Virus record (IMG/VR): IMGVR_UViG_3300046642_000231
Coordinates: 1 to 58,563 of that record
Direction: 5' to 3' (one strand)
From: a virus
Length of the DNA: 58,563 nucleotides
The position numbers were made by a program, and so were the translations under genes. Below, one piece after another: positions 1 through 58,563 of this stretch. Positions within the stretch are counted from its first letter, which is position 1. Each line of letters opens with the position of its first letter. The notes under the pieces are model-generated. The model was not told the DNA's origin, did not search any database, and was given only the letters and a program-made list of their open reading frames with translations.

Positions 1-437
1 TCGTCCCCACGCCTGTAGAGTGGGGAAGTAATCCCACAGCATAGAGAACCCAGCTTGCTGTAACAGATCGCAGATGACTCTGTACCTCACACCCGATTCA
101 TCTACAAAGGTATGCCACTGGATACACAATCTATTTACTCGGTCGAGCAGGTTGTTATCCAGCATGTACTCTAGCAATGGATACTCATAGCCCTCTATGT
201 TCATCATCATTAAGTCGATGATAGTACTAAAGAAGTACGTATCCATTACCGTTTTAGCATCCATCATTTGCCCAAGACCTTGCTCACGAACACCTACGTG
301 CAGAAAGCTGCACGCATCGGTATTGAACTCCCCCATTGGTAACCATCCATCAGCAGTACCAATAGCAAAGGGGTGCAAATACATATTGGGGCGCTGTCCC
401 CCATCAACTAATTTGCGTAGTTCGTCAAATGCCCAAA
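1..437. repeat. Terminal repeat, left copy (end overlap with 7 mismatches)
   Basis: Bases 1-437 match 58127-58563 without gaps, with seven differences at left positions 103, 112, 160, 211, 264, 298 and 310. All seven are transitions. Six fall in third codon positions of the overlapping methyltransferase gene and are silent; only position 264 changes a residue (Met to Val). This means the molecule is circular or circularly permuted and the two ends were taken from slightly different members of a population. A true packaged terminal repeat is possible, but its copies would normally be kept identical. Confidence 0.9.
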
Positions 438-612
438 TCTGAGGCTCGTAGCAATGCACTTGGCAGTTGTACTTGTCGTAGATAGCCTGAGACCATCTAC
501 CTTTATAGGAGCCCACTTCTACTACTACTGATTTCTCAGTAAGAGGCCAGTTGAACGATGCTTCGTCTGCACGGCTAATCCAGCTATCTTCGATATGCGC
601 ACTTACGCTCAT
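1..612 (-). CDS. FkbM-family SAM-dependent methyltransferase (cut at the left edge)
   Basis: Starts with ATG at 612, overlapping the stop of the upstream glycosyltransferase (ATGA), and reads through base 1; only the last residue and the stop are missing here and they are present at 58121-58126. The joined protein is about 205 residues. It shows the SAM-binding pattern VEVGSYKG near residue 35, a second acidic strand YEP, and the FkbM hallmark NIEGYE near residue 133. FkbM proteins methylate hydroxyls, often on sugars. Lying between glycosyltransferases in a translationally coupled string, it probably methylates the glycan they build. Family call is firm; substrate is inferred. Confidence 0.85.
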   Translation of the reverse strand, partial: MSVSAHIEDSWISRADEASFNWPLTEKSVVVEVGSYKGRWSQAIYDKYNCQVHCYEPQIWAFDELRKLVDGGQRPNMYLHPFAIGTADGWLPMGEFNTDACSFLHVGVREQGLGQMMDAKTVMDTYFFSTIIDLMMMNIEGYEYPLLEYMLDNNLLDRVNRLCIQWHTFVDESGVRYRVICDLLQQAGFSMLWDYFPTLQAWGR

Positions 613-1334
613 GCTACTACTCCATCAACCGCAGTCTCAATCACCAGCAAACTATTGGGTGCATGTATAGTACCTATGTGCCCGAAAAGATCACCTTCTG
701 GCTTGATGTAGGACATAGGCCACACCACACCAGTACGAGCAGCTTCCTTGTGTGCTACCGCAAACTCAGTAGGTCCAGCTTCCAGTACTTCAGGCCACGG
801 TCCTACTGCACGCTCCCAAGCTACGGTCTCTAGTCGAGGATGGCCAGCCCATACATGAGGCTCGTAACTGTTAGGCCACATGAGTATCCAGGTAGCACCT
901 TCTGCATGTAGAAATCTCCCGTGCAGTGCTTGGGTAAAGCCCAAGTAACCCATGCGTATGCAACCGAACTGGCCTAGCACAGGTACGTACTTATCCAGGT
1001 CCAGTGGCCGTATAAGCTCCCAATCATCCTCTAATGGAAGTACCACATCAGCACAGTTATGCACGACCTGTGTAGCTGAGTTATAATTAGCGCCGTAACC
1101 ACGATGATTGCTATTAGTACTGGTAACTTGCTCAATACCCATACCTCTAGCAATTTCCATAAGCTCTGCTACGTAACCACCGGGAGAACCGTCATCAGCA
1201 ATGTGCACACTGAGTGGACCTGAGTACTGAATACCTTCCAAGGCACTACGTAGGGTACGCTCTGCATACTCAAACCTATCATAGGTCAGGAGCATCACAC
1301 AAACCCGCTGGTCAAACACGTTATTACCTGTCAT
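609..1334 (-). CDS. Family 2-like glycosyltransferase (GT-A fold)
   Basis: This 241-residue protein begins like a GT2 enzyme: a hydrophobic strand, TYDRFEYAERTL, then the nucleotide-binding element IADDGSPGG near residue 46, and the metal-binding acidic motif LEDDWE near residue 100. Its start overlaps the stop of the dehydratase gene upstream (ATGA), and its own stop overlaps the start of the FkbM gene. It is short for a GT2 enzyme and has no membrane segment, so it is probably cytosolic. Likely role: transfer of an activated sugar, perhaps one made by the neighbouring dehydratase, onto a virion or host acceptor. Donor and acceptor cannot be told. Confidence 0.8.
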   Translation of the reverse strand: MTGNNVFDQRVCVMLLTYDRFEYAERTLRSALEGIQYSGPLSVHIADDGSPGGYVAELMEIARGMGIEQVTSTNSNHRGYGANYNSATQVVHNCADVVLPLEDDWELIRPLDLDKYVPVLGQFGCIRMGYLGFTQALHGRFLHAEGATWILMWPNSYEPHVWAGHPRLETVAWERAVGPWPEVLEAGPTEFAVAHKEAARTGVVWPMSYIKPEGDLFGHIGTIHAPNSLLVIETAVDGVVA

Positions 1335-2299
1335 ACGCTCTCAGCATCCTCCGCTGCTTCCAGTAAATCCTCTATAGTTAACCATTCATACGGGGCACTA
1401 CTCTTGTACTCAAAGGTATGGTTACTGGGTGGGTAACCTACTGGTTGTAGAAAGTAGTACAGCTTCGAGCCACAATCACTAGCTCGTACTGATTCCTGCT
1501 CGTGCACCAACGTCTCGTGCATCTTCTCACCAGGACGCACCCCAGTAACCTTTACCAGTGAATCCTTACGGCCATCTGTGCCAGCAATGGCAGCAGCAAG
1601 CTCACCCATCTTCATAGCACGAGCCTTGGGTATTACCCCACAACCACTCTCACAGCCTAAAGCCTCTAAAATGCAATCAACTGCTTCGTCAATCGTCATC
1701 CAGAAGCGAGTCATGAAAGGATCAGTAACCGTGATGTAGCCCTGATCTCGTAACTGCTGCTTGAACACAGGAATCACTGAGCCAGTACTACCAATCACAT
1801 TACCGTAGCGGGTGAACGTGTATCGTGTGTTTGCTCCCTTAACATCTGTCCACCACCTAGCAGCCTCAGACACCGTGCGTTCACCTAGAGCCTTAGTCAT
1901 ACCATACACGTTGACTGGCTGGCAGGCTTTATCAGTACTAATGAACACTACTTTCTCTACCATTTGATAAGCAGCAGACATGCAGACATTCTGTGTGCCA
2001 AGTACATTTACCCGTATACACTCAGCCACATTGAACTCAGCATCCGGTACGTACTTGATGGCAGCCGTGTGGATGACGATGTTCTTATCTAGCATTGCAC
2101 GGTTAAGAGCATGGTAGTCACACACGTCACCTAGCACGTACTTTACATCAGGGTACCGCTTACGACACTCATCTTGCTTAGTCTCGTCCCGTGAGAGAAC
2201 TGTGATTTGTGCTGGCCAGTTCTCCTTCTTAGCCCGCCTTAAAATACCTCGTCCCAAAAATCCGGTACCGCCTGGCAGAAGAATATTGCCACTCAACAT
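1331..2299 (-). CDS. NDP-sugar 4,6-dehydratase/epimerase, PseB/CapD/FlaA1-like (extended SDR)
   Basis: A 322-residue extended short-chain dehydrogenase. It has the NAD(P)-binding loop GGTGFLG (residues 10-16), the AAIKYVPDAE segment (79-88), STDKA (121-125), and the catalytic YGMTK pair Tyr132/Lys136. The combination STDKACQPVN then YGMTK is typical of UDP-GlcNAc inverting 4,6-dehydratases (PseB, FlaA1, CapD), which make a 4-keto-6-deoxy sugar. A clear ribosome site (GGAGAGG) sits six bases before ATG at 2299. It heads the glycosylation string (dehydratase, GT, FkbM, three-domain GT). The family is secure; the exact sugar product is inferred. Confidence 0.88.
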   Translation of the reverse strand: MLSGNILLPGGTGFLGRGILRRAKKENWPAQITVLSRDETKQDECRKRYPDVKYVLGDVCDYHALNRAMLDKNIVIHTAAIKYVPDAEFNVAECIRVNVLGTQNVCMSAAYQMVEKVVFISTDKACQPVNVYGMTKALGERTVSEAARWWTDVKGANTRYTFTRYGNVIGSTGSVIPVFKQQLRDQGYITVTDPFMTRFWMTIDEAVDCILEALGCESGCGVIPKARAMKMGELAAAIAGTDGRKDSLVKVTGVRPGEKMHETLVHEQESVRASDCGSKLYYFLQPVGYPPSNHTFEYKSSAPYEWLTIEDLLEAAEDAESV

Positions 2300-2320
2300 G
2301 TTAACCTCTCCACATAACCA

Positions 2321-4207
2321 TTAGATTCCAGCACCCATACCAATACGAGTAAACTGAGTAGCACGCAACCTTATATTACTAGGTGGGGTTGGTCCAGGTC
2401 CAAAGTCCAGGCAAGGATAGCGGCACTGGAAATAACCTGTACGAATAGCAACACGCTCAGCATCAGTAAGACAACGATTAAAAGAAGTGGCCCCCACCAT
2501 CTCTGCTACTCCCTCGCTGCCGTTCTCATGGGCCTCGCGGAAGTAAGTAGCAATAGTAGGGTCAGCATAGAAACTTGGCATAGCAACAGTCTGTTCACCT
2601 AGCCCGTTATACTGAGCATGAAGTGTACTACCATCCCACCACACTTCTACTAATACCCAATCACCAATAGTATATGGGGAAGAAATACTTACAAATCCAC
2701 CTATAGAATCTGTAGCAAAACCAATAAAAATAATAGGAACAGCGGGAGTCTCAGTGGCAGTACGGCCCTCAAATGTAATGCCATTATTTCCCAGGTCATC
2801 CCAGGCAAACCCAAAGTTACCTGGAAACTCAGGGCTCACATCACTTGCAATCCTCGCAAGCCAGAACATCGTAAACCCAGTACCAGAGAGTAAACTTATT
2901 GAAGCATCGCCAGAATCATAGAGTCTGCGTGTAGTAGTAGCCATCTCATTAATAAGTGTAGCTGGATCTCCAGTACCAGTAAACTTCACTCCAGGTTGAC
3001 TACAAACATCTGATGCTACCCAAGTAGCAGGTGCCCTAACACCACCAGTAGTTGGAACCAAGTCACCATTATTGCCAATAGTTATTGGTCCAGCTTCAGA
3101 CCAGTTAGGTGTAACTGGGTCGCCGTCGGACAACCCTATTATTGAAGTGCCCTCGACCCACATGGTAAGGCCAGAATAAGCTGCTGGAGTAGCCCCACAC
3201 TCAAAATAAGGGGATATTGCTATCATTTCAGCTAATGTTGGGGTTGGGAAAGTATAAACTAATGACCAAGTACCTGTTGTTAGCTCCTGATGATACAAGT
3301 AACTACTATAAGTACTCTCAAATGTATCGGGGTCTTCAGTAAATTCATAAGTAATAACCCATAAATCAGTACCCATAGGGCTCAAGGCAAGGTCAATAAA
3401 TACTTGTCCACCACCATCAAATCCACCCGTTGATGGCAAGGTAAAGAACTCAAAACTATTGATCTCAGTAAATGTCTTGTCGAATACATGTGTAGTATAT
3501 ACGTAATCACCAGTAGTAATATCTACACTAAGATGTACAGTCTTATCTAAACTACCACAAAGCTCCCCGGAACTATCAGTTACAGAAAGATCAACTGTAT
3601 CCAAATGAGAGCCATCTGAACCTTTTAATATCTCTGCCCCAATATAATTTGCCCCCGCTGGATCAACAATCCCAGGTAGAAATATTCGTTCCTCACCACT
3701 TCCCCCTACTGGAGCAACAGTAACTTTTCCTGTTGCTGAAAGGGTAGTATGAAAAATGGATGTTGATGCCCATACGTCTGAACCATCAGATGTTAAAACC
3801 CTGGCAACATCAGTAGATGGATCTCCAACACCTTGACGAGAGCGTACCAAGAACAAATCACCTTCCCGTGAAGGGGCAAGGTTCCCATTATTAATCTCAT
3901 CTAAGTAGACATCATTAATATACCCTCCCCATGATCCATCTGCTTCAAACTTTGCTAGTCTATAATGTGTATGAAATCCCCCACTATTCAAATCATAGGT
4001 AACGTAAATATATAACCTTCCATCACTACCAACTGCTGCCCCATGTGTACTATAGGGGTTAAAATTGTCGTCCACAGTCTCTGGTATAACCAGTGTCTCA
4101 ATAAATGTACCTGAAGAATCAAAATGCCATATCTTCGGTACTTGCCTACCAGCCGCAGCTACAGCAGCATCATCCCCAATAAAAATGTCCCCACCATGAA
4201 ATGCCAT
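2321..4207 (-). CDS. Appendage/fibre protein with propeller-like N-terminus and LamG-like C-terminus
   Basis: A 628-residue protein without transmembrane segments. The first about 330 residues look like repeated beta blades (strands with recurring DG and GD turns, such as GSDGRLYIY and GSDGSHLDT). Residues about 345-600 have the alternating pattern of a LamG/concanavalin jelly roll, with VLVEVWWDGSTLHAQYNG close to the end of that fold. Its start overlaps the stop of the 181-residue gene (TAATG). It lies between the capsid gene and the sugar enzymes in the late operon, so it is probably an external carbohydrate-binding appendage or fibre. Domain calls are by eye. Confidence 0.55.
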   Translation of the reverse strand: MAFHGGDIFIGDDAAVAAAGRQVPKIWHFDSSGTFIETLVIPETVDDNFNPYSTHGAAVGSDGRLYIYVTYDLNSGGFHTHYRLAKFEADGSWGGYINDVYLDEINNGNLAPSREGDLFLVRSRQGVGDPSTDVARVLTSDGSDVWASTSIFHTTLSATGKVTVAPVGGSGEERIFLPGIVDPAGANYIGAEILKGSDGSHLDTVDLSVTDSSGELCGSLDKTVHLSVDITTGDYVYTTHVFDKTFTEINSFEFFTLPSTGGFDGGGQVFIDLALSPMGTDLWVITYEFTEDPDTFESTYSSYLYHQELTTGTWSLVYTFPTPTLAEMIAISPYFECGATPAAYSGLTMWVEGTSIIGLSDGDPVTPNWSEAGPITIGNNGDLVPTTGGVRAPATWVASDVCSQPGVKFTGTGDPATLINEMATTTRRLYDSGDASISLLSGTGFTMFWLARIASDVSPEFPGNFGFAWDDLGNNGITFEGRTATETPAVPIIFIGFATDSIGGFVSISSPYTIGDWVLVEVWWDGSTLHAQYNGLGEQTVAMPSFYADPTIATYFREAHENGSEGVAEMVGATSFNRCLTDAERVAIRTGYFQCRYPCLDFGPGPTPPSNIRLRATQFTRIGMGAGI

Positions 4208-4752
4208 TACTTATACCTACATGCGAGGCTGATAGTTACCCCCTTAAACACTGTGCACGAAGTCAACGTTATGGTAGTAACTGTACCTTTCAACACGTTT
4301 TTGTTAGCTACTTTGTTGCCTGTGTCACTCTGTGATGATGCCGTAGCTACTAGGGCCAATCCACCAGTAAAAGTAAAGGTACATGATCCCGCTGGGCTAC
4401 CAACTATCCTGTATGTATCTACTATGTAATCAATTGAGGTTGGCATGTACCAGATGAGTCCAGGGCTTACCGTTGAACTGTCCCCTGCATCAGGTATCAT
4501 CAAGTCCTGGGTAAAAGCAATACCAGCCGACTTATCTACCGGAGCAACCCACTTCATACCTTTAGGATCACTGGGGTCCGAAACCAAACTCCAACCAGCT
4601 ACGAACCTATTACTAGAGGTAGCAACTTTTAGTTCAGTAATTATTCCAGCAGCCGTGGAGACAAAAAGAGAGCCCTTCTGAGTAAGTATCTCTTTACGTA
4701 GATACTGCTCATGGGCTAAATGGTTACGTATATGTACTATGAGGTTGTTCAT
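4207..4752 (-). CDS. Hypothetical structural protein (appendage base candidate)
   Basis: I do not recognise this 181-residue protein. It has a short helical N-terminus (HIRNHLAHEQYLRKEI) followed by mostly beta-type sequence rich in Thr, Ser and Val and ending in Arg-Tyr-Lys. ATG at 4752 is preferred over the TTG one codon upstream because GGGCGGG lies a few bases before it. It directly follows the strong hairpin behind the major capsid gene and is coupled by TAATG to the 628-residue appendage gene. A helix followed by beta structure would fit a decoration or fibre-base protein; this is an inference from position. Confidence 0.5.
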   Translation of the reverse strand: MNNLIVHIRNHLAHEQYLRKEILTQKGSLFVSTAAGIITELKVATSSNRFVAGWSLVSDPSDPKGMKWVAPVDKSAGIAFTQDLMIPDAGDSSTVSPGLIWYMPTSIDYIVDTYRIVGSPAGSCTFTFTGGLALVATASSQSDTGNKVANKNVLKGTVTTITLTSCTVFKGVTISLACRYK

Positions 4753-4795
4753 CAACCCGCCCTAAAACTTAACCTAACCCTAATAACCTAACGGC

Positions 4796-4839
4796 GGGGA
4801 CTGGTGTAGTTGGACCCCGCAGTCACTACACCAGTCCCC
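4796..4839 (-). terminator. Strong hairpin behind the major capsid gene
   Basis: A perfect 14-bp inverted repeat (4796-4809 with 4826-4839; GGGGACTGGTGTAG on the plus strand), extendable by one pair, with a 14-16 base loop. It begins about 50 bases past the capsid stop on the transcribed minus strand. No run of U follows, so it may be a partial terminator, an attenuator or an mRNA 3-prime-end stabiliser rather than a full stop. Confidence 0.7.
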
Positions 4840-4889
4840 TATCCACCGCGCCGATTACTCAGCTATCAGTGGTAGTCTACTGACTGGAA

Positions 4890-6377
4890 TCAGTGGTTCC
4901 AGTCGCTATACAGGGATGGGCCTGGACGGGCAGTACTAACACCACCAGCCACGTAGTATGGCTCATCACTGAACGGCTCACGGGTGTGCTGGAGCGAGCA
5001 GTACTGGACGTTCTGGATACGACCGGCTAGGTGTGGAGTAAGCAGCACGAGCCTTGGCTCGATCTGTGCAGTCACCACCACGCAGCTATTCACAGGTGGC
5101 TTTGCGTGCCAGAACCACTTACCACCATCAGTCCAGAAGAACTGACTAACTCGTGCATCCGCAGCTTCCTGAATGGCCACCGAGTAGTCGTAGTACTCCC
5201 AGTACAGCACAGGGAGTCCACCACGCACCGTGAGAGGAAGCACGTAGATGTCTGACGAGAAGCAGCCATTACGCACTCGGTTGTTAGTGGTGTTAGTGTA
5301 CTCGGTGATGCCATCATCAATCACCACTGGGTAGCGAATGCCATCCAGCAGCAGGTAGTTGTTGTTCCGCATGTCATCACGCATGGCAATCTGATCGCCA
5401 GCATCAAGGACATACTGGTTGACACCATTATTGGTGATGGTCTGGCACATGTTCGTCATGTACGAGCACGGCCACACCTTCGTCAACTCATAGAACAGTT
5501 CTTGCCGCATGGCAACCACCCACTGCACATCACCCATGCTATTGCGTGAAGCGTTGTGCCGAAGGTAACGCATGAGGTAGGACATCACGTTGACAATGCC
5601 ACCACCAGCATCCGTAGTCACCGTGTCAACGAAGTTGTAGTTGTAATTCTTGATGTCACTGTTAAGCGAGGGACAAGCCGTATCAGTCATCGCATCATAC
5701 TTACTCGTGCCAATCAAAATGTTCAACCCAGGAAATTCTTTATAACCACCACCAGCATTGTTGTTACTTGGGTTACCATTCCACAACTGCCTGGTGAGCA
5801 AGTTCTGGAAGCTAACTCCTAGCTCCAACATACGAGTGAACATCTCCCCCTGGAACCCATTACGTAGCGTCATAGGCACCGAGGGGTTAATCATCGAACC
5901 ACCCGCACGGTTGTACAGTGGATCATTCACCAACCTAAGATCAGTGAACTCACCACGGTTAATCAACCGGCCGGCTTCGGTGATAGAGTACTCACGAGTC
6001 TGACGACCGTACCGCCCGAATTGGGCGGTTTGGAAGCAGGTAATCAGTGCACCAGCCGTCTTGAAGTCATCGCAGATACCGCTGGGGTTCGAGCCACTAT
6101 CATCACCAAACCCGGTAATGTACCCAAACAATGGGTTCATATACCGAGTGGCCATCGTGGGGATCATGTCCCCAATGCTATTGGGCTGAATACGAGTAGA
6201 GAAGAAGTCCCTCTCGATACCAGCCACACCAAACAGTGAGTTAGGCCCGTGCAGGTATGGTCCCTGTGGCGTACCAGTAGGGAAGCCGGTAGTACGCTGG
6301 CCTCCATACAGTGTTGCCTGACGGGAACCACCCTGCAACTGGGCCATCTCCGCAGCCAGTTGTTCAAGTAGTGTCAC
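4890..6377 (-). CDS. Major capsid protein (putative, HK97-fold type)
   Basis: A 495-residue protein immediately after the protease/scaffold gene, the usual place for the major capsid protein. It has no signal or membrane segment. It is rich in Asn, Gly and aromatic residues and shows a long middle region with YLMRYLRHNASRNSMGD and VVAMRQELFYELTKVWP, resembling the spine-helix and P-domain region of large HK97-fold capsids. GTG at 6377 overlaps the protease stop (GTGA), with GGAGG seven bases before. Its codons look more uniform than those of its neighbours, as expected for a highly expressed gene. I call it by position, size and style; no hallmark motif is decisive. Confidence 0.75.
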   Translation of the reverse strand: MTLLEQLAAEMAQLQGGSRQATLYGGQRTTGFPTGTPQGPYLHGPNSLFGVAGIERDFFSTRIQPNSIGDMIPTMATRYMNPLFGYITGFGDDSGSNPSGICDDFKTAGALITCFQTAQFGRYGRQTREYSITEAGRLINRGEFTDLRLVNDPLYNRAGGSMINPSVPMTLRNGFQGEMFTRMLELGVSFQNLLTRQLWNGNPSNNNAGGGYKEFPGLNILIGTSKYDAMTDTACPSLNSDIKNYNYNFVDTVTTDAGGGIVNVMSYLMRYLRHNASRNSMGDVQWVVAMRQELFYELTKVWPCSYMTNMCQTITNNGVNQYVLDAGDQIAMRDDMRNNNYLLLDGIRYPVVIDDGITEYTNTTNNRVRNGCFSSDIYVLPLTVRGGLPVLYWEYYDYSVAIQEAADARVSQFFWTDGGKWFWHAKPPVNSCVVVTAQIEPRLVLLTPHLAGRIQNVQYCSLQHTREPFSDEPYYVAGGVSTARPGPSLYSDWNH

Positions 6378-7954
6378 CGGATACCTCCAATTTCGCTGAT
6401 AGCACCAAATGCCTTATCGAACCAGTCAAAGTTTTCCTGGTCCTGCTTGGCACCCTCGACTACGTTACCATCCGACTCCGTAGCCTTCTGACCTACTGGC
6501 AGTTTCGACAACTTAGAAGCCATGTGGTCAGCAATCAAGTCATCCTGTGACTTAGTAGCTGCCTCCAGTGCCTTCGTACTCGCTTCCACGGCAGTCTCGG
6601 CACTTGCCCCCACCGACTTGATAGCCTCAGCCACCCCGACGAGTACTTGCTTGATGTCACCGATGTCACGAGTGATACTCGCCATACCAGCAGCATCAGA
6701 CTCCTCAGCATCCTTCATCTGGACACCAAGCGTCTTAGCAAACTCTACAAACTTGTCAGAGTCAGACTCCAACCTAGTAACTTCTTCTGCTGAGTACCCT
6801 GCGGAACTCATCAGAAACTCTCGCTTCTGTTCTGAGAACGCCATACTACCTCCTAGTAGTGAGAACGCCGTCCCTACGTTAGAGACAAACTTACGTGGTA
6901 GCGCAGATATTTCATACGAACGGTACTTTTCGTACACACCCGCACGAACATCTGCGTACACATAACCGTGGGACATAGCAAGGTCTTTCGATCCAGCCAG
7001 TTCGTAAGCCCTTGTTTCCATCCCCTCATCAATCAAACCACTTGCATACTGGATACCATTGGTTTCAGCTACCCAGTCAGCCACCCCCAATCTCGTACCA
7101 GGTGTATGCCATACCCACAACTCGGGGTACTGCTTAGTACGGTCCACCCACTGTTCATAGTCCTTGTGGGCAGCCGTTGAGAAAATTGTTTGTTCACGAT
7201 CCTTCATGTTGTTAGTAAACGTACACATAAATCGAGTACGGTCACCAACTTCCTTCACCGAGAAGGATACTGCCGCATCAGCACCGTCATTCCGCACTGC
7301 TTGCACAAAGCCCTTGAACATGTCCTTGACGTTATCACTCAGGGACTTGTTCTCTGCCGAGACCTGTACACCCATGTTCTTAGCCATAGCACGAACACGA
7401 GTAAGTGCAGCAGACTTAGCTGATGCACTCACGTTACTCTGCGGAATACGCCCCAGTGCATCAGTAACGTGTGCCTGGTCTACCTTACCCGAAGCATCCT
7501 TCACAGGGAAGTGTCGCAGCGAGCGCGGAGTAGTCTTACCATCAGCATCCTTCGAGCCACCCGACTCTATATAAAGGAAGGCAGAATCAGGAAGATTGTT
7601 CTTATACGCCGTAGACCACACAGCCTTCTCATCAGCATGTAGTTCCGACATACCCATCATCGTATCTTCTTCGCCTGGCTCAGCGGCATCCTCAGCAGGA
7701 CTCTCAGCAGCAGCATCATCAGGCTGCTCAGCCATCCAGTAGTCACTAATACCTGTGGGGCTGATTGGCCCCTGTACCATAATACACGCACTGGGCTCTA
7801 CAAACCAACGACAGTTGGCACAGCCCTTTTCACCCGACATACCGAGTGGATTGTAGTTAGCAGTCGCCTGGTCAAGTTGACGGCCCTGTAATTCATAGCT
7901 ACTTAGCCACTGCCTATCATCCGAGTTAAGCACCTGTTCTACAACGTCACCCAT
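6374..7954 (-). CDS. Prohead protease fused to a scaffold-like C-terminus
   Basis: A 526-residue fusion. Residues about 40-60 hold a Cys cluster (CANCRWF, then CIMVQGPIS). Residues about 105-190 match a phage domain with the pattern PDSAFLYIESGG, RSLRHFPVKD, AHVTDALGRI (DUF6582-like). Residues about 265-360 form the protease: LWVWHTPGTRLG, then LAMSHGYVY and SYEISALPR, the His/Ser/Glu-Ile-Ser layout of HK97-type prohead proteases. The tail (about 385-500) is acidic and helical, rich in Ala, Glu and Lys, as scaffolds are. It lies between the gp10-like gene and the capsid gene. Likely role: assemble the prohead, then cleave the scaffold. Confidence 0.8.
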   Translation of the reverse strand: MGDVVEQVLNSDDRQWLSSYELQGRQLDQATANYNPLGMSGEKGCANCRWFVEPSACIMVQGPISPTGISDYWMAEQPDDAAAESPAEDAAEPGEEDTMMGMSELHADEKAVWSTAYKNNLPDSAFLYIESGGSKDADGKTTPRSLRHFPVKDASGKVDQAHVTDALGRIPQSNVSASAKSAALTRVRAMAKNMGVQVSAENKSLSDNVKDMFKGFVQAVRNDGADAAVSFSVKEVGDRTRFMCTFTNNMKDREQTIFSTAAHKDYEQWVDRTKQYPELWVWHTPGTRLGVADWVAETNGIQYASGLIDEGMETRAYELAGSKDLAMSHGYVYADVRAGVYEKYRSYEISALPRKFVSNVGTAFSLLGGSMAFSEQKREFLMSSAGYSAEEVTRLESDSDKFVEFAKTLGVQMKDAEESDAAGMASITRDIGDIKQVLVGVAEAIKSVGASAETAVEASTKALEAATKSQDDLIADHMASKLSKLPVGQKATESDGNVVEGAKQDQENFDWFDKAFGAISEIGGIR

Positions 7955-8355
7955 TAGTGCAGTGCCCTCGCAATCTCTGCCTGTATCTTAGCAGCGAGTG
8001 ACTTACGATCAATAATGTCACTTACCTTACGCCACTGTAAACGTTCAGCACCAGGCTGTTGCCGGGCACCCATTACGAATGAGGCATACTGCCGGCCAGT
8101 CTCAGGGTTCGTAGCCTCATTGATAATCCGATAACTAATGCCACCACCTGCAACAGACCGTGAGTACCTCCATTCATCATGCAACCTTCCAGTACGATCA
8201 TACCACACGCTATGGGTATTAGGGTACTGCTGGAAGTCAGCAATTAGTTCCTTCACGTACTGCTCCGTAAGAGCTTCAATCCTACTAACCACGTTAGTAG
8301 GATTAATACCCATTTCACGAGCCTTCACTACGGTAAGTCGTGCACTTAGTCCCAT
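7954..8355 (-). CDS. HK97 gp10-like or other small head-completion protein (putative)
   Basis: A 133-residue protein coupled to the protease gene by TAATG. It has a helical N-terminus (VVSRIEALTEQYVKELI), a beta middle with HSVWYDRTGRLHDEWRYS, and a helical end (SLAAKIQAEIARALH). This shape and a place between portal and protease recall small head-tail completion proteins of the gp10 type, but I see no diagnostic motif. It could instead be a minor head protein. Confidence 0.45.
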   Translation of the reverse strand: MGLSARLTVVKAREMGINPTNVVSRIEALTEQYVKELIADFQQYPNTHSVWYDRTGRLHDEWRYSRSVAGGGISYRIINEATNPETGRQYASFVMGARQQPGAERLQWRKVSDIIDRKSLAAKIQAEIARALH

Positions 8356-8367
8356 GCTACACCAGCC

Positions 8368-9657
8368 TCACGTACTACTATTCAAAATGACATCACCTGT
8401 CTCGTCACGCAGGCCCATCATCTTCAAGTAGGCTTCTGGCATATCACCCACGTCTACTGCTTCCTGTGCAGCAACCGCAGCCGTAATCTCACCACTAGCA
8501 ACCCGCATGGCCCGACCCTGTGCACGAATCATCTGTACCTTAGCTCGATCCATGTTCTCAGCAACATCCTGCTCACCAAAGCTAAAGGTAACTGTGTCCG
8601 GCATGATGCCGTGCATGTTGAACATTATCTCAAAGGTACGCATGAACGATGCAGCACCCTTACCACGAGACTTCAAGTGCATTACTTCTGATTGTCCTGA
8701 CGAACCAATGTTATTACCTGGCAGAGGGGCAAAATCCTGGTAATCAGACCCAAAAGCAAGTGCTAACTGATTGATATACCATCGCATGGTAGTTTCTTCA
8801 TCGAAACCGTCCGGTAACGAGGCTAAATCAATCTGTTCGTGCGTAACTCGTGATGTAGGGTCCAAACTCGCCACAATTAGGGGCTGCAAGTACCTAGTTA
8901 GGCCCATTCCATCTGCTATTTGCTTCTGCCCATCCATTGCATCTTGTATGGTTTTGGTCTGTACCCCACTAACCAAGTGAATAGCACGATGGTAACGACC
9001 AGACAATTTTTCTGACTTGTATACAGCAATGTCACGCAGAATCTGCGCAGCACGCAAGCAACGAGTCAAAACACAGTAGTTTTGACCCCGGTATTCCTCA
9101 ATAGGACAAGACATCTCATCGTACACCATTACTTGCCAGTAATTAAGTGCGTGAGCTTTACCCAGACGGTCCCAGTAGTACACCGGAGTCATAGGGTTAC
9201 CAGTACGGAAGCACTTAGCTGCATCTAGATGGTACAAGTTAACCACAGGCGAAGTGGGGTCGTTGTTGTTCACTCGACTGATACCAGCAAAGGCACCATT
9301 ATCTTGCGTGAAGCTGTCCAGTAGCATTAACTTGAATAGTGCTTCTAGTCCCTTACCATCCTGGCACATATTCAACATACGTCTGGACATATTTGCAGTA
9401 CGTGGTGGTCCTTCTACCTTCCAGCCAAAGGCAGCATAGCGTTCCACCACCGAGCCCAGTGCACTAGCAAAGATAGGTTCTCGTGGCCAGAACCTACGTA
9501 GCATCCAATCCCTATTACGGTAGCTCTGGCCCCACTCAGGAAACTCATCAGCCTGGCTAGCGATCCAAAAGATATGGTCAAACGGCCCGCCCATCTGATC
9601 GGCAGGATAGTGCTCAACCACTTCTTTCCGAACTATCGTGGCAAGGTCGAGCACCAT
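8368..9657 (-). CDS. Portal protein
   Basis: A 429-residue protein. RRFWPREPIFASALGSVVERYAAF near residue 50, the central DNNDP-type loop (SRVNNNDPTSPVVNLYHLD) and the stem region with WYINQLALAFGSDYQDFAPLPG, SSGQSEVMHLKSRGKG are typical of phage portals. The C-terminus is an alpha-helical crown (AKVQMIRAQGRAMRVASGEIT). It starts with ATG at 9657 and precedes the gp10-like and protease genes, the standard head-gene order. Role: dodecameric ring at one capsid vertex that carries the DNA channel and docks the terminase and tail. Confidence 0.85.
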   Translation of the reverse strand: MVLDLATIVRKEVVEHYPADQMGGPFDHIFWIASQADEFPEWGQSYRNRDWMLRRFWPREPIFASALGSVVERYAAFGWKVEGPPRTANMSRRMLNMCQDGKGLEALFKLMLLDSFTQDNGAFAGISRVNNNDPTSPVVNLYHLDAAKCFRTGNPMTPVYYWDRLGKAHALNYWQVMVYDEMSCPIEEYRGQNYCVLTRCLRAAQILRDIAVYKSEKLSGRYHRAIHLVSGVQTKTIQDAMDGQKQIADGMGLTRYLQPLIVASLDPTSRVTHEQIDLASLPDGFDEETTMRWYINQLALAFGSDYQDFAPLPGNNIGSSGQSEVMHLKSRGKGAASFMRTFEIMFNMHGIMPDTVTFSFGEQDVAENMDRAKVQMIRAQGRAMRVASGEITAAVAAQEAVDVGDMPEAYLKMMGLRDETGDVILNSST

Positions 9658-9860
9658 GTAACTACTCCGCAGACGTTAGCAACAGTATACAGCCTAGCTC
9701 TTTATAAGGAAAGAGCTACCAAATTCCCCTTGTTTTTCTTGACAAATTCTGGTACTATGATAATTGGCGGAGTTACGGCAAAATCGCGTCCCTGCACGCG
9801 GGGATATGCCGATCCCATTGCTACCGAGGGTGGAATATCGCTTAGCAGAGCCCGACTAGG
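9658..9860. other. Late-arm intergenic gap of 203 bases with a hairpin and promoter-like sites
   Basis: No gene was found. It holds a perfect 9-bp inverted repeat (9695-9703 with 9710-9718, loop ATAAGG). On the minus strand TATACT (9689-9684) lies about 30 bases before the portal start, with only a weak -35. On the plus strand TTGACA (9739-9744) lies inside a T-rich stretch but has no well-placed -10. It is the longest non-coding gap inside the late operon and could hold an internal promoter or processing site for the portal-to-capsid genes. Confidence 0.35.
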
Positions 9861-10091
9861 TTAGTAGCTATAGATGTCCGTGCGGGACTCGGTTAGGCCA
9901 GTCTCTACAGCACACTTAGGACAGTAGTGCTTCACATAACTAGACTCTGCTCGATTCGGTATATGCACTAAACTTGGATTAGCATACTTATGTATTACTG
10001 CTGTAATCCAATCTTCAGGCATGTACATGATTGGGTGGTTAGCTTCTAGTCCACAACCATCACACCGCAGGTTAGCTGAGTCAATAATCAT
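9861..10091 (-). CDS. Small zinc-binding protein (CxxC pair)
   Basis: A 76-residue protein with two Cys pairs, CDGCG near residue 9 and CPKC near residue 58, the spacing of a small zinc ribbon. No other recognisable domain. It lies between the secreted CAP gene and the portal gene; its stop is about 200 bases before the portal start. Function unknown; it could be a DNA- or protein-binding accessory factor of packaging. Confidence 0.6.
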   Translation of the reverse strand: MIIDSANLRCDGCGLEANHPIMYMPEDWITAVIHKYANPSLVHIPNRAESSYVKHYCPKCAVETGLTESRTDIYSY

Positions 10092-10094
10092 TTA

Positions 10095-10721
10095 TCAAAA
10101 CCCCACACATTCAAACTGAGTAGATCGTGCCCCAAACCTAGCAGCACTGCTACCATCATCACCATACCACACTCGGGCGCACTCACCTATAGGCTCCCCC
10201 ACACCAGGTGTTGCGGTAGGGGTTGCAGTCGGTGCTGATGTAGATGTAACTGGCACACCAGTAGCCGTAGGCGTGGTGGCCTGCTGGCCAAAGTCACACA
10301 CCCACAGTGGTGTGCTCCCTGCCATGCCAGAGGCACACCCTAAGTCAGTAAACAACCCCAACAGCAGTATGAACCTATTACCACTACCATCTACTGCCCA
10401 GGCATCAATCACCCCTTGCACGGTAGGATGGTCAGTGTCAATCAACTCCGAGGCATTACCAGTACTAGGATACCCAGCCGCTTGCTGCCGGTCATATGGC
10501 ACAGGCTCATTTACACATCTAGGTAGGTAGCAACCACTACTGAGCATGTAGTTGATTTTTGATTGTGCTGCTGCTTCGAGCCTGGTATCAACATGCAGCG
10601 CCGTTGCCCCGTTTGCCACACGGTACTGATTCACAGCGGTTTCTAGACTAGATACCTGTGCACTCACAGCAGTAGGAATACTCAGCATTATCAGTAGTAA
10701 TACGATTGGAAAGTACTTCAT
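10095..10721 (-). CDS. Secreted CAP (SCP/PR-1) domain protein with Thr/Pro linker
   Basis: A 208-residue protein. Residues 1-22 are a clear signal peptide (Lys, hydrophobic core, AVSAQ cleavage site). Residues about 24-150 follow the CAP pattern: LETAVNQYRVANGATALHVD, LEAAAQSKINYML, VIDAWAVDGSGNRFILLLG, TDLGCASG and a closing WVCDFGQ. Then comes a Thr/Pro/Ala linker (TATPTATPGV) and a short Cys-containing tail. AGGAGG precedes ATG at 10721, squeezed behind the terminase stop. CAP proteins are extracellular and bind lipids or act in host interaction; one inside a packaging-gene cluster is unusual. The linker resembles those of Chloroflexota surface proteins. It is probably a cargo gene. Confidence 0.75.
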   Translation of the reverse strand: MKYFPIVLLLIMLSIPTAVSAQVSSLETAVNQYRVANGATALHVDTRLEAAAQSKINYMLSSGCYLPRCVNEPVPYDRQQAAGYPSTGNASELIDTDHPTVQGVIDAWAVDGSGNRFILLLGLFTDLGCASGMAGSTPLWVCDFGQQATTPTATGVPVTSTSAPTATPTATPGVGEPIGECARVWYGDDGSSAARFGARSTQFECVGF

Positions 10722-10731
10722 CTACTACCTC

Positions 10732-12399
10732 CTACAGGTTCAGTCTCAAGCACTCATAGGCTGCCATTGAAGTCGCAACTACTGCGTCGATGTGCCCACC
10801 TTTCGGCTTCTTAACGATGCGGAGCTTGGTGTCTTCGTCCTTGGCCTGGTGCTTACCAGCGTTACGTATGTGCTCACCCATTGTTGGGTCACTGATGTGC
10901 TCAATGCGCTTGTCACGAATCAGGGTGTACAGTTGGTAATCAGCCTTCTCACGGTCAGTACCCTGGTTGAAGGGTTTGGCCCACACCACTGCCTCACGGG
11001 TAAGGTCAGTACCCATCTTGTGTAGTTGGTAGGGGTCGTAGGCCAGTTGCACTACGTTGTACTTAGCACATAGCTCACGTATGCGGGCCTCAATGGTTAG
11101 GGTGTAGTCCATTGGGTGCTCAGGGCTAGGGTGCCACACTTCCACGTACCGCTGAGCTACGTCCTGGTGGCGGTCAGGATGGCGAGTAACTAGCACTAAG
11201 GCAGTGCAGTCAGACGTAACTGAGGCATCAGCACCTAGCACGCAGGGCTCATTGCGGGGCATCGTACCCAGTGCCAACTGCTGGCCCACCCCCTGGCGTA
11301 TCCACCATTGCTCATCCAGGAAGGCACTAACTGATGCCTGCCAGTAGTTGTTGTGCAGGTGGTTGAACTGCTCCTCAGTAAGTACCTTGGCTTCTGACGC
11401 ATAATAAGGTGGAGTCTGCCAGGGCATACGACGGGCCAGGGGGCCATCATCCCAGTAAGCTACTGCACCAGCCTCTTCGTTGATGTACAGTGGTACATCA
11501 TCATCGTAAGGCCAGCCACCATAGGGCTCTAGCTCCGACCTAGTGACACGTCTACCTTCCTTCACAGCGATGCGGTACACGTCTAGGAGGATGTCTGACT
11601 CATCTTCATAGCCAGCATAGGTCTCTACAAAGCGGAAACTGCGCTTACGGGTGGGTACTGGAGTAAGCTCTGACCAAAACCTACGGCTAGCCTCACTTAC
11701 GTAGCCCCACAACTCAGTCCACAGTGTCAGGGTAGGGTTAGCCCCAGCTTCACCTTTGTAGTCAGATGCAATAGCCTTGATGGTAGTGCCACCGGGTACG
11801 TACTCCATCACTCTTGACAATGAGTGCCACAGTTGCTCGCCAGTATTGTTGAATAGTAGGTGCTTTTCCCGGTCGTAGTCAGGGTTAAGCTCAACACTAG
11901 CCTGCACTGCCTTGTACACACGACCGATGGATTGCTCTAAGTCATTAGCCATACAAAGGATCTCATTACGTGGCCCAAAGTGTTCAGCTACGAACCTAGC
12001 TACTAAGCCAGCTATGGCAGTCTTACCACTCTTCTTAGGGCATGACCACACCATAAGTCGCCAGTTAACTTTGAAGGCAAACATGAATCTAAGCAGTGAC
12101 TTCTGGTGGGGCATCAGACGAATGGGCAGGGCAATGCCCATGTCTTCGTCCATTACCCAGTAGTTCTGTTCTGCCCAGGTAACAATGTCAGGGGCACTGG
12201 TACTGGAGCCTGGCATAGTTGGTGCTAGGGCACGGGCTAACGCCTGCATGGCGGGATCGTTCTTGTAATCTTCTATTGTTTTGTATAGGGGCACTGGCCC
12301 GGGCACAGCTATTAACCTACCACTGCTGTAATCACGGGCCACCCGACACGAGCAAGTAACGGGCACCAGCCCCAAGTGCAGCAGCAAGTCCTGCACCAT
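10732..12399 (-). CDS. terL: Terminase large subunit
   Basis: A 555-residue two-domain packaging motor. The ATPase has Walker A CPKKSGKT (120-127), Walker B LTLWTE with Glu229, and an upstream adenine-binding segment LMPHQKSLL. The nuclease domain has an acidic strand GADASVTSD near residue 390, AYDPYQ, and HIDAVVATSMA near the end, an RNase H-like set. The start is uncertain: ATG at 12399 overlaps the preceding gene by 68 bases and lacks a ribosome site, and GTG codons further in (for example at 12342) are alternatives. It cuts and pumps DNA into the prohead through the portal. Confidence 0.9.
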   Translation of the reverse strand: MVQDLLLHLGLVPVTCSCRVARDYSSGRLIAVPGPVPLYKTIEDYKNDPAMQALARALAPTMPGSSTSAPDIVTWAEQNYWVMDEDMGIALPIRLMPHQKSLLRFMFAFKVNWRLMVWSCPKKSGKTAIAGLVARFVAEHFGPRNEILCMANDLEQSIGRVYKAVQASVELNPDYDREKHLLFNNTGEQLWHSLSRVMEYVPGGTTIKAIASDYKGEAGANPTLTLWTELWGYVSEASRRFWSELTPVPTRKRSFRFVETYAGYEDESDILLDVYRIAVKEGRRVTRSELEPYGGWPYDDDVPLYINEEAGAVAYWDDGPLARRMPWQTPPYYASEAKVLTEEQFNHLHNNYWQASVSAFLDEQWWIRQGVGQQLALGTMPRNEPCVLGADASVTSDCTALVLVTRHPDRHQDVAQRYVEVWHPSPEHPMDYTLTIEARIRELCAKYNVVQLAYDPYQLHKMGTDLTREAVVWAKPFNQGTDREKADYQLYTLIRDKRIEHISDPTMGEHIRNAGKHQAKDEDTKLRIVKKPKGGHIDAVVATSMAAYECLRLNL

Positions 12400-13048
12400 C
12401 CATGCTGAATATTGCCCCAGCTACCGCTGGATCAGAAGTTGGCACATCGAGCGGACTCAGCGTAATCAGCTTGCCGGTATCGGTGACCAGCGATAGCGAC
12501 CCATCCGCTGCAATAAACAAGCCAGCCGCCCCACTATTACCACCAGCTACCTCTATAACATCAGTGGGTGCTATTGAAATGTAGGCGTTGTTCAGGCCGT
12601 TAATGGTGGCATAGCCATTACCAGTTAAGCGGAATCTCCCACCGTCAGGATGGTTAATATCTATATGGTTGGCAGTAGTCAACACAATTAGTGGGATATC
12701 ATCGTCACCAGCATGGTTACGCGCGACGATCTTGGCGTTATTCTCTAGTCGTAGTGCCCCACTCTGCGCTGGGTTTGCACCTATACTTAACCAGTTCTGT
12801 AGTTCTAGTGGATCATCCCCACCACCGCCCCCACCAGTACCTACCTGGAGGTTACCACTGGCATCTACTGCTAGGGGCACAAACCTACCACTGTCGGAGA
12901 GGCCCAGAAGCAGCACACCATCTACTGCAATGGCGCCACCGCCTGCGTCAGAGGCACCACTAATACCCAATGCTCCAGCATCAGTCAAGCGGATGGCGAT
13001 GGGCTTGCCGGTGGGGTCAATACCCAGGGCTACTCTCTGCTCAGCCAT
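12332..13048 (-). CDS. Structural protein with shared N-terminal module (paralogue A)
   Basis: A 238-residue protein. ATG at 13048 is preferred because AGGGGG lies five bases before it. Residues 1-75 are clearly related to those of the next gene upstream: both share ALGI-P-G-P-RLTD-GAL, GVL-GL and FVPLAVDASGNL. The rest differs: a glycine hinge (GGGGGGDDP), then beta-type sequence with GRFRLTGNGYATING, ending in a small Ala/Gly-rich helix. The shared-anchor/variable-tip layout is typical of decoration or fibre proteins. It sits between the terminase genes, an unusual place for such a gene. Confidence 0.6.
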   Translation of the reverse strand: MAEQRVALGIDPTGKPIAIRLTDAGALGISGASDAGGGAIAVDGVLLLGLSDSGRFVPLAVDASGNLQVGTGGGGGGDDPLELQNWLSIGANPAQSGALRLENNAKIVARNHAGDDDIPLIVLTTANHIDINHPDGGRFRLTGNGYATINGLNNAYISIAPTDVIEVAGGNSGAAGLFIAADGSLSLVTDTGKLITLSPLDVPTSDPAVAGAIFSMDGAGLAAALGAGARYLLVSGGP

Positions 13049-13067
13049 CAAACCCCCTATATAGTTA

Positions 13068-13766
13068 CTAGGCTTTTACTGCCTGTGTAATGGGTGGCAC
13101 AGTGTAAAACACATAAATAGTAGTGCGCCCCACTGTTCCCCCTGCCCCAGTAGTGGTAATAGTGGCAGTGAGTGTTGTGCCTGATGGGTAACTAACGCCG
13201 GGATAGGTATTGTTCAATGCAGCATTAGATACATGGGTCCAGGAGTCTAGAAGATTAAGGGACACAAAGCTAGTGTTGTGTAGGGTTGTAGCAGTGAAAT
13301 ATGCGTTAGCGGTAGCGGTATTACGCATGTTCAAGGTTGCAGTAGATCCACCTGCTGTCCATAGAACTCTATTTATCAGATAAACATTTTGTACTACAGA
13401 GTTAGCGGGCAGCACCCTGGTATCGGTATAAACACTCGCCCCGGCCGTCTCGGTGAAGTTCATAGCGGTAGCAAATACTGGGCCATCAGTACGTAGTGCA
13501 TACTGTGGGTGGTCATCAGCACTGAGCCCAGTGAGTCCACTGTGCGCGGTGATTACCCCAGTTATCAAGTTGCCAGAGGCATCAACTGCCAGGGGTACAA
13601 ACTGCCCGGTAGGGGTGAGTCCCATGATAAGCACACCATTCAGTGCACTAGCACCAGGCCCAAACCCCGCACCACCACTTACATTCAGGGCACCAGTATC
13701 AGTTAAGCGTAAGGGCACGGGCTGGCCACCAGGGCCAATACCTAGAGCTATGCGTGTCTCAGGCAT
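13068..13766 (-). CDS. Structural protein with shared N-terminal module (paralogue B)
   Basis: A 232-residue protein. ATG at 13766 is chosen because its N-terminus then aligns with paralogue A (MPETRIALGIGPGG against MAEQRVALGIDPTG) and GGAG precedes it. After the shared 75 residues it has LTGLSADDHPQYALRTDG, a motif often seen in phage fibre and tail-tip proteins, then a beta-rich C-terminal domain with many Thr, Asn and Gly. Together with paralogue A it suggests a duplication of an anchoring module with two different tips. Head fibre or decoration is my best guess. Confidence 0.62.
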   Translation of the reverse strand: MPETRIALGIGPGGQPVPLRLTDTGALNVSGGAGFGPGASALNGVLIMGLTPTGQFVPLAVDASGNLITGVITAHSGLTGLSADDHPQYALRTDGPVFATAMNFTETAGASVYTDTRVLPANSVVQNVYLINRVLWTAGGSTATLNMRNTATANAYFTATTLHNTSFVSLNLLDSWTHVSNAALNNTYPGVSYPSGTTLTATITTTGAGGTVGRTTIYVFYTVPPITQAVKA

Positions 13767-13785
13767 GGTAGTGTTACTCCGTTCA

Positions 13786-14304
13786 TCAATCCCCTTGCTC
13801 CGCAGCAAGTTGCTGTAGTGCTACCCTGGCCTGGGGTGGGAGCATACGTAGCACTACTTCAGTAACATTGATGTTTTGCGTGGCCTCGTGCTTGTCGGTA
13901 AGGGTAGCTACGGTAGTCATGAGTGATGAGAATAGCGTGGACAAGTCTTTCGGTGCCATGTCATCAATCTTGTCACTTAGGTGCCTGCGCGTAGTTTCTA
14001 GCATCTCGTAGGTACGTAGCGTGGTGAATAGGCGCATAGTTTGGGAGAGTAATAGTGGGGCCTGGGGGCTCTCCGTGAGGATGGTGATGAGGGTACTGTA
14101 GTCTATGTGCAGGCTTAGGGCTGCGTCATGCAGGTTGCCGTCGTGCTGGGCTACCGCTACTGCCACTGCTTCAAGTTCAGGCAGTTGTGGGGGCAGTACT
14201 TCCTGGGCACGTGGGTAAGTAGCTGGGTTGCTGCTACCATTAGTTGGGTTGTTGGTAGCGGTTCCGGCAGGGCTGCTTACCCAGGCTGGTTGACTAGTGG
14301 CCAC
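13786..14304 (-). CDS. Terminase small subunit (putative)
   Basis: A 172-residue protein from GTG at 14304, chosen because AGGAG lies eight bases before it and the overlap with the upstream gene is then only 11 bases. Residues about 50-95 contain a helix-turn-helix-like stretch (AQHDGNLHDAALSLHIDYSTLITIL) and the rest is helical (MLETTRRHLSDKIDDMAPKDL), ending in VLRMLPPQARVALQQLA. An early-position helical protein with a DNA-binding domain, just upstream of the large terminase cluster, fits a small terminase that recognises the packaging site. No sequence hallmark proves it. Confidence 0.55.
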   Translation of the reverse strand: MATSQPAWVSSPAGTATNNPTNGSSNPATYPRAQEVLPPQLPELEAVAVAVAQHDGNLHDAALSLHIDYSTLITILTESPQAPLLLSQTMRLFTTLRTYEMLETTRRHLSDKIDDMAPKDLSTLFSSLMTTVATLTDKHEATQNINVTEVVLRMLPPQARVALQQLAAEQGD

Positions 14305-14593
14305 GTAGTAACTCCTGCAACTCACCTGCACACAGTCGCTTGTAGATGTCTTCGGGGGAATCCAGGTGGGTACTCTGGTACTCGCGTACTAAGTCCAGGT
14401 CAGCGCCCACCATGAGTAGTGCCTCAAGTTCTGACAATCCTACTACAGGGGCATCATTTATAACTGACGTTACAAATGTGGCCACGTAGCAGGGCGTGCA
14501 GTACCAGCCCGTGGTAGGCCCCTTGAGGCGGGCACTGAGTAGGGGCGTGCCGCAGTGGCGACAGGTTTTGGTACTGGAGCTAGTAGCCATCAT
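14294..14593 (-). CDS. Small zinc-ribbon protein, first gene of the late arm
   Basis: A 99-residue protein with two Cys pairs, CRHCG near residue 11 and CTPC near residue 36, forming a likely zinc ribbon, followed by a helical acidic half (LSELEALLMVGADLDLVREY). It has two adjacent ATG codons (14593, 14590) and no ribosome site. A TATACT box on the minus strand ends only about five bases before the start, so the mRNA may be leaderless or very short. As the first late gene it could be a late regulator or part of packaging; I cannot tell. Confidence 0.6.
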   Translation of the reverse strand: MMATSSSTKTCRHCGTPLLSARLKGPTTGWYCTPCYVATFVTSVINDAPVVGLSELEALLMVGADLDLVREYQSTHLDSPEDIYKRLCAGELQELLRGH

Positions 14594-14607
14594 GGCTCAG
14601 TATACCA

Positions 14608-14740
14608 TATAATAAGGATGCAGTGTTCTCTGGTGGGTTCCACCATCGTAGCCCACCCGCGTCTGCTGTGTTACTCCTCAACAGCTCCTGGTCATGGTCC
14701 GGGTGGGCATAGTCGGACTCTGGCCAGGAGCTTTTCTTGG
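14608..14740 (+). ncRNA. Candidate small structured RNA with promoter box and terminator-like end
   Basis: Within the divergent gap, TATAAT (14608-14613) is followed by about 120 bases with several pairings: TGGTGG/CCACCA (near 14635), GCCCACCCG (14651-14659) with CGGGTGGGC (14700-14708), GCTGT/ACAGC, GTCCG/CGGAC, and a last stem AGCTCCTGG (14683-14691) with CCAGGAGCT (14724-14732) followed by TTTTCTT. Some pairings are mutually exclusive. A promoter-like box at one end and a stem plus U-rich tail at the other suggest a short plus-strand RNA. No good -35 is visible and no known RNA family is recognised. Confidence 0.35.
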
Positions 14741-15074
14741 TACTAGTTGGTCCTACCTTTGGTACTACCTTATTACCAAAAAACCTCTACCAACATAACC
14801 AAAGGGTCGCGCCAGCTATTCTCGCAATATGAGCCTACCCGGTGGGGTATGCACGCTAATGCACAGTAATGCGATGATTGCGCTGTGACGCAATTGTGAC
14901 CATGATACCGTACCATTCATACTACCAATCTGGTAATATTCCTATGTGGTCGTTGAGCTAGACTCTCCGCAGCCACGTTAGACCCATAGTTAAGAATTGA
15001 ATAAGGATAACAGGCTAGTCGCCCGCACGGGGTTATCGTGCTAGTGCCACGAGCACACCACTGTACTAGCGTGT
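14741..15074. other. Divergent control region between late and early arms
   Basis: No convincing gene. It contains a short palindrome TTGCG...CGCAA (14878-14893), a weak promoter-like pair TTGTGA (14894-14899) and CATACT (14918-14923, 18-base spacer), an extended -10-like TGGTAATAT (14931-14939), and a hairpin TCGTG/CACGA near 15035-15053. Both arms must be started from about here, so promoters and operators are expected, but none is strong enough to name with confidence. Confidence 0.4.
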
Positions 15075-15093
15075 TGGAATCATCAGTTAACCT
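15075..15093. promoter_or_regulatory. 19-bp inverted repeat, left copy
   Basis: TGGAATCATCAGTTAACCT here is repeated exactly, inverted, at 15492-15510. This copy lies 22 bases before the first early gene; the other lies between the second and third early genes. The core holds the palindrome GTTAAC. It looks like an operator or protein-binding site used at two leaders. Confidence 0.5.
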
Positions 15094-15114
15094 AGCCCGC
15101 GCTAGGAGTAACTC

Positions 15115-15315
15115 ATGAAGCACCCCGTTCTAACCCCAATGTACGACGTTACCCTAAGGTACAAAGTCCCCACTGACACACGGGCGCAAAGCCTAACACT
15201 ACATCAGGTGTTAGCAACTAGCCCTATGCACGCTGTGCTCGTCTCGCTGGAAACATACAAACTCGTGCACGAGCACACTATCATGTCAGTGGAGGTGAAA
15301 CCGTGTGGCAAGTAG
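15115..15315 (+). CDS. Hypothetical small early protein, first gene of the plus arm
   Basis: A 66-residue protein of unknown function with no motif; sequence is mostly beta/helical with MSVEVKP near the end. AGGAG lies eight bases before ATG in the context AGGAGTAACTC, a variant of the ribosome-site cassette used throughout this block. It is preceded by the 19-bp repeat and followed by an overlapping GTG-start gene. Confidence 0.6.
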   Translation: MKHPVLTPMYDVTLRYKVPTDTRAQSLTLHQVLATSPMHAVLVSLETYKLVHEHTIMSVEVKPCGK

Positions 15316-15470
15316 TTGATACCATCGGTGCTCTGCTAGGACCACTATGGCCCGACGGTCTAGACACCGTGCTAGACACCGCCTACAACGTTCTGTACTT
15401 GCTAGGACAGAACGACTGTAGCAGCATCCCACAGCACATCATAACCCTACTCACAGGGTTGTGTGAATAG
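15303..15470 (+). CDS. Hypothetical 55-residue protein (GTG start)
   Basis: GTG at 15303 is preceded by GGAGG at seven bases and overlaps the end of the previous gene by 13 bases, as in many phage operons. The 55-residue product begins MWQVVDTIGALLGPLWPDG and ends in TGLCE; it is moderately hydrophobic and may lie at the membrane. No family is recognised. It is easily missed because of its GTG start and size. Confidence 0.6.
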   Translation: MWQVVDTIGALLGPLWPDGLDTVLDTAYNVLYLLGQNDCSSIPQHIITLLTGLCE

Positions 15471-15622
15471 ACCACTACCATCGTACCACGCAGGTTAACT
15501 GATGATTCCAGCACACTAGGCCAGTACCATCGACAGAACTACGTACTAGCCTGTTACGCGTGCTAGTGGTACGCTCCCCATAGCTAACCTACCATCGAAT
15601 AGCAAATGGGGAGTAACCAACC
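15471..15622 (+). promoter_or_regulatory. Structured leader that can hide the next ribosome site
   Basis: The gap begins with the second 19-bp inverted repeat (15492-15510). It then holds an imperfect hairpin (ACTAGC with GCTAGT around 15545-15568), and a perfect 8-bp stem CTCCCCAT (15574-15581) with ATGGGGAG (15606-15613). The right arm of that stem contains the GGGGAG ribosome site of the gene starting at 15623. When folded, the site would be masked, so translation of the next gene may be conditional. Confidence 0.5.
15492..15510. promoter_or_regulatory. 19-bp inverted repeat, right copy
   Basis: AGGTTAACTGATGATTCCA is the exact reverse complement of 15075-15093, 398 bases away. Flanks are also partly alike (GTGTTGG against GTGCTGG), so the shared element may be slightly longer. 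Likely a binding site for a regulator acting on both leaders. Confidence 0.5.
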
Positions 15623-15811
15623 ATGCCTAGCGATACCATTGTAACCCAGTACCGTACCCTCATCCGTAGCTGGAATAGGTGGCTAGACATCCAACGTGAT
15701 GCCACTACCCTTGCACTCTACAATCGAGCTGGCGCCCATATCGACGCATTGTGCGATGCCATGTTCGACCTTGAATGTGAGTATCCTACCATCGTGCGGA
15801 TGTACCTGTAA
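15623..15811 (+). CDS. Hypothetical 62-residue early protein
   Basis: A helical, unrecognised protein (TLIRSWNRWLDIQRDATTLALYN, then acidic FDLECEYPTIV). Its GGGGAG ribosome site lies inside a predicted hairpin, so expression may be regulated at translation. Its stop overlaps the next start (TAATG), giving coupled translation. Confidence 0.6.
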   Translation: MPSDTIVTQYRTLIRSWNRWLDIQRDATTLALYNRAGAHIDALCDAMFDLECEYPTIVRMYL

Positions 15812-16092
15812 TGGTATGCACATGCCGTTACACCGTAGAATCGCACATGGCGGGATACATGCCAGACAATCCGCCAGACTGTTACCGTACCCTATCCGCT
15901 GCCCATAGTGGGGCACAATGGTGGGCTGACCGATTCCGTGAAGATGACCAGTACAAAGTAACTGGCAATTCTCACGATGGCTATACGGCCATCCGCAATC
16001 CGCAATCCGCATACACACTGCCGTACTACATCAACATCCATGATGTGGGCGAGTGTGGTTGCAACGATTGTAACTGTGAGGATTGCCAGTAA
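15811..16092 (+). CDS. Cys-rich hypothetical early protein
   Basis: A 93-residue protein coupled to the previous gene by TAATG. The C-terminus is very Cys-rich (CGCNDCNCEDCQ), and the N-terminus has another Cys pair (CTCRY), so it could bind zinc or another metal. No known family. A repeated short sequence (atccgcaatccgc) occurs inside it. Confidence 0.6.
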   Translation: MVCTCRYTVESHMAGYMPDNPPDCYRTLSAAHSGAQWWADRFREDDQYKVTGNSHDGYTAIRNPQSAYTLPYYINIHDVGECGCNDCNCEDCQ

Positions 16093-16123
16093 CCTACCAT
16101 CCGCCAATGGGTTAGCTGTCGGG

Positions 16124-16174
16124 AGCGTAGCATTAGCACGGCTAATAATCGGTAGCACAATGCTGCCCTACGCT
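16124..16174 (+). promoter_or_regulatory. Leader hairpin before the 160-residue gene
   Basis: AGCGTAG (16124-16130) pairs with CTACGCT (16168-16174) and the adjacent CATT (16131-16134) with AATG (16159-16162), giving a bulged stem of 11 pairs. The following gene starts ten bases later. The right side contains CCCTACGCTGG (16166-16176), the same 11-mer that occurs as a tandem pair near the putative origin. Confidence 0.45.
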
Positions 16175-16184
16175 GGAAGTAACC

Positions 16185-16667
16185 ATGCCAGCTACCAATC
16201 CGTCCCATGCTAACGGCGAAGTGACCGTAACTCCAGTGGATAAGAATCGTCAGCTATTCCAAGTACCGTTCCATAAGGATAACACCGTAGCACTAACTGC
16301 CCTAGCTAGTGCATACGGTGTCAACGATGCGACAATTGGTCGCCCGTTGACGGTACCGCAGTACTTGCGGACCCTAGCACTAACGGCCATCATGCGTGAT
16401 AACACTGGAGCTGAACTACGCGGGTTCAGCATGGAACTAGAGCACTCACTCGAATCCCGTAATGCCATTCCCAAGGAAATCGCCAATTGGCCCATTGACT
16501 TGCAGCAACGTATCATGGCATTACCTGATGCAGCTACACGCAAGTCTGCTATCGCATTAGTGCAAGCGGAATTCGCCCGCATTGCTATGATGCAATCCGA
16601 TTCTATCCTCTCTGGCATCAGTACCATGATCGCCAGTAACCCCAAGTCCGCTGCCGAGTCCAAGTAA
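16185..16667 (+). CDS. Hypothetical early protein (helical C-terminus)
   Basis: A 160-residue cytosolic protein, not recognised. The N-terminal third is polar; then LFQVPFHKDNTVALTALASAYG, VPQYLRTLALTAIMRDN, and a long helical C-terminus (QQRIMALPDAATRKSAIALV). It could be a small DNA- or RNA-associated protein. Preceded by a hairpin leader and coupled by TAATG to the next gene. Confidence 0.6.
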   Translation: MPATNPSHANGEVTVTPVDKNRQLFQVPFHKDNTVALTALASAYGVNDATIGRPLTVPQYLRTLALTAIMRDNTGAELRGFSMELEHSLESRNAIPKEIANWPIDLQQRIMALPDAATRKSAIALVQAEFARIAMMQSDSILSGISTMIASNPKSAAESK

Positions 16668-16873
16668 TGCGGTACCACGTGGGTCAACATCTGCTAGTAC
16701 CCTGCGACCGTACTAGACTACCCCAATTAGTCAAGATAACGGAGAAAGTACCGCGAGGCTTTTCCTACGTTATCACCCACACGTCATGTACTTGTTGTGT
16801 GACAACCGCAGGACTCGGGGGCAGTACCACGAATTGGTACGCTAACCAGTACATGCACCCCGCAGCCATCTAA
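16667..16873 (+). CDS. Hypothetical small Cys-containing protein
   Basis: A 68-residue protein coupled by TAATG. It begins MRYHVGQHLLVPCDRTRLPQL and has a Cys triplet motif (SCTCCVTT) near the middle; the start resembles a small beta-barrel, but no family is recognised. It is the last gene before the hairpin and the AT-rich origin candidate. Confidence 0.55.
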   Translation: MRYHVGQHLLVPCDRTRLPQLVKITEKVPRGFSYVITHTSCTCCVTTAGLGGSTTNWYANQYMHPAAI

Positions 16874-16902
16874 CCTAGCACGCGCAATCCACAATCACCA
16901 CT

Positions 16903-16936
16903 TAGCCCAGAATGCCCTAAAAAGCATTCTGGGCTA
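16903..16936 (+). terminator. Hairpin terminator after the first small-gene cluster
   Basis: A perfect 13-bp stem (TAGCCCAGAATGC, 16903-16915, with 16924-16936) and an 8-base A-rich loop. It lies 30 bases past the stop of the 68-residue gene. The sequence after it (ttggcgtttcc) is only slightly T-rich, so termination may be partial. Confidence 0.65.
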
Positions 16937-16973
16937 TTGGCGTTTCCATTACAAATCACCACTCAGTCCAGTA

Positions 16974-16995
16974 CCCTACGCTGGCCCTACGCTGG
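16974..16995. repeat. Tandem 11-mer (iteron-like)
   Basis: CCCTACGCTGG occurs twice head-to-tail without a gap. A third copy lies at 16166-16176, upstream. Located just before the AT-rich tract, the pair could be a binding site for an initiator. Confidence 0.5.
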
Positions 16996-17252
16996 CGACC
17001 ACCCACCATACCAGCACCCACAACCTACGCACCCCGCCGTAGCCCACAACCTACCAACTGCTACCTTACTACCACTAACTAGCCACCATAAGTAACTTAC
17101 TTACGTTTAACGGATTAATACATACACAATACTATATAAGGGAAAATAATAAATTTATATTAAATATTCATAAATAAGAGTAATATAAATAATTAGTTTA
17201 TATATCTATAAAATACCTCTATATAGGAAAAGCGCAATCTTAGTCCGTGATA

Positions 17253-17261
17253 TGGTATAAT
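17253..17261 (+). promoter_or_regulatory. Extended -10 promoter candidate
   Basis: TGGTATAAT is a perfect -10 (TATAAT, 17256-17261) with the TGN extension, which can replace a -35 box; no -35 is seen 17 bases upstream. It lies 33 bases before the GTG start at 17295. Confidence 0.5.
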
Positions 17262-17294
17262 ATCCCATTTAACCCGCTGAAAGGAAACTAACCC

Positions 17295-17867
17295 GTGCGC
17301 AACCAACCTGTTACGTACTACGTAAGCTTTGAAGCCCGAGAGTATTACCACGTACAAGCCCGAGAATATGGCTATCGTCGCATACCACGGCGCATAGATG
17401 CAGCTACTACCCTACCACCGGGATACGCACCCTACATGACAGATAGTAACTACGGCATAGCTAACTTCATAGCGGCAATCTCCGAGCTTACCTACGAAGA
17501 TACCCGCGACCCACTATTACAAGCAACGGACTACGCTCGCATTAACTCCAACCCGCCACTAGCACCCTTCTGGTGTGATACCAGTTACCGACGTTATCAG
17601 TGGCGTTTAGCACTATCACCACAAACCCGTGCTAACCTGTTAGCCATATCACAGCGCCATTTAATACTACCAATCGGAGATCACACCATCATTAACGACA
17701 ACACCACAATCAGTTTCGTGCTAGAAGCTATAGGCCAGTACAGCCTAACACCAACTAAACCAATACCAGTAGCCAAGTACAAACATGCCATCAGGTACGA
17801 TGCGGGCTACCCTACTCGGGGTGGGCAGTCATCTTTAACATCGGGCTACTACCTTAAAGTCCAATAA
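17295..17867 (+). CDS. Hypothetical early protein beside the origin candidate
   Basis: A 190-residue protein from GTG at 17295 with an upstream AAAGGAAAC ribosome site. It is rich in Tyr and Arg (AREYYHVQAREYGYRRIPRR), polar, without membrane segments or known motifs. Being the first gene after the AT-rich tract and an extended -10 box, it could be an origin-linked factor, but nothing in the sequence shows a replication initiator domain. Confidence 0.6.
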   Translation: MRNQPVTYYVSFEAREYYHVQAREYGYRRIPRRIDAATTLPPGYAPYMTDSNYGIANFIAAISELTYEDTRDPLLQATDYARINSNPPLAPFWCDTSYRRYQWRLALSPQTRANLLAISQRHLILPIGDHTIINDNTTISFVLEAIGQYSLTPTKPIPVAKYKHAIRYDAGYPTRGGQSSLTSGYYLKVQ

Positions 17868-17882
17868 CTATCGGAGGATACT

Positions 17883-18344
17883 ATGGGTCGCAGAGCACTA
17901 AGCGGACCACCAGAAGATGACTACCAGCACCCTACTGCATGGCGTTACCCGCAGCTACGCGCTGACATCCGACGCCAGGTATTCCTACTAAAGGAACATG
18001 TCTCACTATTAACCATTGATGATACCGCTGCTCAAGTCCTAGGCATTCCCGCACAATGGGTTTACCTGGTACGTGTGAGTGAGCCACTGCCCGATGTACT
18101 CATACCCGATACCTATTGGAAACGCTGTGCTGAGGCACTACGAGTCAAAGGTCGTCCACGTATTTATGGCCCACCACCAGGTACTAGCACCATCCCACTA
18201 GAGTACCACTACCGCTATTTAACTACCGAGCGCCCCGCCAGGTGTATGAGCATCATAGCATTTAGTCACTCACAGCCACGTAACTATAAGCCGCTCCCGA
18301 GTCCATTCCTACACCCCACTACCTACCAACAAGCTCCGAGCTAA
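17883..18344 (+). CDS. Hypothetical early protein
   Basis: A 153-residue protein with a good ribosome site (CGGAGG, seven bases from ATG). Middle part is helical and acidic/basic mixed (LRADIRRQVFLLKEHVSLLTI), later part Pro-rich (GPPPGTSTIPLEYHY). No family recognised. It forms a two-gene unit with the preceding gene, closed by a GC-rich hairpin. Confidence 0.6.
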   Translation: MGRRALSGPPEDDYQHPTAWRYPQLRADIRRQVFLLKEHVSLLTIDDTAAQVLGIPAQWVYLVRVSEPLPDVLIPDTYWKRCAEALRVKGRPRIYGPPPGTSTIPLEYHYRYLTTERPARCMSIIAFSHSQPRNYKPLPSPFLHPTTYQQAPS

Positions 18345-18387
18345 TATCTAACCCACTCCTACCAATAGCACACTGCTACCATGCGTC

Positions 18388-18413
18388 CGGGGAGCGCTGC
18401 GCTGGGCCCCCCG
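18388..18413 (+). terminator. GC-rich hairpin after the two-gene unit
   Basis: CGGGG (18388-18392) with CCCCG (18409-18413) and an inner AGCG/CGCT stem; a short T-rich stretch (gattttaac) follows about ten bases later. Likely an intrinsic terminator, with some doubt about the U tract. Confidence 0.5.
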
Positions 18414-18650
18414 TGTGCAAGTCGATTTTAACTCCAAAAGATCAAAACTAAAATGCACAACAATGCACCGCTGCCCGAGTCACTTGCAATATAAAAGTGT
18501 TTTCCTTTTATATAGGGCAGCAAACCACGGGCCATCCAGCAAACGTCGCCCACAGTGGCCCCGTAGCCCCGGAGAATTGACACTGGGCCCATGCCACAAC
18601 TGGCCCCAAGCTGCCCGAACGGACCCAACCATACCCCTACCGTGCTACCG

Positions 18651-18680
18651 TTGCATGGATATGCCCACATCGGATATAAT
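18651..18680 (+). promoter_or_regulatory. Sigma70-like promoter candidate
   Basis: TTGCAT, 18 bases, TATAAT (perfect -10). The expected start near 18687 leaves a 60-base leader containing the 11-bp palindrome. Confidence 0.5.
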
Positions 18681-18699
18681 GCCCGCAGATACCCGGGCC

Positions 18700-18724
18700 A
18701 CTGCTAGTATACAATACTAGCAGT
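18700..18724. promoter_or_regulatory. 11-bp palindromic operator or attenuator candidate
   Basis: ACTGCTAGTAT and its exact complement separated by ACA. Dyad symmetry of this length just downstream of a promoter fits a dimeric repressor site; as RNA it would form a stable hairpin in the leader. Confidence 0.55.
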
Positions 18725-18748
18725 GAGTAACTAATAGGAGTAACTAAC

Positions 18749-18907
18749 GTGCGTACCTGCAACCAACTAGCAACCCAGTGGGAACAGTGGCAGCACATCG
18801 TAGACCTATTATTCCGCGAGCTACTGCTACAGCCCGACGAAGCTATTGCTGATACGCTTAGCGAGTGCTGTAACATTGCCATCGCGCAGCGTAATAGGAG
18901 TAACTAA
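18749..18907 (+). CDS. Hypothetical 52-residue protein (GTG start)
   Basis: GTG at 18749 follows AGGAGTAACTAAC, the block's standard ribosome-site cassette. The 52-residue product is helical (ATQWEQWQHIVDLLFRELLLQ) with three Cys residues and ends in QRNRSN. It overlaps the next gene by TAATG. Unknown function; its place directly behind the palindromic promoter could fit a regulatory peptide. Confidence 0.6.
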   Translation: MRTCNQLATQWEQWQHIVDLLFRELLLQPDEAIADTLSECCNIAIAQRNRSN

Positions 18908-19089
18908 TGCCACGACACGGTTGGCTAGTAAGTTGGGCGCACAATGGCAAGTCACTACCACTAGCATTCTTCCCTCACTACGATGGTACTACGTCCGAAG
19001 CTACCAACTGGGCAGCATGTGCTAGGTTCCTAGCTGATTACACCCACCCATTCTACGCAACTGCTATCTACGTACAGGAGTGCAACTAA
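18907..19089 (+). CDS. Hypothetical 60-residue early protein
   Basis: Starts with ATG in AGGAGTAACTAATG. The protein (MPRHGWLVSWAHNGKSLPLA...) has aromatic residues and a short helix (ATNWAACARFLADYT), no known motif. Ends overlapping the next gene (TAATG). Confidence 0.55.
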   Translation: MPRHGWLVSWAHNGKSLPLAFFPHYDGTTSEATNWAACARFLADYTHPFYATAIYVQECN

Positions 19090-19448
19090 TGCGAACCCCA
19101 CCGATGGAGCACAACACCGACGTTAACCCCCACAGTGGCTTAGACCACGACAGCTACCTGCAATCAATTGGTTACAAGGAAGCAATGCAGATGTGGTCAC
19201 GACAAGTAGCTATGATTAACAGCTACGTGGCTACGTGGCCTAAGAATGATTTGTACCGACAGCAAATGCCCCGTATGAAGGGACGCGAGCGGTACTGGCG
19301 TAACAAGCTCGATACCATCATCCGAGAGCATAGTTGTCACAAGTGCAACCGTTGGACTGGTACTCATTACCTACATGCTGATAACATGTGGTCCAGTCAA
19401 CAAGCTAAGCCCGAGTACGTGTGTGACCACTGCTTAGCCAATCACTAG
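19089..19448 (+). CDS. Putative zinc-binding early protein
   Basis: A 119-residue protein; ATG at 19089 is chosen because AGGAG lies nine bases before it. The first 80 residues are helical (YKEAMQMWSRQVAMINSYV, YRQQMPRMKGRERYWRNKL). The last 35 hold CHKC and CDHC pairs with a His between, a likely zinc finger. No specific family; possibly nucleic-acid binding. Confidence 0.6.
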   Translation: MRTPPMEHNTDVNPHSGLDHDSYLQSIGYKEAMQMWSRQVAMINSYVATWPKNDLYRQQMPRMKGRERYWRNKLDTIIREHSCHKCNRWTGTHYLHADNMWSSQQAKPEYVCDHCLANH

Positions 19449-19454
19449 CAGAGC

Positions 19455-19529
19455 ACACGCACCCACGCTACAACCCAGTAGTGCCAGGGTGCGTGTAATG
19501 CGGCAGGGATCGTTGCAAGCCCGATCCTA
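19455..19529 (+). terminator. Double hairpin between small genes
   Basis: A perfect 10-bp stem ACACGCACCC (19455-19464) with GGGTGCGTGT (19487-19496), then a second stem GGATCG/CGATCC around 19505-19529. The first begins six bases after the preceding stop. It could be a terminator, a processing site, or a leader for the next gene. Confidence 0.5.
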
Positions 19530-19553
19530 ATACTTACCGCATGGAGTACCTCA

Positions 19554-20030
19554 GTGTACACCACACGTCAGCTTAAAGAGGAACTACGCGATGGCCAGTA
19601 CGCATGGCCAGGGAGTTACGAGCGCACTTACGTTACGTCTGATGGCGAAGTCCTATGCCACACTTGCGTGCTAGCCAACCTACGCACCATCTTCACCGCT
19701 ATGCGTGATCCCTGCGACACTAGCGGTTGGCGCATTGAAGGGTGCCAATCAACGGAGTACCAGGAAGAATACGAAGCACTCTACTGCGCACACTGCAATC
19801 GTACCATTACCGAGCAAACCGAACCCAACGTTGACGGTGGTGATATTACCACCGAAGATTACCACACCTTTTACCAGTACGGTAAGTTTGCTGCCTACGT
19901 ACCAGACGACGTTGATTGGCAACCCGTGCTACGTATGCACATGGAGTTAACATCGTATTATCCTAGTGTGTGGCATTGCAGCGATCACGGTAACTGGACC
20001 TTACTCAACGCGCAGGAAGATGCAGCATAG
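19554..20030 (+). CDS. Putative zinc-binding protein of a phage-typical kind
   Basis: A 158-residue protein from GTG at 19554 (GGAG eight bases before). It has CHTC near residue 32 and CAHC near residue 78, a pattern seen in small phage proteins that read SDGEVLCHTC. Other parts are polar with a Trp/Tyr-rich end (YYPSVWHCSDHGNWTLL). Likely binds zinc; its target is unknown. Confidence 0.6.
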   Translation: MYTTRQLKEELRDGQYAWPGSYERTYVTSDGEVLCHTCVLANLRTIFTAMRDPCDTSGWRIEGCQSTEYQEEYEALYCAHCNRTITEQTEPNVDGGDITTEDYHTFYQYGKFAAYVPDDVDWQPVLRMHMELTSYYPSVWHCSDHGNWTLLNAQEDAA

Positions 20031-20073
20031 TGCAGAGTGATGCCAACCACAACAAGTATGGAGATGTAGACTA

Positions 20074-20715
20074 ATGACCCGTACCAACGTACCAACCAAC
20101 TACTGGCAAGCTGATACCCTGTACAAGTCCCGCCGCAACGACGGCCGTTACTACAAGCGGCTATCTACCAACCTCAAGCTGCAATCAACCAATAGCTACA
20201 CTTACGGTGAGGGTATCGAGCTTATTCTGTACTCCACGCCAGTAGTTACATTCTGGCAAAACAACTACATCACCCTACGTCACAACGGCTGGACTACTAC
20301 TACTACCAGCAAGGTTATCAACGCGGCCCTACGCGACACTCCACTCCGCGTAGGTAGCAACGGTAAGCGTCCATCCCCCGACTGGGTGGTGTATGGCACG
20401 CAACACACTGCCGAGCAAGTCATGCCGCGCCGACGTTGTATGTCGTGCAACGGTAATGGTAACGGCCATGTAGAGTACCATACCGATTGGCAACAACGCC
20501 CCTTTAAATCCATCCGCAAGTACGTACCATCCTCGTACCCGTGCTACCGCTGTGATGGTAGTGGCTACGTAACACCCACCCGCCAAGCTAACCCACTATT
20601 TATCACTCCAATCACTCTCGACACCGACGGTAACATCTACTCCGAGTGGACCTACGACGACCCCACCATTGCCACAGCCACGCCCGAGGTAGTACCAACA
20701 CTCGCCACTGCTTAG
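20074..20715 (+). CDS. Protein with DnaJ-type zinc fingers
   Basis: A 213-residue protein. Residues 1-115 are unrecognised, polar and Thr-rich. Residues about 121-170 carry two CxxCxGxG motifs (CMSCNGNG and CYRCDGSG), the zinc-binding repeats of DnaJ-like proteins, here without a J domain. The end is Thr/Pro/Ala-rich. It is followed by a UUCG-loop hairpin, closing this transcription unit. A nucleic-acid or protein-binding accessory role is likely. Confidence 0.65.
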   Translation: MTRTNVPTNYWQADTLYKSRRNDGRYYKRLSTNLKLQSTNSYTYGEGIELILYSTPVVTFWQNNYITLRHNGWTTTTTSKVINAALRDTPLRVGSNGKRPSPDWVVYGTQHTAEQVMPRRRCMSCNGNGNGHVEYHTDWQQRPFKSIRKYVPSSYPCYRCDGSGYVTPTRQANPLFITPITLDTDGNIYSEWTYDDPTIATATPEVVPTLATA

Positions 20716-20734
20716 TGCCCGACCCGCTTATTAG

Positions 20735-20765
20735 CTAAGTCCGCCGCTATTCGTAGCGGCCTTAG
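20735..20765 (+). terminator. Hairpin with UUCG tetraloop
   Basis: GCCGCTA (20743-20749), loop TTCG, TAGCGGC (20754-20760), flanked by CTAAG/CTTAG which lengthens the stem with a small bulge. UUCG loops are especially stable. It lies 20 bases past the stop of the zinc-finger gene. Confidence 0.7.
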
Positions 20766-20797
20766 TGGTTAGGTATACTAGCCAATAGGAGAATGCA

Positions 20798-20956
20798 ATG
20801 CCAACTGAGTTAGGATTATCTGTGCCATTGTCTCGTGCTAGAGCCCAGCAACGGCAGGTTAAGCGATACAGACCTAGTGCTAACGCACCAGCTAAGAAGC
20901 TGCGTGCTGCACGCAAGGTAGAGCGTCAGAATCGTAAGCGTGGGAGGAATAACTAA
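20798..20956 (+). CDS. Small, very basic protein
   Basis: A 52-residue protein from ATG at 20798, with AGGAG about seven bases before. Sixteen residues are Arg or Lys and only two are acidic (VKRYRP, AKKLRAARKVERQNRKRGRNN-type end), so it probably binds nucleic acid, or ribosomes, or neutralises another acidic partner. A TATACT box lies just upstream (20774-20779), right after the UUCG hairpin, so it may begin a new unit. It overlaps the next gene by TAATG. Confidence 0.6.
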   Translation: MPTELGLSVPLSRARAQQRQVKRYRPSANAPAKKLRAARKVERQNRKRGRNN

Positions 20957-21276
20957 TGTCTGTAACTCGTGAGCAAGCCCTAGATCATACCTGTGCACTA
21001 CACGGCGATGGTTGTACGTTTACGGTAGGCCCGCGTGGCGGTACCAAGATCCACTTGTACGAAGTGCGTAGGAATGGTATGCCTCAGACGTGGGTTACTC
21101 GTCCTAACGACTTCCGTCAGCCCATGAAGTATGGGCTTAAGGGCACCTACCAGCTTACACCCTACAACGCCAACCAACACCACACCGCTGCCGATTGCCC
21201 CGCACTGCGTGCCATGCACGAGTACGAGGAAGCAATGGCTAATGAACTAGCTACCAAAATGGCCGGGGTGAGTTAA
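20956..21276 (+). CDS. Hypothetical early protein
   Basis: A 106-residue protein with a strong ribosome site (GGGAGGAATAACTAATG). Two Cys residues (CALHGDGC) near the N-terminus and one near the end; middle is beta-type (KIHLYEVRRNGMPQTWV). C-terminal helix is acidic (MHEYEEAMANELATKM). No family recognised. Confidence 0.55.
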   Translation: MSVTREQALDHTCALHGDGCTFTVGPRGGTKIHLYEVRRNGMPQTWVTRPNDFRQPMKYGLKGTYQLTPYNANQHHTAADCPALRAMHEYEEAMANELATKMAGVS

Positions 21277-21282
21277 CCAACT

Positions 21283-21522
21283 ATGTACAACAACGACATA
21301 CCAGAGTGGCGCACGGTAGCACCCTACGTCAAGCCTGACATCGGTACTATCTGGAAAACCAACCTGATAGTATCCCACAAGTACGAACCCAACCGTGTAG
21401 TAACACGCACCGATACCCACAACGTGTACTTTACGTGGGAGCATGACCCCAGCTACCTAGAGCACAAAGCTAGCCGCTACTACTGGACTCGTTACATGAC
21501 ACAAGTACCACAGGAGGTTTAA
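21283..21522 (+). CDS. Hypothetical 79-residue early protein
   Basis: A polar, Tyr- and Trp-rich protein (MYNNDIPEWRTVAPYVKPDIG...). No motif. It follows six bases after the preceding stop and carries an AGGAGG ribosome site for the next gene in its last codons. Confidence 0.55.
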   Translation: MYNNDIPEWRTVAPYVKPDIGTIWKTNLIVSHKYEPNRVVTRTDTHNVYFTWEHDPSYLEHKASRYYWTRYMTQVPQEV

Positions 21523-21526
21523 CCAA

Positions 21527-21709
21527 GTGAGCTATGATTACAAGTTTAGTTACCATTACCGGGGCAGCCATTCACCCGTGGTTAAGATCGTTACTGCACA
21601 GAGCATCCGAGACGCATGGCATATGTCCTTCACACGTGCTATGGATAGCTTCGGTGAAGCTCTAGAGTCCATTGTGTTTATTGGGTTAGTAGTGGAGGAA
21701 GATCAATGA
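21527..21709 (+). CDS. Hypothetical 60-residue early protein (GTG start)
   Basis: GTG at 21527 with AGGAGG nine bases before. Beta-type N-terminus (YDYKFSYHYRG) then a helix (IRDAWHMSFTRAMDSFGEALE) and an acidic end (VVEEDQ), the shape of small phage proteins that form compact alpha/beta folds. Function unknown. Its stop overlaps the next start (ATGA). Confidence 0.55.
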   Translation: MSYDYKFSYHYRGSHSPVVKIVTAQSIRDAWHMSFTRAMDSFGEALESIVFIGLVVEEDQ

Positions 21710-21858
21710 ACCCCACACAAGCCCATGAGTTAGTGTGCGGTGCTGCCAACGTGGTGTGCACCACCACCGATAGTGCCTACGCCCTGCTAGGCATTGCAGC
21801 ACTGCTAGGCGCACTGGCTTACGCCTGGTTCGATTCAGTCACCAACCACAACCATTAG
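21706..21858 (+). CDS. Small membrane protein (one helix)
   Basis: A 50-residue protein whose ATG overlaps the previous stop (ATGA). Residues 25-43 (AYALLGIAALLGALAYAWF) form one strong transmembrane helix. The N-terminal part has two Cys residues. Small inner-membrane peptides in early phage blocks often interfere with host processes; its role cannot be read from sequence. Confidence 0.6.
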   Translation: MNPTQAHELVCGAANVVCTTTDSAYALLGIAALLGALAYAWFDSVTNHNH

Positions 21859-21875
21859 CACGAAAGGCTACCACT

Positions 21876-22073
21876 ATGCTACGCCCAGCCCAAGTACGCT
21901 ACCTCATAGCTGACTGCTATGACATGTGGCACTACTGGACCCAGTACGCCACGCAGCATCCAATCATTGCACCATTCTGCCGTGGTAATGCTAAAGCATA
22001 CCAACACATGTACTGGGATTTACTCCTAATGACTGACAACACCGAATACTACCAGCACGGCAACGGGGATTGA
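21876..22073 (+). CDS. Hypothetical 65-residue early protein
   Basis: Rich in Tyr, Trp and His (CYDMWHYWTQYATQHP), helical, no known motif. ATG at 21876 is preceded by GAAAGG. Stands 17 bases after the membrane peptide gene and is followed by a small gap with the standard AGGAGTAACTAATG cassette. Confidence 0.55.
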   Translation: MLRPAQVRYLIADCYDMWHYWTQYATQHPIIAPFCRGNAKAYQHMYWDLLLMTDNTEYYQHGNGD

Positions 22074-22101
22074 TGTTAGTAACACAGCACAGGAGTAACT
22101 A

Positions 22102-22350
22102 ATGCGTAGTTTAGGCTCATACGCAGTAACCCACCGTACCGATGGTCATATAGGCTACGTGATTGGTATACAATCCCAAACGTGGGGTGAGGGGCTACTA
22201 CCACCATTCGTAGCAGTGCACTACGTAGCTGGACTCAGCCGCAAGTGTGCTACCGAGCAAGAAGCTACTGACTTCATCAACACCATTCAAGCCCGCCTAG
22301 ATGCAGCTATCGTCAACGTGGTAAACCAACTAACAGGGGAGCAGCCTTAA
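22102..22350 (+). CDS. Hypothetical early protein
   Basis: An 82-residue protein introduced by AGGAGTAACTAATG. Beta-type first half (GYVIGIQSQTWGEGLLPPFVAVHYV) and a C-terminal helix (EQEATDFINTIQARLDAAIVNVV). No family recognised; couples to the next gene by TAATG. Confidence 0.55.
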   Translation: MRSLGSYAVTHRTDGHIGYVIGIQSQTWGEGLLPPFVAVHYVAGLSRKCATEQEATDFINTIQARLDAAIVNVVNQLTGEQP

Positions 22351-22778
22351 TGTACAACACACGCCCCACCGATATTCCACCACCTAGCTACTACGAACCC
22401 AATGACTCCTACAACCCCGACGTAGAGTTCTCGTTTACTCGTACCGTCAAGCACACACGCATACCACACAAGTGCACTGCGTGCCAGCACACCATTCCAC
22501 CCAACAGCGCAACCACTACCACGTTCGAGCGCGTAGAAGGCACCACCTACCAACTACGTACCTGCACTGGCATCAACTCACCACTGGCCTACAACTGCAA
22601 CATCATAGCTGGTCCCATCGGTCGTACTGGCTACTTAGTAATAGGTGACGATAGTGTAGCCTACTTCCCACAAGTGTACACGTCCCACGCCACTTGGCAC
22701 GCAGCCACTCTAGCGACCTTAACCTACGACCCCAACCTAGTACCAATCAGTTACGAGAACCGGAGGATTTATGGGTAA
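22350..22778 (+). CDS. Hypothetical protein with a CxxC zinc-like motif
   Basis: A 142-residue protein with CTACQHTIPPNS near residue 42 and further Cys residues around 74 and 84, probably a structural zinc site. Pro/Tyr-rich N-terminus. Function unknown. Its ribosome site lies at the end of the preceding gene (AGGGGAGCAG) and its end overlaps the start of the next gene. Confidence 0.55.
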   Translation: MYNTRPTDIPPPSYYEPNDSYNPDVEFSFTRTVKHTRIPHKCTACQHTIPPNSATTTTFERVEGTTYQLRTCTGINSPLAYNCNIIAGPIGRTGYLVIGDDSVAYFPQVYTSHATWHAATLATLTYDPNLVPISYENRRIYG

Positions 22779-22998
22779 GTACAAGCCGTCTACCAAGTCA
22801 TCACCAGTGGATGAGATGCTAGAACGTCTTACTGGACGTACCAGTGCAATCAACCATGATATGTGTATTAAACGTCCCTATGGTTGTGGTGAACCCATAG
22901 GACCATTTAACGACCTACTCAGTGAAACAGAGTACACCATCAGTGGCTTGTGCCAGACTTGCCAGGACAGCGTGTTTAAGAGCGACGATGATGGATAA
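22771..22998 (+). CDS. Small phage zinc protein with SGLCQTCQD motif
   Basis: A 75-residue protein. C-terminal part LSETEYTISGLCQTCQDSVF matches a pattern I know from many small phage proteins (a Cys-x-Cys-Gly-like site followed by an EY-IS-G-CQ-CQD end); with CIKRPYGCG upstream it gives four Cys for one zinc. Role in the phage is not established. Confidence 0.65.
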   Translation: MGKYKPSTKSSPVDEMLERLTGRTSAINHDMCIKRPYGCGEPIGPFNDLLSETEYTISGLCQTCQDSVFKSDDDG

Positions 22999-23095
22999 CG
23001 TATATATGGTGTTACCATTCGCTGCCATCGCTGTAGGGTTATGGGGTGGTACGTTTATCTACTGGTTGTGGAACAAGTTACATGACAACCAATAG
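22988..23095 (+). CDS. 35-residue membrane peptide
   Basis: Starts with ATG at 22988 (or the next codon), overlapping the previous gene. MVLPFAAIAVGLWGGTFIYWLW is almost entirely hydrophobic, one transmembrane helix, followed by a basic tail (NKLHDNQ). It ends two bases before a convergent terminator hairpin. Could be an inhibitory peptide or membrane anchor; unknown. Confidence 0.5.
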   Translation: MMDNVYMVLPFAAIAVGLWGGTFIYWLWNKLHDNQ

Positions 23096-23097
23096 AA

Positions 23098-23129
23098 AAA
23101 GGGTGGATACTTATTGGTACCCACCCTTT
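23098..23129. terminator. Bidirectional terminator between convergent genes
   Basis: AAAGGGTGG (23098-23106) pairs with CCACCCTTT (23121-23129), with A runs on one side and T on the other, so it can act in both directions. It separates the plus-strand small-gene block from the minus-strand ribbon-helix-helix gene. Confidence 0.8.
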
Positions 23130-23159
23130 AACCCTACCTGCCAGGACCACTACCCAGTG

Positions 23160-23594
23160 CTAGGCAATACCAAGCAGTGCCTTAACCTTGGGGTCCAATC
23201 CCTCGATCTGCCCCTGCTTAGCAAGCTCGATGAGCTTGGTCACTGCATCGCTCTTTTCCTTGGCCCGAGTAGCAGCAGCTGCCTTGCGTTCCTCATCACT
23301 AGCGTACCGATGCTGACGAGCACGTTGCACTGCGGGGATGTCATAGCCAAATTCCTTAGCGGCCAGGTTCGCCATCCATGCGCTAGTGCTCACGTTGGTC
23401 GACTTAGCTCGTTCCTCAATAAGTGCCTTCAACTCAGCGGGCACATTCACCTGCACGGTAGGCCGCTTGTTGGTATCAGTGCTGCCCGAGTCACCCTGCT
23501 CCGGGCTACCATCAGTGCCCTGCTCCGCATCGGTCACAGGCTCATCTGCCACGTCAGTCATCGTACCATCCTCTGCCACTTTAGTTGCCGCCAC
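23160..23594 (-). CDS. Ribbon-helix-helix DNA-binding protein (putative repressor)
   Basis: A 144-residue protein, the only clear minus-strand gene inside the plus arm. The first about 40 residues are acidic and disordered. Residues about 44-84 (PTVQVNVPAELKALIEERAKS, then STSAWMANLAAKEFGY) match the ribbon-helix-helix fold of Arc/CopG-type dimeric repressors. A basic helical tail follows. Start is uncertain: GTG at 23594 has AGGGG before it; TTG at 23600 and ATG at 23555 are alternatives. It diverges from the PadR-like gene; the two share a short intergenic region and probably regulate each other. Confidence 0.65.
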   Translation of the reverse strand: MAATKVAEDGTMTDVADEPVTDAEQGTDGSPEQGDSGSTDTNKRPTVQVNVPAELKALIEERAKSTNVSTSAWMANLAAKEFGYDIPAVQRARQHRYASDEERKAAAATRAKEKSDAVTKLIELAKQGQIEGLDPKVKALLGIA

Positions 23595-23600
23595 GATCAA

Positions 23601-23660
23601 CCCCTAGTGCTGCCGTCGTATCACGGCCACGCAAGTACAGTATAAAGGAAGTGCACGCAC
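23601..23660. promoter_or_regulatory. Divergent promoter region between the two regulators
   Basis: Sixty bases between opposite starts. TATAAA (23641-23646, plus) and TATACT (minus strand, 23644-23639) overlap almost symmetrically, so polymerase can bind in only one direction at a time. No clear -35 boxes. A protein bound here would affect both genes. Confidence 0.45.
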
Positions 23661-24119
23661 ATGTCAACCATGCCACCCCACGACCACCCAGTCATTCCCG
23701 CACTAGCCGTACCCAACGGCCACGCTCCACCCATCCATACCACGCCCGTACCCTATAACCCCACCCGTGTATACATCCTGTCGGCGCTGCTCTATGGACC
23801 GACGCACGGCTACGCTCTGCGAGAGCGCCTTATCGCTGCGCATCCGCACGACTCTAACAGCACAGCCACCCGCCCACGCTGGACGGTACAAGCCATTTAC
23901 AACAACCTGTACCGGATGCTAGACGACGGCCATGTATACCACACCGTAGATGTGCATGGAGGTAAGCTGGTAACTACCTACCACCCCACCCTAGCTGGAC
24001 TGTCCTACCTGGAAGATTCCCTAACAGAACTCCACCGCCTAACCGACTACCTCACCGAAGCCAAAGCACAGTACGTAGCAGCCGTTCCAACCCCCACCAC
24101 AAACAGCCAACCATGCTAA
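23661..24119 (+). CDS. PadR-family transcriptional regulator
   Basis: A 152-residue protein. Residues about 35-125 show the PadR winged helix: YILSALLYGPTHGYALRERL, TVQAIYNNLYRMLDDGHV (recognition helix and wing) and TYHPTLAGLSYLEDSL. Pro-rich N-terminal extension of about 30 residues. PadR proteins are dimeric repressors that often respond to small ligands; they are uncommon in phages. Divergent from the ribbon-helix-helix gene, so probably part of a switch controlling this arm. Confidence 0.8.
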   Translation: MSTMPPHDHPVIPALAVPNGHAPPIHTTPVPYNPTRVYILSALLYGPTHGYALRERLIAAHPHDSNSTATRPRWTVQAIYNNLYRMLDDGHVYHTVDVHGGKLVTTYHPTLAGLSYLEDSLTELHRLTDYLTEAKAQYVAAVPTPTTNSQPC

Positions 24120-24229
24120 CCACCCTGCTCATCATCATAGCAGTCATCCTAACCCTAGCCATTTATGGGTTCGTAGCCATCCTGCGTGACCTAGACCACT
24201 ACTACAAGCACCACCAAAACCGTTGGTAA
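24113..24229 (+). CDS. 38-residue membrane peptide
   Basis: ATG at 24113 overlaps the PadR stop. Residues 5-25 (LLIIIAVILTLAIYGFVAIL) are a single transmembrane helix followed by a polar His/Tyr-rich tail. Function unknown; third such tiny membrane gene in the arm. Confidence 0.5.
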   Translation: MLTTLLIIIAVILTLAIYGFVAILRDLDHYYKHHQNRW

Positions 24230-24247
24230 CAAAGAGGAGGTAGACCA

Positions 24248-24448
24248 GTGATTATCCACGTAGTTGTCTGCGAAGATATAGACATAGAGAAGTCCTACGC
24301 TGAGTGTGCTTTCTACGACTTAGCCAAAGCAGAGGCATGGGCTAAGGAACATAATAGCTGGGAACATACTAACAACCTCCCTAACTTCCAACGCTGGTAT
24401 AAAGTGTCATCAGCAGACATACTAGATGCGGAGGAGGTAACCCCGTGA
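24248..24448 (+). CDS. Hypothetical 66-residue protein (GTG start)
   Basis: GTG at 24248 with a strong GAGGAGG site nine bases before. Acidic, alpha/beta pattern (IIHVVVCEDIDIEKSYAECAF then LAKAEAWAKEHNSW), no family. Overlaps the next gene by GTGA. Confidence 0.55.
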   Translation: MIIHVVVCEDIDIEKSYAECAFYDLAKAEAWAKEHNSWEHTNNLPNFQRWYKVSSADILDAEEVTP

Positions 24449-24681
24449 AGATCAACCACTACCAGACCGTAGCCATTGACATCCTGCAAGAGATCGAGAA
24501 CTACGTAGAGATCCGTAGGAACGACACAGAGAGTATTGCCAAGCACATACCCGCTAGTATTAGCAATGACCTTTTTACCTACGTAAGAGGGCAACAAGCA
24601 GCTTTCGATGAGGTACTCACTGTACTACATAACTTCTACACGCCGGAGGTTCCCAGTGTTACTAACACTGACCAAGCGTGA
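24445..24681 (+). CDS. Hypothetical 78-residue protein (GTG start)
   Basis: GTG at 24445 with GGAGGAGG before it. Helical (VAIDILQEIENYVEIRRND, QQAAFDEVLTVLHNF). No known motif. The ribosome site of the next gene (GGAGG) is inside its 3-prime end. Confidence 0.55.
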   Translation: MKINHYQTVAIDILQEIENYVEIRRNDTESIAKHIPASISNDLFTYVRGQQAAFDEVLTVLHNFYTPEVPSVTNTDQA

Positions 24682-24919
24682 TGTGTTCGAGTCTGCCGTG
24701 CAAGGCTGCCAACCCAGCAGCATAGCCATTGAACGCATGTTTGCAGAGCAACTCAATCAGTACGTACACGCAGTGCAAGCCAGCCCTACCAAAGCCTACA
24801 TCTTCACTATGGGCCAAACCCTGCAACTAACTATGCCCCCACCCCTCTCTGACTTTAACGCAGCCTACTACCACGGCGAGATCACCACTCTAGAAGATGA
24901 CATCGTGTGTAAGGTGTAA
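24656..24919 (+). CDS. Hypothetical 87-residue protein (GTG start)
   Basis: GTG at 24656 is chosen because GGAGG lies six bases before it, although the frame is open further upstream. The product (VLLTLTKRDVFESAVQGCQPS...) has an alpha/beta pattern and an acidic end (ITTLEDDIV). Function unknown. Confidence 0.5.
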   Translation: MLLTLTKRDVFESAVQGCQPSSIAIERMFAEQLNQYVHAVQASPTKAYIFTMGQTLQLTMPPPLSDFNAAYYHGEITTLEDDIVCKV

Positions 24920-24932
24920 GGGGTGCCATATC

Positions 24933-25094
24933 ATGCAACCTAAGTTAACCCCACGTGAGGTTAAGCAGATCCGCCTGTTAAGTACCAAGTATCACTACAG
25001 CCACGCCGAGCTAGCAGCCATGTTTAACGTATCGCGTCCTACCATCTCACGCATCGTTGCCAATCGTACCTGGAAAGAGGTAACTAATGCCTAA
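24933..25094 (+). CDS. Small helix-turn-helix protein
   Basis: A 53-residue protein from ATG at 24933 (AAGGGG before it). KLTPREVKQIRLLSTKYHYS then HAELAAMFNVSRPTISRIV is a typical resolvase/homeodomain-like helix-turn-helix, nearly the whole protein. It is probably a small DNA-binding regulator of this arm. Its end overlaps the next start. Confidence 0.7.
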   Translation: MQPKLTPREVKQIRLLSTKYHYSHAELAAMFNVSRPTISRIVANRTWKEVTNA

Positions 25095-25404
25095 CGCACA
25101 GCACACCCCTGGACCGTGGAAACTAGATAGTGGATATGATGAGTACAACCAAGTAGGTATCCCGTTCGGCAACTATCATGCTTGGTTAGACCTAGATGAA
25201 GCCTACGCAGCGTTCAACCCCGATCAAGTAAAAGAGCACCACGCTGAGATAGCAGCTAATACTCGACTGATAGCAGCAGCACCAGACCTCTATGCTGCGC
25301 TGGAACACATGGTAATAGCCATCAGTATCAGCAACCCAATCGATATGATGCAAGCCCACGCTGAGTGCGACGCAGCACTACGTAAGGCTAGAGGTACTTC
25401 ATGA
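25087..25404 (+). CDS. Conserved phage protein, HTPGPW/LIAAAPDL type
   Basis: A 105-residue protein with the N-terminal HTPGPWKL and the middle NTRLIAAAPDLYAALEHM, a combination frequent in small phage and prophage proteins of unknown function. Introduced by GAGGTAACTAATG and overlapping the helicase start by four bases. Confidence 0.65.
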   Translation: MPNAQHTPGPWKLDSGYDEYNQVGIPFGNYHAWLDLDEAYAAFNPDQVKEHHAEIAANTRLIAAAPDLYAALEHMVIAISISNPIDMMQAHAECDAALRKARGTS

Positions 25405-26723
25405 CCATATTGATTCCCCGACCTTATCAAGTAGATGGTATAAACTTCCTTGAAGAGAAGAAGCGGGGGGCTTTGTGGATGAGTCCGGGTCTAGGTAAGA
25501 CCCTACAAGCTGGAGAGGTACTTACCAGTCATCTACCAGCCCTGGTAGTAACCCCAGGCTACCTCACCTGGCAGTGGTATGACTTCCTAACCACGCAGTA
25601 CCCCGGCCTCTCTGTCGTGGTAGCTGAGGGCACCCGTGCACAGAAGACCTCAGCACTGCACATCGACGTAAGTCCATCCACCAGCATACACCCAGGATCA
25701 CTACCCGACGTGTACATTACTAACATCGAGACGCCCCGCTACCTACCACTACCACAACGGGTGCACACCTTTGTCATAGACGAAGCCCATCGGTACAAGG
25801 GTCGTACCGCCCAGCAATCCAAGGCAGCACTACTCTATGCCTCACACAGCAACCGCACCCACGTCATTGAGCTAACCGCTACTCCACAGAAGCGTGAGGC
25901 AGATGACTTGTGGATGCAACTACGCATCCTCGATCCTCCAGCATTCAAGTCCTACCACAAGTTCGTAGCTGACTACCTGTCAGTCTACTACCACCAGGGG
26001 TTTAGACCCATCATCAAAGGCATAGCTAAGCCCAAGGCACTCACCGCCCTCGTAGCTAACTACGCCCACGTACTCAACTACGCTGACGCCTGCATGGACG
26101 TGCCACCACTCATACCTAACGTCATCAACTTACCACTAACCCCAGCCGAAGTCCAGCACTACCGATCCATCCGCAGGAACTACCGTGCAACCATGCCAAA
26201 CGGACCCGACCGTACCTTTAGCAACGCATTCCAGGTAATTGATTACCTACGTCACCTTACCTTTAACCAGGCCAAGATTGATGCCATTACCAACCTCGTA
26301 GATGATGCCCCCTCTGATGTGGGCTTCCTCATCTACACGCACTACATCGACCATGCCCACCAAATAGCAGCAGCCCTACTACCAACCTACCCCGACACCG
26401 TGTGCATCACGGGAAACACCCCATCATACCAGCGCATACCAGCAGCCAGAGCCAGCAAGCACGTAGTAGCTACCCGTGATTCCATTAGTGAGGGAGGTGA
26501 TTTAACTCACCTAAAGGTACTTATCTATGCCGAGCAAGATTACACCGAAGATACCCAAGCCACCGGACGTACCGTTAGACCCACGCTCGACCTAACACCA
26601 GTTAATCGGTACGACATTATCTACAAAGGCACCATCGACGAGGTTATTTACCGATGCCGTACTAGGCGTATACACGATGCCGAGACTATTGCCCGATTAG
26701 CATTGGAGCCCGATGGTGAGTAA
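25401..26723 (+). CDS. SF2 DEAH-type DNA helicase
   Basis: A 440-residue helicase. RPYQVDGINFL (Q-like motif) at 7-17, Walker A MSPGLGKT near 27-34, DEAH near 129-132, LTATPQKR (motif III) near 157, and in the second half motif V (SEGGDL) and motif VI QATGRTVRP near 385-393. Short form, resembling the SNF2/UvsW-like helicases of phages that remodel forks or recombination intermediates. It closes the unit before the strong promoter of the replication operon. Confidence 0.88.
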   Translation: MTILIPRPYQVDGINFLEEKKRGALWMSPGLGKTLQAGEVLTSHLPALVVTPGYLTWQWYDFLTTQYPGLSVVVAEGTRAQKTSALHIDVSPSTSIHPGSLPDVYITNIETPRYLPLPQRVHTFVIDEAHRYKGRTAQQSKAALLYASHSNRTHVIELTATPQKREADDLWMQLRILDPPAFKSYHKFVADYLSVYYHQGFRPIIKGIAKPKALTALVANYAHVLNYADACMDVPPLIPNVINLPLTPAEVQHYRSIRRNYRATMPNGPDRTFSNAFQVIDYLRHLTFNQAKIDAITNLVDDAPSDVGFLIYTHYIDHAHQIAAALLPTYPDTVCITGNTPSYQRIPAARASKHVVATRDSISEGGDLTHLKVLIYAEQDYTEDTQATGRTVRPTLDLTPVNRYDIIYKGTIDEVIYRCRTRRIHDAETIARLALEPDGE

Positions 26724-27033
26724 CCTTGCCAGCTTCCTACCAACAGTGCCTTACGCAACTGGAGTCGCGCTCTGCCAGTACCATACAACAACTCCGGCAA
26801 AGGAATCCGGCGTGCAAGGACCGCATTTTTTCCACATAGAACCCCGGTTATCATGCCATAAAACTACCACTTTGGTCTACAAACATTCAGCCCAACACGA
26901 AGGAAACCCCAGTCCAGTCTGCCAGGTTGACACGCCCACGGGCCATCGTTTATACTGTAATCCCCACGGGCGGGTCGGACAGATTGCACTACCATAGGTC
27001 GCCTAACTGGTACTACGAAAGGGGTAACTCACG
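26724..27033 (+). promoter_or_regulatory. Non-coding gap with the main early promoter
   Basis: 310 bases without a convincing gene. A run of six T (26826-26831) behind weak CCGG-type pairings may end transcription from upstream. The promoter at 26927-26956 then restarts transcription; its expected leader (about 70 bases) is GC-rich and ends with AAAGGGG before ATG at 27034. Confidence 0.6.
26927..26956 (+). promoter_or_regulatory. Near-consensus sigma70 promoter of the replication operon
   Basis: Perfect -35 TTGACA (26927-26932), 18-base spacer, -10 TATACT (26951-26956, five of six matches). The best promoter in the window. All genes from 27034 to 42177 lie downstream on the same strand with only small gaps. 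Confidence 0.75.
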
Positions 27034-27336
27034 ATGCCAGTCCTAACCATTGCTCAGCGTGTAGATAATGGTATTGCACTACTGGACGAGAAGGTACCAA
27101 GTTGGCAAGACAAGGTGGACCCTAGCACGCTTACATTATCAAGGATTGATGCCTGCGTGCTGGGACAGTTGTTTGGTAGTTACTATGATGGTGCAGAACA
27201 ACTAGGATTTGATCCTGAGTCGAAGCAAGCATCTGATTTAGGTTTCTTCCTCAAAGATGATGAGCACCGCTATATTACTTATCAACAACTTACTGAAGAG
27301 TGGTCTACTAGGTTGATGGACTACTTCTCATGCTGA
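27034..27336 (+). CDS. Hypothetical early protein, first gene after the strong promoter
   Basis: A 100-residue protein. The pattern VPSWQDKVDPSTLTLSRIDACVLGQLFGSYYDG, followed by GFDPE and a C-terminal LTEEW, is familiar from small proteins of actinobacterial and other phages, but without known function. Ribosome site AAAGGGG. Overlaps the nuclease gene. Confidence 0.6.
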   Translation: MPVLTIAQRVDNGIALLDEKVPSWQDKVDPSTLTLSRIDACVLGQLFGSYYDGAEQLGFDPESKQASDLGFFLKDDEHRYITYQQLTEEWSTRLMDYFSC

Positions 27337-28361
27337 TCTCGGTAACTGAGTCACAGAACTACGATAGGTGCCAACGCATGTGGCAACTTACTTCCTTCAA
27401 TGGGCAGTCACTTACACCTATGCGCCACAGTCCTGCACTAGCAGGTGGTACGTTGTTCCATCAGACGTTAGCTGATTGGTTACTGCACCCTAAGCTAGAT
27501 CCCACGCAGATATGTGACGTGCACTTTGCCAAGATGTATGATGCAGCCAGGGAGCAGTACCGTGTTACCAATGGTTTTTACCCGATGGGCCGTGAGTTAG
27601 GTGAAGTAGCAGAGACAGGTGCACTCATCAAGGCCATGATGGGTAACTACCGTGACTACTACACTACCCCACTACCAGAAGGCTTTACCTGCATCATGCC
27701 AGAGCAAGCAGTAGTGGTAGACATCCCCAACGCCATTAGTGCTTGCCATGAGTGCAACGGTAAGGGAACCAAGAAGTACTACGATGGAAGTTACGTTGTC
27801 GCTGTAGAGGACTGCCAATCTTGTGCTGGTACTGGAGAGATTCAGCACCAACTAGAAGGCACCTTTGATGCCATCATAGCAGATCGTAATGGCAAGGTGT
27901 TTGTACTCGATCACAAAACCTACGGGGCACGACCGAAGGTACCTACTATTGAAAATGCCTTTCAATTCAGATGCTACGTCTGGGCTGCCCGTCAGCTAGG
28001 CATCGACAACGTAGTGGGCTTCCTCTATGATGGTGCCTTTAAGCGCCCTTCACCCCCACGTGGTAAGACGATGGATGATCTATTCTTCCGTATGCCAGTT
28101 ACCTACAATGAAGCACAGATGGATGAGATTGGTGCCTTCCTCGCGCAGAAGGCTTGCATGATGTACGACACTACACCCACGAGTGCCTTGCTCAACTTTA
28201 ATCGTAGATGGGAGGGCTGCTGGGATTGTAGTGTAGAAGAACTCTGCACTGCTATCAGTCGTAGCGAAGACATCGACTGGCTAATTAACGAACGCTACAC
28301 TCACCGAGAACGTACTACAGCCTTTGCTGACGATATAGAAATCAGTACGGAGCAAGACTAA
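27330..28361 (+). CDS. Cas4/RecB-like PD-(D/E)XK nuclease with DnaJ-type zinc finger
   Basis: A 343-residue protein. SVTESQNYDRCQRMWQL at the start is the RecB/Cas4 entry motif with a Cys; the catalytic strand VFVLDHKT lies near 189-196; a late CWDCSVEELC could complete an iron-sulfur cluster. Between about 139 and 170 there is an inserted pair CHECNGKG and CQSCAGTG, zinc-binding motifs of DnaJ type. Such nucleases, next to RecA-like and ssDNA-binding genes, act in phage recombination and end processing. The inserted zinc finger is not standard for Cas4. Confidence 0.8.
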   Translation: MLISVTESQNYDRCQRMWQLTSFNGQSLTPMRHSPALAGGTLFHQTLADWLLHPKLDPTQICDVHFAKMYDAAREQYRVTNGFYPMGRELGEVAETGALIKAMMGNYRDYYTTPLPEGFTCIMPEQAVVVDIPNAISACHECNGKGTKKYYDGSYVVAVEDCQSCAGTGEIQHQLEGTFDAIIADRNGKVFVLDHKTYGARPKVPTIENAFQFRCYVWAARQLGIDNVVGFLYDGAFKRPSPPRGKTMDDLFFRMPVTYNEAQMDEIGAFLAQKACMMYDTTPTSALLNFNRRWEGCWDCSVEELCTAISRSEDIDWLINERYTHRERTTAFADDIEISTEQD

Positions 28362-28786
28362 TGGAAAAACCACTTGCAACCTCTGAGAGCCGCATCAAAG
28401 CCAACGAAGCATTCGACCAGCACATCGCAGCCATTGTTAACTCAGTAGTTGCAGAACGCTTGACTCAGAACATTAAGTGGGGATTGCAACGGCACCCCAC
28501 ACTAAACCCAGTATCTAACCAGTTGAAGCAATTACCTGGAGTACAAACAGTACAGTTCGGTTTACCTACCGTGGAACATGCCAGAAAAGATTGTGACCTA
28601 GCTGAGAGTCGTGGTGAACTTACCTGGACCCACATTGCTGTAGAGGAACTAGCAGAGGCAGTAGAGGCCGCAGTGCTACACGGCGAAACTTCTACTGAGT
28701 TACGTGAAGAGTTAGTGCAACTCGCTGCTGTAGTGTTCGCGTGGATAGAAAGCGTAGACTCATTAGTTGATGCAGGAGCAAAGTAA
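28361..28786 (+). CDS. MazG-like nucleotide pyrophosphohydrolase (putative)
   Basis: A 141-residue protein. ERLTQNIKWGLQRHP followed by WTHIAVEELAEAVEAAV and LREELVQLAAVVFAWIE shows the EExxE plus ExxQ/D helix pairs of the all-alpha NTP pyrophosphatases, as seen in a small phage subfamily. They hydrolyse (d)NTPs or (p)ppGpp, adjusting pools. Coupled to its neighbours by TAATG overlaps in the replication operon. Confidence 0.65.
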   Translation: MEKPLATSESRIKANEAFDQHIAAIVNSVVAERLTQNIKWGLQRHPTLNPVSNQLKQLPGVQTVQFGLPTVEHARKDCDLAESRGELTWTHIAVEELAEAVEAAVLHGETSTELREELVQLAAVVFAWIESVDSLVDAGAK

Positions 28787-29361
28787 TGCAATACGCAATG
28801 CTAGACTTAGAAACTCTTGCTACTTCAGAGCGAGCCACTATCCTAACCATTGGTGCACTTAAGTTCGACCCATACGTACCACTAGAAGTCGAGACTCTTG
28901 ACAGTTTCCTTACTAAGCACAAGGATGATTGCTTCGAGGCAGTGCTAAGTAAGCAGGTTGGCAGAGATATTAACTTTGAGACGGTACAGTGGTGGGTTAA
29001 TCAAGAGCCTTTGGCTAAAGTAATGGCCTTTCCACCCGACCGTCAAGATTGGAAGGAAGTACTAACCATAGGCTTCCCAGCGTGGTACTACCATCAAGAA
29101 CCACAAGGGTGCTTTGCCTACCCAGCTACCTTCGACCATATGATATTGCAATCGGCTTACAATGACTTAGGAATCAAGAACCCAATTCATTACACGAAGA
29201 TATTAGACATGCGAACGCTAGTTAAACTATCTGCGGTACCGTGCCCAACCCTACCACCCTGGTTGGTGCAACACAATGCACTGCACGATTGCATCCGTCA
29301 AGTGTTGTGGTTGCAGGCAGTACATACCAAGATGGGGTCGTTTGCATATGCTGGGCAGTGA
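28786..29361 (+). CDS. DEDD 3-prime-5-prime exonuclease (Rv2179c-like)
   Basis: A 191-residue RNase H-fold exonuclease. MLDLETL gives Asp7 and Glu9; TFDHMILQSAYNDLG near residue 125 the second Asp; HNALHDCIRQ near 165 the last His/Asp. This matches small DEDDh exo(ribo)nucleases common in phages. Probably trims RNA or ssDNA in replication and recombination. Confidence 0.8.
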   Translation: MQYAMLDLETLATSERATILTIGALKFDPYVPLEVETLDSFLTKHKDDCFEAVLSKQVGRDINFETVQWWVNQEPLAKVMAFPPDRQDWKEVLTIGFPAWYYHQEPQGCFAYPATFDHMILQSAYNDLGIKNPIHYTKILDMRTLVKLSAVPCPTLPPWLVQHNALHDCIRQVLWLQAVHTKMGSFAYAGQ

Positions 29362-29536
29362 CGTTCCTAACTACACCAGCCTACGACCAGGCCAGGTGAT
29401 AACCAACAAGCACACGGGTGACATCGTACAGGTAGTGGAGGTGACTGAGCACTACGTCCAGTTAGGTATGTCCACGGGCTTCAAGTATAACCTGAACTAC
29501 AAGCAACTACTCGATGACTATACTATCACTCGTTAG
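29348..29536 (+). CDS. Hypothetical 62-residue protein
   Basis: ATG at 29348 overlaps the exonuclease end. Beta-type sequence (SLRPGQVITNKHTGDIVQVV, then HYVQLGMSTGFKYNL), perhaps an SH3-like or KOW-like small barrel. No identified family. Confidence 0.5.
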   Translation: MLGSDVPNYTSLRPGQVITNKHTGDIVQVVEVTEHYVQLGMSTGFKYNLNYKQLLDDYTITR

Positions 29537-29555
29537 CACAAACTGGGAGGCGCAC

Positions 29556-30404
29556 TTGTCAGCACCAGCAGCAGGGACACCCGCAGTAATGACCCCACAG
29601 AACCTCGAATCGTTTGCAGGTCTAAAGATTAGTAAACCAGAAGACGTACAAAGCAAAGGTGATGTGTACATCATCTACGGCCAGGGTGGAGTAGGGAAGA
29701 CTACTCTAGCCGCAGAGATTGCTGAGTCAGAATTTGTCAAGCGTGGTACGCTGTGGTTGACAATGGATGGTAATACCAAATCCATCAGTAACCTGATTCG
29801 TAGTGGTCGTATTCAAGAAGTCGAAATTAAGCGGTGGTCTGAACTGCAAAAGATGACTGACTCTTACATTAGAGAGCAGCCGTGGGATGCAGTAGCGATT
29901 GATAATATGTCCGAGGGCCAGTCCATTGACCTACGTGATATTACGGGTGGTGCTCGTCAGCCCGAGATACAGGAGTACGGGCTAAGTGAGGCTCACATGA
30001 TTAGTTTGATACGTAAGTGGCGTGACATTGCTCGTGCTAACGACATCAACGTGTTCATCTTGTTTTGGGAGATGCAGGTTAACAAAGGTGCCGGTACCAA
30101 AGATGACTTGCATGTTACCAATAAGTTAGCTGCTAAGTTAGCTGGTATAGTAGGCAATGTAATGCACCTTACCAGTGAGACGGACAAGGATATTACCAGG
30201 AAAATTACCATAGCTGGCCCGTCCACTCGTACTGCTGCCAAGTTTACTCGTGACCGTACTGACTCGGTACAGTGGACTATCCCCAACGAAATCTACTACC
30301 GATTAGACCAGACCCCACTCATTGACATTCTAAACACCATCCGCAATGGGGTTACTTTTCCCGCGGCTAAGTACCAGCGCAAGGCAACTACCAATGAGAG
30401 TTAG
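29556..30404 (+). CDS. RecA-like ATPase, Sak4-type single-strand annealing/recombination factor
   Basis: A 282-residue protein from TTG at 29556, chosen for GGGAGG six bases before it; an ATG at 29514 in the same frame is the alternative. Walker A YGQGGVGKTT near 41-50 and Walker B DAVAIDNMSE around 115-122 place it in the AAA/RecA-like group; short RecA-like proteins followed by an ssDNA-binding-like gene are typical Sak4 systems. It likely promotes strand annealing or exchange together with the 30601 protein and the Cas4-like nuclease. Confidence 0.75.
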   Translation: MSAPAAGTPAVMTPQNLESFAGLKISKPEDVQSKGDVYIIYGQGGVGKTTLAAEIAESEFVKRGTLWLTMDGNTKSISNLIRSGRIQEVEIKRWSELQKMTDSYIREQPWDAVAIDNMSEGQSIDLRDITGGARQPEIQEYGLSEAHMISLIRKWRDIARANDINVFILFWEMQVNKGAGTKDDLHVTNKLAAKLAGIVGNVMHLTSETDKDITRKITIAGPSTRTAAKFTRDRTDSVQWTIPNEIYYRLDQTPLIDILNTIRNGVTFPAAKYQRKATTNES

Positions 30405-30597
30405 ACTCATAGTAGATACTGTTCAAACACCTGACGAGGTTATGGTTGTCTTCAACCTTGGCCACGATTACGAAGTACCAGTATATTTGAAGAAGGGGGA
30501 GCTATGGTCACTAGCTAGTATCCTACAACACGCAGCTGTCACTAACCTGATCGAAGCTACCTACGAGCTAACTAACAACAATACTGATGGAGAGTAA
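30394..30597 (+). CDS. Hypothetical 67-residue protein
   Basis: ATG at 30394 overlaps the ATPase gene by 11 bases. Beta-type then helical (VRLIVDTVQTPDEVMVVFNLG; LKKGELWSLASILQHAAV), acidic end. Function unknown; sandwiched between the two recombination genes, so a small cofactor is possible. Confidence 0.5.
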   Translation: MRVRLIVDTVQTPDEVMVVFNLGHDYEVPVYLKKGELWSLASILQHAAVTNLIEATYELTNNNTDGE

Positions 30598-30600
30598 CTA

Positions 30601-31029
30601 ATGCCAGGCGTTAATTGGGCTGCTGCTGAGCGTAAGAAGGTTGACGAGGGCGAGTACGAGGCCGTTGTCACCAAGTGCGAGATTCGTGAGAAGCGCAACA
30701 GTGATGACAAGCAAGTCAACGTGACCTTCAACATCACTGAGCCAGGCCCATTCAAGGGTATTACCCAGTTCCGCAGTTATGACCTTACCGAGAAGGCACT
30801 GTGGGCACTGCGTACTGATCTGATGGAACTAGGTGCTGACGAAGATGACTTCCCCGAGACCGACGATGAGGATGAGTTCCTCACCAGTGTAGAGGCAGCG
30901 TGCAACCAGTACTTCACTGGTAGCAACGTCACCATCGAGATCAAACACAACCCTGATCGTACAGGTAAGACCGACAAGGCAGGCGACCCAGTGACCTACG
31001 CCAACATCGTCAAGGTGCGGGCACTGTAA
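30601..31029 (+). CDS. DUF669-like ssDNA-binding protein (putative)
   Basis: A 142-residue acidic protein. The N-terminus GVNWAAAERKKVDEGEYEAVV, VTFNITEPGPFKG and a late VTIEIKHNPDRTGK, with an Asp/Glu-rich stretch in the middle, match phage DUF669-type proteins, thought to bind ssDNA and to pair with Sak/Erf/RecA-like factors. Introduced by the cassette GAGAGTAACTAATG, suggesting good expression. Confidence 0.7.
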   Translation: MPGVNWAAAERKKVDEGEYEAVVTKCEIREKRNSDDKQVNVTFNITEPGPFKGITQFRSYDLTEKALWALRTDLMELGADEDDFPETDDEDEFLTSVEAACNQYFTGSNVTIEIKHNPDRTGKTDKAGDPVTYANIVKVRAL

Positions 31030-31245
31030 GTGCCCTTCATCAAGGTGCTTAGAATAGTGCGGAACTATGATGGTTTCGTGACTTCCAGCACCCCAGTACT
31101 GCTTAACCTCAGCCAACTACGCAGTGTGGAACCCGCCATAGGTGGGAAGACTTGCAAGTTGGTTGAAGTTACGGGTGACAAGTACGAGATCGACTGCGAT
31201 CTACTATCTATGGAGGAAAAGCTGACACACCCACTGATTCCGTAA
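31030..31245 (+). CDS. Hypothetical 71-residue protein (GTG start)
   Basis: GTG directly follows the preceding stop. Beta-type (PFIKVLRIVRNYDGFV, TPVLLNLSQLRSVEP), ending in an acidic/helical tail. No family recognised. Confidence 0.5.
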   Translation: MPFIKVLRIVRNYDGFVTSSTPVLLNLSQLRSVEPAIGGKTCKLVEVTGDKYEIDCDLLSMEEKLTHPLIP

Positions 31246-31272
31246 GCGGCAGTAGATGAGAAAGGGGGCGTA

Positions 31273-31500
31273 GTGTCAATGCGTTATATCTGCGTGAGAG
31301 CTATGGCACTACGTCCCCAAGACCGCATCATAGAATATGGTAATAACGACAACTTGAGCTTTACCATTGACATAGCAAAGTGGGTATACATGCCACACAC
31401 AAATTACAGGGGAATCCAAATAGACGGTACTCATCAAGATGGTGAGCAAGAGATATTATTCCTACGAGCGCATACTCCAGTGTGGATATGGAGAAAGTGA
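31273..31500 (+). CDS. Hypothetical 75-residue protein
   Basis: GTG at 31273 (or ATG two codons later), with GGGGG before. Mixed beta-type sequence (YICVRAMALRPQDRIIEYG, QEILFLRAHTPVWIW). Function unknown. Confidence 0.5.
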   Translation: MSMRYICVRAMALRPQDRIIEYGNNDNLSFTIDIAKWVYMPHTNYRGIQIDGTHQDGEQEILFLRAHTPVWIWRK

Positions 31501-31718
31501 ACGAGTTACCAGCCTGTTGTGCACTGTGTGACTGGCATATGGGGGAACATCCGCTGCTAGGTGAATACTATACCTGGCAGTGTGCAGTGCATGGAGTAAT
31601 GTGCAAGTTATGGCCATATAGCAGCCAGAGTGAAATTATGACTGCTAAGCAATTTGGTTTGAGGCTCAACACGTTAATTAAGAGTGCCGGAGTTAGAGGT
31701 GAAGGCAATTGGCAATAA
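31488..31718 (+). CDS. Small Cys-rich protein
   Basis: A 76-residue protein from ATG at 31488 (GTG two codons upstream is possible). CCALCDWHMGEH and CAVHGVMC give four or five Cys with His, a probable zinc site. Overlaps both neighbours. Unknown function. Confidence 0.5.
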   Translation: MEKVNELPACCALCDWHMGEHPLLGEYYTWQCAVHGVMCKLWPYSSQSEIMTAKQFGLRLNTLIKSAGVRGEGNWQ

Positions 31719-34140
31719 CACCGAAACCTTCTTACGTAGCGTTATCAGCTACCCAGCCAACCAAGAGGGTTTTCTACTTATTGCCTTTGGTGATGGTGCC
31801 AACTGGCAGGAGCTATGGTTCCGCTGGCCAGACCAAGTGGATGAGGCAGTCGAACGAGCCCTCGAACTGGCACCCGAGTATAACGTCTACTTTAGTAGCT
31901 ACCTCTTTCGTACACCATGCAGCACCAAAGATAACGTCCTCGAAGGTACACGAACCATTCAAGCCGATCTTGACGATGCTGACGTGGAGTCACTCCCGCT
32001 ACAACCAACTATACTCGTCCGTACCAGCCCAAATCGACACCAGGGATACTGGGTACTAACCAGTGCACAATCACTTGAAGAACACGAGCGCCTTAGCCGA
32101 CTCATTACCTACAGCATTGCTAAGTGTGACCACTCAGGTTGGCCCCTGGGTAGGAAGGTACGCCTTGCCGGAACCATTAACCATAAGTATGCAACACCCC
32201 ACGAAGTGGGTGTTATCAATCAATCAGGAGTACTGGTCGATCCCGACGACATCATGTACCTTACTCCCATCGTACCAACTACCGTCGAAGCTATTGCCAA
32301 CGACGAGTGGGTAGATGGTGAGCATCCCTGCGAGACCCACGGTAAGGAAATCCTCTTTAGCATTAAGCAGAACGTAACAGCAAAGCTATATGATGGTTAT
32401 GACATACTACAAGCTGATAGGTCACTCTACCTGTGGAACCTTATGCGTGCCTGCTTTAGGGCAGGACTCGATAGGGACCAGGTATTCTGTGTTGCTGCAT
32501 GGTCAGTCAACAACAAGTTCCGTGACCTTACCGTTAATGCTGAGCGTGAGCTGGCTAAGGATGTACAGCGTGCTTTTGAGTCAGTTCAAAGCAATGAACT
32601 TGATTACGTGTCCATCATCAACAGTGCACGTCAAGCCTCTGGTATTAAAGCAGTGAAGAACCAACGTATATCAGCAGCAGTGCTACAGTACATGTCGGAT
32701 CAAGGCAGGTTCCTGCGTACCCAGGACGATCAATCCTGGTATATAGATAACACGCAAGGCCGACCAATCCCCCTCGTGCGTGGTAGCAGCCACCTACGTC
32801 ATCTACTGGACTACCGCTTTGGCTTGAATGGATCGGAGATTGAGTACAGTTACGTAGCAGATCACTTGGAGACTCATGCTAGCCGAATGGCTCCTACCGC
32901 TATCAGCACTGCCCTCTCGTACTACCACCACGCCAGCCGAACCCTGTACTTACATCTTGGTGGACGTGACGTAGCGAAGATCACTGCTACTGCAAGAGAC
33001 GTAGTACCCAACGGTACCGACAACATCGTGTTCCCCTGGATAAAAGGTGTACCAGCACTACGATTGGACAGTCGTGAGTTACCCACTAACATTCCCTGGG
33101 ATGAAGTAATGTTTGGGGAAGGTAGCTTCCAGTATGCTGAGAACGTCAACGAAGCTGAGGGCATAGCATTACTACGGGTATGGTTGATGTTCGTGCTGAT
33201 GCGCCATGCTGCGCCATCTAGACCCATACTGGCACTGCTAGGTCCGCCAGCATCAGGAAAAAGCACGTTACTCAAGAAGGTGTACAAGCTACTCTACGGT
33301 GATGCCAAGGATGTACTCATTCCTAACGATCCCAAGGAATTCGATCAGTCAGTAGGTAACAACCCACTCGTAGCACTGGACAACCAGGATGGCCCCGTAG
33401 CTACGTGGTTGCTCAATGCTCTAGCTGGTGCCGCTGGTACGTCTGACATCGAGCGCAGAGCATTGTTCACCAACAACGAGACCTTCACCTTGAAGCGACA
33501 AGCACTCATCGCCATCAGTGCACACGAGCCCAGGTTTGGTCGTGGTGACATTGCAGACCGCATGATGATTGTGAATCTCAAGCGCAGACCTGATGCGGAG
33601 TTTGTAGATGAACGACAGATATTTGGTAACATCCTATCACTGCGTGGAAGGATTTGGAATGCCATCATAGCTGACTTACAGCGCGTGCTAGCCCACCCAC
33701 TACCTAACCCAGCCGACGTACCTCACACCCGTATTCAAGACTTCGCCACTACTGGCTACTGGATTGCTAGTGCTCTGGGTGTAGGACAAACCTTCAAGCA
33801 AGTAATAGAAAGGGTGAATGGTAGTCAAAAGAGCTTTGCCCTACAGGATGATGATTTATTGGAGGCTGCCCTTGACAAGTACATCACCAAGCACCACAAG
33901 ACGGTGGGTACCTTCATCAACCCTGGTATGTTGTGGACGGTACTTGAATCACACTCATCCGACCCCGTAGCCTTCAAGCGTCAGTATCGTAATGCAATGG
34001 AGTTAGCTCGTAGGCTCAGTACACTAACTGAGGCACTACGAGCGCAGTACGACATTGACAACGAAGTAGATCCAGTAAAGGGAACTAAACTATGGTCGAT
34101 ACAGGAGAGACGTAATGGCCACGCGCACTCAGAAAATTAG
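31699..34140 (+). CDS. Primase-polymerase/SF3-type helicase fusion
   Basis: An 813-residue protein from GTG at 31699 (GGAG six bases before); GTG at 31684 is an alternative. The N-terminal 200 residues look like an archaeo-eukaryotic primase: QADLDDAD (acidic pair), RTSPNRHQGYWVL, and RLAGTINHKY. The C-terminal half is a helicase: Walker A LLGPPASGKST near residue 515, VALDNQD as Walker B, NNETFTLKRQALIAIS with the sensor region and RFGRGDIADRMMIV with the Arg finger. Such proteins prime and unwind at phage origins. It is the likely replicative core together with the polymerase. Confidence 0.82.
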   Translation: MKAIGNNTETFLRSVISYPANQEGFLLIAFGDGANWQELWFRWPDQVDEAVERALELAPEYNVYFSSYLFRTPCSTKDNVLEGTRTIQADLDDADVESLPLQPTILVRTSPNRHQGYWVLTSAQSLEEHERLSRLITYSIAKCDHSGWPLGRKVRLAGTINHKYATPHEVGVINQSGVLVDPDDIMYLTPIVPTTVEAIANDEWVDGEHPCETHGKEILFSIKQNVTAKLYDGYDILQADRSLYLWNLMRACFRAGLDRDQVFCVAAWSVNNKFRDLTVNAERELAKDVQRAFESVQSNELDYVSIINSARQASGIKAVKNQRISAAVLQYMSDQGRFLRTQDDQSWYIDNTQGRPIPLVRGSSHLRHLLDYRFGLNGSEIEYSYVADHLETHASRMAPTAISTALSYYHHASRTLYLHLGGRDVAKITATARDVVPNGTDNIVFPWIKGVPALRLDSRELPTNIPWDEVMFGEGSFQYAENVNEAEGIALLRVWLMFVLMRHAAPSRPILALLGPPASGKSTLLKKVYKLLYGDAKDVLIPNDPKEFDQSVGNNPLVALDNQDGPVATWLLNALAGAAGTSDIERRALFTNNETFTLKRQALIAISAHEPRFGRGDIADRMMIVNLKRRPDAEFVDERQIFGNILSLRGRIWNAIIADLQRVLAHPLPNPADVPHTRIQDFATTGYWIASALGVGQTFKQVIERVNGSQKSFALQDDDLLEAALDKYITKHHKTVGTFINPGMLWTVLESHSSDPVAFKRQYRNAMELARRLSTLTEALRAQYDIDNEVDPVKGTKLWSIQERRNGHAHSEN

Positions 34141-34315
34141 CATCAAAGTGGAACCCCACGTGCACAACGCACTCGGCCTCTGTGCAAGAGACTTGAAGAT
34201 GACCAACAGTGCGTATATCCGTGCTACCATCATCAAGTCCCTAGAACGATCAGGTTACCTTACTCGTGAGCAAGTGCACGCAGTAATAGATGGTGAACTA
34301 GAGCGTGTTGGTTGA
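34115..34315 (+). CDS. Ribbon-helix-helix (CopG/Arc-like) regulator
   Basis: A 66-residue protein. KISIKVEPHVHNALGLCARD then NSAYIRATIIKSLERSGYL is a ribbon-helix-helix unit, nearly the whole chain. AGGAG lies eight bases before ATG. A small DNA-binding dimer, perhaps regulating the operon or acting on replication. Confidence 0.7.
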   Translation: MATRTQKISIKVEPHVHNALGLCARDLKMTNSAYIRATIIKSLERSGYLTREQVHAVIDGELERVG

Positions 34316-34326
34316 TAGGAGTTAGT

Positions 34327-34488
34327 ATGACCTCGTATAAGGTGATTATCGTGTTTGAGTCTGGTAGAATAGAGTACGCCAACGTCAAAGCAATAAACAC
34401 GTATAAGGCGATTGAAGCAGCGTTAAGCCAACTAGAAGACATCCAACTCGATATCATGTCAATAACAGTTGCGTATTGGTATGCGTAG
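34327..34488 (+). CDS. Hypothetical 53-residue protein
   Basis: ATG at 34327 with AGGAG eight bases before. Beta strand (YKVIIVFESGRIEYANV), then helix (NTYKAIEAALSQLED), then strand (MSITVAYWY), a compact alpha/beta fold. No family recognised. Confidence 0.55.
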   Translation: MTSYKVIIVFESGRIEYANVKAINTYKAIEAALSQLEDIQLDIMSITVAYWYA

Positions 34489-34494
34489 CGTGTT

Positions 34495-34686
34495 ATGAAA
34501 GATTGGCCCCGTTGCCAATGGTGTAAGTCAGTGCGTGATGCCTGGCCCTGTCCTGTGTGCGGCCAACTTACCTGCCGTGAGTGCATCGTGTACCTCAATC
34601 AACTAGAGGATGAGTGCAAGCATGAACGATTCGAGCCACCAGCAACCAGAGGATTCGTGGTCGGTACAAGTAATGCAGTTGAGTAG
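34495..34686 (+). CDS. Small zinc-finger protein
   Basis: A 63-residue protein with CQWC, CPVC and CREC pairs and a later Cys/His, enough for one or two zinc sites, cross-brace style. Unknown partner. The next gene overlaps its end. Confidence 0.6.
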   Translation: MKDWPRCQWCKSVRDAWPCPVCGQLTCRECIVYLNQLEDECKHERFEPPATRGFVVGTSNAVE

Positions 34687-34879
34687 TGGTGAGTTCAATG
34701 TAGGAATAGTACTGCGTGATGGTGAGGTAGTATACCTATCTCCCAGTACTGCTTACAAGGCTGCAACACAAATATGTGGTACTGGAGCTATTGCACAGCG
34801 ATTAAATGTGGCTCGTAATCGTATGTCACCAGAAGCCTTCGAGGTAATGGTAACAGCCCTACTTGGTAAGGGACAGTGA
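34622..34879 (+). CDS. Hypothetical 85-residue protein
   Basis: Start uncertain (ATG at 34610, 34622 or 34673). A beta-type first half (FNVGIVLRDGEVVYLSPS) and helical second half (AYKAATQICGTGAIAQRLNVA). Not recognised. Overlaps the zinc-finger gene on one side and the next on the other (GTGA). Confidence 0.5.
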   Translation: MNDSSHQQPEDSWSVQVMQLSSGEFNVGIVLRDGEVVYLSPSTAYKAATQICGTGAIAQRLNVARNRMSPEAFEVMVTALLGKGQ

Positions 34880-35094
34880 CTACTAACCAGCAACCGTCAT
34901 CTACACCAAACAAAATAGTGGTAAATGAGATATTAGATGCGTGGATAGAACACTGTACTGAAATAATAGGTGTCAATGTAGAGCACTGGCCGGACCAATT
35001 ACGAGACGAAATTATTGCTGGGATAGTTAGCTACGACGGACTGCTATTTACCGCTGGGTACAAAAAGGGGCTTGCTGCGAGGAACAACACATGA
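34876..35094 (+). CDS. Hypothetical 72-residue protein (GTG start)
   Basis: GTG at 34876 overlaps the previous stop. Helical, acidic (VVNEILDAWIEHCTEIIGVN; LRDEIIAGIVSYDGLLFTAGY), ending in a basic turn. No family. Its last codons overlap the polymerase start. Confidence 0.5.
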   Translation: MTTNQQPSSTPNKIVVNEILDAWIEHCTEIIGVNVEHWPDQLRDEIIAGIVSYDGLLFTAGYKKGLAARNNT

Positions 35095-37496
35095 CAGCTA
35101 CTATAAGTACCGGCCTACCCTGCTGCATAGGTGGCATCCAGGGTGAGGGCAACCTGACCGATGGAGTAATGATTGTAGGTCACATGCCCGGTGCAGACGA
35201 GATGCGTACTCGCAAGCCATTTACTGGACCTAATGGCTCACTCATGGATGCACTGCTAGAGTACACTGGGTGGTCCCGTGAGCGAGTGTACTGTACCAAC
35301 ATTCTGTGTCAGTACTTTAAGCCAGCACTACCAGGACGTACCAAGACTGGTAAGGCTAAGAAGTTACCGAGCACACTACCAGACCACCCAGAGTGTGTAG
35401 CCAGGTTCGAGCGTGAGGTGCAAGCCCTCAAGCCTAAGCTCATCATCACTCTCGGTGCTGAAGCCTGCGAGTACATGACGGGAATGAAGGTAAGCCGTGC
35501 ACGGGGAGTCCCCGTCTTCGATACTAAACGCAAGTGCTACGTGATGCCCACCATGCAACCCATCGGTGCAGTACAGGGTGATGTAAGCATCCTGTACCAC
35601 GTCATCCGAGACTTCTCGAAAATACAGCACATCCTACGATGGCCACAAGATGGTAGTATAAAAGATGTACACTACGAGGTGATTGATGATCCCACCGCAG
35701 CACGAGCCTACCTATCTTCCCTTCCTCGTAACACCTACGTGTCACTGGACATCGAAACTGACAATCGTTTTGTCAATATTATTGATATTTTCAGTGATAA
35801 GTTGCTATGCGTTGGTGTTGGTTATATTGACCCTACTACACAATCCGAAGTGGTGTGGGTACTAACTCCCACTGCACTGCAAGGCTTGTGTGCTGACGAC
35901 TGGCCCCAGGACGTATGGTGGACCTACCAGAATGGACCCTTCGACAAGAATGGCCTACGACACTACCTCAACACCAACTTACCCATCGTACATGACACCA
36001 TGATGATGTCGTATGCACTAGATGAAAGGGGTGGGCGTGATGAAGCAACGGATTCATTTGCTGGCATTCATGGCCTTGGTCCCCAGGCAGATGAGTGGTG
36101 TGGAGCAGAGTTCTATAAGGAACGAGAGAAAGGCGAGCGTGGTACTCATCCTGCCCAGCTTGATCCCAGCGTGCTGCACCGCTACAATGCACACGATGTT
36201 GCTTACACAGTCAGACTACCAATTATCTATGTGCCTAAACTGATTGACGAGGATGTCTACGACTTATACGAGAACCGACTCATGCCACTCAGCCGTGCCT
36301 TCGCTGACATCAACTATGAAGGCCAGCCCGTAGATACTCGTTACTTGCAAGACCTGATTCTCAAGTGGGGGCCACGTTACCAGCAGGGTGAGGAGCACTT
36401 ACAAGAGTTAGCTCAGGAGTATGGCTTCCCTGGTACCATCAACCTTAACTCACCTAAGCAAAAGAGCCAGTTCATCTACACACTGCTGGGCCTAGAGCAC
36501 GAGCAAGCACCTAGCACTGCTCGCACGGTGATTGAAGACTTAGACCACCCGTGGATTGATGCCTACCTGGATCACGCCAGGCTAGAGCACATCATCAATC
36601 ATTACTTAGTACCAGCGGTACGACAGATTAAGATTGATGGTAGGATGCATACCAGTACTCTTATCCACGGCACCACCAGTGGACGACTGGCCTACATAGA
36701 TCCACCCTTGCAGACCTTGCCGCAAGCCTACACGGTAGGTGAATTTGCTGAGCTACGGAGAATCTTTATACCTGACTCACCAGAGCACGTCATTGCAGAG
36801 TTCGACTACAACCAGATCGAGATGTGGATGGCAATGGGGTTATCCCACGATGATAACATGCGCCATGCACTCGAAGCTGGTGACATCCACGGGGCTACTA
36901 CTAGGAACGTGCTACACGTAGACCCACTCACCACAACCACTGAAGAGTGGAAGATTGCCCGTCAGTTAGGTAAGAAGGTAAACTTCTCCGTCATCTACTG
37001 GATCAGTGCCAAAGAGTTATCGAACCCCAAGAAGGGTATTGGTGGTACCGTAAGGCAAGCCCAGGAGCACATCAATAACTTCTTCGACGAGTACCATGAC
37101 TACTACGATTACACCCTTCAATGTGTAGAAGAGGCCAAGCGTGAAGGCTACCTACGCACTCCTTACGGACGTAAGCGTAGGTTCCACTTGATGCTAGACA
37201 GTCGCCAAGACCGCCAAGCAGTGAACTACAAGGGGCAATCAATCGCCAACGATTACACCCTCAGCGCACTGCTTCACCTGCACAACGACCCTTACTTTCG
37301 TACCGTCCTGGGTGGGAGGATACTATGGGGAGTGCATGACTCACTCGTCACCAACCTACGACGAGACCGCCTAGAAGAGAGCATTGACTACGTGTGCAGT
37401 GTGATGGAGTCACAGCACATAGTTGACTTACCAACAGTCAAGGTCGAGCCCAAAGTTGGCCCTAACCTGTACGATGTGAAGGAGTGGAAGCGATGA
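35091..37496 (+). CDS. Uracil-DNA-glycosylase-like domain fused to family A DNA polymerase
   Basis: An 801-residue fusion. Residues 1-180 resemble family 4 uracil-DNA glycosylase: GHMPGADE (30-37), FTGPNGSLMDALL, YCTNILCQYF, LKPKLIITLGAEA, with Cys at 11/12, 68, 73 and 102 that may hold an iron-sulfur cluster; the usual catalytic HP pair reads Gln156-Pro157. Residues 215-400 are a 3-prime-5-prime exonuclease (SLDIETD, Asp220/Glu222; YNAHDVAYT). The polymerase has motif A FDYNQIE (Asp572), O-helix Arg624, Lys628, Phe632, Tyr636, and motif C VHDS (Asp750; Ser where Glu is usual). It is the replicative polymerase. Confidence 0.88.
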   Translation: MTATISTGLPCCIGGIQGEGNLTDGVMIVGHMPGADEMRTRKPFTGPNGSLMDALLEYTGWSRERVYCTNILCQYFKPALPGRTKTGKAKKLPSTLPDHPECVARFEREVQALKPKLIITLGAEACEYMTGMKVSRARGVPVFDTKRKCYVMPTMQPIGAVQGDVSILYHVIRDFSKIQHILRWPQDGSIKDVHYEVIDDPTAARAYLSSLPRNTYVSLDIETDNRFVNIIDIFSDKLLCVGVGYIDPTTQSEVVWVLTPTALQGLCADDWPQDVWWTYQNGPFDKNGLRHYLNTNLPIVHDTMMMSYALDERGGRDEATDSFAGIHGLGPQADEWCGAEFYKEREKGERGTHPAQLDPSVLHRYNAHDVAYTVRLPIIYVPKLIDEDVYDLYENRLMPLSRAFADINYEGQPVDTRYLQDLILKWGPRYQQGEEHLQELAQEYGFPGTINLNSPKQKSQFIYTLLGLEHEQAPSTARTVIEDLDHPWIDAYLDHARLEHIINHYLVPAVRQIKIDGRMHTSTLIHGTTSGRLAYIDPPLQTLPQAYTVGEFAELRRIFIPDSPEHVIAEFDYNQIEMWMAMGLSHDDNMRHALEAGDIHGATTRNVLHVDPLTTTTEEWKIARQLGKKVNFSVIYWISAKELSNPKKGIGGTVRQAQEHINNFFDEYHDYYDYTLQCVEEAKREGYLRTPYGRKRRFHLMLDSRQDRQAVNYKGQSIANDYTLSALLHLHNDPYFRTVLGGRILWGVHDSLVTNLRRDRLEESIDYVCSVMESQHIVDLPTVKVEPKVGPNLYDVKEWKR

Positions 37497-37798
37497 CAGT
37501 AGTAGAAATAAATGAGCCTAACTTGTCAGAGACTTGGTGGAAGTGTGATTATGCGGGATGTGAGGCTAGAGCACAGTCGGGTACTACGGATACAAGTAAC
37601 TGGAGGGTAGTAGTTTCTGGTTATAGTTCAGATCGTCAACATCGGCATTACTGCCCAATTCATAGAACCGACGCAGCTATAGTAAATGCCTTAGACCCAG
37701 TTAGATATACGAAACCTACTGTAACAACATGGAAACGTATCTCAGTAGTGGAGATGGGTAACATGAGAGTCATCATCGAGCAACTCAGTGAAGATTAG
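37493..37798 (+). CDS. Hypothetical protein with Cys/His zinc-like site
   Basis: ATG at 37493 overlaps the polymerase stop (ATGA), with AAGGAG about ten bases before. CDYAGCEARAQ and a later HYCPIH provide Cys2/Cys-His ligands. Function unknown. 101 residues. Confidence 0.55.
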   Translation: MTVVEINEPNLSETWWKCDYAGCEARAQSGTTDTSNWRVVVSGYSSDRQHRHYCPIHRTDAAIVNALDPVRYTKPTVTTWKRISVVEMGNMRVIIEQLSED

Positions 37799-38090
37799 TT
37801 CTGCGCTCCTAAGCCTCATACTAGCAACTACTCTAACCGTGAAGGCTACTGCCTATTGCTTAACTGGCTACACCAGGACTGGTACCTACACCAGCCGTGG
37901 CACCATTGCCGTAGATCCGAGAGTTATACCTCTAGGCAGCATCGTGTACATTGAGGGGTTTAACGGGTACTACGTAGCTGAGGATACTGGCTCAGGTGTG
38001 CTAGGCAATCACATTGACATCTGGATGGAAAGCTGCGATGAAGCCATACGGTGGGGTGTACGTTACCTGGAGGTGACATGGACACAGTAA
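37788..38090 (+). CDS. Secreted 3D-domain protein (lytic-transglycosylase-like)
   Basis: A 100-residue protein from GTG at 37788. Residues 1-20 form a signal peptide (LLSLILATTLTVKATA). The rest is the 3D domain: Asp43 in AVDPRVIPLG, Asp66 in EDTGSG, Asp77 in IDIWM, the three Asp that name the domain and belong to the double-psi barrel of MltA/RlpA-like peptidoglycan lytic enzymes. Placed in the early arm directly before a tiny membrane protein, it may weaken the wall, alter entry exclusion or help lysis. Confidence 0.8.
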   Translation: MKISSALLSLILATTLTVKATAYCLTGYTRTGTYTSRGTIAVDPRVIPLGSIVYIEGFNGYYVAEDTGSGVLGNHIDIWMESCDEAIRWGVRYLEVTWTQ

Positions 38091-38191
38091 TACAAGTTGC
38101 TTGGGCAGTCTATATAGACGTTGTTGTTGGGTTAGTACTCTTTATTAGTTGGCTAGTTCCCCAACTATTTGAGCGGTACGATGTTAACTAA
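38078..38191 (+). CDS. 37-residue membrane protein (holin-like partner)
   Basis: ATG at 38078 lies in the end of the 3D-domain gene, with GGAGG five bases before. YIDVVVGLVLFISWLVPQLF is one transmembrane helix. A tiny membrane protein tied to a wall enzyme resembles a holin or anchor, but one-helix peptides of other function look alike. Confidence 0.5.
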   Translation: MDTVIQVAWAVYIDVVVGLVLFISWLVPQLFERYDVN

Positions 38192-38603
38192 CCCCCACCC
38201 AAACATAATCAGTATCGACCCAGGGGGTACTACTGGCCTTGCCGTGTGTATTGGAGGTGAAGTAGCTACCTGTACCAGCACTGATCCAGAAGAAGTGTGG
38301 GGTATGTGCCAACGGTTCGATGTTATTGTCATCGAGAGGTTTGCTACCAGTGGAATGATGAGTAAGTACGGGCTAGCTACCATCGAGATCGTAGGTGGAG
38401 TACGAGCCATTGCGTACCTGCACGACAAGCAGCTATTCATCCACTCTCCCCAGGAGCGTTACGCCTATCAGCAGATAGCCCACAAGATGCTGCTGGACCG
38501 TGGAGTCTACTTCGTGATCCACGAGGAAGATGCACTTAGTCACTACCTAGCCTACATGGATAGAAAAGATGACCCAGCCTACTTACGTCGATGTGGGAGT
38601 TGA
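38181..38603 (+). CDS. RuvC-like Holliday-junction resolvase (putative)
   Basis: A 140-residue protein from ATG at 38181. IISIDPGGTTGLAVC gives the first Asp of the RNase H fold, VIVIERFA the Glu, and the late EEDALSHYL the last Asp, in the RuvC order. Phage RuvC-like enzymes resolve branched DNA before packaging. Fits the recombination genes upstream. Confidence 0.75.
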   Translation: MLTNPHPNIISIDPGGTTGLAVCIGGEVATCTSTDPEEVWGMCQRFDVIVIERFATSGMMSKYGLATIEIVGGVRAIAYLHDKQLFIHSPQERYAYQQIAHKMLLDRGVYFVIHEEDALSHYLAYMDRKDDPAYLRRCGS

Positions 38604-38606
38604 CCG

Positions 38607-39869
38607 ATGGCAGTACGTCTGCAAGCTAGAATCTATGCACCAGATGGATCACCTCTGACGGTGATTGAGGATTACCAATCATTGCAAGTGCAGCATCGGT
38701 TGAATGACTTCGACACGCACGTGTTACAACTGGACAAAGCCCGTCATAACCAGTGGCGTGCATTTACTAAGGATTGCTTTGTAGAGGTACTACGGAGCGA
38801 CCTTGCCAGGGGACTTGATTGGTACCAGGAGTACATTGGCTTCCACCGTACTCCACAACACCAGGTCACTGAGCAAGGTAGCCAGATATTTACCAGTTAC
38901 GGTCGTAGCATGGAAGACTTGCTGCACCGGCGAGTGATACTCTATGCTGCTGAGACTCCCTACACTAAAAAGGGATACTCAGCTATGATTGATGGCCATT
39001 ACGTAGGGGTACCTGCGGATGATGTAATCAAAGCCTACGTGCGGGAGAACATTGGTGAGTTAGCTGACAACGTATCACGCCTAACTTTCGGTAGCATACC
39101 TACCTGGACGACGGAACCAGACACCAGTGAAGCACCACTATGGGCTGGTGAGATAGCGTGGCGTAACCTCCTAGACGTGGTACAGGAGATTGCCAATAGC
39201 TCTGTTAACTTAGCCGCAGACCCACCCAATGTCATACCGCGTCAAATTGACTTCAAGGTATTACTCACCAGCTTGAATCCACCTAGCTTCCTGTTCGTTA
39301 CTGGTCACCCCATGCTAGGTAGGGATCTCACCATTACCAACCCACCAGTAACCTTCGGTCTGCAATTCGGTAACCTCAGCAACATCAACTACACACTGAG
39401 TGCTACGGAAGAGGCCACCGTAATTGTTGCCACCGGGTTAGGTATGAACTCGGATCGCCTCACCTGGCTCATCCGTAATGAGGCAGCCATTGCAGCCAGC
39501 CCGTGGAACAACATCGAGTTTGTGCGGGACAACCGAGTTAATGAGTCACACGAGTCACTAGCTACTACAGCACAGAAGGTACTGATAGAACTAGGTGCAC
39601 AAGAGAACTTCAAGTTCGCACCTATCCAAACCAATCAACTGTGCTATGGACGTGATTACTCAATGGGTGACAAGGTACTGATTAGCTTCGAGGGTATTAC
39701 CCGTGCCAAGCGCCTGACGGGTGTATCACTCACTTCTAACCAAACCGACACCGAGCAGCTTACCTTTGACTTTAGTGACGTGCTACCAGTTAGCTTCGAG
39801 CCAGTAAGTGACGCAGTACGCTCACTCAGCAACCACATCCAGGCAGTAGAACACTCAGGGGAAATATAA
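38607..39869 (+). CDS. Siphovirus Gp37-like tail protein (ReqiPepy6 Gp37 type), displaced
   Basis: A 420-residue protein. The N-terminus with IYAPDGSPLTVIEDYQSLQVQHRLNDFDTHVL, the YIGFHRTP turn and the later YGRSMEDLLHRRVI, LAADPPNVI region match the siphovirus ReqiPepy6 Gp37-like family of tail-tip proteins, which normally follow the Dit gene. Here it sits on the opposite strand among replication genes, about 6.9 kb from Dit. Either it moved, or it has a second use. Confidence 0.7.
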   Translation: MAVRLQARIYAPDGSPLTVIEDYQSLQVQHRLNDFDTHVLQLDKARHNQWRAFTKDCFVEVLRSDLARGLDWYQEYIGFHRTPQHQVTEQGSQIFTSYGRSMEDLLHRRVILYAAETPYTKKGYSAMIDGHYVGVPADDVIKAYVRENIGELADNVSRLTFGSIPTWTTEPDTSEAPLWAGEIAWRNLLDVVQEIANSSVNLAADPPNVIPRQIDFKVLLTSLNPPSFLFVTGHPMLGRDLTITNPPVTFGLQFGNLSNINYTLSATEEATVIVATGLGMNSDRLTWLIRNEAAIAASPWNNIEFVRDNRVNESHESLATTAQKVLIELGAQENFKFAPIQTNQLCYGRDYSMGDKVLISFEGITRAKRLTGVSLTSNQTDTEQLTFDFSDVLPVSFEPVSDAVRSLSNHIQAVEHSGEI

Positions 39870-40211
39870 GTGCACGAGACAAAGTGCCCACTAGTAGTTT
39901 GCCTATGCGGATCTACGAGGTTTTGGGAGGCATTCAGAGATGAGGGACTTAGACTCACTTTAGAAGGTAAGATCGTACTCAGCATTGGTATTGCTGCACC
40001 AGATTCTATTACTTTTGCGAATCCTGACAGTCCAGAGACTAGACTTATTAAATCACGTCTGGACGTACTACACTTCCGCAAGATAGACTTAGCGGATGAA
40101 ATCCTTGTACTCAACGTTGGTGGTTATATTGGAGAATCTACCGAACGAGAGATAGCTTACGCAGAGAGTACGGGTAAGGTAATTCAATACTTAGAGTCGT
40201 ACCATGAGTAG
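39870..40211 (+). CDS. Nucleoside 2-deoxyribosyltransferase-like protein
   Basis: A 113-residue protein from GTG at 39870. VVCLCGSTRFWEAFRDEGLR at the start and KIDLADEILVLNVGGYIGES, STEREIAYAESTGKVI at the end match small deoxyribosyltransferase-like (SLOG-type) phage enzymes, which act on nucleosides or nucleotides. Probably part of pool management with the MazG-like and dCMP deaminase genes. Confidence 0.7.
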   Translation: MHETKCPLVVCLCGSTRFWEAFRDEGLRLTLEGKIVLSIGIAAPDSITFANPDSPETRLIKSRLDVLHFRKIDLADEILVLNVGGYIGESTEREIAYAESTGKVIQYLESYHE

Positions 40212-40620
40212 TAGAGGAGCAAGTGCAAGTACACTTTCCAAGCGAAATAATTTTGCTTACTTGCTACGATCTTTGCGCCAACGTCAAGGTCTTACCGCAG
40301 CACAACTTAGTAGAGCTGCCCTAGTAGATCATAGCTACATCACCCGCCTAGAAACCGGCCAGCGTAAGGGATGTAGTAGAACTGTAGCACTAGCTTTAGC
40401 AGAGGGGTTGAATCTTAATCACAAAGAGACAAACAACCTGCTCATAGCTACTGGACATGCACCAACTACCATAGGACCGCAGGTTAAAATAACCTCAGCA
40501 GTATTAGCAGTAAGTGCGCTAGAATCCGAACCAACCATGACTGCTGAGTCCAGACAAGCATTCGAGCAAGTAATCATCAACATCTGTAACCATTGGAGAT
40601 CGTTACCAGATGTCAGCTAA
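40204..40620 (+). CDS. XRE-family helix-turn-helix regulator
   Basis: A 138-residue protein. LTAAQLSRAALVDHSYITRLETGQRKGCSRTVALALAEGL is a classical Cro/CI helix-turn-helix (about residues 30-70). The C-terminal half is helical and could dimerise. Placed far into the operon, so it may act late or autoregulate. Confidence 0.8.
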   Translation: MSSRGASASTLSKRNNFAYLLRSLRQRQGLTAAQLSRAALVDHSYITRLETGQRKGCSRTVALALAEGLNLNHKETNNLLIATGHAPTTIGPQVKITSAVLAVSALESEPTMTAESRQAFEQVIINICNHWRSLPDVS

Positions 40621-40972
40621 GCACAGTTACACCTTTACCTATTGCATCAGCTTCAATACCTGGATACCAGAACCTACCTTACGTGAGGCAATAGAACGTC
40701 GTAAGGATGGGGAGAGTATAGAACACCTAGCTGATGACTTAGAAATACCATACCCTACATTACGATATACGCTCATGCGCCTTGGTATGGTGGGTAAACC
40801 CTATAAGCATATTGCAACTGAATCATACTGTAAAGAGTGTGGGAGGTTATTTAACGGTTCTACCAGGCAAAAGTACTGTTGTCCAGCGTGTAGAAAATCA
40901 CACGACTATCAACGTAGAGTAGCAACTAATGGTAAGCAATACCAACCGAGGAGTAGAGCTAATGTACAGTGA
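40610..40972 (+). CDS. Helix-turn-helix plus zinc-ribbon protein
   Basis: A 120-residue protein. GESIEHLADDLEIPYPTLRYTLMRLG is a helix-turn-helix, followed by CKECGRLFNGSTRQKYCCPAC with four Cys, a zinc ribbon, and a basic tail (HDYQRRVATNGKQ). Likely a DNA-binding regulator. Overlaps the XRE gene. Confidence 0.7.
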   Translation: MSAKHSYTFTYCISFNTWIPEPTLREAIERRKDGESIEHLADDLEIPYPTLRYTLMRLGMVGKPYKHIATESYCKECGRLFNGSTRQKYCCPACRKSHDYQRRVATNGKQYQPRSRANVQ

Positions 40973-41291
40973 CGAGCGGATACTAAGCAGTGATCGACTC
41001 GCACGGACTAGAGAGTGGTTCTCGGTTGGTGGGCAGCCTAATGGGCTGGTGGTGTTATCTCTGCTCGATCACATCGACGCGCTGGCCGAGCAGCTCGCCG
41101 CCGCCGAGGGCCGGGCGGTGGAGGCAGATGAGTTGCTCTATCTCGCCTGGGGCGTCATCGCCAATGTGCGTAATGGGAACTGGGAGGGCGAATCTGACGA
41201 GTGGCAGGCAGCGGCGGTACGCTGGCGAGACCGTTGGTCCGCGTCCATAGCACCGGCCCGCGCGACGGGGGAGGAGGTGGACCGTGGCTGA
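40962..41291 (+). CDS. Hypothetical protein in a GC-rich insert (WEGESDEW type)
   Basis: ATG at 40962 (GAGGAG before it). The first 30 residues have the normal base usage; the rest (IDALAEQLAAAEGRAVEADE, then LAWGVIANVRNGNWEGESDEW, WRDRW) is GC-rich. The motif AN-GNW-E-EW--AA--W-D is familiar from small phage proteins of unknown function. 109 residues, coiled-coil-like in the middle. Confidence 0.6.
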   Translation: MYSDERILSSDRLARTREWFSVGGQPNGLVVLSLLDHIDALAEQLAAAEGRAVEADELLYLAWGVIANVRNGNWEGESDEWQAAAVRWRDRWSASIAPARATGEEVDRG

Positions 41292-41545
41292 GGGGCAGGG
41301 CGCGCGGCTGCTCCCGCAAGAACTGGACACCATTCGCCAACATCGTCAGCAGACATCGAATAGTTCAAGCCTGATATTGGCGGCGCTGCTTGCTGACCAC
41401 GACGCGCTGGCCGCTGAGAACATCGAGCTGCGGGCGGCGTTAGAGGATGTGCTGCGCATGACTGCCCACAGCTTGCTGACCTCTGGCCAGGAGATTGAGC
41501 GGATCTGTCGCGCGGCGTTGGGTGGGCGCGCGGATGGGAGTGAGT
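41060..41545. other. GC-rich segment of different composition
   Basis: At 41081-41160, 58 of 80 bases are G or C, against roughly half elsewhere. It spans the 3-prime two thirds of one gene and the next whole gene, then ends sharply at the dCMP deaminase gene, which has normal composition. Codon choice (GCG, CTG, GCC, CGG) also differs. It is probably recently acquired. Confidence 0.65.
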
Positions 41546-41547
41546 AA
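41284..41547 (+). CDS. Hypothetical coiled-coil protein in the GC-rich insert
   Basis: An 87-residue protein from GTG at 41284, overlapping the previous gene; GGAGGAGG lies before it. The heptad-like stretch LAALLADHDALAAENIELRAALEDVLRM predicts a coiled coil. Otherwise unrecognised. Its base composition marks it as foreign relative to the flanks. Confidence 0.55.
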   Translation: MAEGQGARLLPQELDTIRQHRQQTSNSSSLILAALLADHDALAAENIELRAALEDVLRMTAHSLLTSGQEIERICRAALGGRADGSE

Positions 41548-42032
41548 TGCGTCCAACCTGGGATGAGACAGTATTCGCAGTAGCACGAGTCATGGCCAAG
41601 CGTAGTACCTGCTTGCGCCTACAAACAGCCGCCGTAATTTGTACACCAGACCACCGCATCATCAGTACTGGCTACAATGGCTCACTACCAGGCCAAGAGC
41701 ATTGCGATGACTACGTGCCTGTAGATATACAAGGCGGATACACAACATTGGGGTATCGTGGTTGTGAGGTAGTAGATAATCATTGCATCCGCACAGTGCA
41801 CGCCGAAGCTAATGCCATACTGCAAGCAGCCAAGTATGGCGTCAGTTTACAAGGCACTACGATGTATAGCCTACATCGTACCTGTGTACAGTGTTCCAAG
41901 GCCATCGTGCAGGCTGGTATAATAGAGGTAGTGTTCGCTGAGCCGTACCGCGATGACGACGCCGAGTCAGTTAGTGCTACACGCAAGCTCACCACAGCAG
42001 GAGTAATAGTTCATAACTATGCGCTCGATTAA
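41547..42032 (+). CDS. dCMP/cytidine deaminase
   Basis: A 161-residue zinc deaminase with His85-Ala-Glu87 and Cys113-x2-Cys116, the catalytic zinc ligands and Glu. Extra N-terminal Cys/His residues (EHCDDY, CEVVDNHC) are as in dCMP deaminases, which make dUMP for dTTP synthesis. No thymidylate synthase was seen, so it probably feeds the host enzyme. ATG overlaps the preceding stop (TAATG). Confidence 0.85.
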   Translation: MRPTWDETVFAVARVMAKRSTCLRLQTAAVICTPDHRIISTGYNGSLPGQEHCDDYVPVDIQGGYTTLGYRGCEVVDNHCIRTVHAEANAILQAAKYGVSLQGTTMYSLHRTCVQCSKAIVQAGIIEVVFAEPYRDDDAESVSATRKLTTAGVIVHNYALD

Positions 42033-42177
42033 AGGCAATCGCTTCGAGCGCATCAAGTGCTCGTGCATAGTACCGAAGCTCTGTAACAAATGCAACAGGA
42101 CTGGCTACTTGTTAGTGCCAGTCCCATTGTATGCCTGGGCTATTCGAGATCAGTTACGTAAGGGGACATTACCATAA
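42019..42177 (+). CDS. Small zinc-finger protein, last gene of the plus arm
   Basis: A 52-residue basic protein from ATG at 42019, overlapping the deaminase gene. CSC and CNKCNRTGY give a CxxC-type zinc motif with a DnaJ-like flavour. Ends ten bases from the convergent holin-candidate stop. Confidence 0.55.
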   Translation: MRSIKGNRFERIKCSCIVPKLCNKCNRTGYLLVPVPLYAWAIRDQLRKGTLP

Positions 42178-42187
42178 ATAGTATACC

Positions 42188-42334
42188 CTAGATTGTTGCA
42201 CCGGCAATAGCTGCAATTACCAGGAAGGCCACACCTAACCATTGCCAGCCCAACCCAGTTTGCAACTTCCCCTCAATCCATGCTAGAACAAAGCACACTG
42301 CGGCAAGAACCAGTATGATGTTACCCGGTGTCAT
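42188..42334 (-). CDS. Two-helix holin candidate
   Basis: A 48-residue protein with AGGAGG a few bases before ATG at 42334. Two hydrophobic helices (residues 6-20, IILVLAAVCFVLAWI, and 31-48, QWLGVAFLVIAAIAGATI) are separated by a short polar loop with Glu and Lys, the class II holin shape. It is the last late gene, directly after the GH25 lysozyme, the usual lysis-cassette partner. Holin is inferred from topology and position. Confidence 0.6.
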   Translation of the reverse strand: MTPGNIILVLAAVCFVLAWIEGKLQTGLGWQWLGVAFLVIAAIAGATI

Positions 42335-42343
42335 GGTTACCTC

Positions 42344-43096
42344 CTAAGCTATACGTAGTGCTTTTAGTTGGTCAGCGATGGCTAGTATCTGACTCTTACG
42401 GGGGCCATTCTTCCTGGTGGCCTCTGACACTAACCCATCGTGAATGTTGTAGGTTGCCACCCCCAGGTTGTTAAAGCACACGTCACAGTCAGGCATTGGT
42501 GGCTCCGGTCCTGGTGGTGGTGGCACAGCACTCATAGTTACTGCCTCGTCGAAGCAATCGAGATCCACTGGTGAGCCCTGATACTGGTGCCCGTAGATTT
42601 GACTGTAGGGCCAGTACTTCGAGGTAATGTTAAGGTCGTTATTACCATTGTACACAGCTAGCCATGCAGCACGATCAGCTAACCCACCAATGTACCCACC
42701 CCAGTACCCCTCTACAAACCAATCACCCGTGTAGATACCAGCCCTCAACCCTGCTGACTCAATGCGTTGTACAGCCTCTAGTGCTTGTACTTGGGTAGGG
42801 TAGCTCGACCCGTATAACTCGCAATCTATCCACACGATAGGTACATCAGGCGGGCAAATCGACAGAGCCGATTGTACTTGCTGTGCTACGGCTATATCAC
42901 CGTAGAGCCACATGTACACACCTACCGTACAGCCATTATAACGCACAGATTGTATCTGATCGAGGGAGTGCTGTTGTGGTGGACGTTCAATATCCTGGTA
43001 GAGCCGTACTACTACGTGCTGTGCAGCATACTGCTGGATGAGTGCAGTAAGGTCTGCTGGCTGGTAGGAGCTACAATCGAATCCAGAGACGGTCAC
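42344..43096 (-). CDS. GH25-type lysozyme (endolysin)
   Basis: A 250-residue protein. Asp7 in SGFDCSSY, Asp91 and Glu93 in VWIDCELYG, and later YTGDWFVEGYWGG and SQIYGHQYQGSPVDLDCF match the GH25 (Chalaropsis-type) muramidase barrel. A Pro-rich linker (VPPPPGPEPPMP) leads to a 40-residue C-terminal segment with VATYNIHDGLVSEATRK, maybe a wall-binding region. No signal peptide, so it needs a holin; a candidate lies next. Start overlaps the previous stop (ATGA). Confidence 0.85.
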   Translation of the reverse strand: MTVSGFDCSSYQPADLTALIQQYAAQHVVVRLYQDIERPPQQHSLDQIQSVRYNGCTVGVYMWLYGDIAVAQQVQSALSICPPDVPIVWIDCELYGSSYPTQVQALEAVQRIESAGLRAGIYTGDWFVEGYWGGYIGGLADRAAWLAVYNGNNDLNITSKYWPYSQIYGHQYQGSPVDLDCFDEAVTMSAVPPPPGPEPPMPDCDVCFNNLGVATYNIHDGLVSEATRKNGPRKSQILAIADQLKALRIA

Positions 43097-43437
43097 TTCC
43101 GTTCCCCACCAGCAGCACGCACTTGCTCTGCGATGATGGCCCTGACATCCTCTACCGTAATGGCTGGCACTGCTGGTGCTACAACTACAGCCTCACCACT
43201 ACTCGGTACTACTGCATTGTTGACGACCGTTACGGGTGGCTGCAACGAGCTACCACGACTGGTAATGACCCCACCAATGGCACGAGCATAACTGGCCAGT
43301 AGGATTGGGCCAATCAGTCGTGGGTTCATCAGGGTTGTTATATCGGACGTGGTAAGTACCAACCCCGTAGCAATCACTATTGCATTGAAACTGGGCCACA
43401 CGATTAACTCTTCAAATGCCTTGAAATCATAGTTCAT
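43093..43437 (-). CDS. Small membrane-associated late protein
   Basis: A 114-residue protein. Two hydrophobic stretches lie at about 16-30 and 40-55; the C-terminus is Val/Pro/Ala-rich and ends with a helix (VEDVRAIIAEQVRAAGG). Coupled to the lysozyme by ATGA. Possibly part of the lysis system or a tail-associated membrane protein. Confidence 0.5.
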   Translation of the reverse strand: MNYDFKAFEELIVWPSFNAIVIATGLVLTTSDITTLMNPRLIGPILLASYARAIGGVITSRGSSLQPPVTVVNNAVVPSSGEAVVVAPAVPAITVEDVRAIIAEQVRAAGGERK

Positions 43438-43844
43438 TTTCTGGTAACCCCCTTACTTCTAGGTGCCTGATTACGCTCCCGCAACATAGACAACAAGGCT
43501 TCACGGCTAATATGGTCCATAACGGCATTAACTATTAGAAGTACTTCCCAGGCAATGATAAAGAGAGACCCAAAGAGGGTAGCCGCTGAGTATGTCATAG
43601 GAGGTTGTGGTGCTGTCATAGAACTAACCCCCAGCAACACTACACACAACTGAGTAGTAGTGTATAATACTTGGCGCCGTATATTGGTCTTAGCAACTAG
43701 TATTTCCTCTGGTACACTTCCATGCCTTACTACTTCTCGGTAATCTGTAGTACAGAGTTGAAGTAAGAGGCTATGTACTGTCACTCCTATCATCCCTATC
43801 CCCGTCCATATCACCTCCCCCCACGTTATAGTTTCGTTCAACAT
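43434..43844 (-). CDS. Three-helix membrane protein in the lysis region
   Basis: A 136-residue protein with three hydrophobic segments: GIGMIGVTVHSLLLQL (about 15-30), TTQLCVVLLGVSSM (about 62-76) and LFGSLFIIAWEVLLIVNAVM (about 90-109), followed by a basic tail. Start ATG at 43844 overlaps the next gene upstream by 74 bases; ATG at 43796 is possible. Holin or antiholin is plausible. Confidence 0.5.
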   Translation of the reverse strand: MLNETITWGEVIWTGIGMIGVTVHSLLLQLCTTDYREVVRHGSVPEEILVAKTNIRRQVLYTTTQLCVVLLGVSSMTAPQPPMTYSAATLFGSLFIIAWEVLLIVNAVMDHISREALLSMLRERNQAPRSKGVTRK

Positions 43845-43989
43845 TTGGTGTTCTACCTCGCACCCTAGTTTCGATGGCCAGAGCTTCTAGCCGGTACAGT
43901 ACACTGAGAAACTCTTCCTTGGTCTTATTAACTTCCTCGTCAACGTTCTTACCCTTGCCCCCAAATATCTTATGCACCCATTCTCTCAC
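43771..43989 (-). CDS. Hypothetical 72-residue late protein
   Basis: Basic helical first half (REWVHKIFGGKGKNVDEEVN; EEFLSVLYRLEALAIE), then a polar acidic end (GGGDMDGDRDDRSDST). No family. Overlaps the following gene in another frame. Confidence 0.4.
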   Translation of the reverse strand: MREWVHKIFGGKGKNVDEEVNKTKEEFLSVLYRLEALAIETRVRGRTPNVERNYNVGGGDMDGDRDDRSDST

Positions 43990-44183
43990 AGTTGGCGCTC
44001 CACCCGTGCAGCACTAGACCGTGTTTCTCGCAACATCTCCAGGCAAAGTGATTCATACTTATCAGCCCTTGCTTTCTGTTCCGTATAAGCCCAGCCAAAG
44101 ACAAACCACCGTAGAGACCCAGCCACTATTACGAACACCCCTAGCCCTGCATTTAGCAGTTTGCTTATTGTCTCACCATCCAC
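43986..44183 (-). CDS. Small one-helix membrane protein
   Basis: A 65-residue protein: one membrane helix (LGVFVIVAGSLRWFVFGWAY), then a charged coiled-coil-like tail (TEQKARADKYESLCLEMLRE). This layout is like i-spanins or anchored lysis accessories. Coupled by ATGA to the next gene. Confidence 0.5.
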   Translation of the reverse strand: MDGETISKLLNAGLGVFVIVAGSLRWFVFGWAYTEQKARADKYESLCLEMLRETRSSAARVERQL

Positions 44184-44206
44184 CTTTTAGCCTTTTCATT
44201 AATACA

Positions 44207-44329
44207 TTAAGCAACGGGTACACCTTCCGTCAACTCTAACCAGTCCTTTACTCCTGAGTGCTTAGGACAGAACATCACAATGAATGTCCGATCCATGCAC
44301 CACAGTACCACACAGTTACAATCTAACAT
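44207..44329 (-). CDS. Doubtful 40-residue reading frame
   Basis: A possible small Cys-containing protein (DCNCVVLWCMDRTFIVMFCPKH) in the gap between the appendage gene and the membrane proteins. No clear ribosome site before ATG at 44329, and the frame is open further upstream into the neighbouring gene. It may not be real. Confidence 0.3.
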   Translation of the reverse strand: MLDCNCVVLWCMDRTFIVMFCPKHSGVKDWLELTEGVPVA

Positions 44330-44369
44330 TGTAACTGATTCTATGTCAGTGGTACCAGTGCCTAACCCA

Positions 44370-45443
44370 TTAACTAGCGCAGATTGCAACAAGAGACGAC
44401 CCCGACAGGACGGCAGTATAGTTGCTAACGTCCGGTACATTCTGCACGAAGGTAAGACTCAGGTTATCAGCATCGGTAACCACGATGTATCCAACTATAT
44501 GTAGGAGAGTAGCCCCAGTCAGCACCCCAAAGGCCAACCCACTATTCAGTGCTGTAGCTACTGAGCTACCAACTAAGGTAGGATCGGTTGGGTCAAGTCC
44601 CAACGCCCCATACATCACTCGGGTGGTAGTACCAGCATAACCAATAGCAACCTGGATGCCCTCAGCAGTGGTAACTGCCTGTACCGCTAGGATGGCATCG
44701 AACTTATAGGAACCTGCTGCTGGCAATGCTACTGTCAGGGGAGTGTCAGTACCACCATTGGACACCAGGCTGTCAGCCACCATGACATCACTTACAGCTA
44801 CCTGTATACCGTGTGCATGGTCACCCTTACTGTAGTTGCTACTACTACCAGCCACCCCAGCAACACCTGGAGTCAAGTCAGCTACGGTTACCTCACCAGC
44901 AGGGGCACCACTTAAGTTACTGAATGCGTGCTTGGTACCAGTCTCAGCGGATTGATCCCCATGTACTGGTAGCATCACTCTGTCGTCAGTAAGAGTGATA
45001 ACTGCACCAGTAGTAATGGATGCCCGCCAGAGTGGAGTATCCCAGGTAACCCCCGCGCTTTGTACCAAAGCCGGGGCTCCGCCACCCTCTACCCCAGCAA
45101 TCTGTACCAATCTAACAGTTTGTGCTGACCACGACTTACGCAGCACAATCCTATCTACCCGTGTGCTACCGCTAGGTGTAGCCACGGTGAATACCACGTT
45201 GGCATCGCTATCATGCACGGTACCATAAGCTACCCCAGTACCAGCCGCAATAGTTACCTGGTTGCTACCAATAGTAGCCCCATACTGTGATCTAGCCCCC
45301 CGTGCTACTCCACCAACCCCAGCTACCCCCAATGCACCACACAGTGCATCCAGTACCAATGCAACTTCAGTAGCGAAGTCATACGGTGCAGCGGTAGCAT
45401 CACCAGTAGTAGTTCCGTCCCACATTAGCGAGGTCTGAGTCAT
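44370..45443 (-). CDS. Tail appendage/baseplate-like protein
   Basis: A 357-residue protein with the phage baseplate-style N-terminus (LMWDGTTTGDATAAPYDFATEVALVLDAL), then RVDRIVLRKSW, ITLTDDRVMLP and a Ser/Gly/His linker (GSSSNYSKGDHAHGI), which often joins to a fibre domain; the C-terminus is beta-type. GGAGCAGGG precedes ATG. Probably an outer tail-tip or fibre protein. Confidence 0.65.
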   Translation of the reverse strand: MTQTSLMWDGTTTGDATAAPYDFATEVALVLDALCGALGVAGVGGVARGARSQYGATIGSNQVTIAAGTGVAYGTVHDSDANVVFTVATPSGSTRVDRIVLRKSWSAQTVRLVQIAGVEGGGAPALVQSAGVTWDTPLWRASITTGAVITLTDDRVMLPVHGDQSAETGTKHAFSNLSGAPAGEVTVADLTPGVAGVAGSSSNYSKGDHAHGIQVAVSDVMVADSLVSNGGTDTPLTVALPAAGSYKFDAILAVQAVTTAEGIQVAIGYAGTTTRVMYGALGLDPTDPTLVGSSVATALNSGLAFGVLTGATLLHIVGYIVVTDADNLSLTFVQNVPDVSNYTAVLSGSSLVAICAS

Positions 45444-45454
45444 GTACCCTGCTC

Positions 45455-46378
45455 CTATATTCCGAGGTAGCGGTCAAAGTAGGACATGACCACTCTGCTA
45501 CTACTGTTGGTGCCAGTCATCACTACGGAGATGTTATTCACGCCACTATTGATAGGATTCAATGACCACGCAGTCAAATCACTCTCAGTGGTTATATACC
45601 CAAGCAAGTTAGTACCATCATCAAGAGTAAAAGTCTTCACTCCCGGACTAAGATCCAGTACTGCGGTACGACCGTCCCCTAGTAAGTAGGTGATCTCAAT
45701 GATGTCACCCGTGGTACTATTGGTAATGATGAGACCAGTAAGTGGACCTGTCAAGGTGAAGGTTGGGTAGGAGAGCCACGTACCAGCATAGGTTGATGCC
45801 GAAGCCATAGCAATGTCACTGCTAAAGATGGGGCCAGTAATTGGACCTACCAACTCACTACGAGTGGACGGATCAAACGTCACTGTCCGCACGTGTGGGT
45901 CATACCAAGTAGGGTTACTGGCCTGGAACCTCAGTACTTCAGTGAATGATGCTAAGTCCCACCCATTACCAGTAGGTTGGAAGTTAGGGCCTTGCAGGAT
46001 GAAGCAATCAATAGCCCTCAGCGTACCATCTGATAATTGCTTCTGCAACGTGCCCTCATTTAGTGCATAGGCAGTAGCTTGTAGTCCAGGGTTCAGGGTA
46101 CCTACTAAGAACTCTCGTGCTTGCTCGATAATGGGTACGTAGGAATCCCATTGTCTAACTGTTAACTGCACCACCCGTGGTTGGAGGAAGAAGTCCAGCA
46201 CTGTGTTCCCATGCTGGAACGGTCCCCTCTGTGTGCGATAGTCGATAGGTGGCATTCCCTCACCTTCACTACTTAGCACAGCACGACTGCCGGGTACATC
46301 GAAGGGGTACACTAGGCCATTAGGAGCAATGTACTCATAACGCACTGGGTAGACAGGAGTTCCACAGATAAAGGGCAT
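45455..46378 (-). CDS. Distal tail protein (Dit-like)
   Basis: A 307-residue protein right after the tape measure. FDVPGSRAVLSSEGEGMPPIDYRTQRGPFQHG and TLNPGLQATAYA, then the C-terminal galectin-like part ending in SYFDRYLGI, correspond to siphophage Dit/tail-tip hub proteins. Its AGGAGG ribosome site lies in the last codons of the tape measure gene. Confidence 0.8.
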   Translation of the reverse strand: MPFICGTPVYPVRYEYIAPNGLVYPFDVPGSRAVLSSEGEGMPPIDYRTQRGPFQHGNTVLDFFLQPRVVQLTVRQWDSYVPIIEQAREFLVGTLNPGLQATAYALNEGTLQKQLSDGTLRAIDCFILQGPNFQPTGNGWDLASFTEVLRFQASNPTWYDPHVRTVTFDPSTRSELVGPITGPIFSSDIAMASASTYAGTWLSYPTFTLTGPLTGLIITNSTTGDIIEITYLLGDGRTAVLDLSPGVKTFTLDDGTNLLGYITTESDLTAWSLNPINSGVNNISVVMTGTNSSSRVVMSYFDRYLGI

Positions 46379-46381
46379 ATA

Positions 46382-49300
46382 CTACCTCCTACCCACCATC
46401 GCCAGAGCAGTTAAGTCTTGACGGATGCCAATAGGTGATTGCACCTCACTGTAGTTGGCATCCACATTGTAGTTGGTGACGTTGTTGACCGTAGTAGTTC
46501 CAGTTCCACTCGGCACCACGATCTGAGTAGTACCTGGTAGATCCCCTACTTGACCAGTAGTATAGGGGCTGCCACTAGTAGCCGTGTAGTTGGATGCAGC
46601 ACTAGTAGCTGCTCCCGTGGTAGTACCGGCTGTGCCTGATACTGGGGCCACCGATGGAGTCGGTGCTGGTACTGGTGGTACGTTAGTACCCTGTAGGTTA
46701 GACACTGCCTCCAACTCAAGTCGTGCCTTGTGTGCTGCATCAAACACCGTAGTCATTTGTAGTTCCAGGTTGGCTACAATAGCTTCCATCACTGGAGCCA
46801 TTGCATCACCACCCGCCTTGACAATCTCAGGTGCCTTATCCTTTATTTGTCGTTCAACATCTTGCAGGGTGTTTCCCAAGGTACCCAGCACTGCTCGTGC
46901 TTGTTCTTCAACACTATCACGGATTTTCTGGTTGGTCTCTGCTAACTCACGATCAAGTATTGCAAGGCGTGCATCACGCTCAGTAGTGATCTCTACGGCA
47001 CGACGATTAGCAGCCAGAATCTCTATGTTATCTTGATGTGATTGCCGTACTTCCTGCTGGTGATCTTCAAACACTACGTCATCAAGTACGTCCTGACGAC
47101 TGCGGGTACGATCTTCATTACGTCGGCGTACTGAGTTCTCATACCTACGCGCTTCTTGCTCATCAGCAAAGTTAGTACGCTCAATGTAGTTACCTTCCTC
47201 GTACTGGGTATCCTCGTCCTGACGACTACGAGTACGAGTTCGGTCCTTATCTTCGTTAGCACGCTGTCGTCGCAACGTGCGTTGGTAAGCTGCCTCCTGT
47301 GCATCCTCATTAGGTGCTAGAGTAAAGCCACCCGTATTGAATACCTGGGAACGAATCTTAGCCAGGTCTTCTTGAGTCTGACGGGTACCCTGCTTGTTAC
47401 GTAGTGCCTCTAGTCTCTGCTGGTGGTGTTCTTCATCATCTTCTGCACGCTTGTAGGCAATGTCTTCATTCTCACGTAGCCTACTACGCTGTAAGTCTCG
47501 CTGGCGTTGCTGTAACTCGAAGCCATGATCTATGGCACGACTAATAACTGATTGCACACGGTCTTCTGTTTCCCGTGCATCACTAATGCGGTTGTCACGA
47601 TCCTGACGACCAAAGGTACGAGTCTGTGTTTCGAGCCTGAGTAAGTGGTCGAGTTGCTGCTGCTCAGCACGCTCCTGCCTGCGCTGCTCTAGGTCCGTAA
47701 AAAGCTTATCACCAGCCTCGTTGGCCTTGCGAATAACTTCGTCACGCTTCTCCAGGTATTCCCTGTAAGCAATGACGGTAGCATCAGCAGCCTTACGAAA
47801 GATGTCTTCCAGCTTCTCAATAGCTTGTAAGCCAGCCTTCTGGATCTTGTCGGACAAGTCATTAGAGAACTCTTCTGCTTGATCCAGGGCCTTGTTGTAC
47901 GCAACTTCAGGGCCCTGTACCTGCCGGCCCTTGGGGGTCTTAGGTTCCTTTACTGCGTAGTCACCACCTTCAGTACTAGCACCAGCAGTGGCCCTGAGTG
48001 CATCCACCCGTGCACGAGCCTCATCAGCACGAGCACCAATACCATCTATGATAGTACGGAGGTTTGCCCCTAGAGTATCACCAGCAGCAATAGTTTGGGG
48101 GATGGTAACCGAGCCAAGGTTTTTAATCTTATCATCAAGTGCTGCTGCGGCATCCTTAACTGCACCGAATGTATTTACAGTAACCTCAGCTTCTTTGAGC
48201 ATGATACTCAGGACTGGGTTACTGAAAGCACCATTGTTACCTAGCTTCTCGCTGGCAAGGCCAAACAAACCTCCCAGGCCCGTATTAGCCAGGAAGGTAC
48301 CTAGGTCGTTGAACCTATCTCTTATGAATGCTATACCTTGAGCAATGGCACTTGCTATACCTTCCCATGCCTGCTTGGCAGTCATAGGTGCCTTTGCTTG
48401 GTTATCCATAAAAGTCTTGTTAATATCGTCTAGCTCACCTATAGAACTAGCAGTGAGCTTTACACCAGACTGGGTAATTTCAAGTGACTTTTCCCAGGTT
48501 TCACGGTTGACACGTAATTGCTCATTGGCATTATCAACCATATCTTTAGTTTGAGCATCGTTGATGTCAACAACACCCTGGGCAGTGTCGGCATAGTCTT
48601 GAACTATGCCCTGCTGCCCTTGCTGTATAGCAGCTACAACTTTACCTTGAGCATCAACTAGATCAACATTAGATTGACTAATCTCTTCATTAGCTGTTAC
48701 TATAGCATCAGCACTTTGCTTGGTTCCACCAACTAGTGCTATGTAGGATTGCACCAGAGGATCAACTGCCTTGCCCAGTTGCTCCAGTAGTCCAAGCACA
48801 ATCTGCATTGGCACGGCTACGGCTACGAACGATGCCACCAACGTCGCACCGATGGTAACTGCCAGGCCCTCAATGATGTGCCTAACTTGATCCATCGCCT
48901 CTTGGTTACTGACAATGGCACCAACCCAGTTAGCAATGTCAGTAATAGAATTGGCTACCACAGTAGCTACGAAACCAATAGCATTCCCGAGCTTGTCTAT
49001 CTTGTCGGTGACTGAACCAATAGTACTAGCACTGGTGGCCCAGTCCACAAACCGCTGGCCAACCTGTAGCACCGCAGGTAGTATCTGATTGATGAAGGCA
49101 TCACGTACCTTGCCTCCTACATCAATCAGTGAATTGAAGAAGTCCAGTGCAGGACCAGAAGCAATCTCTTCGAGGGAAGCTTTAAGTGTACCAATACCTT
49201 CACCCGTAGCTACGGCTACAAAGGCTTGACCGAGCTTACGTACATCCTCAATAGGTATAGATTGCAAGAACAGGATACCAGCATTGACTGCATCAGAGAA

Positions 49301-51241
49301 GCCCGCTACCAATGGACCTGCAAAGGCAGTAGCTAGTGTCTCAACGTTGTTCTTGAGAATAGTAAGTCGTGCATTGAGGGGCAGTACCAGGATGTTAGCC
49401 ATGTCAACGGCAGTAACATCCTTCATGGACTGTGCCATCTTGTCGAAGGCTTCCGCACCCTGATTGGTGATGATATTAGCAGCGATAGCAGCACGAGCAC
49501 CGAAGATTACTGCTAGTGCGTGCTTCTGTTCTTCCTCAGTGACCCTACCCTCTTTAAGGGCTTGCTCACCGAAAGCCTTGTTCATGTCAATGATAACGTC
49601 CCTGAATGGACGTATCTTGCCATCAGTAGTGAATAACGATACCCCAAAGTCATTCAGCAGCTTAGCAGCGTTCTGTGAGGGCTTCTCCAGGTCGAGGATG
49701 ACTTGCTTTAAGCTGGTACCACTAATAGAAGCTGACTCACCAGCATTGGCCAGAATGGCTATGGTGGTACCCAGGTCTTGCACACTGATCTTGGTACTCG
49801 CAGCAATAGGTGCAGCCTGACGCCAAGCAGTGATTACCTCATTGAAGGATAGCCGCGACAACTGTGCAGTGCCAGTAAGTGCATCAGTAGCCTCTTTGAA
49901 GCTAACTGTTTGAGTAAGTGCCCCATTAACAACCTGGGTGTACGAGCCTACGATGCCAGTAACAGCCTTGGCAGCATCACCCAGGTTCAACTCACCATTG
50001 GCAGCAGTAGCTAGTGCTATGACTGCATCAAGTGCACCCTTACCTACGATGTCAGTAAGTGACACACCCGCACGAGCTAACTCGTTAACTGCATCTGCTG
50101 CTTTACCTAACCCGAATACTGAGGTACGACTTACATCCTCAATCTTCGCATTAAGCTCACCCATCTGCTGTTGGGTAGGTTGCAGCAAGGCAACGGTGAA
50201 GGCTAATTCCTGTTGGTAATCACCCGCACCCTTAATAGCCGCCTGGAAGCCATCCACTGCTTGACGGACCAAGGCACCAGTAATATCCGCTACTGCCTTT
50301 ACAACGTTCTCACCGGCGGTAACGATGCTATTGTAGGCACCTACCAGTGCACCTATAGATGCCAGGACAACACCAATAGAACCGCCCAGTACGAGGCCCT
50401 TGACACCCAATCTATCAAAGGATGCACCTAGTGTAAGAGTGTTGAGTACAGCATTGTTACCAGACACACCTAACAGGTTACTAGCACTGACTAGGGCAGT
50501 GATGGCCCGTACAAAGCCGAGAGAGGAGCCGGCCGCCTTTTCCTGCTCTGGTACTAGACCCATATAGGCGGCTTGTTGTGCCATAATGGCTGAAGTTACT
50601 TCTTGGTAGGAAGCAACTTTAGGGGCAAACTTACTAGCATCGGCACTCAGTGTTTCTCGTTCTACCTGCTGGGCACGCTGTAGAGCAGCAGCCTCAGTAG
50701 TAATAGCCGCAACTATTTGAGCATAATTTCTTTGTACATTAGCAGCATGAGTCTTACTTGCTTCATCTCGCTGCTTCTCATCAGCAAGTACTTTTAAGGT
50801 GACTTCATGTACCTTAGTAGCGTAGGCATCCTGTGTCTGAATAATACGCTGGATCTGTAAGTCTTGTTGTTGCGTGCTACCTGGATCAGCACGCACAATA
50901 CTACGATCCAACCCGCTAGCGAGTGGACTGGTAAGGTTTTTTAACTCTTGTATAGGCTTCTGCATCTCAAGAGCAATATCAGCGTGAGCACGCTGCAATG
51001 CTCGTATAGCTTCGGCCTGCTTGTAGATAATATCAGCGTTGCCAGCAAGCTTCTTCCACGACGCATCCATCTGAGTCGTGGCAGTCTCAGTAACAGCAGC
51101 CGTGGTCGTTGTAGTAGTAGCTAGGTCGTTGAGCACACCTCTAAGGCTGGTTAGCCCACTAATTGCAGTGGCTAAGCCAGCCCTAAAGTCATCTAGACCT
51201 TTTAGTACTAATTCAGCGCCAGTCTGTTCCAGGTCGGCCAT
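46382..51241 (-). CDS. Tape measure protein
   Basis: 1619 residues, the longest gene. N-terminal helical half, a central hydrophobic region (FVRAITALVSASNLLGVSGN; GSIGVVLASIGALVGAYN), a TP901-type core (ISGTSLKQVILDLEKPSQNA, GARAAIAANIIT), then a very charged Arg/Glu/Asp/Gln-rich helix around residues 1140-1440 with RTRSRQD twice, and a Thr/Gly-rich end. By the usual 0.15 nm per residue the tail would be about 240 nm long. It sets tail length and helps DNA entry. Confidence 0.92.
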   Translation of the reverse strand: MADLEQTGAELVLKGLDDFRAGLATAISGLTSLRGVLNDLATTTTTTAAVTETATTQMDASWKKLAGNADIIYKQAEAIRALQRAHADIALEMQKPIQELKNLTSPLASGLDRSIVRADPGSTQQQDLQIQRIIQTQDAYATKVHEVTLKVLADEKQRDEASKTHAANVQRNYAQIVAAITTEAAALQRAQQVERETLSADASKFAPKVASYQEVTSAIMAQQAAYMGLVPEQEKAAGSSLGFVRAITALVSASNLLGVSGNNAVLNTLTLGASFDRLGVKGLVLGGSIGVVLASIGALVGAYNSIVTAGENVVKAVADITGALVRQAVDGFQAAIKGAGDYQQELAFTVALLQPTQQQMGELNAKIEDVSRTSVFGLGKAADAVNELARAGVSLTDIVGKGALDAVIALATAANGELNLGDAAKAVTGIVGSYTQVVNGALTQTVSFKEATDALTGTAQLSRLSFNEVITAWRQAAPIAASTKISVQDLGTTIAILANAGESASISGTSLKQVILDLEKPSQNAAKLLNDFGVSLFTTDGKIRPFRDVIIDMNKAFGEQALKEGRVTEEEQKHALAVIFGARAAIAANIITNQGAEAFDKMAQSMKDVTAVDMANILVLPLNARLTILKNNVETLATAFAGPLVAGFSDAVNAGILFLQSIPIEDVRKLGQAFVAVATGEGIGTLKASLEEIASGPALDFFNSLIDVGGKVRDAFINQILPAVLQVGQRFVDWATSASTIGSVTDKIDKLGNAIGFVATVVANSITDIANWVGAIVSNQEAMDQVRHIIEGLAVTIGATLVASFVAVAVPMQIVLGLLEQLGKAVDPLVQSYIALVGGTKQSADAIVTANEEISQSNVDLVDAQGKVVAAIQQGQQGIVQDYADTAQGVVDINDAQTKDMVDNANEQLRVNRETWEKSLEITQSGVKLTASSIGELDDINKTFMDNQAKAPMTAKQAWEGIASAIAQGIAFIRDRFNDLGTFLANTGLGGLFGLASEKLGNNGAFSNPVLSIMLKEAEVTVNTFGAVKDAAAALDDKIKNLGSVTIPQTIAAGDTLGANLRTIIDGIGARADEARARVDALRATAGASTEGGDYAVKEPKTPKGRQVQGPEVAYNKALDQAEEFSNDLSDKIQKAGLQAIEKLEDIFRKAADATVIAYREYLEKRDEVIRKANEAGDKLFTDLEQRRQERAEQQQLDHLLRLETQTRTFGRQDRDNRISDARETEDRVQSVISRAIDHGFELQQRQRDLQRSRLRENEDIAYKRAEDDEEHHQQRLEALRNKQGTRQTQEDLAKIRSQVFNTGGFTLAPNEDAQEAAYQRTLRRQRANEDKDRTRTRSRQDEDTQYEEGNYIERTNFADEQEARRYENSVRRRNEDRTRSRQDVLDDVVFEDHQQEVRQSHQDNIEILAANRRAVEITTERDARLAILDRELAETNQKIRDSVEEQARAVLGTLGNTLQDVERQIKDKAPEIVKAGGDAMAPVMEAIVANLELQMTTVFDAAHKARLELEAVSNLQGTNVPPVPAPTPSVAPVSGTAGTTTGAATSAASNYTATSGSPYTTGQVGDLPGTTQIVVPSGTGTTTVNNVTNYNVDANYSEVQSPIGIRQDLTALAMVGRR

Positions 51242-51262
51242 CGGTTGTGTACTCCGAGTACC

Positions 51263-51592
51263 TTACGACTGGTGGGTAGCTGATCTACGCTTCATATCAT
51301 CAGCTACGGCTTGCTGCTTGTGTTGCTCGATCAGGAAGTGTAATCGGTAGTGAGCTATGGATCTCACCCGTTCACTAACGTCCTGGCTAACCCACTCAAC
51401 CCAGTTACACAACCCAAACGCAGCAGCTTCACGGCACTCATACTCAGAGACAAACCCTGGAACTAATGGCTCAACTGTTATCCCTGTCTGTACCGTCGAT
51501 GTTAACAAGTGTTCCGTTATGGGACTCTCGTTCCTCATCACTCGGAAAGGTTTCGATTGCCTGCTCAACCTCCTCTTCCTTGACGAGGCCAC
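51263..51592 (-). CDS. Tail assembly chaperone, second frame (putative frameshift extension)
   Basis: A 109-codon frame overlapping the end of the 51471 gene by about 120 bases, shifted +1 (or -2) to it, and lying just before the tape measure gene. That is the place of gpG/gpGT-type chaperones, whose longer form is made by ribosomal frameshift. Candidate slip area: GAAACCTTTCCG near 51545-51556, or GACAGGG near the end of frame one. No strong ribosome site for independent start (ATG at 51538 or GTG at 51592). The second frame ends in a basic/helical tail. Confidence 0.5.
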   Translation of the reverse strand: MASSRKRRLSRQSKPFRVMRNESPITEHLLTSTVQTGITVEPLVPGFVSEYECREAAAFGLCNWVEWVSQDVSERVRSIAHYRLHFLIEQHKQQAVADDMKRRSATHQS

Positions 51593-52103
51593 TGTACAGA
51601 GCTACCTTATGCACGCACTTGTTTACTTCGTTAGCATCCTGGAATACATGGTAACGTAGCCAGGCAACCTTACGTGCAATGCCGGCAGAGGGCACTTTCA
51701 GTCCCAGGTACGTAAGTTCATCCATCCAGTCGTCAGACACTAGCGAGTGCAACCCTGCTGGCAACTGCTCAGGAAACTCATTCATCACCCCCAGGCCAAG
51801 ATAGATGTTATTGGATTGCTCGTACCGCGCATTGGCCCAGGCAGTTAACTCGGTCTGGTAGGTAGGACTGTTAGGGTTCTCAATCCAACGGTCATCATCT
51901 TTTAAGTACACCTGTGGAGGCTTGGGCTGAATCAATCGTGCATCAGCATCTACCACTAACTGGTGGTTCACCTTCTGCAACTTGAGCATGAGTCCTGATT
52001 CAGTAAGAAACCTATTAGGCAACTCAGCATCATTCCGCACATCACTTTCCTCAACCACGGGAAGCAAAGACAACTGCGTGTTAATCGTGCCATCATACTT
52101 CAT
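51471..52103 (-). CDS. Tail assembly chaperone (putative)
   Basis: A 210-residue protein from ATG at 52103 (GGAG seven bases before; GTG at 52115 is possible). Sits between the major tail protein and the tape measure gene. QPKPPQVYLKDDDRWIENPNSP and YQTELTAWANARYEQSNNIYLG in the middle; acidic C-terminus (KEEEVEQAIETFPSDEERE). Position and a second overlapping frame suggest the gpG role. Confidence 0.6.
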   Translation of the reverse strand: MKYDGTINTQLSLLPVVEESDVRNDAELPNRFLTESGLMLKLQKVNHQLVVDADARLIQPKPPQVYLKDDDRWIENPNSPTYQTELTAWANARYEQSNNIYLGLGVMNEFPEQLPAGLHSLVSDDWMDELTYLGLKVPSAGIARKVAWLRYHVFQDANEVNKCVHKVALYSGLVKEEEVEQAIETFPSDEERESHNGTLVNIDGTDRDNS

Positions 52104-52127
52104 CACATTCTCCACAACCTAAAAGTT

Positions 52128-52165
52128 GGGGCCAAGTACAACGGGCGGCTATTGTACTTGGCCCC
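52128..52165 (-). terminator. Strong hairpin behind the major tail protein gene
   Basis: Perfect 14-bp stem GGGGCCAAGTACAA (52128-52141) with 52152-52165, extendable by one pair; 10-base loop. On the transcribed minus strand it is followed by AACTTTT, as in intrinsic terminators. Starts 13 bases past the stop of the tail gene. Confidence 0.8.
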
Positions 52166-52178
52166 ATTTACACGCTTA

Positions 52179-53666
52179 CTACGCCGCCTTCACCACGAAG
52201 CCATCGGTAGCATTGTCAGCGAGTCCAGCACCAAACACCACGTTGGGGTCGCACGAGGCGAGTGATCCAACGTAGTCATTAGCGGGGATACTGGCACCCG
52301 ACTCAGGCATCACGTACCAGGAGTGCCCACCATCAATAGTACGCAGCACACGTCCTGCTGGTGCAGCAGTGTTGTGCGCCATGTACCCGACGCTAGGAGT
52401 GGCGAACACTATATCACGCACCACGCCTGCACCACTACCAGGGAACGCAATCTCGTGCCAGTTCACACCCTGGTCGATGGTGTAGAACAGCTTACCACCA
52501 TTCGTACCCACCAACCAACGGTCCTTGGTCTGCATCCACACTGCGTTGAGATCCACACCCACTGCTGGGCCAGTCACCGCAGCCCACGTACTACCACCGT
52601 TGGGGGTGTACAGCACTGCATTGGACTTACCAACCGCCACGATGTGGAGTTGGTCAATGCCGTGGATGTCAGTTAGATCCTGCACCGTAGCACTACCAGA
52701 CGACTGTGGGGTAACCGATGCAGTAGGATCAGCAGTGAAATAGATGTACCCACCCAGTCCAGTCATCCAGGTATGGCTAGGATCGAATGAGTAAATCTTG
52801 GTAGGTCCGTGTCCTGCCACGAAACCAGTAGACATGTTAGTCCAGGTCTCTACTGCATTGAGGATGTCTCGGATGTTAGCGTAATGCACGCTCTCCGACT
52901 CACTACTCGCCACGACGATGTTGGTACCCACCAAGGCCAGGGCGTCAGGGTCATTACTAGCAGTAAGCGTAGTAATGTTACGGTACCCAAACGACCCACC
53001 ACCATCAGAAGAGTAGATCAAGTCAGCACCCAGGCCAGGACTACCACCAGCACGCAGGGTGACACCCATGACGATCTGACAACCGTCCGAGCTAATACCG
53101 CACGTACCGCACTGAATACGGTCAGGTACGATAATACCCATCACTTGCTGGGTGACAGTAGAGGCAGCAAGCTCAGCAAACGAGAGGGGCACTACCTCGT
53201 AGTAATCCTCACCAGTCCACGGCACCGTCTCGTCTACCACTGCACGCTGGTCAGGTGCAAGTGCACCAAGGTCAGCAGTACCGTACTGAGTAATACGGGC
53301 AGCTTCGAGGATTGCTACCTTCTCCCACCCACGGTTGAAGTCGAGAGGATCTTCGCACTGGCCAAAGTGAATCTGCAAGTCATGGTCGCAACCAAGGCGA
53401 GCCAGTTTCAGCAGGCGACTAAGATCAGTGGTGTACCGTGCCATCACTGGCAACTGTGGGTCACCAGGTGCACCGATAATCTTACCATTACGCACGAACT
53501 CATCGTACCGTGTGGCACTAGGAGTACGAATAACGGTAACGTTACCTTGCGCCCACGTCACCGCCCCAGGCTTCCACAAGTTGTAGTACTCTGGTGAGTT
53601 CTGTGGTGCGCTACGGTTAGGGATTAGCCACATGCGGCTAAACCCTGTTCTCATCAGGTCAGCCAT
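52179..53666 (-). CDS. Major tail protein with Asp-box propeller C-terminus
   Basis: A 495-residue protein from ATG at 53666 (AAGGAG before it). Residues 1-200 are the likely tail tube part (TGFSRMWLIPN at the start, VPLSFAELAASTVTQQVMGI). Residues about 205-495 hold BNR/Asp-box repeats: SSDGGGSF (about 219), TPNGGSTW (about 354), TIDQGVNW (about 396), TIDGGHSW (about 443), a Ycf48/sialidase-like beta-propeller. The propeller would stand out along the tail surface. It is followed by a strong hairpin, fitting a highly expressed gene. Confidence 0.72.
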   Translation of the reverse strand: MADLMRTGFSRMWLIPNRSAPQNSPEYYNLWKPGAVTWAQGNVTVIRTPSATRYDEFVRNGKIIGAPGDPQLPVMARYTTDLSRLLKLARLGCDHDLQIHFGQCEDPLDFNRGWEKVAILEAARITQYGTADLGALAPDQRAVVDETVPWTGEDYYEVVPLSFAELAASTVTQQVMGIIVPDRIQCGTCGISSDGCQIVMGVTLRAGGSPGLGADLIYSSDGGGSFGYRNITTLTASNDPDALALVGTNIVVASSESESVHYANIRDILNAVETWTNMSTGFVAGHGPTKIYSFDPSHTWMTGLGGYIYFTADPTASVTPQSSGSATVQDLTDIHGIDQLHIVAVGKSNAVLYTPNGGSTWAAVTGPAVGVDLNAVWMQTKDRWLVGTNGGKLFYTIDQGVNWHEIAFPGSGAGVVRDIVFATPSVGYMAHNTAAPAGRVLRTIDGGHSWYVMPESGASIPANDYVGSLASCDPNVVFGAGLADNATDGFVVKAA

Positions 53667-53997
53667 TAGGATGCTCCTTCTGATAGTACAAGGTAGCGAC
53701 CGCTTGGGCATCTACCTTCAATGCACTTTGAATGGCTTGGGTTACAGTACCCAGCCCACGTCGCTTGACATCTTCATACGTGAGAATCCCTAACCCGAAC
53801 AACTCATTGTGCACCCGTACACTCATCTCGGAACTCAGTCCTAAGCCATCCAATGGTGGTGGCCCCATACGTACACCCATCCTGGCATGAGATTCGGGTG
53901 CTGTGGCTGGCAGCAACACCTTGTACTTACGCCCATCAGGGTCGATGTAAGTTGTAACACGGTTAGGGTTCGGCCCAGTGCTACGAGCATCAGCCAT
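53659..53997 (-). CDS. Hypothetical neck/tail-completion candidate
   Basis: A 112-residue protein. N-terminal part with YIDPDGRKYKVLLP, C-terminal part with LFGLGILTYEDVKRRG, GTVTQAIQSALKVDAQ, resembling a helix-hairpin-helix-like bundle. Overlaps both neighbours (TAATG and an 8-base overlap). Located between a connector-like gene and the major tail gene. Confidence 0.5.
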   Translation of the reverse strand: MADARSTGPNPNRVTTYIDPDGRKYKVLLPATAPESHARMGVRMGPPPLDGLGLSSEMSVRVHNELFGLGILTYEDVKRRGLGTVTQAIQSALKVDAQAVATLYYQKEHPNG

Positions 53998-55172
53998 TAG
54001 ATCAACACCGGCTGGCCAATAGTACGCTGTTGTACCAACCTGTAGGCATTCAGTGCCCCTCTAGTTGAACCAAAGGGGTTATCAATGTTACCAATGCGTT
54101 GAGGTCGTTGACTAAATGAGGATTCACGAGTAATCTCATTTAAGTCTAGGCCCCAGTAATTAGTGGCATCCATGATTACGTTGCAATTGCAGATAGGACG
54201 CTTGAGCATAGACAGAGCTAAGTAAGCTACTGCTCTCTCTATATCGGGGTCCATCACTGTGTAGTCATTAGGGTTATAAAGGCTACCACCCCTATACCAT
54301 AACCGTGCAGCATCAGGCCGTGTGCAAGGGTTAAACACTGCCTGAGTAAACAACCCTGTAGTAACATTGTAAGTAGCTGGCTGAGTTAGCACTACACCCT
54401 GGCGCTGATCTACCACTGTAAGGCACCCGCCTTGAGTAGCATGTACACAAGGGTTACAACCACATAAGCAACCCTTCGACCATAGGAAGGCCATTGGATC
54501 AGCAGGGTCCAGGTACACTCTACCTACATCTACCGTGCCCAAGAACTGAGCATCATCAGTGCCCTCTACCGTAAAAGCATCTCGATAGGATTCCAGCGTC
54601 TCTTCTAGTACACACCGTTCACGGTTAAGGGTGATGGTAGCTCCACTACCAACCAGCGTCACACCACGGGGCTTTATAATCCACTCATCATCACCCATGT
54701 GTCCTGGGTAGTACACCACTACTTCGTCCGCATACTGAGCAGTGGTACTTACTGTTACCGTGCCGTACCGCTTGTACCCGATGTCATCTGCTGACCCCCA
54801 GGTAATGACAGCACCAGCTTCTATCACTGCTTTAGCACGCCTACCACCAGATAGTACATAACCCCAGTCAGTACGGAAGCGTGGCTGCCATAACCTGGGA
54901 TCTAGTGGATGGCGTTCATCCTCTTCGTAAGTAGGCATCAGTCGGTAGAACAAGCCATCTTCAATGGTACGCTCTGCATTAGCAATGGCCTGGGATATTT
55001 CTTCTCGTGACATACGATCTGCCTTCTGCCACGAGTACTGGAAGATAGGACTACCACAAGTAACGAACTGTCCGTTTGATAGATTCACTCCGTTGAAGTG
55101 GAGTGGGTTCATACCAATGATCTGTGCGAATCGGTCTAGCCCTAACTTAGTGACGGTCTTGGTGGTAGCCAC
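53997..55172 (-). CDS. Head-tail connector-like structural protein (unsure)
   Basis: A 391-residue protein from GTG at 55172 (GGAG eight bases before). Residues 50-75 are helical (SREEISQAIANAERTIEDG), then beta-type with GAVITWGS and a Cys-rich loop CLCGCNPCVHATQGGC around residue 230, and a later helical YLALSMLKRP. I cannot assign a family; the place between sugar/membrane genes and the tail tube suggests an adaptor or neck protein. The Cys cluster may bind metal. Confidence 0.5.
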   Translation of the reverse strand: MATTKTVTKLGLDRFAQIIGMNPLHFNGVNLSNGQFVTCGSPIFQYSWQKADRMSREEISQAIANAERTIEDGLFYRLMPTYEEDERHPLDPRLWQPRFRTDWGYVLSGGRRAKAVIEAGAVITWGSADDIGYKRYGTVTVSTTAQYADEVVVYYPGHMGDDEWIIKPRGVTLVGSGATITLNRERCVLEETLESYRDAFTVEGTDDAQFLGTVDVGRVYLDPADPMAFLWSKGCLCGCNPCVHATQGGCLTVVDQRQGVVLTQPATYNVTTGLFTQAVFNPCTRPDAARLWYRGGSLYNPNDYTVMDPDIERAVAYLALSMLKRPICNCNVIMDATNYWGLDLNEITRESSFSQRPQRIGNIDNPFGSTRGALNAYRLVQQRTIGQPVLI

Positions 55173-55455
55173 TTATTCCATCTCCGGCAATGGCGAGTGC
55201 ACTAACTGCAAGTAACCAATTCAGCCACCTTGGCCCCCAATGTAGCAGCGGAGCTACCCATAACGATGTACACCAGAGGCAAACCAACGGATTCCAGGCG
55301 GGCCAGGCCAACAGCCCTCCATGAACAGTATACTCCAAGCCGCTAGCCTTTCTCAACCGCTTAAAAACCTCGAAGGGGCCAGCCTCAGCGGTAAGCAGGG
55401 AGCTTAACCGCCAACAGGCTAATCCTTCCAGCAACAAGCGTTCATACCCACTCAT
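55147..55455 (-). CDS. DUF1360-like membrane protein
   Basis: A 102-residue protein. LACWRLSSLLTAEAGPFEVFKRLR, then NPLVCLWCTSLWVAPLL and WLNWLLAVSALAIAG match small DUF1360-type membrane proteins found in phages and spore formers, with a CxxC in the membrane part. Function unknown. ATG overlaps the glycosyltransferase stop (ATGA). Confidence 0.65.
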   Translation of the reverse strand: MSGYERLLLEGLACWRLSSLLTAEAGPFEVFKRLRKASGLEYTVHGGLLAWPAWNPLVCLWCTSLWVAPLLHWGPRWLNWLLAVSALAIAGDGISGYHQDRH

Positions 55456-58124
55456 ACGGCTGCTACCACTTCCTCCACTGGGTGGGGAGCCTCCGTAGAA
55501 CCCACAAACAACCTAAAGACCTTAGTAAGTGCCATCAGGTCTGGTAGATCAGCCTTGTACACATACTGAATAGGCTCATCAGCACTAAATCGGTACTGTT
55601 GTCCCGTAGTTTGCCCCATGTATACCCGTGCACTCTGCTCAGGTAGGATGAACTGTACTTGCACCAGGTCACTAGTATCACCAGCATTAACTACCCGGCT
55701 GTTACTAGCAAAGGGATTTTGCTGGCGCTCAGCCATTGCTAGTTGCTGGTCATTAGCTCGCTGTGCACATGCTCCACAGGCCATGAAATCACTCTCCTTC
55801 CACTTAGCACGCATTGCTGCTAGTGCCGACTCTTTATTGGCGTAAATCTTCTCACGTACTGTACCTGATTGCACACGGTACTGTAACAGTGGCACGGGTA
55901 CTCGCACCCCACACACCCCGTGTGCACACAAGTTGATGATTAAGTCGTAATCCTCCCAGGCTGCTAACTCAGTGTCAAAGCCGCCAATCTCACGCACTAA
56001 CTTGGTAGGATACACACACGACACTGACATAAACATGGTCTGCATCAAGTTCTCTGCTGACCACTCGCTACACTCGTGCACTTCACCAGTCTCGTGCACT
56101 ACCCAATCAGAGTACACCAGCATATCTGGTGCAGCCAAGGGCATCATTAGCTCTAGTGCATCAGGATGCAGAATATCGTCAGCATCGAGCAATATGAAGT
56201 AAGGAGTCTTTACTTCAGCAATGCCAACGTTACGAGTGTTAGCAGGGCCAGTAGCACCGACCCCGGTGTCGTAGGTTCTGACGAAAGCAGGTAGGTTAGG
56301 TAAAGAGCCCCCACTATCGTTAACCACCAGCACGTCGTACTTCTGGTAAGTCTGTGCAATAACCGAATCAACCGCATCCACCACTATGTCCTGGTGACCT
56401 GGACCCACGGGTATTACTACGGTAACAATCGACGGGTCATATGACTGCACATTCGGATACTCCACGTCATCCCGTGCAGCCACAAAGGGAGTAAGTTCAT
56501 ACTTAGTTGCCCACGGATACCAGGCGTTCCAGTTTGCTTGCTCATTAACTCGAGACATCGAATCTGCACGCTGGCGATAGACCAGAGTAACTGCGTCAGT
56601 GACCTTAGCAGGTATTGCACCAATTGACACCGCCCTTGCCCAAAAGTCAGCATCCTCAGCAGTCTTGTACCTACGCCGGTACCCACCACTACGTTCCCAT
56701 ACCCAGCGGCGGTACATGCTCGTGCTAGGTATCTGATTCTGTTGCTGTAACTGGCGCATGAAGCTAAAGTTATCAAATGGCCAAGTACTGATGCCATCAC
56801 CTGATACCCCAGTATCAGCACTACCGTCAGGATTGATGAACTTGACCCGACCGTAGGCAATATCCAGTGCACGGTGTTTGTCAAGCTCACCAGTTAGAAC
56901 GGCAAGTGTGCCAGGAGCCAAATAATTATCAGCATCAAGACAAAGTATGTAATCACCACTGCTAGCGTTAATGCCAGCATTAAGAGCACCCGCGAGATAA
57001 AGATTCTTGTCATTATGAATGAACCTCACACCTCGACTGGCATACTCTTGTTCGAGGGACGTATCCCACGTAGGGCTGGCATCGTCTACTACAATGATCT
57101 CGGTTGAGTACCCACGGTCTTCTGCCCCCTGTTGGAGCACACTATCCAAGCACTGCGTGAGGAAGTGTTCGAGCTTGTAGCAAGGAATAATAACCGATAC
57201 CTTGGGTCGTGGTGCGTTCCACTTCTCAAGCACTGACTCATACAGTGGTACGTAACGCTTGATGGCTTGGCCCCAGGTAAACCGCTTGAGCACGTCTTGT
57301 CGGGCAGTCTTGCCTAGCTCAGCACCATGCTTCAAGCAGTACTCAATACCCTCAGCTAAGCCATCTACGTCACCAGGCTTGCATAGCCACCCAGTTTCCT
57401 TGTGACGTACAATCTCGTGCTGTCCACCCCAGTCCCAGCCTACTACTGGTACTCCCGCTGCTAGAGCCTCTACCGTACCGATCCCGAACGTCTCCCGAGT
57501 GGTACACAAGTATACCCCCGCACGGTGTACCAACTGCTTACCCGATTCGTAAGGTAACACACCTGTAACAGTGACGTTACCTGGCTCCGACCTGCCCTCA
57601 GTGCCTAGCAAGTACGTTGACACGAACCGCTGGCTGGGCATCATTGCTGCTAGCTTACCTACAGGAGTAGGATCACAGATAGGGTCTACTCGTGTCTTGT
57701 TCCAGAGTACGTAAGTATCGTGCTGTGCACGCGCCAGCGGCTTCCACTCATCTGTACTAATGCCATGGTACAGCACGGTGCAATCAGCCCACATTCCACG
57801 ACGCACAGCGTTGGCTACCCACTCCGAAGGTGCTGTAATTGCCTGGGCCTTGTGGAGCACCCCTACTACATCAACATTCAATCTTTTTGCCCACAATGGC
57901 CAATTATACTCGTCCCAGTACAAGCCGTGCATATGAGCTACTACTGGGCCATCGGTAGGCATCCAGGCACCAGCATGTACAGCAACCAAGTCAGCAGCTT
58001 CTACTGTGTTGGCAATCTCTATACCATACTCAGGCAAGTACTTACGCTGGGCTTCCACTACCCGCCTTATACCGCCATCGCCGTTGTCTACGCCTCGAAA
58101 GTTGGGGCTAATATAAACCTTCAT
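55452..58124 (-). CDS. Three-domain glycosyltransferase (GT4 plus two GT2)
   Basis: An 890-residue fusion from ATG at 58124, which overlaps the FkbM stop (ATGA). Residues 1-300: GT4-type, with AGVPVVGWDWGGQHEIV near 226 and TGWLCKPGD. Residues about 310-560: GT2 with SVIIPCYKLEHFLTQCLDS, VVDDAS and the metal site CLDADNY near 398. Residues about 565-770: second GT2 with VVIPVGPGHQDIV, VVNDSGG and LLDADD near 651. Last 100 residues are beta-type and may attach it. Such a fusion could make a three-sugar unit in one protein. Cytosolic. Confidence 0.85.
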   Translation of the reverse strand: MKVYISPNFRGVDNGDGGIRRVVEAQRKYLPEYGIEIANTVEAADLVAVHAGAWMPTDGPVVAHMHGLYWDEYNWPLWAKRLNVDVVGVLHKAQAITAPSEWVANAVRRGMWADCTVLYHGISTDEWKPLARAQHDTYVLWNKTRVDPICDPTPVGKLAAMMPSQRFVSTYLLGTEGRSEPGNVTVTGVLPYESGKQLVHRAGVYLCTTRETFGIGTVEALAAGVPVVGWDWGGQHEIVRHKETGWLCKPGDVDGLAEGIEYCLKHGAELGKTARQDVLKRFTWGQAIKRYVPLYESVLEKWNAPRPKVSVIIPCYKLEHFLTQCLDSVLQQGAEDRGYSTEIIVVDDASPTWDTSLEQEYASRGVRFIHNDKNLYLAGALNAGINASSGDYILCLDADNYLAPGTLAVLTGELDKHRALDIAYGRVKFINPDGSADTGVSGDGISTWPFDNFSFMRQLQQQNQIPSTSMYRRWVWERSGGYRRRYKTAEDADFWARAVSIGAIPAKVTDAVTLVYRQRADSMSRVNEQANWNAWYPWATKYELTPFVAARDDVEYPNVQSYDPSIVTVVIPVGPGHQDIVVDAVDSVIAQTYQKYDVLVVNDSGGSLPNLPAFVRTYDTGVGATGPANTRNVGIAEVKTPYFILLDADDILHPDALELMMPLAAPDMLVYSDWVVHETGEVHECSEWSAENLMQTMFMSVSCVYPTKLVREIGGFDTELAAWEDYDLIINLCAHGVCGVRVPVPLLQYRVQSGTVREKIYANKESALAAMRAKWKESDFMACGACAQRANDQQLAMAERQQNPFASNSRVVNAGDTSDLVQVQFILPEQSARVYMGQTTGQQYRFSADEPIQYVYKADLPDLMALTKVFRLFVGSTEAPHPVEEVVAAV

Positions 58125-58563
58125 ACTCGTCCCCACGCCTGTAGAGTGGGGAAGTAATCCCACAGCATAGAGAACCCAGCTTGCTGTAACAGATCGCAGA
58201 TGACTCTGTACCTCACACCCGATTCATCCACAAAGGTGTGCCACTGGATACACAATCTATTTACTCGGTCGAGCAGGTTGTTATCTAGCATGTACTCTAG
58301 CAATGGATACTCATAGCCCTCTATGTTCATCATCATCAAGTCGATGATAGTACTAAAGAAGTACGTATCCATTACCGTTTTAGCATCCACCATTTGCCCA
58401 AGACCTTGCTCACGAACACCTACATGCAGAAAGCTACACGCATCGGTATTGAACTCCCCCATTGGTAACCATCCATCAGCAGTACCAATAGCAAAGGGGT
58501 GCAAATACATATTGGGGCGCTGTCCCCCATCAACTAATTTGCGTAGTTCGTCAAATGCCCAAA
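58121..58563 (-). CDS. FkbM-family methyltransferase (5-prime part beyond the right edge)
   Basis: The second copy of the gene at 1-612: here the C-terminal 145 or so residues with the real stop TGA (58121-58123), which overlaps the start of the three-domain glycosyltransferase. It carries Val where the left copy has Met and is otherwise identical in protein sequence. Includes the FkbM motif NIEGYE. Confidence 0.88.
   Translation of the reverse strand, partial: WAFDELRKLVDGGQRPNMYLHPFAIGTADGWLPMGEFNTDACSFLHVGVREQGLGQMVDAKTVMDTYFFSTIIDLMMMNIEGYEYPLLEYMLDNNLLDRVNRLCIQWHTFVDESGVRYRVICDLLQQAGFSMLWDYFPTLQAWGRV
58127..58563. repeat. Terminal repeat, right copy
   Basis: Same 437 bases as 1-437 with seven transitions. 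Joining the ends here gives one uninterrupted methyltransferase gene and a molecule of about 58.1 kb. Confidence 0.9.

Follow-up and report, generated by a model that had tools for sequence, protein, structure and literature searches.

A late phage gene encoding three glycosyltransferase domains in one chain, a candidate for virion oligosaccharide synthesis

The locus and its late neighbourhood

The window analysed here is a virus record of 58,563 nucleotides (IMG/VR IMGVR_UViG_3300046642_000231). Its minus strand encodes an 890-aa protein with three glycosyltransferase (GT) domains, running from an ATG at 58124 to a stop codon at 55454-55452. The contig ends overlap directly, bases 1-437 matching 58127-58563 at 98.4% identity with 7 mismatches. 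Because of this 437-bp terminal overlap the record is effectively circular: it closes to a map of about 58,126 bp, and the cut falls within an FkbM gene. A circular assembly with strain variation had been classed as linear, and the genes at its two ends are one gene. The FkbM gene seemed truncated because the contig opens within it; read across the junction, the full gene (1..612, minus strand) encodes an FkbM-family methyltransferase of 204 aa plus V (TIGR01444, 2e-11, above cut-off), and its C-terminal part is repeated in the terminal overlap at 58121-58561.

The FkbM ORF lies directly upstream of the three-GT ORF and shares a 4-bp ATGA overlap with it at 58121-58124. The translational coupling proposed in an earlier sequence-only reading is thus supported in the window but is not conserved, since FkbM was found in just 3/31 related records. 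We therefore rejected FkbM as a conserved partner and regard it as a local add-on outside the core.

Across the junction, the minus-strand order (gene starts in brackets) is TerL (12399), a CAP-domain protein (10721), predicted portal (9657), predicted protease (7954), predicted capsid (6377), a gene at 4755, a variable 628-aa protein (4207), a PseB/CapE-like dehydratase (2299), a small GT2-like protein (1334), FkbM (612) and the three-GT gene. This is followed by a phrog_781-like gene (55455), a 391-aa protein (55172), a 112-aa protein (53997), a Ycf48/BNR protein (53711), a gene at 52115 and the tape measure (51241). TerL and the tape measure are supported by profiles, while portal, protease and capsid were assigned by gene order and inspection only. 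The predicted major capsid protein (4890..6377, minus strand) has no Pfam match.

The same neighbours recur in relatives, in counts over distinct loci whose flanks were long enough. Upstream of the three-GT gene, 48/70 loci have the predicted capsid gene, a count limited by flanks of 6-10 kb. Directly downstream is a small late gene resembling phrog_781/DUF1360 (55147..55455, minus strand; phrog_781, 1e-4), present in 54/72 loci. The 391-aa late gene (53997..55172, minus strand), a putative head-tail connector judging by its position, follows in 69/72. Neither of two further HMMs was used: the one called GT241 had drifted to the GT2 domain of the family itself, and CAPE may have drifted onto other SDRs. 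The capsid and 391-aa counts confirm the earlier placement of the gene in a late operon, a position that fits any late function.

Two further late genes deserve mention. A Ycf48/BNR beta-propeller-like protein (52179-53711, minus strand), a candidate for the virion surface, is present in 63/72 relatives. Between the terminase and the predicted portal gene, 10095-10721 (minus strand) encodes a protein with a CAP/SCP-like domain and, at its N terminus, a hydrophobic stretch.

Three intact glycosyltransferase domains

Domain 1 (residues 1-305; 57210..58124, minus strand) is a GT4 of the GT-B fold and retaining type. It matched Pfam Glyco_transf_4 (PF13439) and Glycos_transf_1 (PF00534) at 2e-17. 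Its EX7E motif is E211/E219, not near residue 226 as first proposed, and phosphate-binding K143 and R145 follow the inter-domain strand. Foldseek matched the domain to whole GT-B GT4 enzymes of the BshA type and to 2JJM (TMt about 0.65 over about 375 columns), and the AlphaFold2 model contains both Rossmann domains. Across 82 distinct proteins, the window's own included, K143, R145 and E211 are present in all and E219 in 79, with Q in the others.

Two Glycos_transf_2 stretches (PF00535, 5e-44) make up the centre of the chain. Domain 2, the first GT2 (residues 306-560; 56445..57209, minus strand), has a GT-A fold of the inverting type and its best Pfam stretch at 310-473. It carries DD347-348, DAD397-399 and ED490-491; D397, D399, E490 and D491 were found in 82/82 proteins. 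WrtF and 6P61 are among its Foldseek matches. Domain 3, the second GT2 (residues 561-778; 55791..56444, minus strand), also adopts a GT-A fold in the AlphaFold2 model. Its motifs are D603, R631-N632, DADD647-650 and ED724-725, with R631, N632, D647, D649 and D650 kept in 82/82, E724 in 81/82 and D725 in 78/82. Both GT2 copies thus have a DXD metal site and an (E)D catalytic base. Catalytic residues that vary so little, if at all, among 82 distinct proteins are not there by chance.

The full-chain AlphaFold2 model, built from 26 relatives, had a pLDDT of 87.4 and a pTM of 0.84 and contained three complete GT folds. Together with Foldseek it gave the order GT4 (GT-B), GT2 (GT-A), GT2 (GT-A) and a small C-terminal domain. 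Structure prediction and domain profiles therefore agree with the proposed GT4 and two GT2s, each with its own motifs, and the catalytic acids are conserved in all three; the fourth, smaller domain at about residues 779-890 had been missed. In nine close pairs, all dN/dS values obtainable for the GT domains lay at 0.04-0.24, indicating purifying selection. It is excluded that two of the three domains are dead. By family, the GT4 would form one alpha (retaining) linkage and the GT2s beta (inverting) linkages. No strong hydrophobic segment was found in the protein.

A single chain in uncultivated phages

A two-sequence profile search of IMG/VR found 31 loci, and a profile from a 26-row alignment extended this to 104 IMG/VR relatives. 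Of the 104 matches, 80 were kept. The distinct single-ORF GT4-GT2-GT2 proteins analysed number 79, 77 of them with the C-terminal domain, at 30-55% identity. No isolate phage carries the protein, as no INPHARED record covers 80% of it; the predicted capsid protein and the 391-aa protein (the latter searched against 50,697 phage records) likewise had no INPHARED match. The three-GT gene thus has a fixed late position in a lineage of tailed phages known from uncultivated members. A TerL scan for relatives gave no matches. In one 143-kb record, IMGVR_UViG_3300031566_000001, two three-GT copies (L080 and L089) lie about 75 kb apart and are 83% identical, which could reflect a duplication or the joining of two related genomes in a concatemer.

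In GTDB genomes the first two-sequence profile found no match and the full profile found six, on MAG contigs. Three of the six (L034, L035 and L037) carry phage capsid, protease and downstream late genes, and a bacterial or prophage origin was rejected. L034 and L035 match identically in two MAGs from different phyla. L039 is a plain GT2, while the shortness of L036 and L038 allows no verdict.

The C-terminal domain (about residues 779-890; 55455..55790, minus strand) was delimited from alignments of relatives and the AlphaFold2 model. It starts with an MxCxxC motif, in which C783 is kept in 80/82 distinct proteins, and continues through a disordered linker (799-815), where AlphaFold2 confidence drops, into a small beta domain. 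A scan for this domain with 38 rows gave no matches. Relatives of one branch add a helix-hairpin-helix (HHH) tail after it. The only PDB profile matches were to this tail, which resembles NusA and the RNAP alpha CTD in the relatives' sequences. HHH motifs are often found in nucleic-acid-binding proteins.

These tails could be read as a sign that the enzyme glycosylates hypermodified bases in phage DNA, with the C-terminal/HHH part binding DNA, and multi-sugar DNA GTs are on record (Pyle 2024, as cited in PMC12619734). We consider this very improbable. The protein encoded in the window lacks the HHH tail, its gene occupies a late structural position, and no thymidylate-synthase-family base hydroxymethylase was found in 33 IMG/VR records, which may be incomplete, whereas the control search was positive in 9/14 genomes. 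Glycosylation of the hmC/hmU type, for which that enzyme would supply the acceptor, is disfavoured.

The single chain is broken in two loci, L028 and L029, where the GT4 is a separate gene split off at the GT4/GT2 junction. HNH-type genes lie exactly at this split (L028 10858-11565; L029 10923-11423). In L028, the GT4, the GT2-GT2 pair and the C-terminal domain are three neighbouring genes in unchanged order. That is the sole separate copy of the C-terminal domain, every other match being fused, and a stand-alone small protein was rejected as its ancestor. Given the single separate copy and the HNH genes at the split, fission fits better than recent fusion.

That all active domains persist when the GT4 is separated, apparently after HNH entry, is what would be expected if the three GTs acted on different acceptors or sites and were tethered just for supply or stoichiometry, with no sequential chain. 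The failure of the domain arrangement to superpose on two-domain polymerases points the same way. Against this, one chain has been kept in 79 distinct proteins despite their divergence, and the three GT domains evolve together, with distance correlations of 0.67-0.81. Separate acceptors are thus unlikely.

Sugar supply and the probable target

Between the predicted capsid and three-GT genes, the lineage carries dehydratases/epimerases, aminotransferases, methyltransferases, some sulfotransferases and small GTs. In the window, 1331..2299 (minus strand) encodes an inverting UDP-GlcNAc 4,6-dehydratase-like enzyme of the PseB/CapE/FnlA group (PF02719, 5e-77). It has the expected fold family, matching 2GN4 (1e-57) and 3VVB in the PDB, and keeps the DKxxxY-type motif as STDKA...Y (STDKACQPVNVYGMTK). 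It scored 1e-71 against PseB yet reached 241 bits against an NCBIfam equivalog cut-off of 407.75, and 199 against 730 for FnlA. Below both cut-offs, it can be assigned to the group and not to one substrate. The dehydratase product needs further steps and the window holds no complete pathway, so host enzymes or other cassette genes must contribute. The neighbouring small GT2-like protein (609..1334, minus strand; 241 aa) matched PF00535 at 1.3e-4, just below cut-off; among the first 31 loci, 9 have a homologue upstream of the three-GT gene.

A supply gene, either a PseB/CapE-type dehydratase or a PseC-like aminotransferase, was present in 43/50 records. A strong PF02719 dehydratase occurred in 25/50 and a DegT-type aminotransferase in 19/50, with both in 1/50 (9.5 expected) and neither in 7/50. 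The DegT proteins scored best to PseC or RfbH, under the equivalog cut-offs. Nearest GT relatives had the same supply gene in 41/41 cases, against a shuffle mean of 21 and maximum of 32; the choice of supply gene follows GT clade. Such linkage can come from shared ancestry alone. Because ancestry explains part of it, a substrate link is supported but not proven.

Taken together, a virion oligosaccharide is the best explanation for a soluble protein that combines one retaining site with two inverting ones and is encoded in a late operon with its own supply of unusual sugars. We consider it somewhat more likely than not that this soluble, cytosolic protein, a fixed late gene product, modifies a virion protein of the phage by building a short oligosaccharide on it. 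The neighbouring cassette would supply an unusual deoxy- or amino-sugar nucleotide, here through the PseB/CapE-type dehydratase. The 890-aa protein, with its three active sites, would then assemble three or more sugars on the virion protein, and the cassette would add finishing groups, here by FkbM O-methylation and the small GT. The assembly line first suggested from sequence has become likelier through co-conservation of the active sites and dedicated supply genes; its acceptor, order of addition, product, linkage types and the role of the C-terminal domain are what we infer. A possible acceptor is the large protein at 2321-4207 (minus strand). Large proteins in this slot after the predicted capsid gene, the 628-aa one here and those of L004 and L008, are unrelated in sequence from phage to phage.

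Viral enzymes with several GTs are already known, and so is glycosylation of phage virions. The 860-aa A111/114R protein of chlorovirus PBCV-1 is likewise a single viral polypeptide with three GTs, proposed to add three successive sugars of the five in the capsid glycan core without the host ER/Golgi, and A064R of the same virus combines two GTs and a methyltransferase (PMC7826918). By contrast, A111/114R belongs to a eukaryotic virus, has domains assigned as Gal-, Xyl- and FucT and has no described GT4-GT2-GT2-CxxC arrangement, a comparison made from the published description (PMC7826918). The Cluster O mycobacteriophage Corndog has GT and O-methyltransferase genes among its head genes, between portal and protease, for which capsid modification was proposed; its GTs are separate and single-domain with no three-GT fusion, and the available text of that report notes no NDP-sugar dehydratase or aminotransferase (PMC4351075). 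Glycans on mycobacteriophage capsids and tail tubes have also been described (Freeman 2023, as cited in PMC12619734). In BFVD, proteins from giant viruses and from uncultured Caudovirales, A0A6J5T3W3 and A0A0N9QZQ5 among them, also place several GTs on one chain, but none has the same whole-chain fold; with whole-chain TM-scores of only about 0.2-0.25 they are different architectures. What is new is a phage-wide single-chain GT4-GT2-GT2-CxxC enzyme, encoded at a fixed late position and served by alternative sugar supply modules; we found no description of one in literature that included few subscription journals. The protein can be called unusual, as first claimed, for isolates only, given its 104 uncultivated relatives and the published chlorovirus polypeptides.

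The best sequence match (first GT2) and the best fold match were to capsule polymerases with two GTs per chain, E. coli K4 chondroitin polymerase (2Z86/2Z87) and P. multocida heparosan synthase 2 (8VH7). The K4 enzyme, bifunctional, was the best Foldseek match by E-value (538 columns), and the first GT2 also had small GtrB-like matches. Such matches would suit an enzyme that produces or modifies a polysaccharide, either secreted or on the host surface, whether as a chondroitin-synthase-like polymerase or in superinfection exclusion resembling serotype conversion. The K4 match holds per domain only (rmsd 18.7, TMt 0.31). Over the tandem pair, rmsd was 15-19 A and TMt 0.31-0.36, which speaks against a bifunctional polymerase of the chondroitin/heparosan type; neither polymerase has an N-terminal GT4. 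A Gtr serotype-conversion system would have GtrA and a membrane GT in a temperate phage. Its marker genes disfavour it: in IMG/VR records, which may be incomplete, neither a GtrA flippase nor an initiating phosphoglycosyltransferase was found (0/29 each) and an integrase occurred in only 3/29. With no strong hydrophobic segment and a gene inside the virion operon, the host target once offered as an alternative is decidedly doubtful.

If the virion oligosaccharide reading is true, one conserved polypeptide gives a large lineage of uncultivated tailed phages, with no relatives among isolates, a self-contained line for virion glycosylation, the counterpart in prokaryotic viruses of the three-GT enzymes of chloroviruses. 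It would also offer a soluble multi-step GT scaffold, apparently with clade-dependent sugar supply. Two questions would become testable: whether phages can make defined oligosaccharides with no lipid carrier, and how the order of sugars is controlled when GTs are fused. The C-terminal domain may serve to dock the enzyme to its acceptor, which is a guess. A bolder version, which we think rather unlikely, has the CxxC/beta domain docking the enzyme onto the nascent head/neck and coupling glycan building to virion assembly, a head-tethered line with two interchangeable sugar-supply modules that would define the whole phage lineage.

Elsewhere in the window, 35091-37496 (plus strand) encodes an 801-aa fusion of a uracil-DNA-glycosylase-superfamily domain, a 3'-5' exonuclease and a family A DNA polymerase.
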